From an uncultured beta proteobacterium (GTDB lineage: Bacteria; Pseudomonadota; Gammaproteobacteria; Burkholderiales; Burkholderiaceae_C): DNA of 64,000 nt. Shown piece by piece: positions 1-64,000 of the stretch (its first letter is position 1; every line of letters begins with the position of its first letter). The position numbers and the translations under genes are program-made. Under the pieces are notes generated by a model, which saw only the letters and a program-made list of their open reading frames with translations, was not told the origin of the DNA and made no database searches. The stretch spans positions 1 to 64,000 of the forward strand of contig CAIRBF010000226.1 in assembly GCA_903876715.1 (NCBI GenBank), written 5' to 3'.

Positions 1-3000
1 CCCGCGTCGCTGTCGATGCTGACATTCGTTGCCGTGACGTTGCCCAGCGTGATGTCGCCCTGGGCGCGCAGCCTGGCGCTGCTGCCCGTGGCCGTCACGT
101 TGCTCGTGCCCGCCATCGTCAGCGCGCCCGCCACCGCGTTCAGGCTCACCGTGCCGGTGCTCGCCGTGGCCACGTCCACGTTCGCGCCCAGGGCCAGGTT
201 CTGACCCGCACGCAGCGTGATGTCGCCGCTGCCGCTGCGGATGTCCGCCGCGGCGCCCGCCGTCACGCTGCCCGCCAGCGCCTCGATGCGCACCGAGCCC
301 GTGCCGTGGGCGCTCACCGCCTGGCCTGCGCCCGTGGCCGTGCCGTCGTTCAGCACGACATCGCCCAGGGTCGCCACCAGCACGATGTGCCCGTTGGCCT
401 GCGTCGTCAGGTCGCTTTGCGCCGCGTCCACCACGTTCGCAGTCGTTGCGTTCGCGTTGAGCTCGCGCACCGTCACCGCCACGTCGCCCACCGTCACGCC
501 GTTGGCCTCGCTCACGTAGACCGAGCCCGTGGCCGCCAGCGCCGTGAGCGTGTCCACGCTCGTGCTCAGCGGGTTCGTGTTCGCGCCGATGCCGCCCTGC
601 GCCTGCAGCCGCAGCTTCGTCGCCGTCACGTTCACCGTGCTGCCGACCGCGTTGACCAGACCGCCCGCATCGCTGTCGATGCTGACGTTGGCTGCCGAGA
701 CGTTGCCCAGCGTGATGTCGCCCAGCGCACGCAGCCGCGCGCTGCTGTTCGTGGCCGTCACCTTGCTCGTGCCGTCCATCGTCAGCCCGCCCGCCACCGC
801 GTTCAGGCTCACCGTGCCCGTGCTCGCCGTGACCACGTCCACGTCCGCACCCAGGACCAGGTTCTGGCCCGCGCGCAGCGTGATGTCGCCGCTGCCGCTG
901 CGGATGTCCGCCGCGGAGCCCGCCGCCACGCTGCCGGCCACCGCCTCGATGCGCACCGAGCCCGTGCCGTGGGCGCTGACCGCCTGGCCCGCGCCCGTGG
1001 CCGCACCTTCGTTCAGCACGACGTCGCCGAGGGTGGCCACGAGCACGATGTGCCCATTGGCCTGCGTCGTCAGGTCGCTCTGCGCCGCGTCCACCAGGTT
1101 CGTGGTCGTCGCGTCGGCATGGAACTCGCGCACCGTCACCGCCACATCGCCCACCGCCACGCCGCTGGCCTCGGTCACGTAGACCGCGCCCGTGGCCACC
1201 AGCGCCGTCAGCGTGTCCACGCTCGTGCTCAGGGCGCCTGCGCTGGTGCCCATCCCGCCCTGCGCCTGCAGCCTCAGGTTCGTCGCCGTCACGTTCACCG
1301 TGCTGCCGGACGCGTTGACCACGCCGCCCGCATCGCTGTCGATGCTGACGTCGGTTGCCGTCACGTGGCCCAGCGTGATGTCGCCCTGCGCGCGCAGCCT
1401 GGCGCTGCTGCCCGTGGCCGTCACGTTGCTCGTGCCCGTCATCGTGAGTGCGCCCGCCACCGCGTTCAGGCTCACCGTGCCGGTGCCCGCCGTGGCCACG
1501 TCCACACTCGCGGCCAGGGCCAGGTTCTGGCCCGCGCGCAGCGTGATGTCGCCGCTGCCGCTGCGGAGGTCCGCCGCGGTGCCCGCCGTCACGCTGCCCG
1601 CGCCCGCCTCGATGCGCACCGAGCCCGTGCCGTGGGCGCTCACCGCCTGGCCCGCGCCCGTGGCCGCGCCGTCGTTCAGAACGACGTCGCCCAGGGTGGC
1701 CACCAGCACGATGTGGCCGTTGGCCTGCGTCGTCAGGTCGCTCTGCGCCGCATCCACCACGTTCGTGGTCGTTGCGTCCGCGTTGAACTCGCGCACCGTC
1801 ACCGCCACATCGCCGACCGTCACGCCGTTGGACTCGCTCACATAGAACGAGCCCGTGGCCGCCAGAGCGGTCAGCGTGTCGACGCTCGTGCTCAGCGGGT
1901 TCGTGTTCGCGCCGATGCCGCCCTGCGCCTGCAGCCGCAGATTCGTCGCCGTCACGTTCACCGTGCTGCCGATCGCGCTGACCAGGCTGCCGGCATCGCT
2001 GTCGATGCTGACGTCGGTCGCCGTCACGTGGCCCAGCGTGATGTCGCCCTGCGCGCGCAACCTGGCGCTGCTGCCGGTGGCCGTCACCTTGCTCGTGCCG
2101 TCCATCGTCAGCGCGCCCGCCGCCGCGTTCAGGCTCACCGTGCCGGTGCCCGCCGTGGCCACGTCCACGCTCGCGCCCAGGACCAGGTTCTGGCCCGCGC
2201 GCAGCGTGATGTCGCCCGCACCGCTGCGGATGTCCGCCGCCGCGCCCGCCGTCACGCTGCCGGCCACCGCCTCGACGCGCACCGATCCCGTGCCGTGGGC
2301 GCTCACCGCCTGGCCCGCGCCCGTGGCCGTGCCGTCGTCCAGCACGACGTCACCCAGGGTCGCCACCAGCACGACGTGGCCGTTGGCCTGCGTCGTCAGG
2401 TCGCTCTGCGCCGCATCCACCACGTTCGTGGTCGTTGCGTTCGCGTTGTACTCGCGCACGGTCACAGAAACGTCGCCCACCGTCACACCGTTGGCCTCGT
2501 TCACGTAAACCGCGCCCGTGGCCGCCAGCGCCGTCAGTGTGTCCACGCTCGTGCTGAGCGGGTTCGTGTTCGCGCCGATGCCGCCCTGCGCCTGCAGCCT
2601 CAGCGTCGTCGCCGTGACGTTCACCGTGCTGCCGACCGCGTTGACCAGACTGCCCGCATCGCTGTCGATGCTGACCTCGGCAGCCGTCACATGGCCCAGC
2701 GTGATGTCACCCTGCGAACGCAGCCTGGCGCTGCCACCCGTGGCCGTGACCTCGGCATCCCCGGCCATCGTCAGCGCGCCGCCTTGGGCGTCGATGCTGA
2801 TCGTGCCGCCTGCGGCCGTGCTCACATCCACGTCGGCCGCCGTCACGCTGCCCATCAGCACATTGGCCGCAGCCTTCAGTGTGATGTGACCGCTTGCGCT
2901 GGACACGCCGCCGTTCAGCACGAGGTCGCTGCCGGCACCCTTGGCGCTCAGACGCACGTTGTCGCGCGCGACCACGCCGCCGCCCACCGCCTCCACCGTG

Positions 3001-6000
3001 ACCGTTCCGGCGGCATCGAGCACGATGTCTCCGGCACTGTCCAGGCCCTTGGCGTTCGCGCCGCCCAGGGTCTGGACGCCGCCGCCGCCATCGGGGCGGT
3101 AGACCTGGATGCCCACGCCGCCACCGACGGTCACAGGGCCCGAGGAGGCCAGGAAGATGCCGGCACCGGCCGTGCGGGTGCTCATGTTCACCCGCTCCAC
3201 GCCCAGCACGAAGGGCTGCGCGGCGCTGCCGATGGGCCCGCCGACTTCCATGCGCAGCCGCTTGGCCGTGACACTGAGGCCGCCGGCCCCGAACACGGGC
3301 GTCGGCCCGTCGGTGTCGAGCCAGATGCCGTCGGCCACCAGCGTGCCGGCCGTGAGCCCGGCCGCCGACCGCGCTCGCAGGTCGCTGCCCGGCGCCGAGA
3401 TCAGGTTGCGCGAGGTCATGACCAGGCGGCCCGACTGGGACGCGAGGTTGATCGTGCCGGCGGGCAGCGCGCCCACCGGCGAGGTCTGCACCGTGATCCG
3501 GTCGGTCAGCACCAGGTCGCCCTCGGCCTCGAGGCTGATCGCGCCGGCCTGCGACTGCACGTTGCGCAGCACGCTGAGTTGACCGCCCGCACCGGCACTG
3601 ACCAGGTGCAGGCCCCGCTCACCGGTGGCCACGACCCGGTCGGTCACGGTCATCACTCCCACACCTTGGCCGATCACGCTGATGCCGCCGAGGTCGATGG
3701 GCGCGTTGGCATCGAAGGCCCGCACCGAGAGTCCTGCCGGCCCGGAGATGGTCAGGCGCAGCACCTCGAGTGCCACGCTGCCCGCCGGCCTGGCCACGCC
3801 CTCGACCAGGCCGCCGCCGATGATCAGCAGGTTGCCGCCGGCAGCACCGCCCGCGGCGGTCGCCGAGGCGACCGGCCCGGTGAAGGCGATGCGCTCGACG
3901 CTCTCGAAGCGCAGGCCGGAGGCGGCGCTCAGGTCCATGCCCTTGACAAAGCGAAGTTCGTCGACACCGGTGACCCGCAGCGAGCCGCCGGCACTCACGC
4001 GCACGGACTCGTCGAAGCGCACGTCGCCCCAGGCCGAGACCTGGAGATCCCCCGCCACCGCCACCGCCTGCAGGAAGCGGATGTCCGCGGCGCTCGCGGA
4101 CGGCGTCGTCAAGCGCAGCCCCCCCGCCACGGTGACGTCCGTCAAGGCGGCGTCCGTGGTCGTGGTTCGGCCTCCAAGGCCGTCCACCCGCAGCGTCGTC
4201 ACCGTCACCGCGCCCAGCTCGAACGAGCGCGCGCTGTCGACGAAGACCGACGCCGCGTCGCCCGCGGACCGTGTGCCCAGGCTGAGACGGCTGGCGTCCA
4301 TGGTCAGCGGCAGCGCCGCCGTCCCCACCGTCCCGCCGGCGTCGATGCGCAGCGCGGCGGCCTTGACCGTGCCCGCCGAGGCGGCAACGACGCTGATCGC
4401 CCCGGACTGGGTGCTCAGCGCCACCTCGGACTGGCTCATCACCGAGGCAACCTGCATCGCGCCGCCGGCCCTCAGGCGCAGGTCGCCCGTGGTCGCCGAG
4501 CCGACTACCGAGGCGGCCGTCATGCTCAGATCGCCCCCGGCCCGCAACTCCAAGGTCCCGCCGTCGGCCCGGACGTCAGCCCCGTCGAGCAGGGACAGCA
4601 GGCCCGAACTCTCGATCGCGACGTGCCCGGCGCCGCCGACCACGTCGCGCAGCAGGCGCAGCTCGCCACCCACGCCGGGGGTCGACTGCCGCAGGCCGAT
4701 GTCGATGCTGCGTCCAGCCGGCGCGGTGACCGGGTCGAGCACCGACAGCCGCCCCACGTCCGTGGCCGACAGGCTGATGCCGCCCAGGTCGACAGACCGT
4801 TCGGCATCGACCGCGTTCAGCACCAGCATCGACGAGCCGCTGACCGCCAGCCGCAGCCATTCGCCGGCGGCCGTCGGCACCACGGAACCCTCGACATGCC
4901 CGCCGCCCGACAGCATCACGTTGCCGCCGGCGGTCACGCCGACCTTCGGCGCCCAGACGGCGTCGACGAAGCGCACCCGGTAGACCTCGTCCAGCAGCAG
5001 CCCGCTCACGCCGCCGGGCAGGCTGGCGTTCTGGGTCAGCTCGACGCCGCCGGTGAAGATCACCTCGTCGGCGCCCTCGACGATCAGTCGCCCGCCGATG
5101 ACGTGGACCGTGGAGTCGAAGCGGACGACACCCGTGGCATGGATGTAGAGATCGCCATGGACAGTGACCGTCTTCTCGAAGACGACGTCGATCGCGTCGG
5201 TGATCCGCAGTTCCTCGAGCGCGTCCGATCCGCCGGTGACGCCGGCGATGCGGATGTTCCCGCCGACGGCCGACAGGTTCAGCTTGTCATCGCCCGCGAG
5301 CCCGTCGCCGTCGAGGTTGCCCGTGACGGTGATGTCGCCCTGCAGCGAGGTCAGCGTCGATCGGCCCCTCACATCGACGGAGTCATTGACCTGGACGTCG
5401 CCGGCCATCGACGTGTCGGTATTGTCGAGCGTGGTCGTGTGGCCGGGGCCGAAGATGGTCAGTTGCGTGCCGTCGATCTCGCCGCCGAGGCGGACCGTGC
5501 CGCCGTTCTGGGGCGCCTTGAGCGTCAGCGGCGAGGCAAACACCACCGGCGTGGTCGCGTTGGCGATCGTGATCGGGCCGGCGTTGTTGTCGCTGCCGAT
5601 GACGATCTCCTCGACGACCAGGTTGGTCATCGCGGTGGACTGGACGAACAACTGCCCTGGCTGATGCGCGCCCTCCGCGCCGATGACGATTGCGCCGGTC
5701 GAGATGCCGCCCTGGTCGTCGAAGTGGCGGATCCGCAGCGGCTCGTCCTCGGCAGCGAGTTGCTGGATGGCGTCGGCGATGATCTCGCCGGCAGCTACGA
5801 AGTCCACTCCGGACGCGGGCCCGGCACCCGCCTCCTTGGAAGCGCGGATCACCTTCACGTCAGACTTGCTGTCGGCAAAGCGCATGCCGTCCTTGACGTA
5901 CATCTGGTCGGGCAGCGTGATGGACTCGCCGACCTGGAACTCGATGTACTCGGCCCGCACCGGCGCCTTGAAGGTCACGTTGTCCGCGACCACGCGCAAT

Positions 6001-9000
6001 CCGGTGCCCAGGCCCAGATCGACGATCGCCTGGCCCACCTGGCCCAGCGGTGCATCGACGACGATGTCGTCGCCGATCAGCGTGACCTGACCGATGCCGG
6101 GATCGAACTCGATGCGCTCGAAGCCGCTCACGGCCGTGCCATCGCCCAGGCGCAGCAGGTTGCCGGCGCTCGAGCGCTCGACCGGACGGAAGTTGAGCTC
6201 GAGTTCGTCCTGGCCCTGGCTGGCGCCCACACCACCGTTCAAGCGGACCACGCGCTCGGTGGTCGTCAGCGTGTTGTCGAGCGAGATCTCGTACAGGTCG
6301 GCCCCGAACGAGCGGTTGATCACGAGGGGTCTGTCGCCGAAGCGGTTGATCGTCATCGTGTCGTTCAACGGGCTCAGCGTGACCGGCCCGAGGTTCGCGA
6401 CGGGGATGCGCAGATCGCTGCCGGCCGGATTGAAGACCTCGAAGGTCTGGCCGTTGAAGTAGGCCTGCAGACCCGGCGCCCGAGCGACCGCCCGCAGGCG
6501 CAGGCTGGTATCACCCTGAACCAGTTCCAGCTGGACCCGGTCGCTGACCGTCAGGCCCTTGACCTGGCTGAAGTTCCCGGTCGCGGACGCGAAGGTCATG
6601 ATCACGAATTCGTCGCCGATCTCCGGCACGAAGTCGTGGTACATCACGACGTCGAGTACCCCGCCCAGGACGACGGATCCGGCGACCTGGACCTGGTCGT
6701 GGTTGTCCGGTGCGAAGCCTGGCTGGATGCCGCCAATTTCGATCTGCAGCGTGTCGGCCGGCCGGAGTGTGAGGCTGCCGTAGCTGTCGATGCCGGGCGA
6801 GTGGCCCGGCGCGACGAACACACCTCCGTTCTGCGACGGGAAGCGTGGCAGGGTCGGCAGCGTGCCGCTGAACTCGATCAGGTTCGCGCCCTGCGTATCG
6901 ACGACCGTGTTGGCTCCCAGCCCATCCAGGAACACATAGTGATCGTCGCCCAGCGCGCCGACCAGGCGGTTCTGCTCGAGCCCCGCATAGAACCAGTCGA
7001 TGCCCGAGCCACCAGCCAGCACGTTCTCACCGCCGCCGGCCACCAGCGCGTCGTCGCCACCGGCGCCGGTCAGTGTGTCGTCACCGTCACCGCCGATCAA
7101 CACCGCCCGCGCGGCGCTGCCCATGAGGGCGGTGATCTTGTCGTTGCCGGCACTGCCGACCGCGAAGCCGCCGCCTTTGCCAAGGAGGATGGTGTCGTCG
7201 CCGTCGCCGCCATCGACATAGACCGGAACATCCGACAGCAGCCACTTGGCGTCCAGCGTGTCCTTGCCGGCGCCGAGTTCGACCACCACCTTGGTGACGC
7301 CCGTGTACTGCTGGTAGTAGATGCCGTTGAACTCCACATCGACCGTACCACCACGACCGCTGAGGATGAACTTCTCAGCGCCGTCCGCGGTGTCGATGAA
7401 CTTGCGGTCGGCCGCACTGGGCCCGGCGTGGAGGTAGAGGACACCGCCCGTGACGTGCCCCAGCAGCGGTTGCGGATTCGGGGCCTGGTAATCCAGGTCG
7501 AACAGGGTCTTGCGGAAGATCTCTGCTTCGCCCTCGAACAGGGTCACGTAGAACGCCTTGATCTTGCCGTAGACCGCGGCGTAGACGTCGGCCTCCAAGT
7601 GCGCATTGACGAGTCCGCTGAGCGACTGGGCGAAATCGACCATGGTCTTGATCTCGGAGCCGCGGACCTTGCCGTCGCCCTTCAAGACGACCCCGGTGAC
7701 CTGGCCGTCCTTGTCCCGCGCGACGGTCGCCGTTCGCAGGTCGTTGAGGTCAACCCCGGCCTTGCCGTCGATGCCGCCCTTGATGCCGCCGACCGCGCCG
7801 GTGCCGACGAACATCGCATCAACCTCGGCATACAGGCCGAGGTCGAAGGTCATGCTGAGTTCATCCTTGTCGACACCGCCGGTGCCGGGAACGAAGGCGC
7901 CGTTCTTGAAGTCCGGCAGCGACACGTCGCTGATGAAGAAACCGTCCAGGATGTTGCGGTAGTCCCCGGTGTCCATGGACTTCTGGATGCCATAGGTGTC
8001 GTAGCCGAAAGCCAGGTCGACCTTGGCGCTGACGCGGCCGTAGGCACCGATGTCGATCGAGGGTTTCAGCAGCGGAAGCCCCAACAGCACCGGCAGCGGC
8101 AGGGACAGCAACACCACATCAAAGCTGAAGTCGTAGCTCAGCAGCGGCATCTCGTAGGTAAAGAGCGTGGCATTGCCGCCGCTCAGCAGCTTCGACCAGT
8201 TGCCGATGTCGGTGACGTACTCCCAGATCTTGAAGCCCGAACGGTCACTGACCTGGCCGCCTTGCGCGCCCCGGCTCATGTCGTTCATCTTGTTGACCAG
8301 GAAAGCCGGCGCCGTCGACAGGGCTGCGCTGCCGCTGACCAGGGTGTCGATCTGCGAGGAGTTCTTCCAGGTCACCTGCGACGATCCGATCCCGAGCACG
8401 TGGCCGAGCATCAGCTCACCGCCCGTGTTCTCGAGACTCTTGACGAAAGTCGGCAGGTTCAGGACGAAGCGCGCGGCATCCAGGAAGGCCCAGTTCACCG
8501 GCTTGATCTTCGTGGCGCCCGGGGTCGAGTTGTTGACCGCGATGACCGCGTCGATCACCCCCTTGAGCGTCGGGTCGTCCAGCAGCAGGTCCAGCCCGTC
8601 GACGCGGGTATAGAAGGCCTCGACCACCGGCTTGATGGGATCCAACGAATCGGAGATCCGTTGGGCGATGGGCTTCAGGAAGTCCTGGACGAAGGAACCC
8701 AGGTCCAGCCGCAGGAACTCGATGTCGAAGCTGGGCGCGCTCATGGCCTGCCCGAGCGTCCAGTCCCAGTCGAAGACGATGTCGCCACGCATCTTGGGCA
8801 TGAACGTGGCGTCGGGGACCGACAAGGTGACCCCGAGCCGGACGTCCGCGCTCAGCCCGAACTCCAGGTCGATCGCCTCGGCAGGGTTGCTGAGCAGGTC
8901 CGAAACGGTCAACCGGCCGGCCGCGTTGCCCGACAGGTCGATGTGCAATCCACCGCCGATGCCGCTGGGCTGGAAGCCCGGCTTGCCGAGGTTGTTGTCG

Positions 9001-12000
9001 CGGTCGATGACGTCCGCCTGCATGAACAGGAAGCGTCCCGACCCGGCGAACGGCGTGATCTGGGTGGGATCGAGCGGCGAGCCGTCCAGATACAGCGCCA
9101 CGTCGAACTCGAACTCCGGATCCGCGGGATCGGCGTTGGTGCGCAGGTAGAAGCCGTCCTTGACCGACAGGCCAAAACCGAAATCGAAGGACCAGTCCAC
9201 GCCCAACGTGAAGCCACCGTCGATGTTCAGCGCGATCCCGGGGATCGAGAAGTCGAGCGGGATGTCGATGCCATCGCCCAGGATGTGGCCGCCGAGCAGC
9301 GCCTTGACTTGAAGGGCATCCGCGTCATCGGGCAACTCCAGCCCGACGTGCCAGTCCTCGATCCGCTTGCCCTGCTCGTCGTAGAGCTCGATGACGACAT
9401 CGTCGATGTCGACCACACCGTCGGCGTTGCTGTCCTGCAGGATGTCCAGACCGTCGAAGGTCGTGTACAGCGTGGACTGCAGCACGTCCAGCAAGGCGCC
9501 CTCTTCCTTCAGCGTGCTGCGCAGGTCGCTCAGCAGGCCACCGCGCAGGTCGCCGATCATGGTGCCGGCCTGCTGCAGCTTGGTGCCGATCATCGGGATG
9601 TCGGCAGCGACGCCACTCTCGAACATGTCCTGCACGACGCCCAGGCCGAGATCGACCCCATCCAGCAGCGGGGTGGGGTCGTTGATCAGCTGCAGCAGCA
9701 GGCTGCGGGAATTGGCGGCGTTGAAGTAGTTGCCGACCGCGCCGGCGATGTCCGGCATCTCGAACAGGATGGGCGGGCTCGAGCCGCGCGAGTCGTCGCC
9801 CGCCAGATAGAGCATCAGCTGGCGCAGCGCGTCATCGCCGTAGACCGGATTGGTCTTGAGCGTGATGTCGCCGATCTCGATGCGCTTGGCGCCGATCATC
9901 AGCGCAAGCGGCAGATCCATCCCGAAGCCGCCCTTCAGGCTGATGTCGTAACTCTTCTCCTTGTCGTAGCGAACGACCAGGGCCGCGGCCTGACCAGCTG
10001 CCGCAGGAAGGGCATCGGCGGCGCTGTCGACCAGACCGTCCTGGTCGAAGACAACGTGACCGTCGAGCACCGCGAGCCCGACACCGCCGATGTCGAAGCT
10101 CATGTCCAGGTCTTCGCCGACGAAGCGCGCGGAGAGCGTCAGGGCGGTGTCCTCACTCAGGGTGACGAGGTCAGCGTCCGGGTCCCTGTCGCGAATGGGC
10201 AGTGCAATGTCGAAGGCCACCACCAGGTCGGCGCTGACTTCCAGATCCAGCCTGGCCGCGGCGTTGCCGTTCACCAACTGGGCGAGGTTGCTGTCGGCCG
10301 ACTGGCCGGCGAGTTCAAGCAGTTGGTCGAGATCGAGCCCGATGTTGAACTTCGACGCGTATTCGGCGCCGAGATTCAGGCGCACACCGAGCACGCCACG
10401 ATCGGCATCGACCGTCATCACGAAGAGGTCGGGGTCGGTGAGCCCGAGCGCTTGCTCGATCTGCAGCTCGACCTCCTGGAAGAAGGCGGCCGGCGTGGCG
10501 CCGGCCTGCTCGACCTTGGCCAGGAAGTTGTCTGCGGCACCCAACAGGTCGCCGAGCGAGCGATCGACGATGGGCAGGGTCTGGCTGTAGAAGGGTTGGG
10601 CCTCGGCGAGCCCAGTGACCAGGCCGATGCCGCTGCGCAGCCCCGAGATGATGTCCTCGAAGCCGAGCTTGCTGACGTCGAAGGCCCGACCCAGGTCGGG
10701 CAGGACGACCTGGACGCTCGAGAGGTCGAGCAGGTCGGGAACCGTCACCGAAAGTTCGAGCTCGGGCGCGATGTCGACATCGAAGGAGCCGGCCCCGGTA
10801 CTCAGGCCGCGCAGCCGCGCATAGGCGTCACCGTCGGCATCGAAGCGCAGTGAGCCGAAGAACTCGCTGCTCAGCAGCTCGTCGAAGCCGAAGCGAGCGC
10901 TGTCACGCGTCGCCGGATCGTCGTCCCGGTCGAAGCCCAGGCTCAGCCCTGCGTGCAGCCCGACGCCCGAGCCGGTGCCGGCGCCGCCCGCGGTGAGCCT
11001 CAGGAAGCCCAGCGCGGCGGTGACCTCGAGGTCAGCCACCTCGAGGTCGAGATCGCCCTCCAGGCGCAGCCGGTCGATCGCGAGCTTGATGCCATCGGGG
11101 CTCAGATTGAGAATGAAATCCACGCCCGCGCTCAGACCGAGGTCGAACTGGCCCCGGGCCTGGGTCGACAGCGACAGCGAGTCGCCCAGGTCGAAGCCCA
11201 GGTCGATCGGCGTGTCGACGTCGACAAGATCCGCGTTGAAGACGATAGGCACCCGCAGATCGCCGCTGGTCAGATCGAAGCTCGCCTTCAGGTCGTTGCC
11301 AGCCTGGTCCTTGCCCAGCACGCCGGAGCGGTTCAGCGCATCGACGAACTCCTGGATCGTGGAGATGCGCTCGGTAGGTGTCTGGATGCTGAAGGCCAGA
11401 CCGGTGCTGGCCGTGGGGAAACGCCCTTCCACCGACAGCGAAAGCCCGTCCTCCGCAACCTGGGCGATCCGCAGCGGATCAGCCACGCCGTCGGCGACCA
11501 GCAGTTGACCCACCAGGCTCGGTGAGAACCGGCCGCCCGCGTAGCCGGTCGTCGCGATCTTCAGGACGCTGCTGCCCGCGGTGACTGCCCCGGTTCCAGT
11601 GCCCAGGGTCTGGACCGGACGGTCGAAGTCGATCCGGTCGATCACCTGGGTCTCGAACTGGCCCGCCAGGTCGAGCAGGCTGTCCAGAGACTGCGAGATG
11701 AAGGGCAACTGGCCCAGGCCCATCTCGTCGAGGTCGATCGAGCGCAGGTAGTCCAGCAACTCGGGCAGGGCCAGGATCAGGCGTTCCGCCGTGAAGCCGT
11801 TGAAGCCGAGGAAGCGGTCGAAGTTCTCGGTCTTCAGGCTGCTGAGCAGCGTGCCTTCGATGAGCGAGCCGTCGAGCGACACGCGCGCCTGCTGCGTGGG
11901 GTCGCTGAGCTCGATGCCGGCCACCGAGGCGTAGACCGGCAGGTCGGCCTTGAAGCTGTCGCTGATGTCGTAGTCGAATTGACCGTCGACGTAGGACATC

Positions 12001-15000
12001 TCGACGCCGAAGGCGCCCGAGATCGACGCGGTCTGCGCACCGGCGCCGGCCTTGCCGATCGCCACGGCCAGCGGACCGATCGATGCGCCCAGCACCAGAT
12101 CGCTGGCCGAGAAGGCCGCATCAAGACTGAAATCGTTCAGCGCAAAGTCCGCCGTGACGCCATCGCTCCAGTCGACCGAGAACGCCAGGTCGACGTTGGC
12201 CGCGACCGCGACGCCGAGATCGAGAGCCGCGTCCAGGCTCAGCCCGATCGGCTCGAATCCGGCAGACAGGTCCAGAGGCACGTTGCGGCTGAAATTCAGT
12301 TGACCGTCGAAGCCGAGGCTGAACCCATCGCCGTCGAGGCTGAAGGTCAGGCCCTGGCCCTCCTGCCCCGCCAGCCAGTGCTCCTGCAGATAGGCCATGA
12401 GGCCGCGCAGCGTCGGCACGCCCCCGGCCATCGTCGGCGACGGGAGTTCTGGGAAGTCTTCAGGACTGAGGTAGGCCTGCACATAGTCGCCCAGGCGCAC
12501 GACAGCCGTGAGCCCGGTCAGCTCGCCCAGGCGCAAGTTGAGCATCGGCAGCGGTTCGGCCTGCTCCAGCGCCTCGCGCTGGGCACTCAGCGGCTGGGCC
12601 AACTCGATCAGCGTGTCGCGCAGCACGCCGCCGATCGAGACGTCGATGGCTGCGAAGTCCACGTCGATCTCGGTCGAGTCGACGCCATCGGCGAACTCGA
12701 TCGCGACGGTCTTGCCGCCGACGGTGACGCTTTCGTCCACGGGCGAGCCCGTGCGGTTCATCGCGATCGAGGCAGGGACGATCAGATTGATGTCGTCCAG
12801 CAACTCGGCTTGGGCCACACCCGAGGCCGCCACGGCCCAGCCGCCGTCCTCGAGGATCAGCAAGCCGATCTCGCCGTCGTAGATGCCGGCCGTACGGTCA
12901 CCGACCGTGAGCTCGGCCTTCAGGCCGCTGCCGCCGATCAGCATCTTGGTGTCGTCGAGCGTGACTTCGAAGCTGCCCTGGACGTCCACCACCTCGGCGA
13001 GCCCGAACTCCACGGCGCCCCCGAGCTTCAGATAGTCCTTCGCCTCCACCGGCAGTTCGACGCCCTTGGGCAGACGCTGCTGCGAGAGATCGAAATCGAT
13101 CACCCGGCCGCCGGCACCGGCATTGGTCTGCAGCGCCATGCTGCCGCTCAGCGTCAGCCCGTCGATACCCACCAGCTTGGCGGCACCGGAGGCGCTGAGG
13201 CCGTAATAGACATCGCCGTCCTCGGCGAGTGACTGGATCCGGAAGCCCTGGTTCGTCGAGGTCGCTGCGAACGCTCTGTCCAGCGTCAACGACAGACCAT
13301 CGGAAGACACCTCCTGGATCAGGAAACGCCCCTCCACACCGTCGGCCACCAGGACCTTGCCGACGAGATCGGTGGTGAACTGACCGGGGTAGGCACCATT
13401 GTCGATGGAGAGGACCTGGCTGCCCTGGGTGGTCTTGCCGGTCCCCCGGCCCAGCACCTCGATCGCCCTGCCCAGCACGAGATCGAGGCTCGCGTCCTCC
13501 ACCAGCACCGCGACATCGCCGAACCCGGCCCGCACGGTCACCCGGTCGGCCGTCAGCGTCGTCAGGTTCATGGGCACAACACTGCTGTCGTCGAGGACCA
13601 TGTCCTGGTCCTGCGCGGTGTTGATCGCCACCTCGCCCGAGACCTGGACCAGATCACCGATCTTGATCTCGACGCCCGCGCTCACCGCCAGGAAAGCGCC
13701 CCTCGAGGCCGCGAAGTCCAGCGTCTGCGTGCTGCCGCCCGGCAAGTCCAATTCGACCGGCGCTTTGCTCCAGTCCAGCACCGGGACGTTCGTCGTGCCC
13801 CCTGCCGAGCGGTTGAACTGCAATCCGAGCGAATTCGCCGAGATCGTCAACCCGTCCAGCGCGGGGATGCCGAGATCGGAAATGTCGAGGCCCACCTCGT
13901 CGGCGCTGGCCTTCAGTGCCGTCCAGCTGCGCGCGGACTGCACGCTGGCGGGCGACGCTTCCTTGTAGAGCGCAAATGCCAGGTCCAGGCCCTCGAGCCC
14001 GACCGAAACGCCGGCCTGCGAGCCGAGGGAAAGATCCAGGCTCGCGTTCAGATCGCTCGCCGCTGCGACCAGCGTGTCGACTTCGACCCGCTCGCTGCCG
14101 ACCTGGACCGTCTCACGTCCTTGCTCGAAGAGCACCGAGCCGTGGGCCGAGAAGACGTCGCCGATGCCCAACTCGAACGTGCCTGCAGCCTGCAGTCGCT
14201 GGCCCGAGAAGTTCAGCTCGGCCCAGCGACTCGAAGTCGGGCCGAAACGTTCGGGGGCCGATTTCCAGTCAAGCGTGGGCAGCGCGGTCGGGCTGGCCTG
14301 GGTCGCGAAAGCTCGGTTCAGCTCCAGCGTCACGTCGGTGGCGGAAGCCACCAGATCGAAGCGCTCCGTGCCGGCGAGCCCGACCTTGTCGGCCTGTCCG
14401 GCCGCGCTGAGCCAGGTGCGGCCATCGGCGGCGCTCGCCCACACCAGACCGAAGTCCAGGTCTTCCAGGTTCAGGCCCAGCGTATCGGCACTGCCACCAC
14501 CGATGCCGACAAAGGCGTCGACGCCCGCGCCCGAGACGCGCAGCACCTCGGCCGTGACCGTCTGGCTGTCGTCGAGCCGAAGGGTGCGTTCACTTGCAAG
14601 CTCGACCGCGACCGTGCCGCTGACCTGCACCAGTCCGCCGATCCCCAGCTCCACGTCGGCCGCCACGGCCAGCCGCGCGCCGCGGTCAGCGGAGAGGTCG
14701 ATCGTGACCGTGCCCGCCAGGCCTGCGGCCACCTCCATCGGATCGGCGGCGAAGTTCACCACCGAACCGTCGGCAGCGGCACGCAGGATTTCCACCTCGA
14801 TCTCACGCGCCTCGAGCTCGAGCCCGTCGATGCCCACCAGGCCCAGCTCGCCGACCGTGGCCTGCGCGCCGACCCACTGGCGTGAGCCGTCCGTCAGGAC
14901 TGCGAGCGCGAAGTCCATGTTGCCCAGGTTGAAGCCCATCGCATCGGGGTTGACCTGGTCGGCCAGGCCATCGCCGTCGAGATCGGGGCCGGAACGGTAG

Positions 15001-18000
15001 GGGCCGTTGATGCCGGCGAAGGCACTGAGCTCGATGCCGGACAGCGTCAATGCCTCGACCCGGATCGGCTGCTGCGCGCCGGCGAGCGTCACCTCGCGCG
15101 TGGATTTCTCCAGCCCGATGGTGCCCTGGACGTGCAGGTAGTCGGCCACGACGATCTCGAGTTCGCCGCCCACCCGCAGCAACTCGCCGCGCTGGCCGTC
15201 GGCAAGCAGCGACGTGCTGGAGCCCGACCCCGTGACCACGTCCATCGGCAGCGCGAGGAAGTCGACCACACGGCGTGAAGCGTCAGCGCTGGGCGCCAGG
15301 CCCGACACCAGGTTCACGTCGACCACGACGTCCCGCGCCGCCAGCGTCACGTCCTGGAAGCCTACCGCGCTGACTTCGGCCGCTTCGGCATGCAGTGCCG
15401 TCCAGCGGGCGTCGCCCAGCGTGGTCTGGATCGCGCCGTAGCCCGGCGCGTTGCGGTCGGGCGCCAGCAGCGCGAGTGCGAAGTCCACCCCGCCGAGCGA
15501 CAGGCCGACGGCCTGGTCGTTGACATCGTCAGGCAGACCGTCGTCGTTTGCATCGGCCGCGCTAAGGTAGGGACCGTTGATCCCGGCGAAGGCCCGCAGA
15601 TCGGAGCCGCCCACCGTCAGCGCATCGACCGTGACCTGGGTGCCGTCGGCGAGCACGACATCGCGCGTCGATTGCTCGAAGCCGAGCGAGCCCGCGACCT
15701 GGAAGAAACCGCCGACCGACAACTCGAAGTCGCCCGACACGCGGATGACCTCGCCGAGTTTGCCCGGCAGGTTCAGCGTGCGCAGGATGTCCTTCCCGGC
15801 CTGGTCGGTGCCGGCCAGGACTTCGACGCCACTCTTCTCGAGATCAACCACCAGACCACGCGTGTCGGCGCCCAGGGCCTCACCGCTGACCTGGTTGATG
15901 GCGACGCGCACGTCACTCGCCCGCACCGTCAGGGCGTCGACGCCGACGAAGGCGACCTCGCCTGCGCTGGCCTCGAGCGCCGTCCAGCGCAGCGGTTGCA
16001 GCGAATCGGCCGCGCTCGGGCGGGCGCTCATCAGCGCCAGGCCAAAGCTCACGTCGGACAGCGCGAAGCCCAGCGCATCCGGGTTCACGGTGTCGGGCAA
16101 GCCGTCCTGGTTGGAGTCAGCGCCCGAACGGTAGGGCCCGTTGACCCCGGCAAAGGCATCGAGCCCGCTGCCGCCGATGCCCAGGTAGTCGGTCTGCACC
16201 TTGCGCCCGTCGGCGAGGGTCACCTCCTGCGAGCGCTTCTCCAGGCCCAGCGAACCCTCGACGTGGAAGAAGTCGGCGACCGACAACTCGAAGTCGCCGG
16301 TGGCGCGCATCGACACGCCGAGATCGCCGTCGATCGACATCGTGCGGTGGCTGTCGCTGCCGGTGCTCACCTTCAGCGCTGTCGCACCGGTCGAGAAGTC
16401 GAGCACGAGCTTGTTCGGGTCGGCCGACTCCGCCACCCCCGCGACCATGTTCACCGCCACGTCGAGTCGGGTCGCGCTGGCCGTGATGCCGGGCACGCCG
16501 ACCAGCGCGAGTTCGTCAGCGTGCGCCTCCAGCGCCGTCCACTGCAGACCTTGCGCCGCCCCTTCCGTGGCCCGCGACCAAGCCAGCGTCAAGGCAAACT
16601 CCGCACCGGTCAAGCTCACGCCGAGCGCGTCGGGGTTGGTGCCGTCGGGGACACCGTCGCCGTTGGCGTCGGTCCGGTAGGGGCCGCCGACGCCGACGAA
16701 GGCGTCGAGCCCGGTGCCGCCGAAGGTCAGCACGTCGGCCGCGGCCTGGCTGCCGTCCGCCAAGGTCAGGTCCTGGCTCGACTTCTCGATTGCGATGTCG
16801 CCTTCCAGGTAGACAAAGCCGCCCACCTGCACGGTGAAGCCGCCCGCGGCGCGCACCACCTCGCCCAGCTTGCCGTCGACGGCGAGCTTCAGGCTGCGCC
16901 CGGTCCCGGTGACGACATCGAAGGACTGCTTCGCGAAGTCGATCACCCGGGTCCTGTCGCTGCTGTCGTCGATCTGGTTGATCGTCACCGACAGGTCGCG
17001 CGGCGCCAGGACGATGTCCTCGGGCAGGCCGGCCATCAGGTCGACTCGGCCGACGCTGGCCTGCAGCGCGGTCCAAGTCTGGCCGTCGAGCGTCGCGCCC
17101 TTGGCATCGACCTCGCCGGGCTTGGCGGTGACAAGCGCCAGGCCGAACTCGACATCACTCACGCCGAAGCCCCGCGCCTGCGGATTGACCGTCTTGCCAT
17201 CGGCGTTCAGATAGGGGCCGATGCCGACGAAACCGTCGATGCCCGTGCCACCGATGGTCAGCACCTCGGTGTCGACCTCGGAGCCATCGGCGAGCACCAC
17301 CGTCGCCGCCGAGCGCTCAAAGGCCACCGAGCCTTCGAGCCGCACGAAGTCGGCCAGAGCCAGCGTGACGTCGGCGCTGGCCCGGGTCAGGCGGCCCTGG
17401 CTGCCGTCGATGTCGAGGGCGAGCTTGGTCCCGGTACCGGTGACGACCTTGAACTCCCCGGCGGAGAAATCGATGACCTGGCGGTCGGCGTCGAAGCCCT
17501 CGGGCACGCCCGACACGCGGTTGATCGCCACGGCGACGTCGCTCGCGGTCAGCGTCAAGCTCTCGATGCCCACCACGGCCACCGTACCGGCCGTGGCCTG
17601 CAAGGCGGTCCAGCGGTAGCCGGCCTTGTCTTCCTGGGCCGCATCGGCCGAGAACAGGGCCAGCCCGAACTCGACATCGGACAGGCTCAGGCCGATGGCA
17701 CCCGGGTTGACCACCACGCCATTGCGCTCGTAAGGCCCGCCGACACCGGCGAAGGCGTCGAGCCCCGTGCCGCCGACGCTGAGCACGCGCGTGTCCACGG
17801 TGCTGCCGTCGGCCAGGGTCACCTGCGCGTCCGCGACCCGGAAGCCAAGCGAGCCGCTGACGCTGAAGTACTCGCCGACCTCGAGCTCGACATGCCCGGC
17901 GGCCACCACCTGGACGCCGTCCTTGCCGTCGAAGTCCAGCGCCTGCACGGCACTGCCGTCGGCGCTGAGGGCGACCGTGAACGGCTTGCCCTGAGCCTTC

Positions 18001-21000
18001 AAGCCCTTGAAGTCGATGACGCTGCCGTCGCTGCCGACATTGATGCCGACCGACAGGTCGTCGGCCGAGGCCTCGACGCCAAGCCCTGACATGCCGACCG
18101 GGCGCGCAGCGTCGGCCGTCGCCTCGAGGGCCAGCCAGGTGCGCGCCCCGTCGAGTTCCCGGAAGAAGCCCAGACCGACGTCGACGCCGCCCAGCGCGAA
18201 GCCGATCGCGTTCTTTGCCAGTTCGTCGGGCACGCCGTCGCCATCGGTGTCCGTGCCGATGATGTCGCGTTGATCGGTCAGCCCGGCGAAGGCGCCGAGC
18301 CCCTGCCCGCCCACGCGCCAGGCGATGGTGTCGACGAGGCTGCCATTGCCCAGGGTGACCTTCAGCGCTTCGTTCTCCAGCACCAGCGGGCCCGCGGCGT
18401 AGAAGAACTTCGCCGCCTGCAAGGAGACGTCGGCGACCCAGCGGCCGTAGCCGAAGTGCTGGGGATTGAGGAAGATGCCCAGCGTGTCGTTGCCCGAGGC
18501 CTGGGTGGCGATGATCCGCAGCTCGCTGACCGGCCGCTCGCGCACCTGCAGGGCCATGCGGTCCTGCTGCGCACTGTCGATGGTCTGCACATGGAGGTAG
18601 TCGTCGCCGCCGCCAAATCCGAAGAGGCCGCGGCCGCTGTCGAAGGCACCGCCGATCGACGCCGCGGCGATGAGCTCCATGGCCTGGCCACGCAGGGGCA
18701 CGTAGCCGTCGGCGAGGTCGGCTACCAGCACGCCATCGAGCTTCAGTGTGCCCGTCACGACCAGCCGGTCGTGCGAGCCGGTCAGGCGCCCGGTGTCGGC
18801 ATCCAGCTGCGCGGGCCGGTCACCGCCGACCTTGAAGCTGAACTCCTGACCTTCGGCCAGCGTCTGGTTGCCGACGATCGTCAGCAAGCCGAGCTCCGGC
18901 CCGAAGTCGAAGCCCTTGCGGGCGTCCAGACCCTCGGCCGCGACGATGCGGATCAGGCCGCTGCCGGCACGCAGCACGGCGTTGCCGTCGAGCACGACCT
19001 TGCCGGCCGCACCCAGTTCGATGCCGCCTGTGAGCGCGCTCGCTCCGGCCGAGTCGGCCGCGAAGGTCAGCGTGCTGCCGGTGGTCTGCAACTGGATCGG
19101 ACCGCCGTTCGCGCGCAGGCCCGTGCCGACCACCTCCAGGTCACCCGTCGCCGACAGCAGCATCCCGCCGCCGGCACCCGCCTCGATACGGTCCGTGCGG
19201 ATATCGACGGCCCGATCGGACGCACCGATGCCCGCTGCGATCTCGAGCCGCAGCTCGGCTGCGCCCAGATCCAGGTCGTCGGCCGACACCGCGTCGGCAT
19301 CGAGCAGCGCGCCGAAGCCCGTGCGGGCCACCATGGCGCCTTGGGCGGTGACCTTGGCGATCACCAGATCGGCCGCGGCCTCGAGTTGTGCCGTACCGAG
19401 CGACTGGACCGTCGAGCCCACCGATTGCAGCACCGAGCCGGCGCGCGCGGTCAAGGCCAGTGTCGCCGCCTCGACCTGTGCGGCAGCGGTCAGCGTCAGA
19501 TCGGACTGCGAGACCAGGGACAGGCTGCCGGCCGACTGCACCGGGCCGCTGACGGTCAGCGCACTGCTGCCGGTCACACTGACCTTGTCGGCGCCGGAAA
19601 GCGCGAGGACCGTGGTCGGGCCCGCCAGCGCGAGTGCGAGCTCGCCGCTGGCGGCCTGGGCGGACAGCGACGCGGCCTTGACCGTGAGGCTCTCGTCTGC
19701 CTTGCCGACACCGGCCCCGGCCGAGAGGTCGACCCGCGACCCTTCGACCTGCGGCAGGCCGTCCAGCGCCAGCGCACCGACGATGGCGCCCGTTGCGCCC
19801 AGGCTCACCGTGCCGCCAAGGCTGGCGATACGCGCCGCGAACAGGTCGCCCGACGCCGCCAGATGGATGTCGGATGCGCCTGCGTTGCCGGCTGGCAGGC
19901 CGGCGTTCGCCGTCACCGAGCCGCCCGCGGTCGTCGCCACCTTCAGCGCGGCGTTGGCGGCACCGACACCGGCACCGGCGTTGAGCACCAGTTGCGCTGC
20001 CGAGAGCAGACCACTGCCTACGAGGGAGCCTGAGGTCCGCAGTTCGATCAATCCGGACGCCGCGAGAGCGTTGCTGACCTGGACCCCGGCGCCGGTGAGC
20101 CGGACATCACCCAGGGCCCACGAGGCCGAGATCTCGCCGATCGTGATCGTGCCGGAAGCACGCAACCTGAGGTTACCGTCGAACGCGGCGATCCCTGACA
20201 GATAGGCATCGTCGATCGTGACGTTGCCACTGACCGACAGCACCGAGCGCCGCTCGGTCCTGGACGCGTTGGTCAGGCGCGCTCCGCCCACAAAGGCGGT
20301 CGCCACCAGCGCCAGGCTCACCTGGCTCAGGGGCTCGATGCTCTCCGCCGACAGGTCCATCTGGCCCTCGACGCTCTCGAGCGAGATCGACTGACCGGCC
20401 TTGGCGTTCACCTTGCGTACCACCAGGTCGCCGTCGTTGCGCAGCTTGACGCTGCCACCGGCGGCGGCAACGTCCATGACCGTGAGCGCCCGCAGGCGCC
20501 CGAACAGGTCGGCGGTCTGCGCCAGGTCGATGTCGCCGGCGCTGCTGCGGGCACTGACCTGGTCGGCCGAGATCGTCAGTGTGGTCGCCATCGAGGCGGC
20601 CACCAGGTCCAGCACTTGCGCGGTCAGCGCCGGGCCGGACGCCATCGGCGCCTGGAAGATCGCGTCGGCCGCCTGCAGCTTCAGCGTCCCGGCGGTGCCG
20701 GCGTCGAGCCGACCCCGCAACACGATATCGCCGCCCGTCCCGGCGACCAACGTGATGCCGCCACTGCCGCTGCGAACCGTCACGCCCCCGTCGAGTTCGG
20801 GCGCGCTCTGGACCGTGAGGTCTCCGGCCAAGGTGCGCACCGCAATGCCGCCGCTGCCGGAGGTCGTCAGACCGCTGATCGCACGGTCGGTCACGGTCGT
20901 GGCCACACCGCCGCCGAGTTGGCGCAGCAGCACGACGTCACCGACTGCGCCGATGGTCAGCGCGCCCTGGTTGAGCAGATGGACATGACCGCCGCTGCTG

Positions 21001-24000
21001 AAAGCCGCAACCCGGTCGACGTCGGTGACCAGGGGGCTCACAGCCGCGCCGATCGAGTCCCGGGCCTGCAGCCGCAATGACGCGGCCGACAGGTTGATCG
21101 TGGAGTCAGCGGTCGTGCCGCGCGCAATCGAACCGCCGTGCGCGACCAGGCTGATCACGCCCGCGGCGGCGTCGACCCGCGCAACGCTCAGGCCGGTGGA
21201 GGCGGCCAGACGCACTCCGCCGTCCTGACTCGCGATCGAGGTGCCGGACGCCATCGTCAGGCCACCGCCCAGTGCCTCGAGATCGACCGCTCCGCCCGCC
21301 GTGCCCAGGGCGGCGCTGGCCAGCAACTCCAGCGCGCCCGCCGATTGCAGCAGCAGGGTCCCGCTGACCCCGGAGGCCACCACGCCATCGACCGGCGCCG
21401 CAGCGTGACCCGCGGTCACGATGTCGGTCGAAACCCGCAGGTCACCCCCCGTCGTGACAACAGAAATTCCCCCTTCGGCGCTGCGCAAACCGCTGGCCGA
21501 CAGGGTCAGGGTGTCGAAGGCCCCGGTGGCGCGCGCATCCGCACGCGCGACCGTGGCCGAGGCTGCGTCGACCAGGAGCGTGGCGGCCGAGCGCAAGGCG
21601 ATGTCGCCCTGGGCCCGGGCCGCGACCCGGCCGACCTGGATGTCCAGCGGCGCACCATCGCGCCAGAGCGACCCGATCGAGCCGGTATCGGCCTCGAGCA
21701 CCAGCGTCGCACCCTGGACCTCGATAGCCGCTGCGGACGCCGCGACGATGTCGCCCGATGCGCTGCGGAGCGCCACGTCACCCGAGCCGGCGACGATGCG
21801 CCCAAGCACCAGGTCTTGCGCGGACGCGAGCCGGATCGATCCGCCGGCGTTTTCACGCGTGGTGATCAGCGCGCCAGGCAGTTGCTCGATGCCGCCCGAC
21901 AGCGCGGTCAGTTCGATGCTGCCTGCGGCGTTGTCGACCTTGCCTGACACGCGCTGCAGGATCCCTCCACCCGCCCGCACAGAGACCGTGGCCGCAGACG
22001 CGGTCACAGGTGCGGACAGCAGCAGACTGCCGGCGCTCGCAGCCGAGCCCGCGCCGATCGCGGCGCCGGCCTCCAGCAGCAGGGTGCGGGGCGCCGCCAG
22101 CGTGCCCTCGAGCACGACGGGCGCATCGACGCTCAGGTGCCCGCTCGTGCGGACCAGGATGGTGGCGTTGTCGCTCGCGCTCGACAGGCCCAGGCCGGCG
22201 ATCGACAGGTCGCCCAGGTTGTCGATGGCGATGACGTTGCGCAGCGCGGCCGGCCCTTCGGTGCGGACCTGCAAGCTCGCGACGCGGCTGTCGAGCGCTG
22301 AATCGTTGAATCCTCCGACCGAGCCGGTCGCACGGAGCACCAACGAGCGGGCCTCGAAGTTGGGCGCCTTGCCGTCCAGCAGGTCGCGCTTGTCGACGAT
22401 CGAGCCGGACAGGACATCACGGGTCCTGAGGGACAAGGTGTCGCCGGCCTGCAGCACGCCGACGCGCGCCTCGCCCTCGCGCAGGTCGAGCGACAGGTCA
22501 TCGCCTGCCGCCGCCTCGATGCGTCCGCCCGCACCGGTCAGGGCCAGGCGCAGCGCAGCGGCTTCGGAAAGCCCTGCCGAATCGCCGGCACGCAGCACGA
22601 TGTCCCGCGCCGACAGGTGCGTGGCCGAGGCGGCTTCGCCGAGGATGGAGCCGCTGGCCTGCAGCCGCAGGCGGTCTGCGGCCGAGACCGCGGTCACACG
22701 CACATCGCCCTCGGCTTCGACCACGAGGTCGCCCTGGCTGCGCAGGTCCACCAGGCCGGAGGCCCGGATGCGAACCTCGTCCCAGACCTGGATCTGCACC
22801 TGCTCGATCTCGAACTTGCTCGCCACCAGATCGCCCTGGTGCAGGTCGACGACCCCGTCTTCGGAGGCGGCAGCCAGATCCAGCACCCCAGTGGCGGGCT
22901 GGACCACCCGCTCCCACAGGAGCGTGTTGGCATAGGTGCTGGCACGGGCCAGGTCCACCGTCGCGTCGTTGCCCTTGTACTTGTAGACCGCATAGCGAAC
23001 GTCTCGGACATCCGAAGGCCGGGCCTGCGACAGCAGGGCCCGGTCGCTCGCGCTGAGCTGGTCGAACTGGCCCGGGTTCCTGATCGTCACCGGCTCGCTG
23101 GCGCGGCCGATGTCACTGCCTGCTCCGGCGGCCACCACGGTCACGGCGGCGCCCTGGACGTTGAGCCCGGACCTCGGCGACACCGGCGCCTCGCCAGGTA
23201 TCGGCGCATGCGGGTACAGGAAGGCCATCAGCGCCGGCGACAGCATGTGGCGGACCTGGTCGGCCGTGACCAGTCCCTGGTCCACCAGACGCTGCAGGCG
23301 CACATCCAGCTGGCCGCCGCTGTTGTCCAGGCGCAGCCCGGCGTAGTCGGCATTCACCACCGAGCCGTCGAGGGCGGTCAGGCTCACGTTGCCGTTCAGC
23401 GACACCACCGAGGCGGGGGATCCAGCCATCGCTTTGGGTGCGACGAGGCGCAAGTCGCCCTGGACCTCGAACGCCTCGATGTTGCCGGCCGCGCGCAGGG
23501 CCACGCCGACCGTGGAGTCGAAACTCACGTCGATGCTGCCCGCGCCGCCATCCATCTCGATGCGGCCGGCGTCGATCCAGGCCGTCCGGCCGAGGATGCC
23601 GTCGGGGGCGCTGACGATCAGCGACCCCGGGGTGACCACGTCGCCCAGCCTCAGGGTCCTGGGGCCCTCGCCTTTCAGCAAGGTGATGGTCACATCGCCC
23701 TTGCTGTAGACATTCACCGCGCCGGTGATGTCCTGCAGCTTGAGGTTCACCGCGCTGTCCGTGTCGATGGTCGGCGCGGCACCGGAGATCACCGCATCGG
23801 TGTTGATCTCCATCGCGGCCGAGCGCACCAGGACGGTCGAATCCGGGTCGCCGCCGAGCTTGACGCTGCCGGTCAGCACCAGCTTGCCCACGCTCTTGAT
23901 GTCGACCTCGGGCGCGTCAGGCCCTTCGATGAAGCCCACCTTGATCGGGTAGTCGGCCTTCAGCGCGTGGGTGTAGTAGTCCTTCAAGCCGGTGACGGTC

Positions 24001-27000
24001 ACCGTCTCGACGTGGATCGTCTTCTTGCTCAGGAAGCCGCCACCGGTCTTCCAGGTCTTCTCGGTGCGCGTGGAGTTGGCGTAATCGCCGGCATAGTGCT
24101 GCTTCTTGACGTCCACCCAGTCCGTGGCCGCCTTCTCGTTGGCGTGCGCGAACTCGTAGCGCCACTGGGTCGTGTCGCTGAAATCCGCCGTCTTGAACAC
24201 CACCTGCGGCTGGCTGCCGATGTAGGTGTAGACCTTGAACGTCTTGGTGTCGTAGACCTGCGTGACGTTGGCCGTGACATCGATCGAGTCGTCGACCTTC
24301 TGCTCGTAGAGCACGAGGTAGACGAAGTCGTCGACCACGGGGCCTGCACCCGCCGAACCCAGGCGCACCAGACTCTCGGACTCCAGCAGCGGCGTCGCGT
24401 CGCGCAGTACGTCCTTCTGGTTGACCTTGTTGTCGTCCTTGATCAGGAAACCAAGATCGATGAAGCCGGGGATCACCTCGAAGCTGTTCTGCTCGAACTT
24501 CTCGATCCGGGTGCGGGTGAATTCCTGGCCCTCGACCCAGGCGTAGTACTGGCCCTCGACAGGGGCGTAGGCCAGCGCCTGCCCGGCCGACGGCGTGGAG
24601 GTGCTGCGCAGGTCATAGCGGACCGAAGCGACGTCATCCTCAGACGCCGCGGGCACGAGCACACCCTGGAAGGCCTGGACCTTCACCGCCCCGTCGGTCG
24701 AGGTGTAGACCGTGCGGGTGAGATCCGTGGTGTCGTTGATCGTGATCGTGCCGACCCGGTTGGTCGACACGTCGATCTGGTCGGCGGCGAGCTTCCACTT
24801 GCTGCGGTTGTCGATGCTGACGCCTGCGTAGCCGCTGGCCGCCCGCAACTCGCCGTTGCCGGTACTGACGACCTGGCCGGTCAGGGTGATGCGGCCGCCC
24901 TTGGCGACGATGGGGTCGAGCAGGACGGTGCCGCTGGCGGCGTCGAAGAAGCCGGTGACCGGCACGTTGTCGGCGCCATAGCTGATGCCGGCCAGCGTGT
25001 TGCCCAGCGCGTCGGTGAAGCCGGTGGAGCGGCCCGGGTCGAAGTTCTCGGCGATGGTGAGCGTGTACTGGTCCACACCGCTCTGCACCAGGCCGTTGAT
25101 GTTCAGGTACTGGGCGCGGATGTTGATGTCGCCCAGCGACAACACACGCGAACCCGGGGCTCGGATGGCGTCTTTCAGCGCCGCGATCGAGGCATTCGCT
25201 TGGGGCGTCTGACCCGCCACCGGGTCGAAGCCCCTGAAGACCAGGCCGCGGGTCTGGCCCGCCGCGTTGTAGACCTGGCTTCTGAACTGCGCCGTGTAGT
25301 CGACGTACTGCCGCGGGTCGCGCGCCGAGTGGTACCAGGCGTCCGAGCTGAGGTCGAAGTTGCCCTTGGCCGCGACATCCACGCTGCCGGCGCGCAGTTC
25401 ACCGGTCACGGTGATGCTGCCGTCGAGATTCTTCAGGACCAGCCTGCCGCCCTCGTTGACCACCTGGCCACGGACGTAGAGGTCCTGCGGCAGGGGCGGG
25501 ATGGTCAGGTCGTAGGCGGCGCTCGGATAGCCGTCCTGCACGACCTGGATCAGGCTGCCGTTCGCGCCGTTCAGGTCGGCCGCGCCACCGGGCATCGGGT
25601 TCGAGTCGAAATACACCTTGCCCGGTGACATCGTGACGAGCTCACCGCCCACCACCTTGGTCTTGCCACCCGCAGCCACGCCGATGTCGTTGACCTGCAG
25701 CCCGAAGGGCGAGGTGTTGAGCACGTTGACGGTGGCGCCGCCGCGGGCCTTGAGCTGGCCTCCGAAAAGGTCCGCAGGCAAGGTCTGGCCGGGCGCGGCG
25801 ACCTTGATGATCTGGGTATCGACGTAGATCGATCCTGGCGCCGCTTTCAGGTCCGGCAGGTCGAGCACGAACACGTCGAGCTTCTTCGGCGCCACCAACG
25901 CCCCGCCTTCGCTGCCGAGGGTCTCGGCAATCCCCAGGTCCTTCAGGGTCTGCTCGATCTGCTCGAGTTCGGCCTGGTAGCGCGCCACCGCGTCAGCATT
26001 GCCGCCATGGCTGACGATCCAGCCGCGCAGCGTCTCGCTGCGCTCGATCAGCTTGTTGCCGACGTTGGTGTAGAGCAGGCGCGGCGCCTCGAGTTCGCGC
26101 GGCTTGATGACGTAGAACTTGCCGTCGAGGTTGCGGCGGAAGGAACTGCCCACGTCGCTGCGGTAGACCAGCGCCGGGGCCCATTGGTCGCCGGCGTAGT
26201 TCTGCGTGGCCAGGTTCAGGGTCGCGGCGGCCCCGACGTAGCGATACACCTCACCCGCCGACTCGACGAAGGTGGCCCCCGGAACGCCCTGCACGGTCCC
26301 GGTAGGAGCTTGCACCGTCACCTGGGTCCAGCGTGTGGCGTCGGCGTAGTTCTGCTTCTCGAGCATCAGTGCGGTGTCGGCACCCGGCCCCGCATCGAAC
26401 ATGTAGTACTGGCCGACCACGCCGGCCGGGGTCCCCGGCCCGCCCGCGGGCTCGGCCACGAGCTTGACCAGCGTGCCGCTGAACACATCGACGGCGATGT
26501 CGTTGGCACGCAGCATCTCGTAGACGTAGTCCTGGTCGGCATCGAGCTGCAGCGCAGCCTTCTCGTCCGACGTGAGTGCCGTGCCCAGCCTCGCCGGGTC
26601 GAGCTGCGTCTCGCCGTTGACCTTCAGCGGCAGGATGTGCAGCAGCAACTGGTTCTGGATGCCGGCTTCGACGCGCGCGTCCGGCGCGAGCTTGAGCTCG
26701 TTGGTGCTGCGCGTCAGGCCGCCATCGGGCACGTCGACGGCATAGGGGATCAGCGAGATCGACAGCACCAGCCCCTCGGTCGAGGGCAGGGTCATCCCCT
26801 GTTCGGCGACCAGATTGACGTCGCGCAGGGCCCGTACCGAGGTCTTGCCCAGCAGTTCGACCGTGTTGGCCTCGTTGATCTCCATCGTCGACCTGGGCAC
26901 GCCCACGCCGGCCAGGCTGACGATGGTCATGTTGGCCGAGGCATCGCCGCGCAGCAGGTTGGGCACGGCGAAGGCGTCCCGTCCAGCGAGCAGGTTGACG

Positions 27001-30000
27001 TTCTGGCCCCGCAGCGTGGCGCCGTCGGCGCTGACGGTGTTGGTGGCGTCGACCGTGCCTTTGGCGATCGCCCCGCCGCCGCTGACCAGCGCCGCCGAGA
27101 ACAGCGTGCTGCCCGGGTTGAGCCGGGTGTCGGTCTTGGAGGCGATCGTGATGTCGCCGCTGGGGTTGATCAGTTCGGCACCGTCGAGCTCGACCCCGCT
27201 GCGGGTCTTGGTCGCGAGATTCGATGCGCCGACCGACAGGCTCGCGCCGGCAATGCCCTCGATGCGAACCGTGTCGGTGGCGTACACGTCGACCAGGGTC
27301 TCGATGCGCAGCTTGCCGGGCTGTTCGCCCGATCCGCTCACATCGATCCGGGTACCCTCGCCGATATAGACCTGGGCGGCGAGGGGATCGGCGTCGGTGC
27401 CGAAGTCGGTCGTGCTCGCGAGTGCGTCCAGGCTGATGCCACCGGCCGAGCCCGAGCGCAGGTTGTTGCTGAGCGAATAGCGGTCCTTCTCGACCCGGTT
27501 GCGCGCGAGCACGCTCACGTCGGCCGCATTGATCTGGTTGCCGGCGCCGACACGCACCTCGGTCGCGCCGCTCGTCTCGTTGCGCACCAGGGCGCCGCTG
27601 CCGGCGTAAATGCCGACCGCCACGTTCAGACTCTTCGAGTCGGCGTCCTGATCGTGCGTGGCCGTCAGCGCCAGCGTGTCGACCTGGATGTGGTTGTCAT
27701 CGCCCATGACGACGACGGAATCGCTGTCGATGATCATCACCGAGTAGCTGCCGGCAATCCCGCCCAACATGACGCCTCCGGCAGCCGCGACGCTCTTGAC
27801 GTCCACGGTATCGAGGCTGTCCGTGTTCAGGCGCAGCACCTGGGCCGTGATGCGAACGTCGTCGCCCAGACCCGCCTGGACCTTCGCCCGGTCTTCGACC
27901 GAGGCGATGGCCATGCCGACGGCCAGCCCGGTGGACGCGGCGATCGATTGCGTGTCCACTGTGGCCGTCTGACGCCCGAGGGCGCCGACGTCGATCTCGC
28001 GGGCGCTCACCTCACTGTCGTCGATCCGGGCCGTGACCACCGGCCGAAGGACGATATCGGTGACCGTGCCGCTGCCCGCAGCATCCCCCGCGCCCGCGCC
28101 GACCGCCACCGCAACCGCCTTCTCGACCGCGTTGGCGTCCATCAAGCCGGCCGCGTTGACCTTCAGGTCGCCCAGCAACGCAAGCTTGGCGTCAACAACC
28201 TTCGCATCGATGACCGAGTCGATGACAGCCGAAGCGCGGGCCCCACCGCCGGCCAGGCCTATGAGCCCCGCCGATACCGACACCACCTGCGCCATCGCAT
28301 CGATCTCGGCCTCACCGCCAGCAGCGATCAGCAGATCGCCCTTCCCCAGGACCGATGCGCCATCCAGACCCGCGATGATGGTCTGGTCGATCAGGTTGTC
28401 GGCGAGCGAGACGCCGATCGAGGCTGCCCCGCCGATCCCGATGGCTGCCGAGATCGAGCTTGCTTTGGCGCTGGCATCGATCTTTGAGCGGTCGACTGCC
28501 AGCAGAACGATGTCGCCCTCCGCGACGATCTCAGTGATGCCCTTGTCGGACCGCTGCCCGAGCGCCAGGACCGTCACGTTGACGATGTTCTCGGTGCTGA
28601 CCCCGACACCGCTGAGGCTGACTGCGAACTTACCTGCCGAGACCGCCGATGACGAAACCCTCATGTCAGCCATGACCAGCTGCTCAGATTGGGCGGCGAT
28701 CGTGACATCGCCACCGGCATCGAGTGTCGAGCCGAGCACCAGCGCTTCGACCATCAGGGGCTTTTCGGACAGCACCTGCTCCCAGCGCGATCGATCCGCG
28801 TAGTCGGCCTTCAGCAGCAGGGAGTCTTCGTCCTTGCGATCGAGCGCCTCCTCGCCAACATAGCGATAGGTATCGCCGGCTCGTGCGCCACCGTTCCCGG
28901 CTGCGAGATAGACGGTCTGACCGTTGACGATCCGGTCGGGATCATCGCGGGACGAATCGAAGGTTGATGCAGCCGCCTCACTCGGGTCGGAACCGATGTA
29001 GTTGCGTGCGATGCCGACCCCGATGGAGGCCGCCACGCCGACGAGGCCGGCGGCCACCGCGACCGACAGGCCACGGATCTCCGAGACGATCACGGCGGTA
29101 TTGCGGGTGTTGACCAGGATGTCGCCGAGGGACGCCGTGAGCTTGCTGTCGACGACCAGCGCGCTGGTTTCGCCCATGATCACATTGTTGGCCGACGCAC
29201 CTGCGCCGGACACCGCCACACCGACCTTGCCGAACCCCGCGGCGATCGACGCAGCAATCGCCCAGACCGAAATCGACGCGGCTTCGAGCGCAATCACGGA
29301 AACGTCGGACGAGCGGGCGGTGACCCCGTGGGTGGCGTCGCCGATCAGGGCAACGACACGGTTATCGATCTGATTGCGCGCCAGGGCAGCGCCGATCGAC
29401 ACCCCGACGCCAGTCACGCCAGCGGCCGCAGCAATCGAGGCGGCACCCGCCAGCGCCGAGATCACCGAGCGATCAGTCGCAAGCACATCCACCCTTTCAG
29501 CGCTGATGCCGCCGACCCGGTCCCCGTCAATCTCCGCCGTGACATCCATCTGGATGCGGTTGTAGGTGCCGACACCAGAACCCGCGACACCCACGCCGAC
29601 GCTGCCGCCCGCCAGCGCCACGGAGCCACTGAGCACCAGCGCACCGATGGTCTGCGCGGCAAGCGCATCGATACCCAGATCGCCGCCGGCCTGGATCTGT
29701 GCGTCGCTGATCGAGGCCCGAGTCTGCGCGCGCGCGGTGGCTTCGTCGTTGTCGTAACCGATCCAGTTGCGCGCGAGGGCGAAGCCGATCGACGCGCCGA
29801 TGCCGTTCGAGCCTGCACCAACAGCCAGCGAGGCCGCAGCCACGGTGGAGAAGATCTGCGCGCTGTTCGCGGCGCTGATCATGACGTCGCCATCGACCTC
29901 GGCGCTGCTGTTGGCGAACTCGGCGACCGTGCTCGTGGCGATCCGGTTGAACGCAACAGCCCCGGCCCCGCTCACCGCAACGCCCGTGGATCCGGCGATG

Positions 30001-33000
30001 GCGAGACCCACCGCCGCGGCGGCGGCCACCGAGTTGATCGAACTGCGACTGACCTCGAGCTTGCTGGCATCCGAGTCGGAGACCCGCACCACGTAGCTCT
30101 TGCCGTTGACCAGCACGGCCTGCCAGGCCCGGCCCTTCTCGATCACCTGCAAGCGGATGTCCGGCACCACGACTTCGAAGTACGAGGTGTTGCCGTAATT
30201 GACCCTGCCGAGGTCCTGATCCTTCAGCTCGCTCGTGCCGATGTACTCGTAGACCAGCCCGCCGGTGCCGCCGCCCCCGTAACCTTGCAACACCTTGACG
30301 CGGTCACCGGTCTTGAGCGTCTGCTTCGTGTTGCCGCTGTCGTAGGTCCAGAGAATCTCGATGGTCGGAAGCGCGGGCAGTTCGATCTTGTTCTGCGCCA
30401 GCGCCGTACCCAGCGCGCGCAGGACCTGCTGGTCCTGTTCCTCGTCGGCGTCGTGTTCGTTGACGCTGGTGTCGTCCTTGTCCGAATCGCGCGATGACGC
30501 ATCATCGAGCGCGGCCGCGGTCAGGTGGCCGGCCTGCGGAACACTGAAGAGCGGCACGGCGCGCGAAACCGCGTTGATCCACAGCGCACCGCTGCGGGCT
30601 TGCACCTGGTCCACACCCTCGATCCGGGCATCGGTGTCCCCGCCGATCTGGTTGAAGGCGAGCGACAGACCGATGGTCACCGCCACCGCGGTCGATCCTG
30701 CAAAGGAGGCACCGAGGGAGGCGGCACCGGCGACGGCGTCGATCGATGCAGCGTTGTCGGCATGCACCCGGATCGAATCCGCCGCGAGCCGCACGCCGTC
30801 CTGGACCAGGGCCTGGACGTCGAACAGGATCTTGTTGGAGGTGAACACGCCGCCGACCGCCACCGAGACCCCGGTCTGCGCCGATGCGGCCACACCGACC
30901 GTGGTCGCCCTCACGACCGCCTCGATGGTCGCCCGCGACGCGGCGTCGACTGTGATGTCCCCTTCTGCATCGACCGACGAGCCTTCGATCAGGCTGCGCA
31001 GGACGGCGCGGTTCTCCTGGGTGGCCATCTGGCGCCACAGGCTACGGTCATAGTAGTTCTGGGCCCCGAGGCTGATGCCCTCGTCCTTGCTCTGGTCGGC
31101 CCCGACATACTCGTAGGTCTGCCCAAGGAGCGGCCCGTCCTTGATCTGCACCGTGTCGCCGAAGCGCAGTGTCTTGACCGCCTGGGTGTTGTCCGACACC
31201 GGACGCCAGAGCAGCGGATCGCTGTAGACCTGGGTCGCCAGGTCGATGCCGTTCGCCTCGCTGAGGGCGGGTCCGACGTACCGGTACGTTCCCGCGAGCG
31301 GGCCGCCCTGGACCTGAACCATGTCGTCCGGGCGCAATTCGTCGACCTTCTGGGTGCTGGCGAGGGTCGCGCTGCGCTTCCAGCCGATCTCGTTCAGCGC
31401 GACCGACAAACCCAGAGCCACCGCCGGCGTGGACTGCCCGCCAGCCCCGACCGCGACCGAGAGGGAGCGCACCAAGGCGTTGATGAGGGTCTCGTCCGCA
31501 CCCAGCACGGAGACATCGCCGGCGACGCTCAGGTCGCTGTCGCGGATCACGGCCTCGGAACCGCCCTGGATGTTGTTGACCGCGATCGAGCCGCCACCGG
31601 CGACCGCCAGCGCGTCCTTCAGTCCGGCAGAAACTGCAATTCCCGTGGCTGTGACGGTGGCATCGATGCGGCCCCGACGCTCGACGCTCACGAGGACATC
31701 GCCATCGACCGACACGGCGCGGCCACCCTGGGCCGTGCCGATCATGTCCGCGACGGCCTCGCTCTTCACGCTGTTGCGCGCCATCGCCAGGCCGACCGAG
31801 ACGCTCTTGACGGATTTCGAGCCCACCGCCACGGCCAGAGAGGACGCCCGGACATCGGAGACGATGGCGGCTTCGTCGGTGGCCTTGATCCTCAGGTGGC
31901 CACCGGTGTCGACGCCGCGGTGTCCCAGCGAGGCGCGGGTGTCGCTGCTGACCCGGTTCAGCGTCAGCACCGCGCCGACCGAGATGCTGTCCGATTCACC
32001 GAAGGGCGTGATGCCGAGCACCTTGCTCGAGTTGACGATGCGCGCATCGATCTTCGCGGTCGACTTCGACGTCACGTCGATGTCGCGACCGGCCTGGATG
32101 TTCAGGTTCAGGGTCTGCGCGACCGTCTCGAGCGGCTGCTCGTCGCCGAAGACGCTGCCGGCCAGGGCATCGACGGTGTTGGCAAGGATGTTCTGCGGCG
32201 CCCAGCCGACGGTGTTGAAGGCCAGGGTGGCACCGATGGCGTAGCCTCCGGATTCGACCTTCGACTGAATGGTGCCGTCGATCTTCGCCGAGTCGGTGGC
32301 TTCGACCTTGAAATCCTGCCCCGCGTCGATGCTGCCGTCGCGGACCTCGGCCCGGGCGGCGGCGAGGACGGCATTGGTCGCGATCACGCCATTGAACGCG
32401 ATGTCCTCCCCCTTGCCGAAGGAGCTGCCGCCGCTGGACATGACCTTGCTGTTGACCCTGGCGCTGATCGACGCCGCTTCCACGGCTTGCACGACGATGT
32501 CGCGGCCAGCCTCCACCCCTTGGCCGACGATCAGCGCGTGCGCGCCCGCGCGCACATCGTTGCGCACGACCACACCGCCGAAGGCGACCGAGTCGGAGGA
32601 ATTGAGGGTGGTGAGACCGGGAAGGTACTCATCCGGGTCGATGTCACTGAGCGGAAGCCAACTGGACTTGTCGAGGAAGTTCGTCTTCGACAGATCGCTG
32701 ACATCGCTCTGCGGCAACAAGGCGCGCGTGTAGGTGACGCCGGCCTTGCCCAGGACCTTGCGCCACCTTTGCGAGTCCGACCACTTCTCCAGGCCCAGGT
32801 CGACATCCTGCTCGTCCTGTCCGACGTATTCGAAGAGATCTCCTTCGACAGCGCCGTCGCCATCGACCTCGACCGTGACCCGCTCACCGGTGCTCAGGAG
32901 TTCGGCCTTCTCGTAGCTGGAATACTTGGCGCTGGCCACCCGGACCGAGTCGCCAGCCTTGATGCTCTGGGCGGGGGAGCGGTCGGTATAGGTCGGCCCG

Positions 33001-36000
33001 CCCAGCATGTCGGAGATGGCGCGGATCACCAGACTGAGGCCGGCGTCGCTGGTGGCCTGGGAAATCGCCTCCAGCTTCACAAAGGCGCGGATCGACGCCT
33101 CCTCGTTGGCTTTCACGATCACGTCACGGCCGGCCGTGACAGCGCCCGGTTGCGACGGGTCCAGCACGAGTTCGCGGATCGCCGCGTCCGTGCGGGCGCT
33201 GACGAGGTTGCTGGTCAGCACAGCGCCCACGGCCACGGCCGAGGCGCCCTTGATCGCGACCGACTTCGAGGTGGTCTCGTTGCCAACCACGGCACGCAGG
33301 GTGGCCTTGTTGTCCGCGGTGACGCTCACATCACCGCCGGCCTGCACGACCGAGTCGGTGATGTAGGCCTCGACGCGCGCGGGATCCTCGTCACCGATGT
33401 CGGTGCCGACGAGCGCGTCGATCGCCTGGAAAAGGATGTTCTGCGCCTTCCAGCCGACCGTGTTGAAGGACAACGTCGCGTTGATGCCCTTCTTGCTCGA
33501 CACCACGTTGGACGAGTTGCTCGCGTCGATGACGGCCGTGTTCAGCGCGTTCACGTCCACCAGGCCCACGCTCGTCACCGTGCTGCCGACGATCTGCGCA
33601 CTGGCGTGGGACAGCACGAGGTTGGTCGCGACGATCCCGCCGGCGGCGATCGCGTCGCCCTTGCCATTGATCTCGCTGCCGCCGGTGGCGGTCACCTCGC
33701 TGTCGTTGACGGCACGGATGGCCGCTGCCTCCACGGCCGAGACGGTGACCGTGCCGGCGTCGACGACGGCGTCCTTCAGCAGCGCCTGCGCGCCGGCGCG
33801 CACGTCGTTGCGCACGACCAACATGCCCAATGCCACGGCGTTGTCCGTGGACACGTTGACGTCCGGGATCATCGTGCCGGCGTTCACGCGGTCCCAGTAG
33901 CCGTCGTTGGCGTAGTCTTCCTTCGAAAGGTCGATCCTCGCGTCGCGCCCCATGTAGCGGTAGTTGGCGCCCGGTTCGCCACCGTCCGTGTGGGCCTGAT
34001 TGACCCGCACCAGCTCGCCGAACTTGAGGTTCTGGAAACCGTCCGAACTCTCGTACTTGAAGTCCTTCGCCGCTTCGGCCACCTTGGCCAGGGCGGCCTT
34101 CGCCACGGCCACGGCGCCGCTGCCGGCGGTGCTCGCCGACGACACCATCTTCACATTGGCGAACACGCCGGTCCGGTCGGCGGCGTGGATGAGCAGATCG
34201 CCGCCGGACTGGACATGCCGATCCTGCCCCCCCTGGAGCGAGAACGCCGTGCTGTATTCGACCACCGCCTGCACGTTGGCCGAGACCATGTTGCTGGCCA
34301 GCACCGCCGAGGCCGAGTCCCCCGAGCCGCCGAACAGCACCGAGGCGACGTTCTCCGGGCTGTTGCTCACCGTCGAGTTGAGGCTCGTCGAGCTGACGGC
34401 ATCGACCGTGAGGTTCCCACCAGAGACGAGCACGGTGTCGAAGGCGCGCGCGCGGGCCCCCGCGGACTGCTCTTCGCCGATGCCCGCGCCGAGCAGGGCC
34501 TCGAACGCCAGTTCGAGGACGTTGCGGGGCTGCCAGCCCAGCGCGTTGAAGGCGACCGCGGCGCCGGCCGCGTCGGCCGAGCTGGTCATGGTGTTCCTCA
34601 AGCGCGCGTCAATGCCGGAGTCGTTGGTGGCGCGCAGGACCACGTCGCCACCGGCCTGCAGACGGCTCCGCTGGGCCAGCACGGCAGCCTCGCCCAGCAC
34701 CAGGTTGCTGACGAGTGTCCCGCTCGCCGCCACGCTGTTGCCGCCGCCGAAGCTCCCGCCGCCCATGGACGTGACCTTGCCTTCCGACACGGCACGCAGG
34801 TCGGTCCGCCCGGTGGCGAGGATGCTGATGTCCGCATCGGACGAGTCACCAGAAGTCAAGGTGCTGTCGAGCACGCTCGCGGTCGCACCGCCGCGCAGGT
34901 CGTTGACGACCACGAGGGCGCCGACGGCCATCGAATCCGATTTCGACAGGTTGACCTTCGGAATCGCCCCGGAGACGTTGTCCGAAGACACGCGTGACCA
35001 GCGGGCGGTGTCGAAGAAATTCGCCTCTGCAAGGTTGATCTGGCGGGGTTCACCCAGGTACTTGTAGACACCGCCCGGTACGCCACCGGCCGTGTGCTCG
35101 CTCGCCAGATAGACACGGTCGTCCTCGTTCACGCTCTGCAAGCCCGAGCGGGTGGTGAACTTGTAATCGTTGACCAGGTCGCTGATCAGCTTGCCGATGA
35201 TGCTCGCGCCACCGTCGTTGGTCACGCTCGAGGTCGCCTTCATCAGGCTCTTGGCGTCGATCGTCGCCGACTCGAAAGACTCGACCGACACGCCGCGCCC
35301 GCTGTCGAGCGTGCTGCGCGTCACTTCGGCGCGCGTCTGGCTGGCCAGGCGGTTCATGGTCAGCACGGCGCTCGCCGCGCCGCCGCTGGCACCGGTCAGC
35401 GCCGAAGCGGCCGAGGTGGCTTCGTTGCTGAGCGTGGCGGTGAGCTTGGCACCTTGCGTGACCGCGACCTTGATGTCACCCGTGGCATCGACCTGCGAGT
35501 CCACGACCCGCGCGACGTTGGCGCTGCCCTGATCGATGCTGCCGATCTCGGTGCCCAGCAGCGCGTCGATCGCGAGTGCAAAGACGTTGCTCGGCAACCA
35601 GCCGATCGTGTTGAAGGCCAGCATCCCGCCGGCGGCGTATTCGCCGGACTGGATGATGCTCTTGTTGTTGGCGGTCAGGGTCGAAGTGTTGTCCGCCTGG
35701 ACGACCGCGTCACCCGTGCGGGTTTGTACGTTACTTTCCAGCAACTCAGCCGCCGCACCACCCAGCATCCGGTTGGTCGCGACCGTCGCGTTCACCGCCA
35801 GGCTCGTGCCCTTGCCGAAGGCGCTGCCGCCCGAGCTCTTGGTCAGGCTGTCCAGGTCCGCCGTCAGCGTCGCATTCGAGAGCGCCCGGATCGTCAGCGA
35901 GCCGACCTCCACCTCGGAGGCGTTGCTCAGGCGCGCGAGTGCACCCCCCCTCACGTCATTGAGCACGACCGTCCCGCCGATCGCGGCAGAGTCCGAGCCG

Positions 36001-39000
36001 CTCAGGTTCCCGAAATCGGGGATCGCCCGGGTGGTGGGCACCTCCAGCCAGGAGCCCTTGTCGCGGTAGTTCTCGGTCTCGGGCGTGAAGCTGCTGCTCT
36101 TGCCCATGAAGCTGTAGACCTTGCCGGCGTCCTCGCCCGCAACCACCTTCACGCGTTCGCCGAAGATGATGGGCTGCACCCCGGGGTCGCTGCTGAGGAA
36201 CTTGGTCGAGTTCTTGGAGTCCTCGATCGCGCCCGATGCCTTGCGCAGCACGTCGACCCCGCCCAGATTGGTGGTCGTCGACGAGGCCACGATCTTGACG
36301 TTGGAGTGAATGCCGGTCGCATCGTCGGCCCGGATCGTGAGAGCACCGGCCGCATCGACCTGCGCGACGGCACCGGCGGGGAGCACGAAGGTCTCGCTGA
36401 ACTCGACGATGGCTCGCGCGCCGCCCGACACCTTGTTGCTCGCGAGCACTGCGGACGCAGCCATGCCGCTGGCCCCATAGAGCGCCGAGGCCACGGAGGT
36501 CGCAGCGTTGCTGAGCGTCGCGTTCAGCTGCGCTGCGTTGGTCGCCAGCACGCTCAGGTCGCCGTCGGCCACGAGCACCGTGTCGATCACCTCGGCGACA
36601 GCCTGCGAGGGCCGTTCGGTGCCGGTGTCCACGCCCAGCAGCGCGTCGACGGTCTGAAGCAGAAAGTTCTGCGTGCCCCATCCCATAGAGTTGAACGCCA
36701 GGGCGATGCCGGCCGCGGCCTGCCCGGCCTTCAGCACCGCATTGAGCGTGGCGTCGACCGCGCTGTCGTTGCGCGCGGTGACCGACAGGTCATCGCCCGC
36801 GTCGAGCTGCGAACGCGTGACCCGCGCCGCGGCATCGGCGAGCACGATGTTGCTGGCCACCACCCCGCCGATCGCCAGGCTCGTGCCACCACCGGTGGCG
36901 CTGCCGCCCGAGGACGTGACGACACCGCTCGTGGTCGCTTCCAGCTGAGTGGTTTCCTGCGCGTCCACGACCAGGTCGTCGCCCGCGACCAGCACCGCGC
37001 CATCCACCCGGGCTGTCACCGAGGCGCTCAGGTCGTTGCGGACCACCAGCGCGCCGATGCCGACCGAGTCCGAGCGCGAGAGGTTCAGGCCCGGCAGCGC
37101 TTCCGAGACCGACTGGCTCGACACACGCTTCCAGAGGCTGCCGAAATAGTCGGTCGTCCCGAGGTTCAGCGACGTGTCGGCCGGGCCGGCATAGCGGTAG
37201 ACGGCGCCGTTGACGCCGCCGCTCTTGTGGTCGCTGCCTACGTAGACCAGGTCCCCGGTCTGCAGCTTCTGCATGCCGGATCGGGTCGTGTAGTCGTACT
37301 TCGAGGTCAGTTGGTCGAGCAGGCCGCCGAGCAGGCTGACGCCGCCGTCGTTGGTCGTCGTCGACACCGACTTCATGCTGCTCTCGACCTTGAAGGTGGC
37401 CAGCTCCTGGGCCCGCACCGTCAGGTCACCCTGGGCTGCCAGCTCGCCGCCAAGCACCTCCGCGACCGCAAGGCTGGCGACCCGGTTCTGGGCCAGCACC
37501 AGACTCACCGCCATGCCCTCCGCGCCGAAGAGCGCCGATGCAGCCGAGGTGGCGTCGTTGCCGAGCGTGGCGGAGAAGGCGGCCTTCTGGCTCGCATTCA
37601 CCACGATGTCGCCTGCGGCCGACACGTCGGCATCAGCGACGCGCGCGACCGCGCCGGACGGCTGCGCTTCACCGATCGACGTGCCCAGCAGCGCATCGAT
37701 GCCGCGGCTGAGGAGGCCCTGCTTCTGCCAACCCAGCGAGTTGAAGGCCAGCATGGCGCCGACGGTGTCTCCCTTGGACTGGGTCACGCTCTTGTTGGTG
37801 GCGGTCAGCGTCGAGGTGTTCGTCGCCTGCACCTGGACGTCGCCCACCCCTGCCGTGACACGGCTGCGCAGCACCTCGGCCACCGCGCCGCCCAGCACGT
37901 CGTTGACCGCCAAGGTCCCGTTGGCCGCGAGGCTGGTCCCGGAGCCGTAGGCGCTGCCCCCGGCGCTGGCGACGTAGCTGTCGAGCAGGGCGTTGATGCT
38001 GGAAGCGGCGGTCGCCTTCACGGACAGGCTGCGCGCGCGCAGGTCGACCATGGCGCTCACCAGGGCCTGGGCACCGCCCGAGACCGCATTGAACACCGCC
38101 ACGCCGCCCGCCGCCATCGCATCGGACGAGCCAACGTTGCCGATGGCCGGGATCGCCCGGGTGGTCTGGACTTCCTGCCAGAGGTCCTTGTTGGCGTAGT
38201 TCTCGGTCTTGGGCGTGAACGTCCCGCTCTTGCCCATGTAGCGGTAGATGCGGCCGGCGTCGGCCCCCGAGGCGATCCGGACCTGCTCATCGAAGAACAC
38301 GGTGCGCACGCCGCTGTCGTTCGTGTTGAACCGGGTCGAACCGCCCAGATCTGGTGACGGCGGGTTACGGTCCAGGTAGGCCGGCTTCCTCAGGCCGAGA
38401 TCGGCCACGTCGACACCGAAGGAGGTGGCCAGGCCCTGCGTGAACTCGGACCACGACTGGGCGTCAAAGACTCGGACGCCGTTGGCCGCCGGGTCCGTCC
38501 CACGCTTGAGCAGGCTGAGCCCGCCGTCGTTGGTGGTCGTCGCCTCGGCCACGAGCTTGGAGTTGGAGTGGATCTCCGCCTGGTCGCGGGCGTCCACCAC
38601 CACATCGCCGGTCACCTGCGCGGGCACGGAAGCGTTCAGCAGCAGCGCGCGCGCGGAGCCCGTCACGCGGTTGCTGGCCAGCACCGCGCTGGCGCTCATC
38701 CCGGAGGCGCCGGCAACCGCTGAGGCCGTGATCTCGGAGACGTTGCTGACCGTGGCATTGACAGCCAGGGACTGGATCGCCTGGACGTTCAGGTCGCCCC
38801 CCACCGTCAGCGTGGTCCCGCTGATCTGGGCGAGCACGCCTGACCCCGCACTGTCGGACCAGTTGCCGCCGATCAGCGTCTCCACCGCGGCGATCAAGAG
38901 ATCGGTCAGGCTGCCCAGCTTGACGCCGATCGCGTTGAACGCAACGGCCGCGCCGACCGAGCCGCCGCTGCCGACCTTGGTCGAGCCCGCCTGGGCGCGC

Positions 39001-41576: not shown

Positions 41577-41986
41577 ATGTCCGTCCGATCTGTAAACCCG
41601 TCGTCCCGGAATCAGGAACTCGAAACCCTGTCATCCAGCCTGCCCGATGCAGCGGGGTCGAGGGGCGCCGCCCGCCGGCGCCCCATGGGTCACCGGCGAG
41701 GCGGGTCTACAAAGCGCCCGAGAACACCCATACCGGACGCCTCGACCCACTGCATCTGCTGGCAAGATAGCCGGTGGCCCCGATCAAAACTAACCAAAAC
41801 CAACTAGTGATTTAAAGCCTGTATTTCAAATAGACTCGCCCGAACGATGAGGCCCGCAACACCGCGCTGTAGCCGCTCACCACCGCAGCGGGTGGCGCTG
41901 CACCCCGGCAGGAACCCCGCCAGGGCGCTGCAACGCGCCCGTTCGACTGCAGGCGGCGTGCGGGGGCGCCCGCTGTAGCTCGCCCC
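41577..41986. promoter_or_regulatory. Divergent intergenic region between the giant adhesin gene and the histidine kinase gene
   Basis: About 410 bp between divergent start codons. It contains an AT-rich patch (~41785-41850, ...GATCAAAACTAACCAAAACCAACTAGTGATTTAAAGCCTGTATTTCAAATAG...) in otherwise very GC-rich DNA. Confidence 0.55.
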
Positions 41987-43978
41987 ATGCCATCCGCCCG
42001 ACCGAGCATTCCGGGGCTCCACGGCTGGTGCGTCGGGTTGCTCTTGCTGGCGCTGACCATCGGCGCCGCGCTCGGGCTCGGCGGGTGCACCGGCCGGACC
42101 GACAGCGCCCCCACGGTGCCTGGCATCGTTGTCGAGCAGGGTTGGTGGATAGACCGCAGCGGCCGGGCCGAGCTCCCCGACGTCCAGCAGGTCACCGACT
42201 GGACGCCGTTCTCGGGCTTGACGACCTTCGGCTTCGGCCCGGAGCCGGTCTGGTTCAGGCTCAGGCTCGAGGCTGCGAGCGAGCAGGCGCCCAGGCTGTG
42301 GATCCTGCGGGTGCTTCCCGCCTATCTGGACGAACTGACCTTCCATGACCCCGCGGCGGGACGCGTCTTGCGTGCCGGTCGGTCGGTACGCCCCGTGGGG
42401 GAGATGGTCTCGTCGATCAATCCCTCTTTTCCGCTGCCGGCGATGTCTCAGGGCCGCGACATCTACGTCCGGCTGAACTCCGCCACGACGCGGCTCGTGC
42501 TCATCGACGTCCTGCCATATGGGCAGGCCGCCTACCTCAACCGCTTGCAGGAGTGGCTGTTTGCCGCCCTGATCGCGCTGTCCGCCATCTCGGTGCTCTG
42601 GGCGCTGACCGAATGGGTGATCTACCGGGAGAGCGTCGTCGGCTTGTTTGCGATCAAGCAGTCCATCGCGACCGTCTGGGGGCTGCTGGCCGCGGGCTTC
42701 GCCCGCATCCTGGTCGGGCAGGAACTGCCGGCCGGCGCGCTGACCGCGGCGCAGTCGACGCTCCTGCCGCTGACGGTCGCCACCGGCATCGCCTTCGTCG
42801 CTGCGCTGATGAACAGCTACAGGCCGCCCCGGCTCTGGACCCGACTGCTCTTCGGCCTGGTCGCCGGCTTCACGCTGCTGCCCCTGCTGCAGTTCGCCGG
42901 CCTGACGCGAGAAGCCCGGGTGATCGCGAACGTCGGCCTGCCCCTGGTGTTCCTGTGCCTGTTCATGACCCTGGCCAGCGTGGCTCGCAGGCACAGCGAC
43001 CAACCCGTGCCGCTGTCCCTGCTGTTCGTCTACCTCTGCATCTACAGCCTGCTGCTGTCGGTCCCGGCGCTGATCAATCTCGGCAGCCTGGACGGCCTCG
43101 TGGCAGCGACGAGGCCCGAACAGCCGCTGGGCGTGGGTCGGCCGGCCGCGGCCACTTCCCCCTGGGAGGTCCTCGCGGTGTACGCCTCCCTCGTCAGCCT
43201 GATGCTCGACGGCTTCGTGATGCGGATCCTGCTGATGCGTCGGGCGTACGTGCAGCGACAGGCCCAGCGGGCCACCGAGCTCGAACTGCAACGCAGCGAG
43301 GAGGAGTCGAAAGCCCGGCGCCAGCTCAGCGAGGAGCAGAGCCGGCTTTTCGCGATGCTCGCGCACGAGATGAAGACCCCGCTCGCCACGCTGCGCATGT
43401 GGGTCCATGCCGGCGCGGCCGGACGCCCGGCCATGGAGCGCGCGATCTCTGAGATGACCCTGATCATCGAGCGCTGCGTGCACACCGGACAACTCGCCGA
43501 AAAGGGCTTGCAGCCCATCGCCCAAGCGGGCGACGCGCTTTTGCAGGCCAGAGCCGGCATCGAGACCTCGCGCGACCCCGACCGCTTCGAACTGCGGGGG
43601 CCCGACGGCGCGGCGCCGATCCTGGCGGACATGCAGATGCTGTCGATCGTGCTCGTCAACCTGTTCGACAACGCCGCGAAGTACAGCGCGCCACAGAGCC
43701 CGATCCGGGTGCTCGTGCAGGCGCAGGCACGCGACGGGCACCCGGGCTGGTGCTGGCAGATCAGCAATGTCACGGGCCCGGCGGGCATGCCCGATCCCGC
43801 GAGGTTGTTCGAGAAGTACTACCGAAGCCCGGGTGCGCGACACCAGTCGGGGTCGGGACTGGGCCTGTTCCTGGTGCGCGGTCTTCTCGACCTGATGGGC
43901 GGGACGGTCCAGTTCCAAGCGCAGGACGGGTGGGCCGTCTTCGACGTCTGGCTCCCGGCGACGCCCGTAGAACGTTAG
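41987..43978 (+). CDS. 7TMR-DISM-type sensor histidine kinase
   Basis: 663 aa: extracytoplasmic DISMED2-like N-terminal region, multiple TM segments, H-box RLFAMLAHEMKTPLATLRMWVHAG, N-box VNLFDNAAKYS, G-box SGSGLGLFLVRGLLDLMGG. Confidence 0.92.
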   Translation: MPSARPSIPGLHGWCVGLLLLALTIGAALGLGGCTGRTDSAPTVPGIVVEQGWWIDRSGRAELPDVQQVTDWTPFSGLTTFGFGPEPVWFRLRLEAASEQAPRLWILRVLPAYLDELTFHDPAAGRVLRAGRSVRPVGEMVSSINPSFPLPAMSQGRDIYVRLNSATTRLVLIDVLPYGQAAYLNRLQEWLFAALIALSAISVLWALTEWVIYRESVVGLFAIKQSIATVWGLLAAGFARILVGQELPAGALTAAQSTLLPLTVATGIAFVAALMNSYRPPRLWTRLLFGLVAGFTLLPLLQFAGLTREARVIANVGLPLVFLCLFMTLASVARRHSDQPVPLSLLFVYLCIYSLLLSVPALINLGSLDGLVAATRPEQPLGVGRPAAATSPWEVLAVYASLVSLMLDGFVMRILLMRRAYVQRQAQRATELELQRSEEESKARRQLSEEQSRLFAMLAHEMKTPLATLRMWVHAGAAGRPAMERAISEMTLIIERCVHTGQLAEKGLQPIAQAGDALLQARAGIETSRDPDRFELRGPDGAAPILADMQMLSIVLVNLFDNAAKYSAPQSPIRVLVQAQARDGHPGWCWQISNVTGPAGMPDPARLFEKYYRSPGARHQSGSGLGLFLVRGLLDLMGGTVQFQAQDGWAVFDVWLPATPVER

Positions 43979-44049
43979 AACTTGTTGGCTATTGATCGAC
44001 GTTCACCGCACACTCGTGTCTGTGTGCGAGGCTGTCGCGCCGCTGTTCC

Positions 44050-44745
44050 ATGCAGAAGTTCGCACTCAAGATCCTGGTCGTCGAAGACAACGATGCGCTG
44101 CGCGAGGCCACCCTCGCGTTTCTGCAGCGTCATGGCCACTACGTGCGTGGCGCATCATCGGCTGAGGAGGTCCACGACGTCGAGGGCGGATTCGTCCCCG
44201 ACCTCTACATCATCGACCTCATCCTGCCCGCCGAGGACGGCGTGAGCCTGACGAGACGGCTGCGCGCGGCGCATCCGAGCGTGGGCATCATCATCACGAC
44301 CGCCCTGTCGCGGATCGGCGACAAGGTGCTCGGTTACCGCAGCGGCGCCGACCTGTACCTCACCAAGCCACTCGACCCGGAGGAACTGATCGCCAGCCTC
44401 GAATCGCTGGCCAGCCGGCTGCGCAACACGCCCAGCGCGTCGGACGCGCTGACGCTCAAGGTGTCGAGCATGAGGCTCAGCGGGCCGGGCGGCGAGGTCC
44501 CGGTCAGCGCCAGCGAGGCAACGGTGCTCAGCGCCTTCGCGCGGGCGCCTGGACGCTCGCTCGAGCGCTGGCAACTCGTCGAGGTCATCGGCGGCGAGGG
44601 CCAGAACCAGCCATCGGCGGCCACCCTGGAAATGCGCATCACGCGCTTGCGCAAGAAGCTCACCGCGATCGGCGCGGAGCCCCCCGGCATCAAGGCGGTC
44701 CACAAGGTCGGCTACACCTTGTGCACCCCGTTGCTGCTCACCTGA
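44050..44745 (+). CDS. OmpR-family response regulator (receiver + winged helix)
   Basis: 231 aa: KILVVEDNDALREATLAFLQRHGH...DLYIIDLILPAEDGVSLTRRLR...LTKPLDPEEL; C-terminal ...LEMRITRLRKKL...IKAVHKVGYTL. Confidence 0.94.
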   Translation: MQKFALKILVVEDNDALREATLAFLQRHGHYVRGASSAEEVHDVEGGFVPDLYIIDLILPAEDGVSLTRRLRAAHPSVGIIITTALSRIGDKVLGYRSGADLYLTKPLDPEELIASLESLASRLRNTPSASDALTLKVSSMRLSGPGGEVPVSASEATVLSAFARAPGRSLERWQLVEVIGGEGQNQPSAATLEMRITRLRKKLTAIGAEPPGIKAVHKVGYTLCTPLLLT

Positions 44746-44799
44746 GGCAGCAACACACCTGCGCACGCCCGACGGCGCCGGCCCTCCTCGCGCCTGTGT

Positions 44800-45294
44800 T
44801 CACAGCGCGCAGCGCACCGGCCGCGCCCCGAGCGGCACCGACAGCACTGCCGGCTCGATGCCGACGAGAAAGCCGCGTCGCCCGCCATTGATGTGGACCT
44901 TGGGCAGGGCGAGCACGCTATCCTCGACGTAAACCGGCATCTGCTTTCTCAGCCCGAAGGGCGAGGTACCGCCGACGAGGTAGCCGCTGTGGCGCTGCGC
45001 GACCTCGGGCTTGCAGGGCTCGACCGACTTCGCGCCGATGGCGCGGGCGAGGTTCTTGGTGCTGACCTGGCGGTCGCCGTGCATCAGCACCACCAGGGGC
45101 TGTGCGCGCTCGTCCTGCATCACCAGGGTCTTGACGACGGCGTGCTCGTCCACGCCGAGCTGGCGCGCGGACTCGGCCGTGCCGCCGTGCTCAACGTAGT
45201 CATAGGGGTGCTCGGTGTAGGCGACCCCGTGCGTGCGCAGCCACTGCGTCGCCGGGGTCTCGCTGACGTGCTTGTCCTTCTTGCTCATGCGCAA
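44800..45294 (-). CDS. ybaK: YbaK/EbsC-type Cys-tRNA(Pro)/aminoacyl-tRNA deacylase
   Basis: 164 aa: ...TPATQWLRTHGVAYTEHPYDYVEHGGTAESARQLGVDEHAVVKTLVMQ...GGTSPFGLRKQMPVYVEDSVLALPKVHINGGRRGFLVGI. Confidence 0.9.
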   Translation of the reverse strand: MRMSKKDKHVSETPATQWLRTHGVAYTEHPYDYVEHGGTAESARQLGVDEHAVVKTLVMQDERAQPLVVLMHGDRQVSTKNLARAIGAKSVEPCKPEVAQRHSGYLVGGTSPFGLRKQMPVYVEDSVLALPKVHINGGRRGFLVGIEPAVLSVPLGARPVRCAL

Positions 45295-45404
45295 ATGTTG
45301 CCACGGCCGACGCGGCGCCCGGCCCGGCCGCCGGCGATGCGGCCCGGGGCCGATTGCGGGTATCGTCCGGGCTGCTCGATATCCAAGACCGCGGAGAACC
45401 CCGG

Positions 45405-46733
45405 ATGCCCGCCCCGTCCCCCCAGCGCCCGAACTTCGTCTTCATCGTCGCCGACGACCTCGGTTATGCCGACCTCGGCTGCTACGACGGCCGGCCGGCC
45501 GAGTTCGGCCCGGTCTCGCCGCACATCGACGCGCTGGCAGAAGGGGGGCTGCGCTTCACCGAGGGCTACTCGAACGCGCCGGTGTGCTCCCCCACGCGCT
45601 TCGCGCTGATGACCGGGCGCTACCAGTACCGCCTGCGCGGCGCGCTCGACGAGCCGATGAGCAGCCGCACGCGCGACAGCGCCGTGCTCGGCCTGCCGCC
45701 CTCGCACCCGACGCTGCCCTCGCTGCTGCGCGCCGCCGGCTACCGCACGGCGCTGGTGGGCAAGTGGCACCTGGGCTACCCGCCACACTTCAGCCCGCTG
45801 CGCTCGGGTTACGAGGAGTTCTTCGGCCCGATGTCGGGCGGGGTCGACTACTTCAGCCACCGCACCACCAGCGGACACCACGACCTGTGGCTCGGGGAGC
45901 AGGACCACGCTGCCGACGGCTACCTCACCGACCTGATCTCCGACCGCGCCGTCGACTACCTGGAGCGTACCGCCCGCGCCAGCGCGCCCTTCCTGCTGAG
46001 CCTGCACTACACCGCCCCGCACTGGCCCTGGGAAACCCGCGACGACGCGCACCTCAGCGAGGAGGTGCGCTCCAACCTCTTCCATGTCCACGGCGGCAGC
46101 ATCCAGACCTACCGGCGCATGATCCACCACATGGACGAGGGTATCGGCCGGGTCGTGCAGACGCTGCGGCGCCTGGGTGCGCTCGAAAACACGCTGCTGG
46201 TCTTCACCAGCGACAACGGCGGCGAGCGTTATTCCGACAACTGGCCGCTGGTGGGCGGCAAGATGGACCTCACCGAAGGTGGCATCCGCGTGCCCAGGAT
46301 CGCGCACTGGCCGGCGGTGATCCAGCCCGGCAAATCGAGTGCCCAGCACTGCCTGACGATGGACTGGACGGCCACGATGCTCGACGCCGCGGGCGTGACC
46401 GCGGACCCGGAGCATCCGCTGGACGGCGTGTCGCTCCTGCCGCTGCTGCACGGCGGCCCGGCCTTCGAGCGCGCGATGTACTGGCGCATGAACCACCGCG
46501 GTCAGCGCGCGCTGCGCCGCGGGCGCTGGAAGTACCTGCAGGTGGACGGCCACGACTACCTGTTCGACATCGACGCCGACGCGCGCGAGCGCGCCAACCG
46601 AGCGCCGCGGGAGCCCGGGCGGCTGGCGGCCATGCGCGAGGATTGGCTGCGCTGGAACGAGAGCATGCTGCCCATCCCCCCTGACGCTACGGTCAGCCTG
46701 GGCTACGGCGCCAAGGACATGCCGCAGCGCTGA
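45405..46733 (+). CDS. Sulfatase (arylsulfatase family, Cys-type)
   Basis: RPNFVFIVADDLGYADLGCYDG...SNAPVCSPTRFALMTGRYQYRL (C-x-P-x-R formylglycine motif), LVGKWHLGYP, FTSDNGGERYSDNWPLVGGK. Start chosen at MPAPSPQRPNFVF because GGAG lies just upstream. Confidence 0.93.
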   Translation: MPAPSPQRPNFVFIVADDLGYADLGCYDGRPAEFGPVSPHIDALAEGGLRFTEGYSNAPVCSPTRFALMTGRYQYRLRGALDEPMSSRTRDSAVLGLPPSHPTLPSLLRAAGYRTALVGKWHLGYPPHFSPLRSGYEEFFGPMSGGVDYFSHRTTSGHHDLWLGEQDHAADGYLTDLISDRAVDYLERTARASAPFLLSLHYTAPHWPWETRDDAHLSEEVRSNLFHVHGGSIQTYRRMIHHMDEGIGRVVQTLRRLGALENTLLVFTSDNGGERYSDNWPLVGGKMDLTEGGIRVPRIAHWPAVIQPGKSSAQHCLTMDWTATMLDAAGVTADPEHPLDGVSLLPLLHGGPAFERAMYWRMNHRGQRALRRGRWKYLQVDGHDYLFDIDADARERANRAPREPGRLAAMREDWLRWNESMLPIPPDATVSLGYGAKDMPQR

Positions 46734-46796
46734 GGGCCGGCGGCCCGGAATTCCACCCCTGCCGAGGAACGACACCCGAAGCGCCAGATATCCAGC

Positions 46797-46820
46797 CCCT
46801 CTTCCCTCGCGGGAGAGGGG
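46797..46820. terminator. GC-rich hairpin (terminator- or REP-like) after the sulfatase gene
   Basis: CCCCTCTTCCC-TCGC-GGGAGAGGGG: near-perfect inverted repeat in the sulfatase-atzF intergenic region, with no obvious U-tract. Confidence 0.35.
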
Positions 46821-46915
46821 AGCCGAACCCGCGCTCCGCGCACATGGGTTCCGAGGCTTCAGTCTGCGGCGTCAGCGGCGCTGCATGGGCCTCTCCTCCA
46901 ACACCACGGCCTGAA

Positions 46916-46933
46916 CGCACCGATTCGGTGCAT
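46916..46933. promoter_or_regulatory. NtrC-like enhancer box
   Basis: CGCACCGATTCGGTGCAT: GCACC-N5-GGTGC dyad matching the general NtrC box layout. Confidence 0.45.
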
Positions 46934-46940
46934 CTAACGC

Positions 46941-46956
46941 TGGCACGCTTTGTGCT
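46941..46956 (+). promoter_or_regulatory. Sigma-54 (RpoN) -24/-12 promoter candidate for the atzF-led cluster
   Basis: TGGCACGCTTTGTGCT: GG and GC separated by 10 bp, one clear mismatch from TGGCACG-N4-TTGCW; 34 bp upstream of the atzF start codon. Confidence 0.6.
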
Positions 46957-46964
46957 GAACTGTC

Positions 46965-46974
46965 TGGTATACCA
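46965..46974. promoter_or_regulatory. TGGTATACCA palindrome, candidate GntR/FCD-type operator
   Basis: Perfect 10-bp palindrome 16 bp upstream of the atzF ATG; resembles operators of GntR (FadR/VanR-like) regulators, and such a regulator is encoded at 58920. Confidence 0.4.
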
Positions 46975-46989
46975 AGCAGCGCACCAAAG

Positions 46990-48882
46990 ATGCCCTCTTC
47001 TCTTCTCGACCTCACCGCGCCTGTCGGCTCCCTGCCCACCGTGGGCGGCTGGCTCCAAAGAGTGGCCGCCGGGGAGGATGCGGTGCAGATGGCGCAGGCA
47101 GCCCGCACGCGGGCGCTGGCCGACGCGCAGACCGACTCTGGACGCCCAGTGTGGATCCACGTTTGCGACGACGCCACCTGGGCGGCGCAACTCGCGCTGC
47201 TCGCCACCCGTCTGGCGGCCTGCGGCTCGCGCGCCGAGGCCCTTCGGCGGCACCCGCTGCTGGGGGTGCCCTTCGCAGCCAAGGACAACATCGACATCGC
47301 CGGCTCGCCCACCACGGCGGCCTGCCCGGCGCACACGCACGTGCCAGCCTCCAGCGCCACCGTGGTGCAACGCCTGCTGGACGCCGGCGCGCTGTGGCTG
47401 GGCAAGACCAACCTCGACCAGTTCGCCACCGGGCTGGTGGGCACACGGTCACCCTATGGCCGCCCGACCAGCATCGCCGACCCTGAGCGCATCAGCGGCG
47501 GGTCGAGTTCAGGCTCCGCGTTGGCCGTGGCGCGTGGGCTCGTGGCCTTCGCACTCGGCACCGACACCGCCGGCTCCGGCCGCATACCGGCCGGCTTCAA
47601 CGGCCTGGTGGGCCTGAAGCCCACGCCCGGGCGCGTGTCCGCCGCCGGCGTACTGCCAGCCTGCCGCACCCTGGACTGCGTTTCCATCTTCGCGCACGAG
47701 GTCGCCGACGCAGCCCACGTGCTGGCTGTCGTCGAGGGGCCGGACGCGGCCGACCCCTACAGCCACTTCGAGCCCAGCCCGGCCCATTGGCCCGAGCGGC
47801 TGCGCCTGGGCGTGCCTTCCCGCCCGCGCTGGTTCGGCGACGCCGGCTACCCGCCCGCCTGGGCAGATGCCCGCGCCCGCGCCGCAGCCTTGGGGCACGA
47901 GATCGTGGAGTTGGACTTCGCCGTGTTGGACGAGGTCGCGGCGCTGCTGTACGAGGGCCCGTGGGTGGCCGAGCGGCACACCGTGCTGCAGCCGCTGATG
48001 GACAGCCGGCCCGAGGCCCTGGATCCGACCGTGCGGCGCGTCGTCGCGCGTGCCGCCGGCTTCAGCGCCACCGACGCCTTCCGCGCGCAGTACCGCCTGC
48101 GCGCCCTGCAACAGCAGGCGCAGGCTTCGTGGCAGCGGGTCGATGCCCTGCTCGTGCCCACGGCACCCGGCCATCCGCGCTTTTCCGAGGTCGATGCCGA
48201 TCCGGTGGGCGCCAACGCGGCCATGGGCGCCTACACGAACTTCGTCAACCTCCTGGGGTGGTGCGCGTTGGCCGTGCCCGCCGGGCGTACCGACGGCGGG
48301 CTGCCTTTCGGCGTGACCTTCATCGGCCCGGCGGGCTGTGACGCGCAGCTCGCCGAACTGGGCCAGGTCTGGACGGCTGCCCCGCCAACTGCGGCGTGGC
48401 TGCGCGCTCCCGCCAGCGGACCCACGCTGCCGATCGCGGTGGTCGGCGCCCACTTGTCGGGCCTGCCGCTGAACGGCCAGCTCACCGAACGCCGCGCGAC
48501 ACTGCTGCGGCGCACTCGCTCCGCTGCCTGCTACCGCCTGCACGAGCTGCCCGGCACCGTACCGCCCAAGCCCGGCCTGCAGCGTGTGCCCCAGGGTGGG
48601 GCATCCATCGAGCTCGAGGTCTGGTCCATGCCGCAGGCCGAGCTCGGGTCCTTCCTCGCGCTGATCCCGGCACCGCTGGGGCTGGGCAGCATCGAGCTCG
48701 AGGACGGCAGCACCGTCCACGGCTTCCTGTGCGAGGCGCACGCCCTGGCAGGCGCACGCGACATCACCGCCCACGGCGGCTGGCGAGCCTGGCTGGCCGC
48801 GCGCAACGCACCCCAGCGACCGCACGCCGACGAAGGCACGAATCCTGCACGGTTCCCCGCAGGAAACCACCCCGCTCCATGA
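46990..48882 (+). CDS. atzF: Allophanate hydrolase
   Basis: 630 aa: amidase signature GVPFAAKDNIDIAG, ISGGSSSGSALAVARG, GTDTAGSGRIPAGFNGLVGLKPT; AtzF-type C-terminal domain LPIAVVGAHLSGLPLNGQL...VHGFLCEAHAL...DITAHGGWRAWL. Confidence 0.94.
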   Translation: MPSSLLDLTAPVGSLPTVGGWLQRVAAGEDAVQMAQAARTRALADAQTDSGRPVWIHVCDDATWAAQLALLATRLAACGSRAEALRRHPLLGVPFAAKDNIDIAGSPTTAACPAHTHVPASSATVVQRLLDAGALWLGKTNLDQFATGLVGTRSPYGRPTSIADPERISGGSSSGSALAVARGLVAFALGTDTAGSGRIPAGFNGLVGLKPTPGRVSAAGVLPACRTLDCVSIFAHEVADAAHVLAVVEGPDAADPYSHFEPSPAHWPERLRLGVPSRPRWFGDAGYPPAWADARARAAALGHEIVELDFAVLDEVAALLYEGPWVAERHTVLQPLMDSRPEALDPTVRRVVARAAGFSATDAFRAQYRLRALQQQAQASWQRVDALLVPTAPGHPRFSEVDADPVGANAAMGAYTNFVNLLGWCALAVPAGRTDGGLPFGVTFIGPAGCDAQLAELGQVWTAAPPTAAWLRAPASGPTLPIAVVGAHLSGLPLNGQLTERRATLLRRTRSAACYRLHELPGTVPPKPGLQRVPQGGASIELEVWSMPQAELGSFLALIPAPLGLGSIELEDGSTVHGFLCEAHALAGARDITAHGGWRAWLAARNAPQRPHADEGTNPARFPAGNHPAP

Positions 48883-49106
48883 CCACACCAGGACTGACGA
48901 TGGACCAGGACGCCTACGCCGACACCGCCGCGCAATGGGTGGGCCTGCCCCTGGCGGCCGATCACCGCCCGGGCGTGATGCGCTACCTGCAATTGGCGCA
49001 GGGCATGGCGGCGCGCGTGATGGACTTCCCGCTCGGTCGAGACGACGAGCCGGCCACCGTCTTCCGCCCGGTGGCGCCCGAGGACCTGCCGGAGGCCAGG
49101 ACGTGA
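48879..49106 (+). CDS. atzG: AtzG-like (DUF4089) small subunit of an AtzE-type amidohydrolase
   Basis: 75 aa: MTTPGLTMDQDAYADTAAQWVGLPLAADHRPGVMRYLQLAQGMAARVMDFPLGRDDEPATVFRPVAPEDLPEART. Starts in an ATGA overlap with atzF and ends in a GTGA overlap with atzE. Confidence 0.85.
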   Translation: MTTPGLTMDQDAYADTAAQWVGLPLAADHRPGVMRYLQLAQGMAARVMDFPLGRDDEPATVFRPVAPEDLPEART

Positions 49107-50449
49107 GCGCAGTCGCTTCCGTCCGGCTCAGCCTGGACCGCATCGCCGCCACCGATGCGCGCGTGAACGCGTTCACGGCCGTGCTGGCGGAGCGCGCGCT
49201 GGCGCGCGCGCAGGCCCTCGACCGACAGGACCAGGAGGGCCCGCTGGCCGGGCTGCCCTTCGCGGTCAAGAACCTGTACGACATCGCTGGCCTGACGACG
49301 CTTGCAGGCTCGAAGATCGAGCGCGACGCGCCGCCGGCGAGACAGGACGCGCTGCTGGTGCGCCGCCTCGAGGCTGCCGGCGCGGTGCTCGTGGGTGCGC
49401 TCAACATGGACGAATACGCCTACGGCTTCACGACCGAGAACACGCACCACGGCGCCACGCGCAATCCGCACGACCTCGGCCGCATCAGCGGCGGCTCCTC
49501 GGGCGGTTCGGGCGCGGCGGTCGCTGCCGGCCAGGTGCCGCTGACGCTGGGCTCGGACACGAACGGCTCGATCCGCGTGCCCGCGGCGCTGTGCGGCGTG
49601 TTCGGCCTCAAACCCACCTTCGGCCGCCTGCCGCGCACCGGCACCTACCCCTTCGTGGCGAGCCTGGACCACCTCGGCCCGATGGCGCGCAGTGTCACGC
49701 TGCTGGCGCAGGCCTACGATGCCATGCAGGGCCACGACGCCAGCGACCCGGCCTGCATGCCCCGGCCGGCGGAGCCCACGGCCGGGACGCTGGACCGCGG
49801 AAGCGAAGGCCTGCGCCTGGGCGTGCTGCAGGGCTGGTTCACTGCCCAGGCCGGGGACCCGGCACGTGCCGCGGTGCAGCGCGTGGCCGACGCGCTGCAT
49901 GCGAGCCAGCGCGTGAGCTGGCCCGAGGTCGACCGCGCCCGGGCCGCCGCCTTCCTGATCACCAACGCCGAGGGTGCGGCGCTGCACCTGCGCGACCTGA
50001 AGACACGCGCGCAGGACTTCGAGCCGCTGTCACGCGACCGCTTCCTGGCCGGCGCGCTGCTGCCTGCGGCCTGGATCGCACAGGCCCAGCGCCTGCGGCG
50101 CTGGTTCGCGCGCGAAGTCGCCGCAACCTTTCGCGACGTCGACCTCGTGCTCGCGCCGGCCACGCCCTGCAGCGCGCCGCCGATCGGCACCGAGTGGCTG
50201 GAGATCGCGGGTCAGCGCCTGCCGGCGCGCGCGAGCCTGGGGCTGCTGACGCAACCCGTGTCATGCATCGGGCTGCCGGTGGTCACGGTGCCGGTGTGGG
50301 GCTGCGACCCCGCGGCACCGCACCTGCCCTTGGGCGTGCAACTGATCGCTGCGCCCTGGCGCGAGGACCTTTGCCTGCGCGCGGCGCGCGCGCTGGAGGC
50401 CGCGGGCGTGGCGCGCTCGCCGGTGGCGACGTTGGACCCACGGAACTGA
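49103..50449 (+). CDS. atzE: AtzE-family amidohydrolase (1-carboxybiuret hydrolase-like catalytic subunit)
   Basis: GTG start in GTGA overlap; amidase signature LPFAVKNLYDIAGLTTLAGS, RISGGSSGGSGAAVAAGQVPLTLGSDTNGSIRVPAALCGVFGLKPTFGRL. Confidence 0.9.
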   Translation: MSAVASVRLSLDRIAATDARVNAFTAVLAERALARAQALDRQDQEGPLAGLPFAVKNLYDIAGLTTLAGSKIERDAPPARQDALLVRRLEAAGAVLVGALNMDEYAYGFTTENTHHGATRNPHDLGRISGGSSGGSGAAVAAGQVPLTLGSDTNGSIRVPAALCGVFGLKPTFGRLPRTGTYPFVASLDHLGPMARSVTLLAQAYDAMQGHDASDPACMPRPAEPTAGTLDRGSEGLRLGVLQGWFTAQAGDPARAAVQRVADALHASQRVSWPEVDRARAAAFLITNAEGAALHLRDLKTRAQDFEPLSRDRFLAGALLPAAWIAQAQRLRRWFAREVAATFRDVDLVLAPATPCSAPPIGTEWLEIAGQRLPARASLGLLTQPVSCIGLPVVTVPVWGCDPAAPHLPLGVQLIAAPWREDLCLRAARALEAAGVARSPVATLDPRN

Positions 50450-50455
50450 ACCAGG

Positions 50456-50842
50456 ATGAACACCACCGACATCAACCTGCCCGAGGTGCTGGCCGAGGTC
50501 CAGGCCGTCTTCGCCCGCTACGAGGATGCCCTGGTGAACAACCGGCTGGACGTGCTCGACGAGCTGTTCTGGACCAGCCCGATCACGGTGCGCTACGGCG
50601 CCGGCGAGAACCTGTACGGCATCGAGGAGATCCGCGCCTTCCGGCAGGCCAGGCCCTCGGCAGGCCTGGCACGCGAACTCGCGCGCACCGTGATCACCAC
50701 CTATGGGCACGACTTCGCCACCGCGATGACCGAATTCCGGCGCACCGGCAGCACGCGCATCGGGCGTCAGAGCCAGACCTGGGCACGCCGGCCCGAAGGC
50801 TGGCGCGTCGTCGCTGCGCACGTCAGCGTGATCGACGGCTGA
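50456..50842 (+). CDS. AtzH-like / HpxZ-family (DUF3225, NTF2-fold) protein
   Basis: 128 aa: [67 protein letters not shown]...[19 protein letters not shown]. Confidence 0.87.
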
Positions 50843-50939
50843 ACCCGAACGCCCCTTGCAGCGTACGGCAGCCGCGATCCACAGCCCCCAACCACTGGTT
50901 TCCCCCTCGTTCCCTCCTCACTGACTGAAAGGACTTGTC

Positions 50940-52076
50940 ATGAACCACTCCAGCCGCCTCACCCCGAGCGACCTGATGCGCCGCCGCCTGCTCACTGCTG
51001 GCGCCCTGAGCGGTGCCTCGCTTGCCCTGCCCGGCGCATTGCGCCACGCGCTGGCGCAGACGCCCATCACCGTGGGGATGATCTACGTCGGCCCGCGCGA
51101 CGACTTCGGCTACAACCAGGCGCACGCCGAGGCCGCCGCGCAACTGAAGAAGATCGCCGGCGTCAAGGTCGTCGAGGAAGAGAACGTCGCCGAGACGCAG
51201 GCGGTGCAGAAGAGCATGCAGGGCATGATCTCGCAGGACGGCGCGACGCTGCTCTTCCCAACCTCCTTCGGCTACTTCGACCCGCACATGCTGGCCGTGG
51301 CCGGCAAGAACGAGAAGATCCGCTTCGCCCACTGCGGCGGCCTGTGGACCCAGGGCAAGCACCCGGCCAACACCGGCAGCTTCTTCGGCTACATCGACGA
51401 AGCCCAGTACCTCAACGGCGTGATCGCCGGCCACATGAGCAAGAGCAAGAAGCTCGGCTTCGTCGCCGCCAAGCCCATCCCGCAGGTGCTGCGCAACATC
51501 AACGCCTTCACGATGGGCGCGCGCTCGGTCGACCCGAAGATCACGACCACCGTCATCTTCACCGGCGACTGGTCGATGCCGGTCAAGGAGGCCGAGGCCA
51601 CGAACAGCCTCGCCGACCAGGGCGTGGACGTGTTCACGATGCACGTCGACGGGCCCAAGGTGGTGGTCGAGACCGCGGCCAAGCGCGGCAAGATGGTCTG
51701 CGGCTACCACGCCAGCCAGGCCAAGCTCGCGCCCAACGCCTACCTCACGGGCGCCGAGTGGAACTGGCTGACCGCCTACACCACCATCCTCGAGGCCGCA
51801 CGCACCGGCAAGCCGCACCCGAACTTCGTGCGCGGCGGCCTGAAGGCGGGCTTCGTCAAATCCTCGCCCTACGGCGCCATGGTCGGTGAGGGCGCGCGCA
51901 AGAACGCCGAGGCGGTGCGCGCCAAGATGATGGCAGGCACCTTCGACATCTTCGCCGGTGAGCTCAAGGACAACACCGGCAAGGTCGTCATCGCCAAGGG
52001 CACCACGCTGAAGCAGACCGACGTGGTGCTGGAGTCGATGAACTACCTGGTCGAAGGCGTCATCGGCAAGGTCTGA
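50940..52076 (+). CDS. BMP-family ABC transporter substrate-binding protein
   Basis: 378 aa: Tat/Sec-like N-terminus (MRRRLLTAGALSGASLALPGAL), ITVGMIYVGPRDDFGYNQAHAEAA...VVEEENVAETQAVQKSMQGMISQDGATLLFPTSFGY. Confidence 0.92.
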   Translation: MNHSSRLTPSDLMRRRLLTAGALSGASLALPGALRHALAQTPITVGMIYVGPRDDFGYNQAHAEAAAQLKKIAGVKVVEEENVAETQAVQKSMQGMISQDGATLLFPTSFGYFDPHMLAVAGKNEKIRFAHCGGLWTQGKHPANTGSFFGYIDEAQYLNGVIAGHMSKSKKLGFVAAKPIPQVLRNINAFTMGARSVDPKITTTVIFTGDWSMPVKEAEATNSLADQGVDVFTMHVDGPKVVVETAAKRGKMVCGYHASQAKLAPNAYLTGAEWNWLTAYTTILEAARTGKPHPNFVRGGLKAGFVKSSPYGAMVGEGARKNAEAVRAKMMAGTFDIFAGELKDNTGKVVIAKGTTLKQTDVVLESMNYLVEGVIGKV

Positions 52077-52147
52077 CCCGGCCCTGCAGTCCCCTCCCCG
52101 CCCGGGCCTGACGGCCCGGGCGGGTGCCTGCACCACCCCCTCACGTC

Positions 52148-53206
52148 ATGAAATCCGCCGCGGAATCCCTGTTGCTGCCCATCCTCGCCCTGCTGGGCGG
52201 GCTGGCGCTGTTCGGCGTGTTCGTCTGGTTCGACGGCCACAGTCCGCTGCAGGCCTGGGGCTTGCTGTTCCGCGGCGCCTTCGGCGACGCCTTCTCGCTG
52301 CAGAACACGCTGCAGCGGGCCGCGCCGCTGATGCTGACCGCCCTGTGCGTGGCCTTGCCGGCGCGCGCCGGGCTCACCGTGATCGGCGGCGAGGGCGCGC
52401 TGGTCGTCGGCGGGCTGGCCTGCGCCGCGCTGCCTTACGCCTTCTCCCCACCCGACGGGGCGGCCGGCACCGCCCTGCTGCTCGCGGCCGCGGCCGCGGC
52501 CGGCGCGGCGTGGATCGCGCTCGCTGGCTGGCTGCGCCAGTGGCGCGGCGTGAACGAGACCATCTCCAGCCTGCTGCTGGGCTACATCGCGATCTCGCTG
52601 TTCAAGCACATCGTCGAAGGCCCGCTGCGCGACCCGGCGAGCCTGAACAAGCCTTCGACGCTGCCCCTGGGCGAATCGCTGCGCATCGGCACCATCGGCC
52701 CCTGGGACGTGCACTGGGGCCTGGCCTTCGGTGTCGTGGCCTGCGTCGCCGCGGCCATCTGGCTGTCGGCCACCACGCACGGTTTTGCGACCCGCGTGGT
52801 TGGCGGCAACCTGCGCGCCGCCCTCGGCGTGGGCCTGCCCGCGCACCGCCTCATCGTCACCGCCTGCGCGCTCGGCGGCGCGGCGGCCGGCCTGGCCGGC
52901 GGCATCGAGGTCGCGGCCGTGCACACGGCGGCCAATGCCTCGCTCATCGTCGGCCTGGGCTACACCGGCATCCTGGTGAGCTTCGTCGCGCGCCACCACC
53001 CGCTGGCCATCGTGCCGGTGGCCATCCTCTTCGGCGGCTTCCTCGCCGCCGGCAGTCTGCTGCAACGCCGCATGGGCCTGCCCGATGCCTCGGTGCAGGT
53101 GCTGATGGGCTTCAGCTTCGTGATCATCCTGGCCAGCGAGGCCTGGCGCGGCCGCCTGGGTGAGCTCTTCGTGCTGCGCCGCACCGCCCAGGGAGCCACG
53201 CCGTGA
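52148..53206 (+). CDS. ABC transporter permease (BMP/nucleoside-type system, permease 1)
   Basis: Hydrophobic; ...LLFRGAFGDAFSLQNTLQRAAPLMLTALCVALPARAGLTVIGGEGALVVGGL...GVNETISSLLLGYIAISLFKHIVEGPLRDP. Confidence 0.9.
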   Translation: MKSAAESLLLPILALLGGLALFGVFVWFDGHSPLQAWGLLFRGAFGDAFSLQNTLQRAAPLMLTALCVALPARAGLTVIGGEGALVVGGLACAALPYAFSPPDGAAGTALLLAAAAAAGAAWIALAGWLRQWRGVNETISSLLLGYIAISLFKHIVEGPLRDPASLNKPSTLPLGESLRIGTIGPWDVHWGLAFGVVACVAAAIWLSATTHGFATRVVGGNLRAALGVGLPAHRLIVTACALGGAAAGLAGGIEVAAVHTAANASLIVGLGYTGILVSFVARHHPLAIVPVAILFGGFLAAGSLLQRRMGLPDASVQVLMGFSFVIILASEAWRGRLGELFVLRRTAQGATP

Positions 53207-54132
53207 CCGACTCCGTCGTCTTCGACGTGCTGCTGGCCGTGCTCGGCGGCGCGATCCGCGTGGGCACGCCCTTTCTCTTCGTCAGCCTGGGCGAGTGCCT
53301 GACCGAGAAGGCCGGGCGCATCAACCTCGGCCTCGAGGGCGTGCTCGTGTTCTCGGCCATGGCCGGCTTCGGCGGCGCCTACCTCAGCGGGCAGTGGTGG
53401 GTGGGCGTGCTGCTGGCCGCCGCCAGCGGCGCGCTGGTGGCGCTGCTGCACGGCCTGGTCAGCAGCCTGCCGCGCGTCAACGACATCGCGGCGGGCATCG
53501 CGATCATGCTGTTCGGCGCCGGCCTGGCCTTCTACCTGGGCAAGCCGCTGATCCAGCCGCAGGCGCCGCAGATCCCTTCCTTGCCGCTGGGCCTGTGGCT
53601 GGGCGCCGCCCCCGGCAGCCCGGCGCAGGCGGCGCTGGCGGTGAACGTGCTGTTCCCGCTGGGCGTGGCGCTGGCCCTGCTGCTGACTTGGGCCCTGGCC
53701 CACACCGGCTGGGGACTGAAGGTGCGCATGGTCGGCGACTCGGCCGACGCGGCACGCGCGCTCGGCACCTCGGTGGCGGGCGTACGCATCGCCGCCACTG
53801 GCCTCGGCGGCCTCATCGCCGGGCTGGGTGGTGCCTCGCTGTCGCTGTACTACCCCGGCAGCTGGAACGAGGGCCTGTCCAGCGGCCAGGGCCTGATCGC
53901 GGTGGCGCTCGTCATCTTCGCGCGCTGGCACCCGGTGCGCTGCCTGTGGGCCGCCTTGCTGTTCGGCGGCGCCGGGGCGCTCGGGCCGGCGCTGCAGTCC
54001 ATCGGCGTGGGTGGCTACACCTACCTGTTCAATGCCGTGCCCTATGTGCTGACGCTCGCGATCCTGGTGTGGACCTGCTCGCCCCGCCGCAGCCTGCAGG
54101 GCGCACCGATGGAGCTGGGTGTCACGCGCTGA
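53203..54132 (+). CDS. ABC transporter permease (BMP/nucleoside-type system, permease 2)
   Basis: 309 aa; GTG start overlapping the upstream TGA; GGAIRVGTPFLFVSLGECLTEKAGRINLGLEGVLVFSAMAGFGGAYLSG. Confidence 0.9.
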   Translation: MTDSVVFDVLLAVLGGAIRVGTPFLFVSLGECLTEKAGRINLGLEGVLVFSAMAGFGGAYLSGQWWVGVLLAAASGALVALLHGLVSSLPRVNDIAAGIAIMLFGAGLAFYLGKPLIQPQAPQIPSLPLGLWLGAAPGSPAQAALAVNVLFPLGVALALLLTWALAHTGWGLKVRMVGDSADAARALGTSVAGVRIAATGLGGLIAGLGGASLSLYYPGSWNEGLSSGQGLIAVALVIFARWHPVRCLWAALLFGGAGALGPALQSIGVGGYTYLFNAVPYVLTLAILVWTCSPRRSLQGAPMELGVTR

Positions 54133-54179
54133 GCGGCCCGCCTGTCAACCCCCATTCAATTCCTTCCGACGGAGAACCC

Positions 54180-55202
54180 ATGAACGGACTCGGTGGACTC
54201 AACAAGTCGCCCCACGGCGTGGTCGTGGGCCTGGTGCAGCTGCAGCTGCCGGTGGTGGAAACCCCCGAGCAGCTGGCGGCACAGGCACAGCACATTGCCT
54301 GGATGGTGGGCAAGGCGCGGCGCAACCTCGGCACGATGGACCTGGTCGTCTTTCCCGAGTACGCGCTTCACGGCCTGTCGATGAGCACCGCGCCGGAGCT
54401 GATGTGCACGCTCGACGGCCCCGAAGTCGCGCTGTTCCGCCAGGCCTGCATCGAGCACCGCATCTGGGGCTGCTTCTCCATTATGGAGGCCAACCCCCAC
54501 GGCAACCCCTACAACACCGGCCTCATCATCGACGACCGCGGCGAGTTGCGCTTGTACTACCGCAAGCTCCACCCCTGGGTGCCGGTGGAGGCCTGGGAGC
54601 CCGGCAACATGGGCGTGCCGGTGTGCGAGGGCCCCAACGGCAGCAAGATCGGGCTGATCATCTGCCACGACGGCATGTTCCCGGAAATGGCGCGCGAGGC
54701 CGCCTACAAGGGCGCCGAGATGATCCTGCGCACCGCCGGCTATACCGCGCCAATCCGCCACGCGTGGCGCATCACCAACCAGGCCAACGCCTTCCAGAAC
54801 CTGGCGCAGACGGCCAGTGTCTGCCTGTGCGGCAGCGACGGCAGCTTCGACTCCATGGGCGAGGGCATGTTCTGTGACTTCGACGGGACCGTGATGGTGC
54901 AGGGTGGCAACCGCGCGGACGAGATCATCACCGCCGAGCTGCGCCCCGACCTGGTGCGCGAGGCACGCGCCGGCTGGGGCGTGGAGAACAACCCCTACCA
55001 GCTCTGGCACCGCGGCTACGTCGCCGTGCAGGGCGGCGCCCAGGACTGCCCCTACACCTTCATGCAGGACATGGTGGCCGGTCGCTACCGCCTGCCCTGG
55101 GACGCGAGCATCCAGGTGCGCGACGGCACCCCCTGCGGCTTTGCCGCGCCGACGCGGCGCTACCGCGGCGCCGAGCCCAACCCGCTGGAGACCGCGCCAT
55201 GA
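54180..55202 (+). CDS. AmiF-like formamidase (nitrilase superfamily)
   Basis: 340 aa: [26 protein letters not shown]...[12 protein letters not shown] (Glu)...[59 protein letters not shown] (Lys, Cys); co-linear with the AmiF family as I recall it. Confidence 0.87.
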
Positions 55203-55900
55203 GCACGATCGCGAGCACCCCCTACCGCTGGCCCTTCGACGCCGACCTGCGCCCGTCCAACACGGCGCTGGTCGTCATCGACATGCAGACCGACTTCTGC
55301 GGCATCGGCGGCTACGTCGACAAGATGGGCTACGACCTGTCGCTGACGCGCGCCCCGATCGGGCCGATCGCCCGCGTGCTGGCGGCGATGCGCGAGCGCG
55401 GCTTCCCCATCATCCACACCCGAGAGGGCCACCGCCCCGACCTGTCGGACCTGCCCGCCAACAAGCGCTGGCGCTCGCAGCAGATCGGCGCGGGCATCGG
55501 CGACCCGGGCCCCTGCGGTCGCATCCTGGTGCGCGGCGAACCGGGGTGGGAGATCATCCCCGAGCTCGCGCCGCTGCCGGGAGAGGTCGTGATCGACAAG
55601 CCCGGCAAGGGCAGCTTCTGCGCCACCGACCTGGAGCTGGTCCTGCGCACGCGCGGCATCCGCAACCTGGTGCTGACCGGCATCACCACCGACGTGTGCG
55701 TGCACACGACGATGCGCGAGGCCAACGACCGCGGCTTCGAGTGCGTGATCCTGTCGGACTGCACGGGCGCCACCGACCTGGGCAACCACGAGGCGGCGCT
55801 GAAGATGGTGACGATGCAGGGGGGCGTCTTCGGCGCCGTCGCTGACTCGGCGACATTGATCGCAGGTTTGGCGGCGCTGCCGGTGGTGACGCAGGCATGA
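55199..55900 (+). CDS. biuH: Isochorismatase-family cysteine hydrolase, biuret amidohydrolase (BiuH)-like
   Basis: 233 aa: [102 protein letters not shown]...[17 protein letters not shown]...[23 protein letters not shown] overlap with the upstream gene. Confidence 0.87.
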
Positions 55901-55958
55901 ACCCGCCGGACCGCTCGCACACGCTCTTCGCGGCCGGTGCCGCACGGAGGGCCACCCG

Positions 55959-57689
<1,731 letters not shown>

Positions 57690-57701
57690 GAGCACCCCCA
57701 A

Positions 57702-57875
57702 GGGACGGGCGTCGCCCGTCCCGGCCCCCCGCGGGGGCGCAAGAAAACTTGGGGCGGCCCGGCGTTTTCTTGAAACCTTGCCATACCCCTGCTGGTACCA
57801 GGCGTTCCCCGCGAAACCGCTCGGGCTGAGCCTGTCGAAGCCCTGCGCAGGCACTTCGACCAGCTCAGTGCGAAC
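57702..57875. repeat. Cluster of palindromic (REP-like) elements in the intergenic region
   Basis: GGGACGGGCG-T-CGCCCGTCCC (57702-57722); CAAGAAAAC...GTTTTCTTG (57740-57772); TCGGGCTGAGCCTGTCGAAG...CTTCGACCAGCTCAGTGCGAACG (57819-57875), an imperfect inverted repeat resembling the common proteobacterial TTCGACAAGCTCAGCCCGAAC repeat. Confidence 0.75.
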
Positions 57876-57931
57876 GGAGCTCTGGGCAGGGCGAACAACT
57901 TGATCGTCACAAGGCCGCCAGTCTTTCCCCC

Positions 57932-58618
57932 ATGTCCGACATCCCCATCCCCGCCCGCCCCTACCCCTACGCGCTGCCGCCCGGGCGCTGCGCGCTGGTG
58001 CTGATCGACCTGCAGCGCGACTTCGTCGAGCCCGGCGGCTTCGGTGCCGCGCTCGGCAACGACGTCTCGCTGCTCGGCGCCGCCGTCGGGCCGGCGCGCG
58101 CGCTGCTGCAAGCCTGGCGCGCGCGCGGCTGGCCCGTGATCCACACCCGCGAGTCCCACGCCCCCGACCTGTCAGACTGCCCGCCGGCCAAGCGCGAGCG
58201 CGGCCAGCCCGCGCTGCGCATCGGCGACCCGGGGCCGATGGGGCGCCTGCTCGTGCGCGGCGAGCCCGGCTGCGAGATCGTGCCCGCGCTCGCGCCGCTG
58301 CCCGGCGAGACCGTGATCGACAAGCCCGGCAAGGGCGCCTTCCACGCCACGCCGCTGCAGGCGGTGCTGCAGGCCCAGGGCATCACACACCTGGTCTTCG
58401 CCGGCGTGACCACCGAGGTCTGCGTGCAGACGACGATGCGCGAGGCCAACGACCGCGGCTACGAGTGCCTGCTCGTCGAGGAGGCCACGGCGAGCTACTT
58501 CCCCGAGTTCAAGGCCGCGACGATCGCGATGATCGTCGCCCAGGGCGGCATCGTCGGCTGGGCTGCGGGGCTGAACGCGGTGCTGGGGGCCCTGGAGGGC
58601 AGCAAGTCGGCAGACTGA
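57932..58618 (+). CDS. Second isochorismatase-family cysteine hydrolase (BiuH/TrtA-like paralog)
   Basis: 228 aa: [27 protein letters not shown]...[76 protein letters not shown]...[34 protein letters not shown]. Confidence 0.88.
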
Positions 58619-58629
58619 GAGGCTGAGAT

Positions 58630-58781
58630 CCTGAGAGTCTCTCCCCCATGCCCGCCTTGCACGCCAAAACACCCCGTCTCGTCGTTCCAAATCCTCGCCA
58701 TAGCCCGAGCTATGGCTGCGGTTTGCGCCTAGATACGGGGCGTTTTGACGCGCCTTTCGGGCACGGCGGAAAACTCTCAGG
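58630..58781. repeat. ~150-bp imperfect palindrome centred at CCATAGC-CCGA-GCTATGG
   Basis: Outer arms CCTGAGAGT / ACTCTCAGG, middle AAAACACCCCGT / ACGGGGCGTTTT, inner CCATAGC / GCTATGG, symmetric around 58705-58706. Confidence 0.85.
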
Positions 58782-58919
58782 CTCTGAGACGAACGGTCGC
58801 CTCCGCCATCCTTGTCACCCCTGCCACACTTGTCACCCCTGTCGACCGGGTCGCCCCTGCAGCCGGATTGCTGTCCTCGGCTCGGCGACACTGCAAGCCT
58901 GCCTGGAACGCCCGCACCG

Positions 58920-59645
58920 ATGACCGCCCCGCCCACCACCGCCGCGCCCGGGCACACGCCCGATGCCGGCGCCCGCGGTGCGCTGGCCGACCAGGTCTAC
59001 GCCGAGCTCAAGGCGCGGATGCACGACTTCCGCCTCGTGCCCGGGGACCGTTTCTCCGAGCCCGAGGTCGGGCGCCAGCTCGGCGTGAGCCGCACGCCGG
59101 TGCGCGAGGCCCTGCTGCGTCTGCGCAACGAGGGGCTGCTGGAGGTGGAGTCCAAGACCGGCTGGTTCGTACGGCCGATCGATTTCGCGCGCCTGGACCA
59201 GCTCTACGACCTGCGCGTGATCCTGGAGCGTGCCAGCATCGAGCGCATCGTCGCGATGCCGGCCCTGCCGGCCGGGCTGGAGGCGCTGAAGACGATCTGG
59301 CTGGTGCCGGCGGCCGAGCGCCTGGTCGACGGCCGCGCTGTCGGCCAGCTCGACGAGGCCTTCCACGCCACCCTGGTGCGCGCCACCGGCAACGACGAGG
59401 CGGCACGCGTGCACCACGACGTGACCGAGCGCATCCGTATCGTGCGCCGGCTCGACTTCACCCGCGCCGACCGCATCGAGGCCACCTACACCGAACACGG
59501 CAAGATCCTGCGCCAGATCATCCAGCGCAAGGCCGAGTCGGCCCAGAGCCTGCTGCAGGCCCATATCGAGCAGAGCAAGGCCGAGGTGCGCAAGATCACG
59601 CTGGCCACGCTGCACGAGGCGCGGCAGCGGGCTCAGTCCGCGTAG
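58920..59645 (+). CDS. GntR-family (FCD-type) transcriptional regulator
   Basis: LADQVYAELKARMHDFRLVPGDRFSEPEVGRQLGVSRTPVREALLRLRNEGLLEVESKTGWFVRPIDFARLDQLYDLRVILERASIERIV: GntR HTH plus FCD-like effector domain. Confidence 0.92.
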   Translation: MTAPPTTAAPGHTPDAGARGALADQVYAELKARMHDFRLVPGDRFSEPEVGRQLGVSRTPVREALLRLRNEGLLEVESKTGWFVRPIDFARLDQLYDLRVILERASIERIVAMPALPAGLEALKTIWLVPAAERLVDGRAVGQLDEAFHATLVRATGNDEAARVHHDVTERIRIVRRLDFTRADRIEATYTEHGKILRQIIQRKAESAQSLLQAHIEQSKAEVRKITLATLHEARQRAQSA

Positions 59646-60403
59646 CCCGGGTCCGTCAGTTCCAGCCCGCGCAGCAGGGCGGGCCACTCATCCTCGCCCT
59701 CGGGGGCGTCGGCGGGGCCAGACCATTGACGCTGTGTCAGTGCCACCACCTCGGGCGGCACGAGGCGCGGCGCGCCGCCGGTGGCGGCCATGGCAGCGAG
59801 CTGCACCTGGGCCGCGCGCTCGAGCAGGTGCATGAGCACGAAGGCCTCGGCCACGGTACGGCCCACGAGCAGCGGGCCGTGGTTCTCGAGCAGTACGCCG
59901 TCCAGCCGGCCCAGCGCAGCGACGAGCCGCTGCTGCTCGTCGGGCGCGAAGGCCAGGCCCTCGTAGGCGTGGCGCCCCAGGCGCCCGGACAGGCGCAGGG
60001 CCGGCTGCGAGCAGGGCAGCAGCCCCTGGGGCAGCGCGGCCAGGGCCTGGCCCCACAGCGTGTGCAGGTGCAGCACGCACACCGCGTCCGGCCTCGCGGC
60101 GTGGATGCAGCCGTGGATGGCGAAGCCGCTGGGGTTGACGCGCGCCCCCGATCCATCCACCACCCGGCCCTGCACGTCGACCTTGACCAGGCTCGAGGCC
60201 GTGATCTCGTCGAAGCGCTGCCCGAAGCGGTTGATGAGGTAGGTGCCGGGCTCGCCCGGCACGGCGGCGGAGATGTGCGTCCAGACGATGTCGTCCCAGC
60301 CGCGCCGGGCGGCCAGGCGGTAGGCGGCCGCCAGATCGCGGCGCATCAGGCGCTCGGCCTCGGGGATCTTGTGCATGCGCGGGATTTTCGGGGCTGGCCG
60401 CAA
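59633..60403 (-). CDS. Class II aldolase/adducin family protein
   Basis: 256 aa: RRDLAAAYRLAARRGWDDIVWTHISAAVPGEPGTYLINRFGQRFDEITASSLVKVD...GFAIHGCIHAARPDAVCVLHLHTLWGQALAAL...LLENHGPLLVGRTVAEAFVLMHLLERAAQVQL. The true start may be MHKIPEAER (~60376). Confidence 0.9.
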   Translation of the reverse strand: MRPAPKIPRMHKIPEAERLMRRDLAAAYRLAARRGWDDIVWTHISAAVPGEPGTYLINRFGQRFDEITASSLVKVDVQGRVVDGSGARVNPSGFAIHGCIHAARPDAVCVLHLHTLWGQALAALPQGLLPCSQPALRLSGRLGRHAYEGLAFAPDEQQRLVAALGRLDGVLLENHGPLLVGRTVAEAFVLMHLLERAAQVQLAAMAATGGAPRLVPPEVVALTQRQWSGPADAPEGEDEWPALLRGLELTDPGYAD

Positions 60404-60574
60404 CCAAGCCAGGGGCTGACCGCACGCGCGCCCGGTTCAGGCCCCGCGGCCGGGCCCGCGCGGCGGCGCAGCGCCAGAGCCATCCCTGCGAATGCCGCAC
60501 GACGCACGCAGCGCGCCCGCCTGCGTTACAACACGGGCCCTTTCCAAACCGACCCCGTGTCCCCGGAGCCCCGC

Positions 60575-61576
60575 ATGCAATACCGCCGCCTCGGCCGCAG
60601 CCCGCTCGAAGTCTCTGCCCTGTGCCTGGGCACGATGATGTTCGGCGACCAGACCAGCGCCGACGAGGCGGCCGAGATCCTGGCGCACGCGCGCGACCAC
60701 GGTGTCAACTTCATCGACACCGCGGACATCTACTCACTCGGCCGCAGCGAGTCCATACTCGGCGAGTTGCTGCGCGGCGGCGCGCGCGAGCACTGGGTGC
60801 TGGCCAGCAAGCTGGGGAACCCCATGGGCCCGGGGCCGAACCGCTCGCGCTACTCGCGGCGCTGGGTCGAGAGCGCGTGCGACGCCAGCCTGCGGCGGCT
60901 CGGCACCGACCACCTGGACCTGTACTACCTGCACCGCGACTACACCGGCATGGACCTGGAGGAGCCGCTGCGCGCCATCGAGGCCCTGCTGCGCGCCGGG
61001 AAGATCCGCGCCTGGGGGCTGTCGAACTTCCGCGGCTGGCGCATCTCCGAAGTGGTGCACACGGCGCGCTCTATCAACATGCCCGCGCCGGTGGCCTGCC
61101 AGCCCTACTACAACCTGCTGAACCGCCAGCCCGAGGTCGAGGTGCTGCCGGTCTGCGCCCACCACGGCCTGGGCATCGTGCCCTACAGCCCCATCGCTCG
61201 CGGCGTACTCACCGGCAAGTACGCGCCCGGCGCCCAGGCGACCGAGGGCACGCGCGCCGGGCGCGGCGACAAGCGCATGCTCGAGACCGAGTTCCGCGCC
61301 GAATCCCTGGCCGTGGCACAACGCCTGCGCGAGCACTGTGCCGCGCGCGGCGTGGCCCTGTCGCACTTTGCCGCGGCCTGGGTGCTGGCGCACCGCAACA
61401 TCAGCGCTGTCATCGCCGGCCCGCGCACGCTGGCGCAGTGGCAGGACTACTACGGTGCGCTGGACTGCGCCATCGGGCCCGACGACGAAGCCCTGGTCGA
61501 CAGCCTGGTCAGCCCCGGTCATCCGTCTACGCCGGGCTACAACGATCCGGCCTACCCGTGGGAGCCGCGGCGCTGA
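60575..61576 (+). CDS. Aldo/keto reductase
   Basis: MQYRRLGRSPLEVSALCLGTMMFGDQTSADEAAEILAHARDHGVNFIDTADIYSLGRSESILGELLRGGAREHWVLASKLG...LDLYYLHRDYTGMDLEEPLRAIEALLRAGKIRAWGLSNFRGWRI. The ORF-track start at 58745 is an upstream over-extension. Confidence 0.94.
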   Translation: MQYRRLGRSPLEVSALCLGTMMFGDQTSADEAAEILAHARDHGVNFIDTADIYSLGRSESILGELLRGGAREHWVLASKLGNPMGPGPNRSRYSRRWVESACDASLRRLGTDHLDLYYLHRDYTGMDLEEPLRAIEALLRAGKIRAWGLSNFRGWRISEVVHTARSINMPAPVACQPYYNLLNRQPEVEVLPVCAHHGLGIVPYSPIARGVLTGKYAPGAQATEGTRAGRGDKRMLETEFRAESLAVAQRLREHCAARGVALSHFAAAWVLAHRNISAVIAGPRTLAQWQDYYGALDCAIGPDDEALVDSLVSPGHPSTPGYNDPAYPWEPRR

Positions 61577-61637
61577 GACGACCGGCACGCCAGGCCCGGC
61601 CCCCGCACGCCCAGTTGCCCGTCACCACCGGTCTGGC

Positions 61638-63155
61638 ATGACCCCAGGCACCACCCTCGTCTGGCTCAAGCGCGACCTGCGGCTGGCCGATCACGCACCG
61701 CTGCACGAGGCGCAGCGCCATGGGCGCGCGCTCGTGCTGTTCATCATCGAACCCGAATGGCTGGCCAGCCCCGAGTGCGACCCGATGCACGTGGGCTTTG
61801 TGCTCGAGAGCGTGGCCGAACTGCGCGCCCGCGGCCTGCCGGTGCTGGTGCGCGAGGGGCCGGCCGTGAACGTGCTCGAGACCCTGCGCCAGGCGCATGG
61901 CGTGACCCGCCTGCTCAGTCACGAGGAGACGGGCCCGGGATGGAGCTACGCGCGCGACCGCGCAGTGACCGCCTGGTGCCGCCAGCACGGCGTCGCCTGG
62001 ACCGAGACGCCCCAGACCGGCGTTGTGCGGCGTCTGCGCTCGCGCCTGGGCTGGGCCGGGCGCTGGCAGGCGCGCATGGACGCGCCGGCCCTCCCAGTGG
62101 TCGACCCGGCCTCCTGGTCTACGCCCCCCGGCCTGTTGCTGGCCGACCTGCCCACGCCCTCCGCCCTGGGCCTGCCACCGCACGGCCGCACGCTGCAGCC
62201 CGCCGGCGAGGCGGCTGCGCAGCGAACGCTCCACGACTTCCTGGCCGGCCGCGGGCGCGACTACCGGCGCGCCTTGTCCAGCCCGCTGAGCGCGGCCGAG
62301 GGCTGCAGCCGGCTCAGCCCGCACCTGGCCTTCGGCACGCTGTCCCTGCGCACTGTGCACCAGGCCACCGAGGCCCGCATCGCCGCGCTGGCGGCCGACG
62401 CGCAGGCCGAGGAGCGCAGCTTCGCGCACGCGCTGCGTGGTTTTGCCGGCCGCCTGCGCTGGCACTGCCATTTCATGCAGAAGCTCGAGGACGAGCCGGC
62501 GATCGAGTTCCGCAACTTCGCCCGCAGCGCCGACGGCCTGCGGCCGGGAGACGACGGCGTGCCGATGAGCGCACTCGACCAGGAGCGCCTGGCGGCCTGG
62601 CAGGAGGGCCGCACCGGCCACCCGATGGTCGACGCCTGCATGCGCAGCCTGCGCGCCACCGGCTGGCTGAACTTCCGCATGCGCGCGATGCTGGTGAGCT
62701 TTGCCGCCTACCACCTGTGGCTGCACTGGCGCGAGCCCGGGCTCTTCCTCGCGCGCCAGTTCCTCGATTTCGAGGCCGGCATCCACTGGAGCCAGATGCA
62801 GATGCAGTCGGGCACCACCGGCATCAACACGCTGCGCATGTACTCGCCCACCAAGCAGATGCGCGACCACGACCCCGACGGCGTCTTCGTGCGCCGCTGG
62901 GTGCCCGAGTGGGACAGCGACGCCTACCCCGCGCCCATCGTCGACGAACGCGCGGCGCTGACCGCCGCGCGCGAGCGCCTGTGGGCCTTGCGCGACACGC
63001 GCGACGCGCGCGCCGAGGCCGACACGATCCAGCAGCGCCACGGCTCGCGCCGCAGCGGCCTGCCGCCTTCGGGGCCGGCCGCCCGGCGCGGGCGGCGCCC
63101 CGCTGCGCCCGCGAAAATGCCCGAGGCGCCCTTCCAGGGCACGCTGTTCGACTGA
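61638..63155 (+). CDS. Cryptochrome/photolyase-family FAD-binding protein (deoxyribodipyrimidine photolyase-like)
   Basis: MTPGTTLVWLKRDLRLADHAPLHEA...SPHLAFGTLSLRTVHQ...RLRWHCHFMQKLEDEP...GRTGHPMVDACMRSLRATGWLNFRMRAMLVSFAAYHLWLHWREPGLFLARQFLDFEAGIHWSQMQMQSGTTGINTLRMYSPTKQ. Confidence 0.92.
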   Translation: MTPGTTLVWLKRDLRLADHAPLHEAQRHGRALVLFIIEPEWLASPECDPMHVGFVLESVAELRARGLPVLVREGPAVNVLETLRQAHGVTRLLSHEETGPGWSYARDRAVTAWCRQHGVAWTETPQTGVVRRLRSRLGWAGRWQARMDAPALPVVDPASWSTPPGLLLADLPTPSALGLPPHGRTLQPAGEAAAQRTLHDFLAGRGRDYRRALSSPLSAAEGCSRLSPHLAFGTLSLRTVHQATEARIAALAADAQAEERSFAHALRGFAGRLRWHCHFMQKLEDEPAIEFRNFARSADGLRPGDDGVPMSALDQERLAAWQEGRTGHPMVDACMRSLRATGWLNFRMRAMLVSFAAYHLWLHWREPGLFLARQFLDFEAGIHWSQMQMQSGTTGINTLRMYSPTKQMRDHDPDGVFVRRWVPEWDSDAYPAPIVDERAALTAARERLWALRDTRDARAEADTIQQRHGSRRSGLPPSGPAARRGRRPAAPAKMPEAPFQGTLFD

Positions 63156-63237
63156 GCGGACGCGCCCCGATAATCCCAGGCGCGCCTGCGACCTGCCCTC
63201 CACCCCCGCGCTGGCGTCCACCAGGAGCCCCCCACCC

Positions 63238-63621
63238 ATGTTTTCCCACGTGATGATCGGCACCAACGACCTCCCCCGGGCCCAGGCCTTCTATGACTCG
63301 GTGCTGGGCACGCTAGGGGTTCCCGCGGGCCGGGTCGACCGCCACCGGGTGTTCTGGCGCACGTCCACGGGCATGTTCTCGGTGTCGCTGCCGATCAACG
63401 GCGAGCAGGCCACCGCCGGCAACGGCAGCACGCTCGGCTTCGCCTGCACCTCGGCCGAGCAGGTGCAGGCCTGGCACGCCGCCGGTCTGGCGCATGGCGG
63501 CAGCACCTGCGAAGACCCTCCCGGGGTGCGCGAGGGCGCCGCAGGCCGGCTCTACCTGGCCTACCTGCGCGACCCCGACGGCAACAAGATCTGCGGCCTG
63601 TACCGGATGCCCCGGGAGTGA
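63238..63621 (+). CDS. VOC-family (glyoxalase-like) protein
   Basis: 127 aa: MFSHVMIGTNDLPRAQAFYDSVLGTLGVPAGR...LYLAYLRDPDGNKICGLYRMPRE. Confidence 0.9.
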   Translation: MFSHVMIGTNDLPRAQAFYDSVLGTLGVPAGRVDRHRVFWRTSTGMFSVSLPINGEQATAGNGSTLGFACTSAEQVQAWHAAGLAHGGSTCEDPPGVREGAAGRLYLAYLRDPDGNKICGLYRMPRE

Positions 63622-63700
63622 GGGGCCGCGGGCCCCTCGCAGCCTCTGAGAGCCTGCCGCGGCTGCCGCCCACCGCCACTCCCGCAAGAGCCCTGCGACC

Positions 63701-63874
63701 ATGAGCACCGGCCACCGCGGCAACAAGTCCTATCTGCCCAGCAAGCCCTGCGCCGCGTGCGGCCGGCCGATGAGCTGGCGCAAGGCCTGGGCGCGCACCT
63801 GGGAGACGGTGAAGTACTGCTCCGACGCCTGCCGCAAGCGCCGCGCCGGCGCGCCGGCCGGGGGCCGGCCATGA
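63701..63874 (+). CDS. DUF2256-like small zinc-ribbon protein (57 aa), not in ORF track
   Basis: MSTGHRGNKSYLPSKPCAACGRPMSWRKAWARTWETVKYCSDACRKRRAGAPAGGRP; CxxC...CxxxC; ends in ATGA overlap with the next gene. Confidence 0.85.
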   Translation: MSTGHRGNKSYLPSKPCAACGRPMSWRKAWARTWETVKYCSDACRKRRAGAPAGGRP

Positions 63875-64000
63875 CGGCGGCCGCGGGCACGGTGCGTCAT
63901 CTCGTCGTCGTCCTCGGCGACCAGCTCAACCGCGACGCGAGCGCCTGGGACGGCTTCGACCCCGAGCAGGACCTGGCCTGGATGTGCGAGGCGCGCGGCG
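63871..64000 (+). CDS. Deoxyribodipyrimidine photolyase-related protein (FeS-BCP/PhrB-like), 3' partial at right edge, not in ORF track
   Basis: MTAAAGTVRHLVVVLGDQLNRDASAWDGFDPEQDLAWMCEARG: matches the N-terminal pattern of the photolyase-related (DPRP) family; open to the window end. Confidence 0.8.
   Translation, partial: MTAAAGTVRHLVVVLGDQLNRDASAWDGFDPEQDLAWMCEARG

What the first reader, a model, noticed from the sequence alone, without database searches (positions are those of the whole stretch)
46916..46989. Compact control region upstream of atzF: NtrC-like box, sigma-54 promoter and GntR-like operator within ~60 bp
Seen: CGCACCGATTCGGTGCAT (46916-46933), TGGCACGCTTTGTGCT with correct GG-N10-GC spacing (46941-46956), TGGTATACCA (46965-46974). 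Together they suggest dual input: general N limitation (NtrC/RpoN) and a pathway ligand through the GntR regulator at 58920. The NtrC-like box abuts the promoter, closer than typical enhancers, so it may act atypically.
Basis: partly seen in the sequence, partly recalled or inferred. Interest (0 to 1): 0.6.

Follow-up and report, generated by a model that had tools for sequence, protein, structure and literature searches.

The report
Dual-input promoter of biuret operon
This is an ordinary but well-conserved bacterial switch: a nitrogen-starvation (sigma-54) promoter whose start point is covered by a binding site for a GntR-family repressor, so that genes for eating biuret-type fertiliser impurities are probably made only when nitrogen is scarce and the substrate is present.

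Summary
All three elements are at the stated coordinates. Two form a real, conserved module: the sigma-54 promoter TGGCACG-N4-GTGCT (46941-46956) followed by the FadR-type GntR operator TGGTATACCA (46965-46974), which straddles the predicted start site (about 46967). A sigma-54 site 23-33 bp before a TNGTATACNA-type operator was found upstream of atzF in 51 of 105 non-duplicate related loci. The combined pattern, searched blind in 399 Burkholderiales genomes, gave 10 hits, 7 directly before atzF. The module co-occurs with orthologues of the window's GntR gene (58920-59645; Fisher P = 5e-9). The operon encodes allophanate, biuret and triuret-type hydrolases with a transporter. The NtrC-like box (11/12 consensus) is unlikely to be chance (P about 0.0006), and such boxes are enriched before these promoters; but relatives carry them 104-188 bp upstream. 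Only here does the box abut the promoter, and the closest relative lacks it. Mechanism (repressor blocks the start site, NtrC activates) is inferred; HutC at Pseudomonas hutU is a tested parallel. New member of a known kind; modest interest.

The parts
46916..46932 (+). NtrC-type box CGCACC-N5-GGTGCA (11/12 of TGCACC-N5-GGTGCA), about -51 to -35 from the predicted start site; 8 bases from the -24 element
   Evidence: Only site with >=11/12 in the 64-kb window; P=0.0006 in the intergenic region. Position not conserved; absent in closest relative L012.
46941..46956 (+). sigma-54 (RpoN) promoter TGGCACG-N4-GTGCT, -24/-12 elements
   Evidence: GG, CA, TG invariant in 29 genus-level relatives; fixed 23-33 bp spacing to the operator in 51 loci.
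46967..46967 (+). predicted transcription start (12 bases after the C of the -12 GC); 5' leader of about 23 nt
   Evidence: Inference from sigma-54 promoter geometry; no transcript data.
46965..46974 (.). core operator TGGTATACCA (FadR-type GntR consensus TKGT/ACMA) straddling the start site
   Evidence: Perfect copy unique in the genome; GTATAC invariant in 29/29 genus relatives; co-occurs with the GntR gene.
46979..46985 (+). conserved right outer arm GYGCACC (here GCGCACC), fixed 4 bases after the core operator
   Evidence: G.GCAC invariant in 29/29; spacing to the operator fixed while spacing to the start codon varies 2-18 nt.
46955..46960 (+). degenerate left outer arm (consensus GTGYAC, here CTGAAC), overlaps the end of the -12 element
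   Evidence: In-register dyad symmetry above shuffles; in loci outside the genus also above cross-pairing (P about 0.009).
46990..48882 (+). atzF, allophanate hydrolase
   Evidence: TIGR02713 742 bits, above cut-off.
48879..49106 (+). atzG-like small ORF (75 aa), ATGA overlap with the end of atzF
   Evidence: Reading frame; identity inferred from position and sequence, no family search run.
48935..50449 (+). atzE, 1-carboxybiuret-type amidohydrolase (domain from about 49097)
   Evidence: NF006631/TIGR02715 above cut-off.
50456..50842 (+). atzH-like
   Evidence: PF11533 206 bits.
50940..54132 (+). BMP-type substrate-binding protein and two BPD_transp_2 permeases
   Evidence: Pfam.
54180..55202 (+). 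formamidase-like CN hydrolase
   Evidence: NF009803 551 bits.
55199..55900 (+). biuH, biuret amidohydrolase
   Evidence: NF050097 423.8 bits, cut-off 370; closest structure group 6azo, 6.9e-119.
55959..57689 (+). ABC transporter ATPase (double)
   Evidence: Pfam.
57932..58618 (+). second isochorismatase-fold hydrolase, trtA (triuret hydrolase)-like
   Evidence: Best solved structure 6xix, the TrtA entry, 7e-90 against 3e-65 for biuret hydrolase (entry identity from PMC7948467).
58920..59645 (+). gntR, FCD-domain GntR regulator, last gene of the cluster
   Evidence: PF00392 and PF07729.

Best explanation
The stretch 46916-46989 is the promoter of a biuret/triuret/allophanate nitrogen-scavenging operon. 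RNA polymerase with sigma-54 binds 46941-46956 and would start near 46967. The FCD-type GntR protein encoded by the last gene of the cluster binds a roughly 31-bp operator centred on TGGTATACCA, right over the start site. It thereby blocks open-complex formation until a pathway compound (biuret, triuret, allophanate or a relative) releases it. Opening also needs an enhancer-binding ATPase, most likely phosphorylated NtrC, so the operon behaves as an AND gate: nitrogen limitation and substrate. In this genome the only recognisable NtrC box lies unusually close, abutting the promoter. Shown here: the elements, their conservation, spacing and co-occurrence with the GntR gene. Inferred: protein binding, repression, ligand, start site and NtrC dependence.
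For: (1) Sigma-54 plus operator at 23-33 bp spacing in 51 of 105 non-duplicate loci across beta- and gammaproteobacteria. (2) Column conservation confined to promoter, operator and right arm in 29 genus-level relatives; the region upstream is unconserved. (3) Blind search for the combined pattern in 399 Burkholderiales genomes: 10 hits, against 1 for the reversed control; 7 lie directly before atzF. (4) Module and GntR orthologue co-occur: 21/5/6/43, Fisher P=5e-9; most exceptions are split or truncated clusters. (5) Two Rhizobacter clusters with the pathway split in two units carry a second copy of the module, spacing 26, before the BMP part. (6) RpoN and NtrC are encoded; NtrC-type boxes lie before 13 of 49 of these promoters against 1.4 expected. 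(7) glnK in the same genome has the same box type 57 bp before its sigma-54 site. (8) No sigma-70-like promoter in 46600-47100. (9) HutC in P. aeruginosa, another GntR repressor, protects a region overlapping the sigma-54 site at hutU (PMC12977541).
Against: No transcript, binding or mutant data. The NtrC box is not positionally conserved, and the closest relative (86% AtzF identity) has no box with even 9/12 matches. A B. cenocepacia ntrC mutant grew better, not worse, on biuret (PMC5491218), so NtrC dependence is not general. The -12 element is GTGCT rather than TTGCT. GntR proteins can also activate.
Confidence: 0.78

Rival explanations
1. The promoter and operator work as above, but the abutting NtrC-like box is not a functional enhancer: it is a chance or relic site, and activation uses another enhancer-binding protein or NtrC bound elsewhere or acting from solution.
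For: Position unique among 49 promoters; the closest relative lacks it; other boxes in relatives lie 104-188 bp upstream. The genome encodes several NtrC-like proteins.
Against: An 11/12 match in this 208-bp region is unlikely by chance (P=0.0006), and apart from it no site of 10/12 or better lies between 44739 and the promoter.
Confidence: 0.35
2. The inverted repeat at 46916-46932 is a second, low-affinity site for the GntR protein, which competes with NtrC or cooperates with the start-site operator, as HutC does at its NtrC-like Pntr sites.
For: HutC binds NtrC-like Pntr sequences as well as its own operator (PMC12977541); the conserved outer arm GYGCACC of this operator resembles half of the box.
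Against: HutC is of a different GntR subfamily; the box is present in one genome only, while the operator is conserved widely.
Confidence: 0.1
3. The GntR protein is an activator, or the operator is bound by another GntR regulator of the genome.
For: Some FCD regulators activate (general knowledge); the gene lies 12 kb downstream.
Against: Operator placement on the start site fits repression; strong co-occurrence with orthologues of this gene.
Confidence: 0.1
4. All three motifs are chance resemblances in a GC-rich genome.
For: The sigma-54 pattern alone is no commoner than its reversed control.
Against: Conservation, fixed spacing, blind enrichment before atzF and co-occurrence.
Confidence: 0.02

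Closest known systems
HutC (GntR family) at the sigma-54-dependent hutU promoter of Pseudomonas, with NtrC input
   Same: GntR-family repressor whose protected region overlaps a sigma-54 promoter of a nitrogen-yielding catabolic operon; NtrC input; ligand response (PMC12977541).
   Different: HutC belongs to the HutC subfamily with a TGTA-N2-TACA site; here an FCD (FadR-subfamily) protein, a TGGTATACCA site with GYGCAC flanks, and a biuret-type pathway.
NtrC regulon extension to atzF in Rhizobiales
   Same: NtrC-type control of allophanate hydrolase predicted by comparative genomics (PMC5343134).
   Different: Reported there for Rhizobiales; no GntR operator is mentioned in the passages read; in two Bradyrhizobium loci seen here a TTGTACACAA sequence lies 10 bp before the promoter instead.
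Triuret/biuret gene clusters of Herbaspirillum and nitrifiers (trtA, trtB, biuH, atzF, bmpA-nupABC, gntR)
   Same: Same enzyme and transporter set, with a gntR gene drawn in the synteny figure (PMC7948467, PMC12625717).
   Different: The passages found describe no promoter or operator; here atzG/atzE/atzH-like genes and a formamidase are also present.
atzDGEHF operon of Pseudomonas sp. ADP
   Same: AtzF, AtzE, AtzG, AtzH functions (PMC6219798 abstract).
   Different: No atzD in the cluster here; regulated there by the LysR protein AtzR (own knowledge).

Membership tests
sigma-54 promoter | GG-N10-GC core with TGGCAC / TGCW context | tested here: met
sigma-54 promoter | transcription start 11-13 bases after -12 and dependence on RpoN | not testable with these tools
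   RpoN is encoded in the genome; needs 5' RACE and a mutant
NtrC enhancer | TGCACC-N5-GGTGCA-type palindrome | tested here: met
   11/12 matches; same type at glnK in the same genome
NtrC enhancer | usual placement about 100-150 bp upstream of the start site | tested here: not met
   Box centre about 43 bp upstream of the predicted start; relatives 104-188 bp before the promoter element; usual distance from PMC5491218
NtrC enhancer | binding by phosphorylated NtrC | not testable with these tools
   NtrC is encoded
FadR-subfamily GntR operator | palindrome with TKGT/ACMA boxes | tested here: met
   TGGTATACCA; consensus from PMC4494728
FadR-subfamily GntR operator | cognate GntR gene with winged HTH and FCD domain in the same cluster | tested here: met
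HutC-like control of a sigma-54 promoter | regulator of the HutC subfamily | tested here: not met
   FCD domain found; HutC model only 24 bits against a cut-off of 220
HutC-like control of a sigma-54 promoter | operator overlapping the sigma-54 promoter or start region | tested here: met
   sequence geometry

The most novel reading that the evidence does not exclude
The GntR protein recognises a three-part operator (GTGYAC-N4-TGGTATACCA-N4-GYGCAC) and, in this genome, also the abutting NtrC-like repeat, so that repressor and NtrC compete for the enhancer itself and the switch integrates nitrogen state and substrate at one composite site.
Probability: 0.07. Interest if true: 0.5.

Novelty: new member of a known kind. 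Interest (0 to 1): 0.34.

Why it matters
It gives a concrete, testable regulon for the use of biuret and triuret, impurities of urea fertiliser. It predicts that their breakdown in many Burkholderiales and some gammaproteobacteria is shut off by ammonium and needs inducer. It also offers a natural case of an NtrC box far closer to a sigma-54 promoter than usual. As a kind of switch it is already known from hut genes.

Tried and rejected
Sigma-54 pattern counts alone gave no signal. The two other TNGTATACNA sites of the genome were inspected: C82 lies inside a coding ORF, C192 at the 5' side of a divergent gene pair, neither tied to this pathway. A sigma-70 promoter was sought and not found. 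The idea that GYGCACC serves translation rather than the operator was weighed: its distance to the operator is fixed, to the start codon variable. That the outer arms form a fully symmetric operator is only partly supported: the left arm is degenerate in the genus and the cross-pair control fails there. GntR wing sequence correlates with the type of outer arm, but this follows clades and is not independent. Three of the ten blind hits do not precede atzF: before an ABC-transporter gene (L132), inside a glycerol-kinase-like ORF (L135), and a place not examined further (L133). Literature searches for the operator sequences and for GntR control of biuret genes found no description; only open-licence papers are held.

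Full report
Observation. The three motifs are at the stated places. The operator core is unique as a perfect copy in the 5.58-Mb genome, and the NtrC-type box is the best of its kind in the window, with P about 0.0006 for its intergenic region. The sigma-54 sequence taken alone is no rarer than chance predicts, so it had to be tested by comparison.

Setting. atzF (46990) opens a cluster that reads atzF, an atzG-like small ORF, atzE, an AtzH-like gene, a BMP-type binding protein with two permeases, formamidase, biuret hydrolase BiuH, an ABC ATPase, a second hydrolase closest to triuret hydrolase TrtA, and a GntR/FCD regulator. Published clusters with trtA, biuH, atzF, bmpA-nupABC and gntR are the same kind (PMC7948467, PMC12625717). 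The genus holds MAGs named Rubrivivax, so the host is a Rubrivivax-like Burkholderiales bacterium.

Comparative test. AtzF relatives were fetched and the DNA before each gene examined. A sigma-54 site followed 23-33 bp later by a TNGTATACNA-type operator was found in 51 of 105 non-duplicate loci, from Rubrivivax-like species to Variovorax, Achromobacter, Lampropedia, Marinobacter, Alcanivorax, Buttiauxella and Pseudomonas. In 29 genus-level relatives the promoter bases and GTATAC are invariant or nearly so, while the sequence upstream of the promoter shows no conservation. The loci were selected by presence of both elements, so their own conservation is partly built in; the absence of conservation around them, the fixed spacing and the blind search below are not. 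The spacing puts the operator at or just after the predicted start (12 bases after the C of the -12 element; here 46967).

Unbiased test. The combined pattern was searched in 399 Burkholderiales genomes with no reference to atzF: 10 hits, 1 in the reversed control, and 7 of the 10 (the window's own included) lie directly before an atzF gene. Two Rhizobacter clusters in which the pathway is split carry a second copy of the module before the transporter part, again at 26 bp. Presence of the module goes with presence of an orthologue of the window's GntR gene (21 both, 5 gene only, 6 module only, 43 neither; Fisher P = 5e-9). Four of the five gene-only loci have the BMP genes upstream of atzF, so atzF is not first there. 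The fifth, L063, has an operator but no recognised promoter. Of the six module-only loci, L052, L104 and L115 are cut near their ends, and L066 has a weaker GntR hit. These loci share ancestry, so the P value overstates independence.

Outer arms. Four bases after the core operator the genus has an invariant G-N-GCAC (29/29, mostly GTGCACC; GCGCACC in the window at 46979-46985). It keeps a fixed distance to the operator while the distance to the start codon varies from 2 to 18 nt, so it probably belongs with the operator. A degenerate left partner overlaps the end of the promoter. In loci outside the genus the arms differ (GGATTCC, GGATGC, CACATGC) and left and right arms match each other in register better than cross-paired arms (P about 0.009); within the genus that control fails because the right arm does not vary. 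The operator is therefore probably about 31 bp.

NtrC. RpoN and NtrC are encoded. NtrC-type boxes (at least 10/12) lie within 250 bp before 13 of 49 of these promoters, against 1.4 in shuffles and 1 in the reversed-motif control. Twelve lie 104-188 bp before the promoter; the window's begins 25 bp before it and ends 8 bases from its edge. The glnK promoter of the same genome has the same box type 57 bp before its sigma-54 site. The closest relative L012 has a shorter intergenic region with no such box. So the box is probably of NtrC type, but its position is an oddity of this genome, possibly through a local deletion, and its function is open. A B. cenocepacia ntrC mutant grew better on biuret (PMC5491218), a warning against assuming NtrC dependence.

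Mechanism and precedent. The most likely working is an AND gate: NtrC (or another enhancer-binding protein) opens the sigma-54 complex under nitrogen limitation, and the GntR protein, sitting on the start site, prevents this until a pathway compound releases it. HutC at hutU is a tested parallel: a GntR-family repressor whose footprint overlaps the sigma-54 site of an NtrC-influenced operon, with further binding to NtrC-like Pntr sites (PMC12977541). Here the regulator is an FCD protein, so it works like HutC without belonging to that subfamily. No binding, start site, ligand or mutant phenotype has been shown.

Verdict. Real, conserved and correctly read in its main points; a new member of a known kind of switch, with two details worth a bench test: the extended operator and the promoter-proximal NtrC box.

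Noticed in passing
46979-46989: The atzF leader has no recognisable Shine-Dalgarno sequence; the conserved GYGCACC arm occupies that place in many relatives, 2-18 nt before the start codon.
   Followed up: partly
46795-46825: CCCCTCTTCCCTCGCGGGAGAGGGG-like palindrome between the sulfatase gene and the promoter, also in the closest relative; the perfect CCCCTCTCCC form occurs twice elsewhere in the genome.
   Followed up: partly
L045:17241 and L046:14628: Second copies of the sigma-54/operator module before the BMP transporter genes where the pathway is split into two units.
   Followed up: yes
L091:about 9813, L092:about 9736 and related Bradyrhizobium loci: In Bradyrhizobium atzF loci a TTGTACACAA or CTGTACACAA sequence begins 10 bp before the sigma-54 site instead of after it, with only a distant (26-28% identity) GntR hit; a different arrangement.
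   Followed up: no
L050, L051, L055, L058, L061, L075, L107, L112: GntR relatives with SRTPLR instead of SRTPVR in the recognition region belong to atzF loci without the promoter module; in L055 and L061 an operator-like site lies far upstream, near the BMP genes, without a good sigma-54 site.
   Followed up: partly
41987-44745: 7TMR-DISM histidine kinase with an OmpR-type response regulator upstream of the sulfatase gene, no evident tie to the operon.
   Followed up: no
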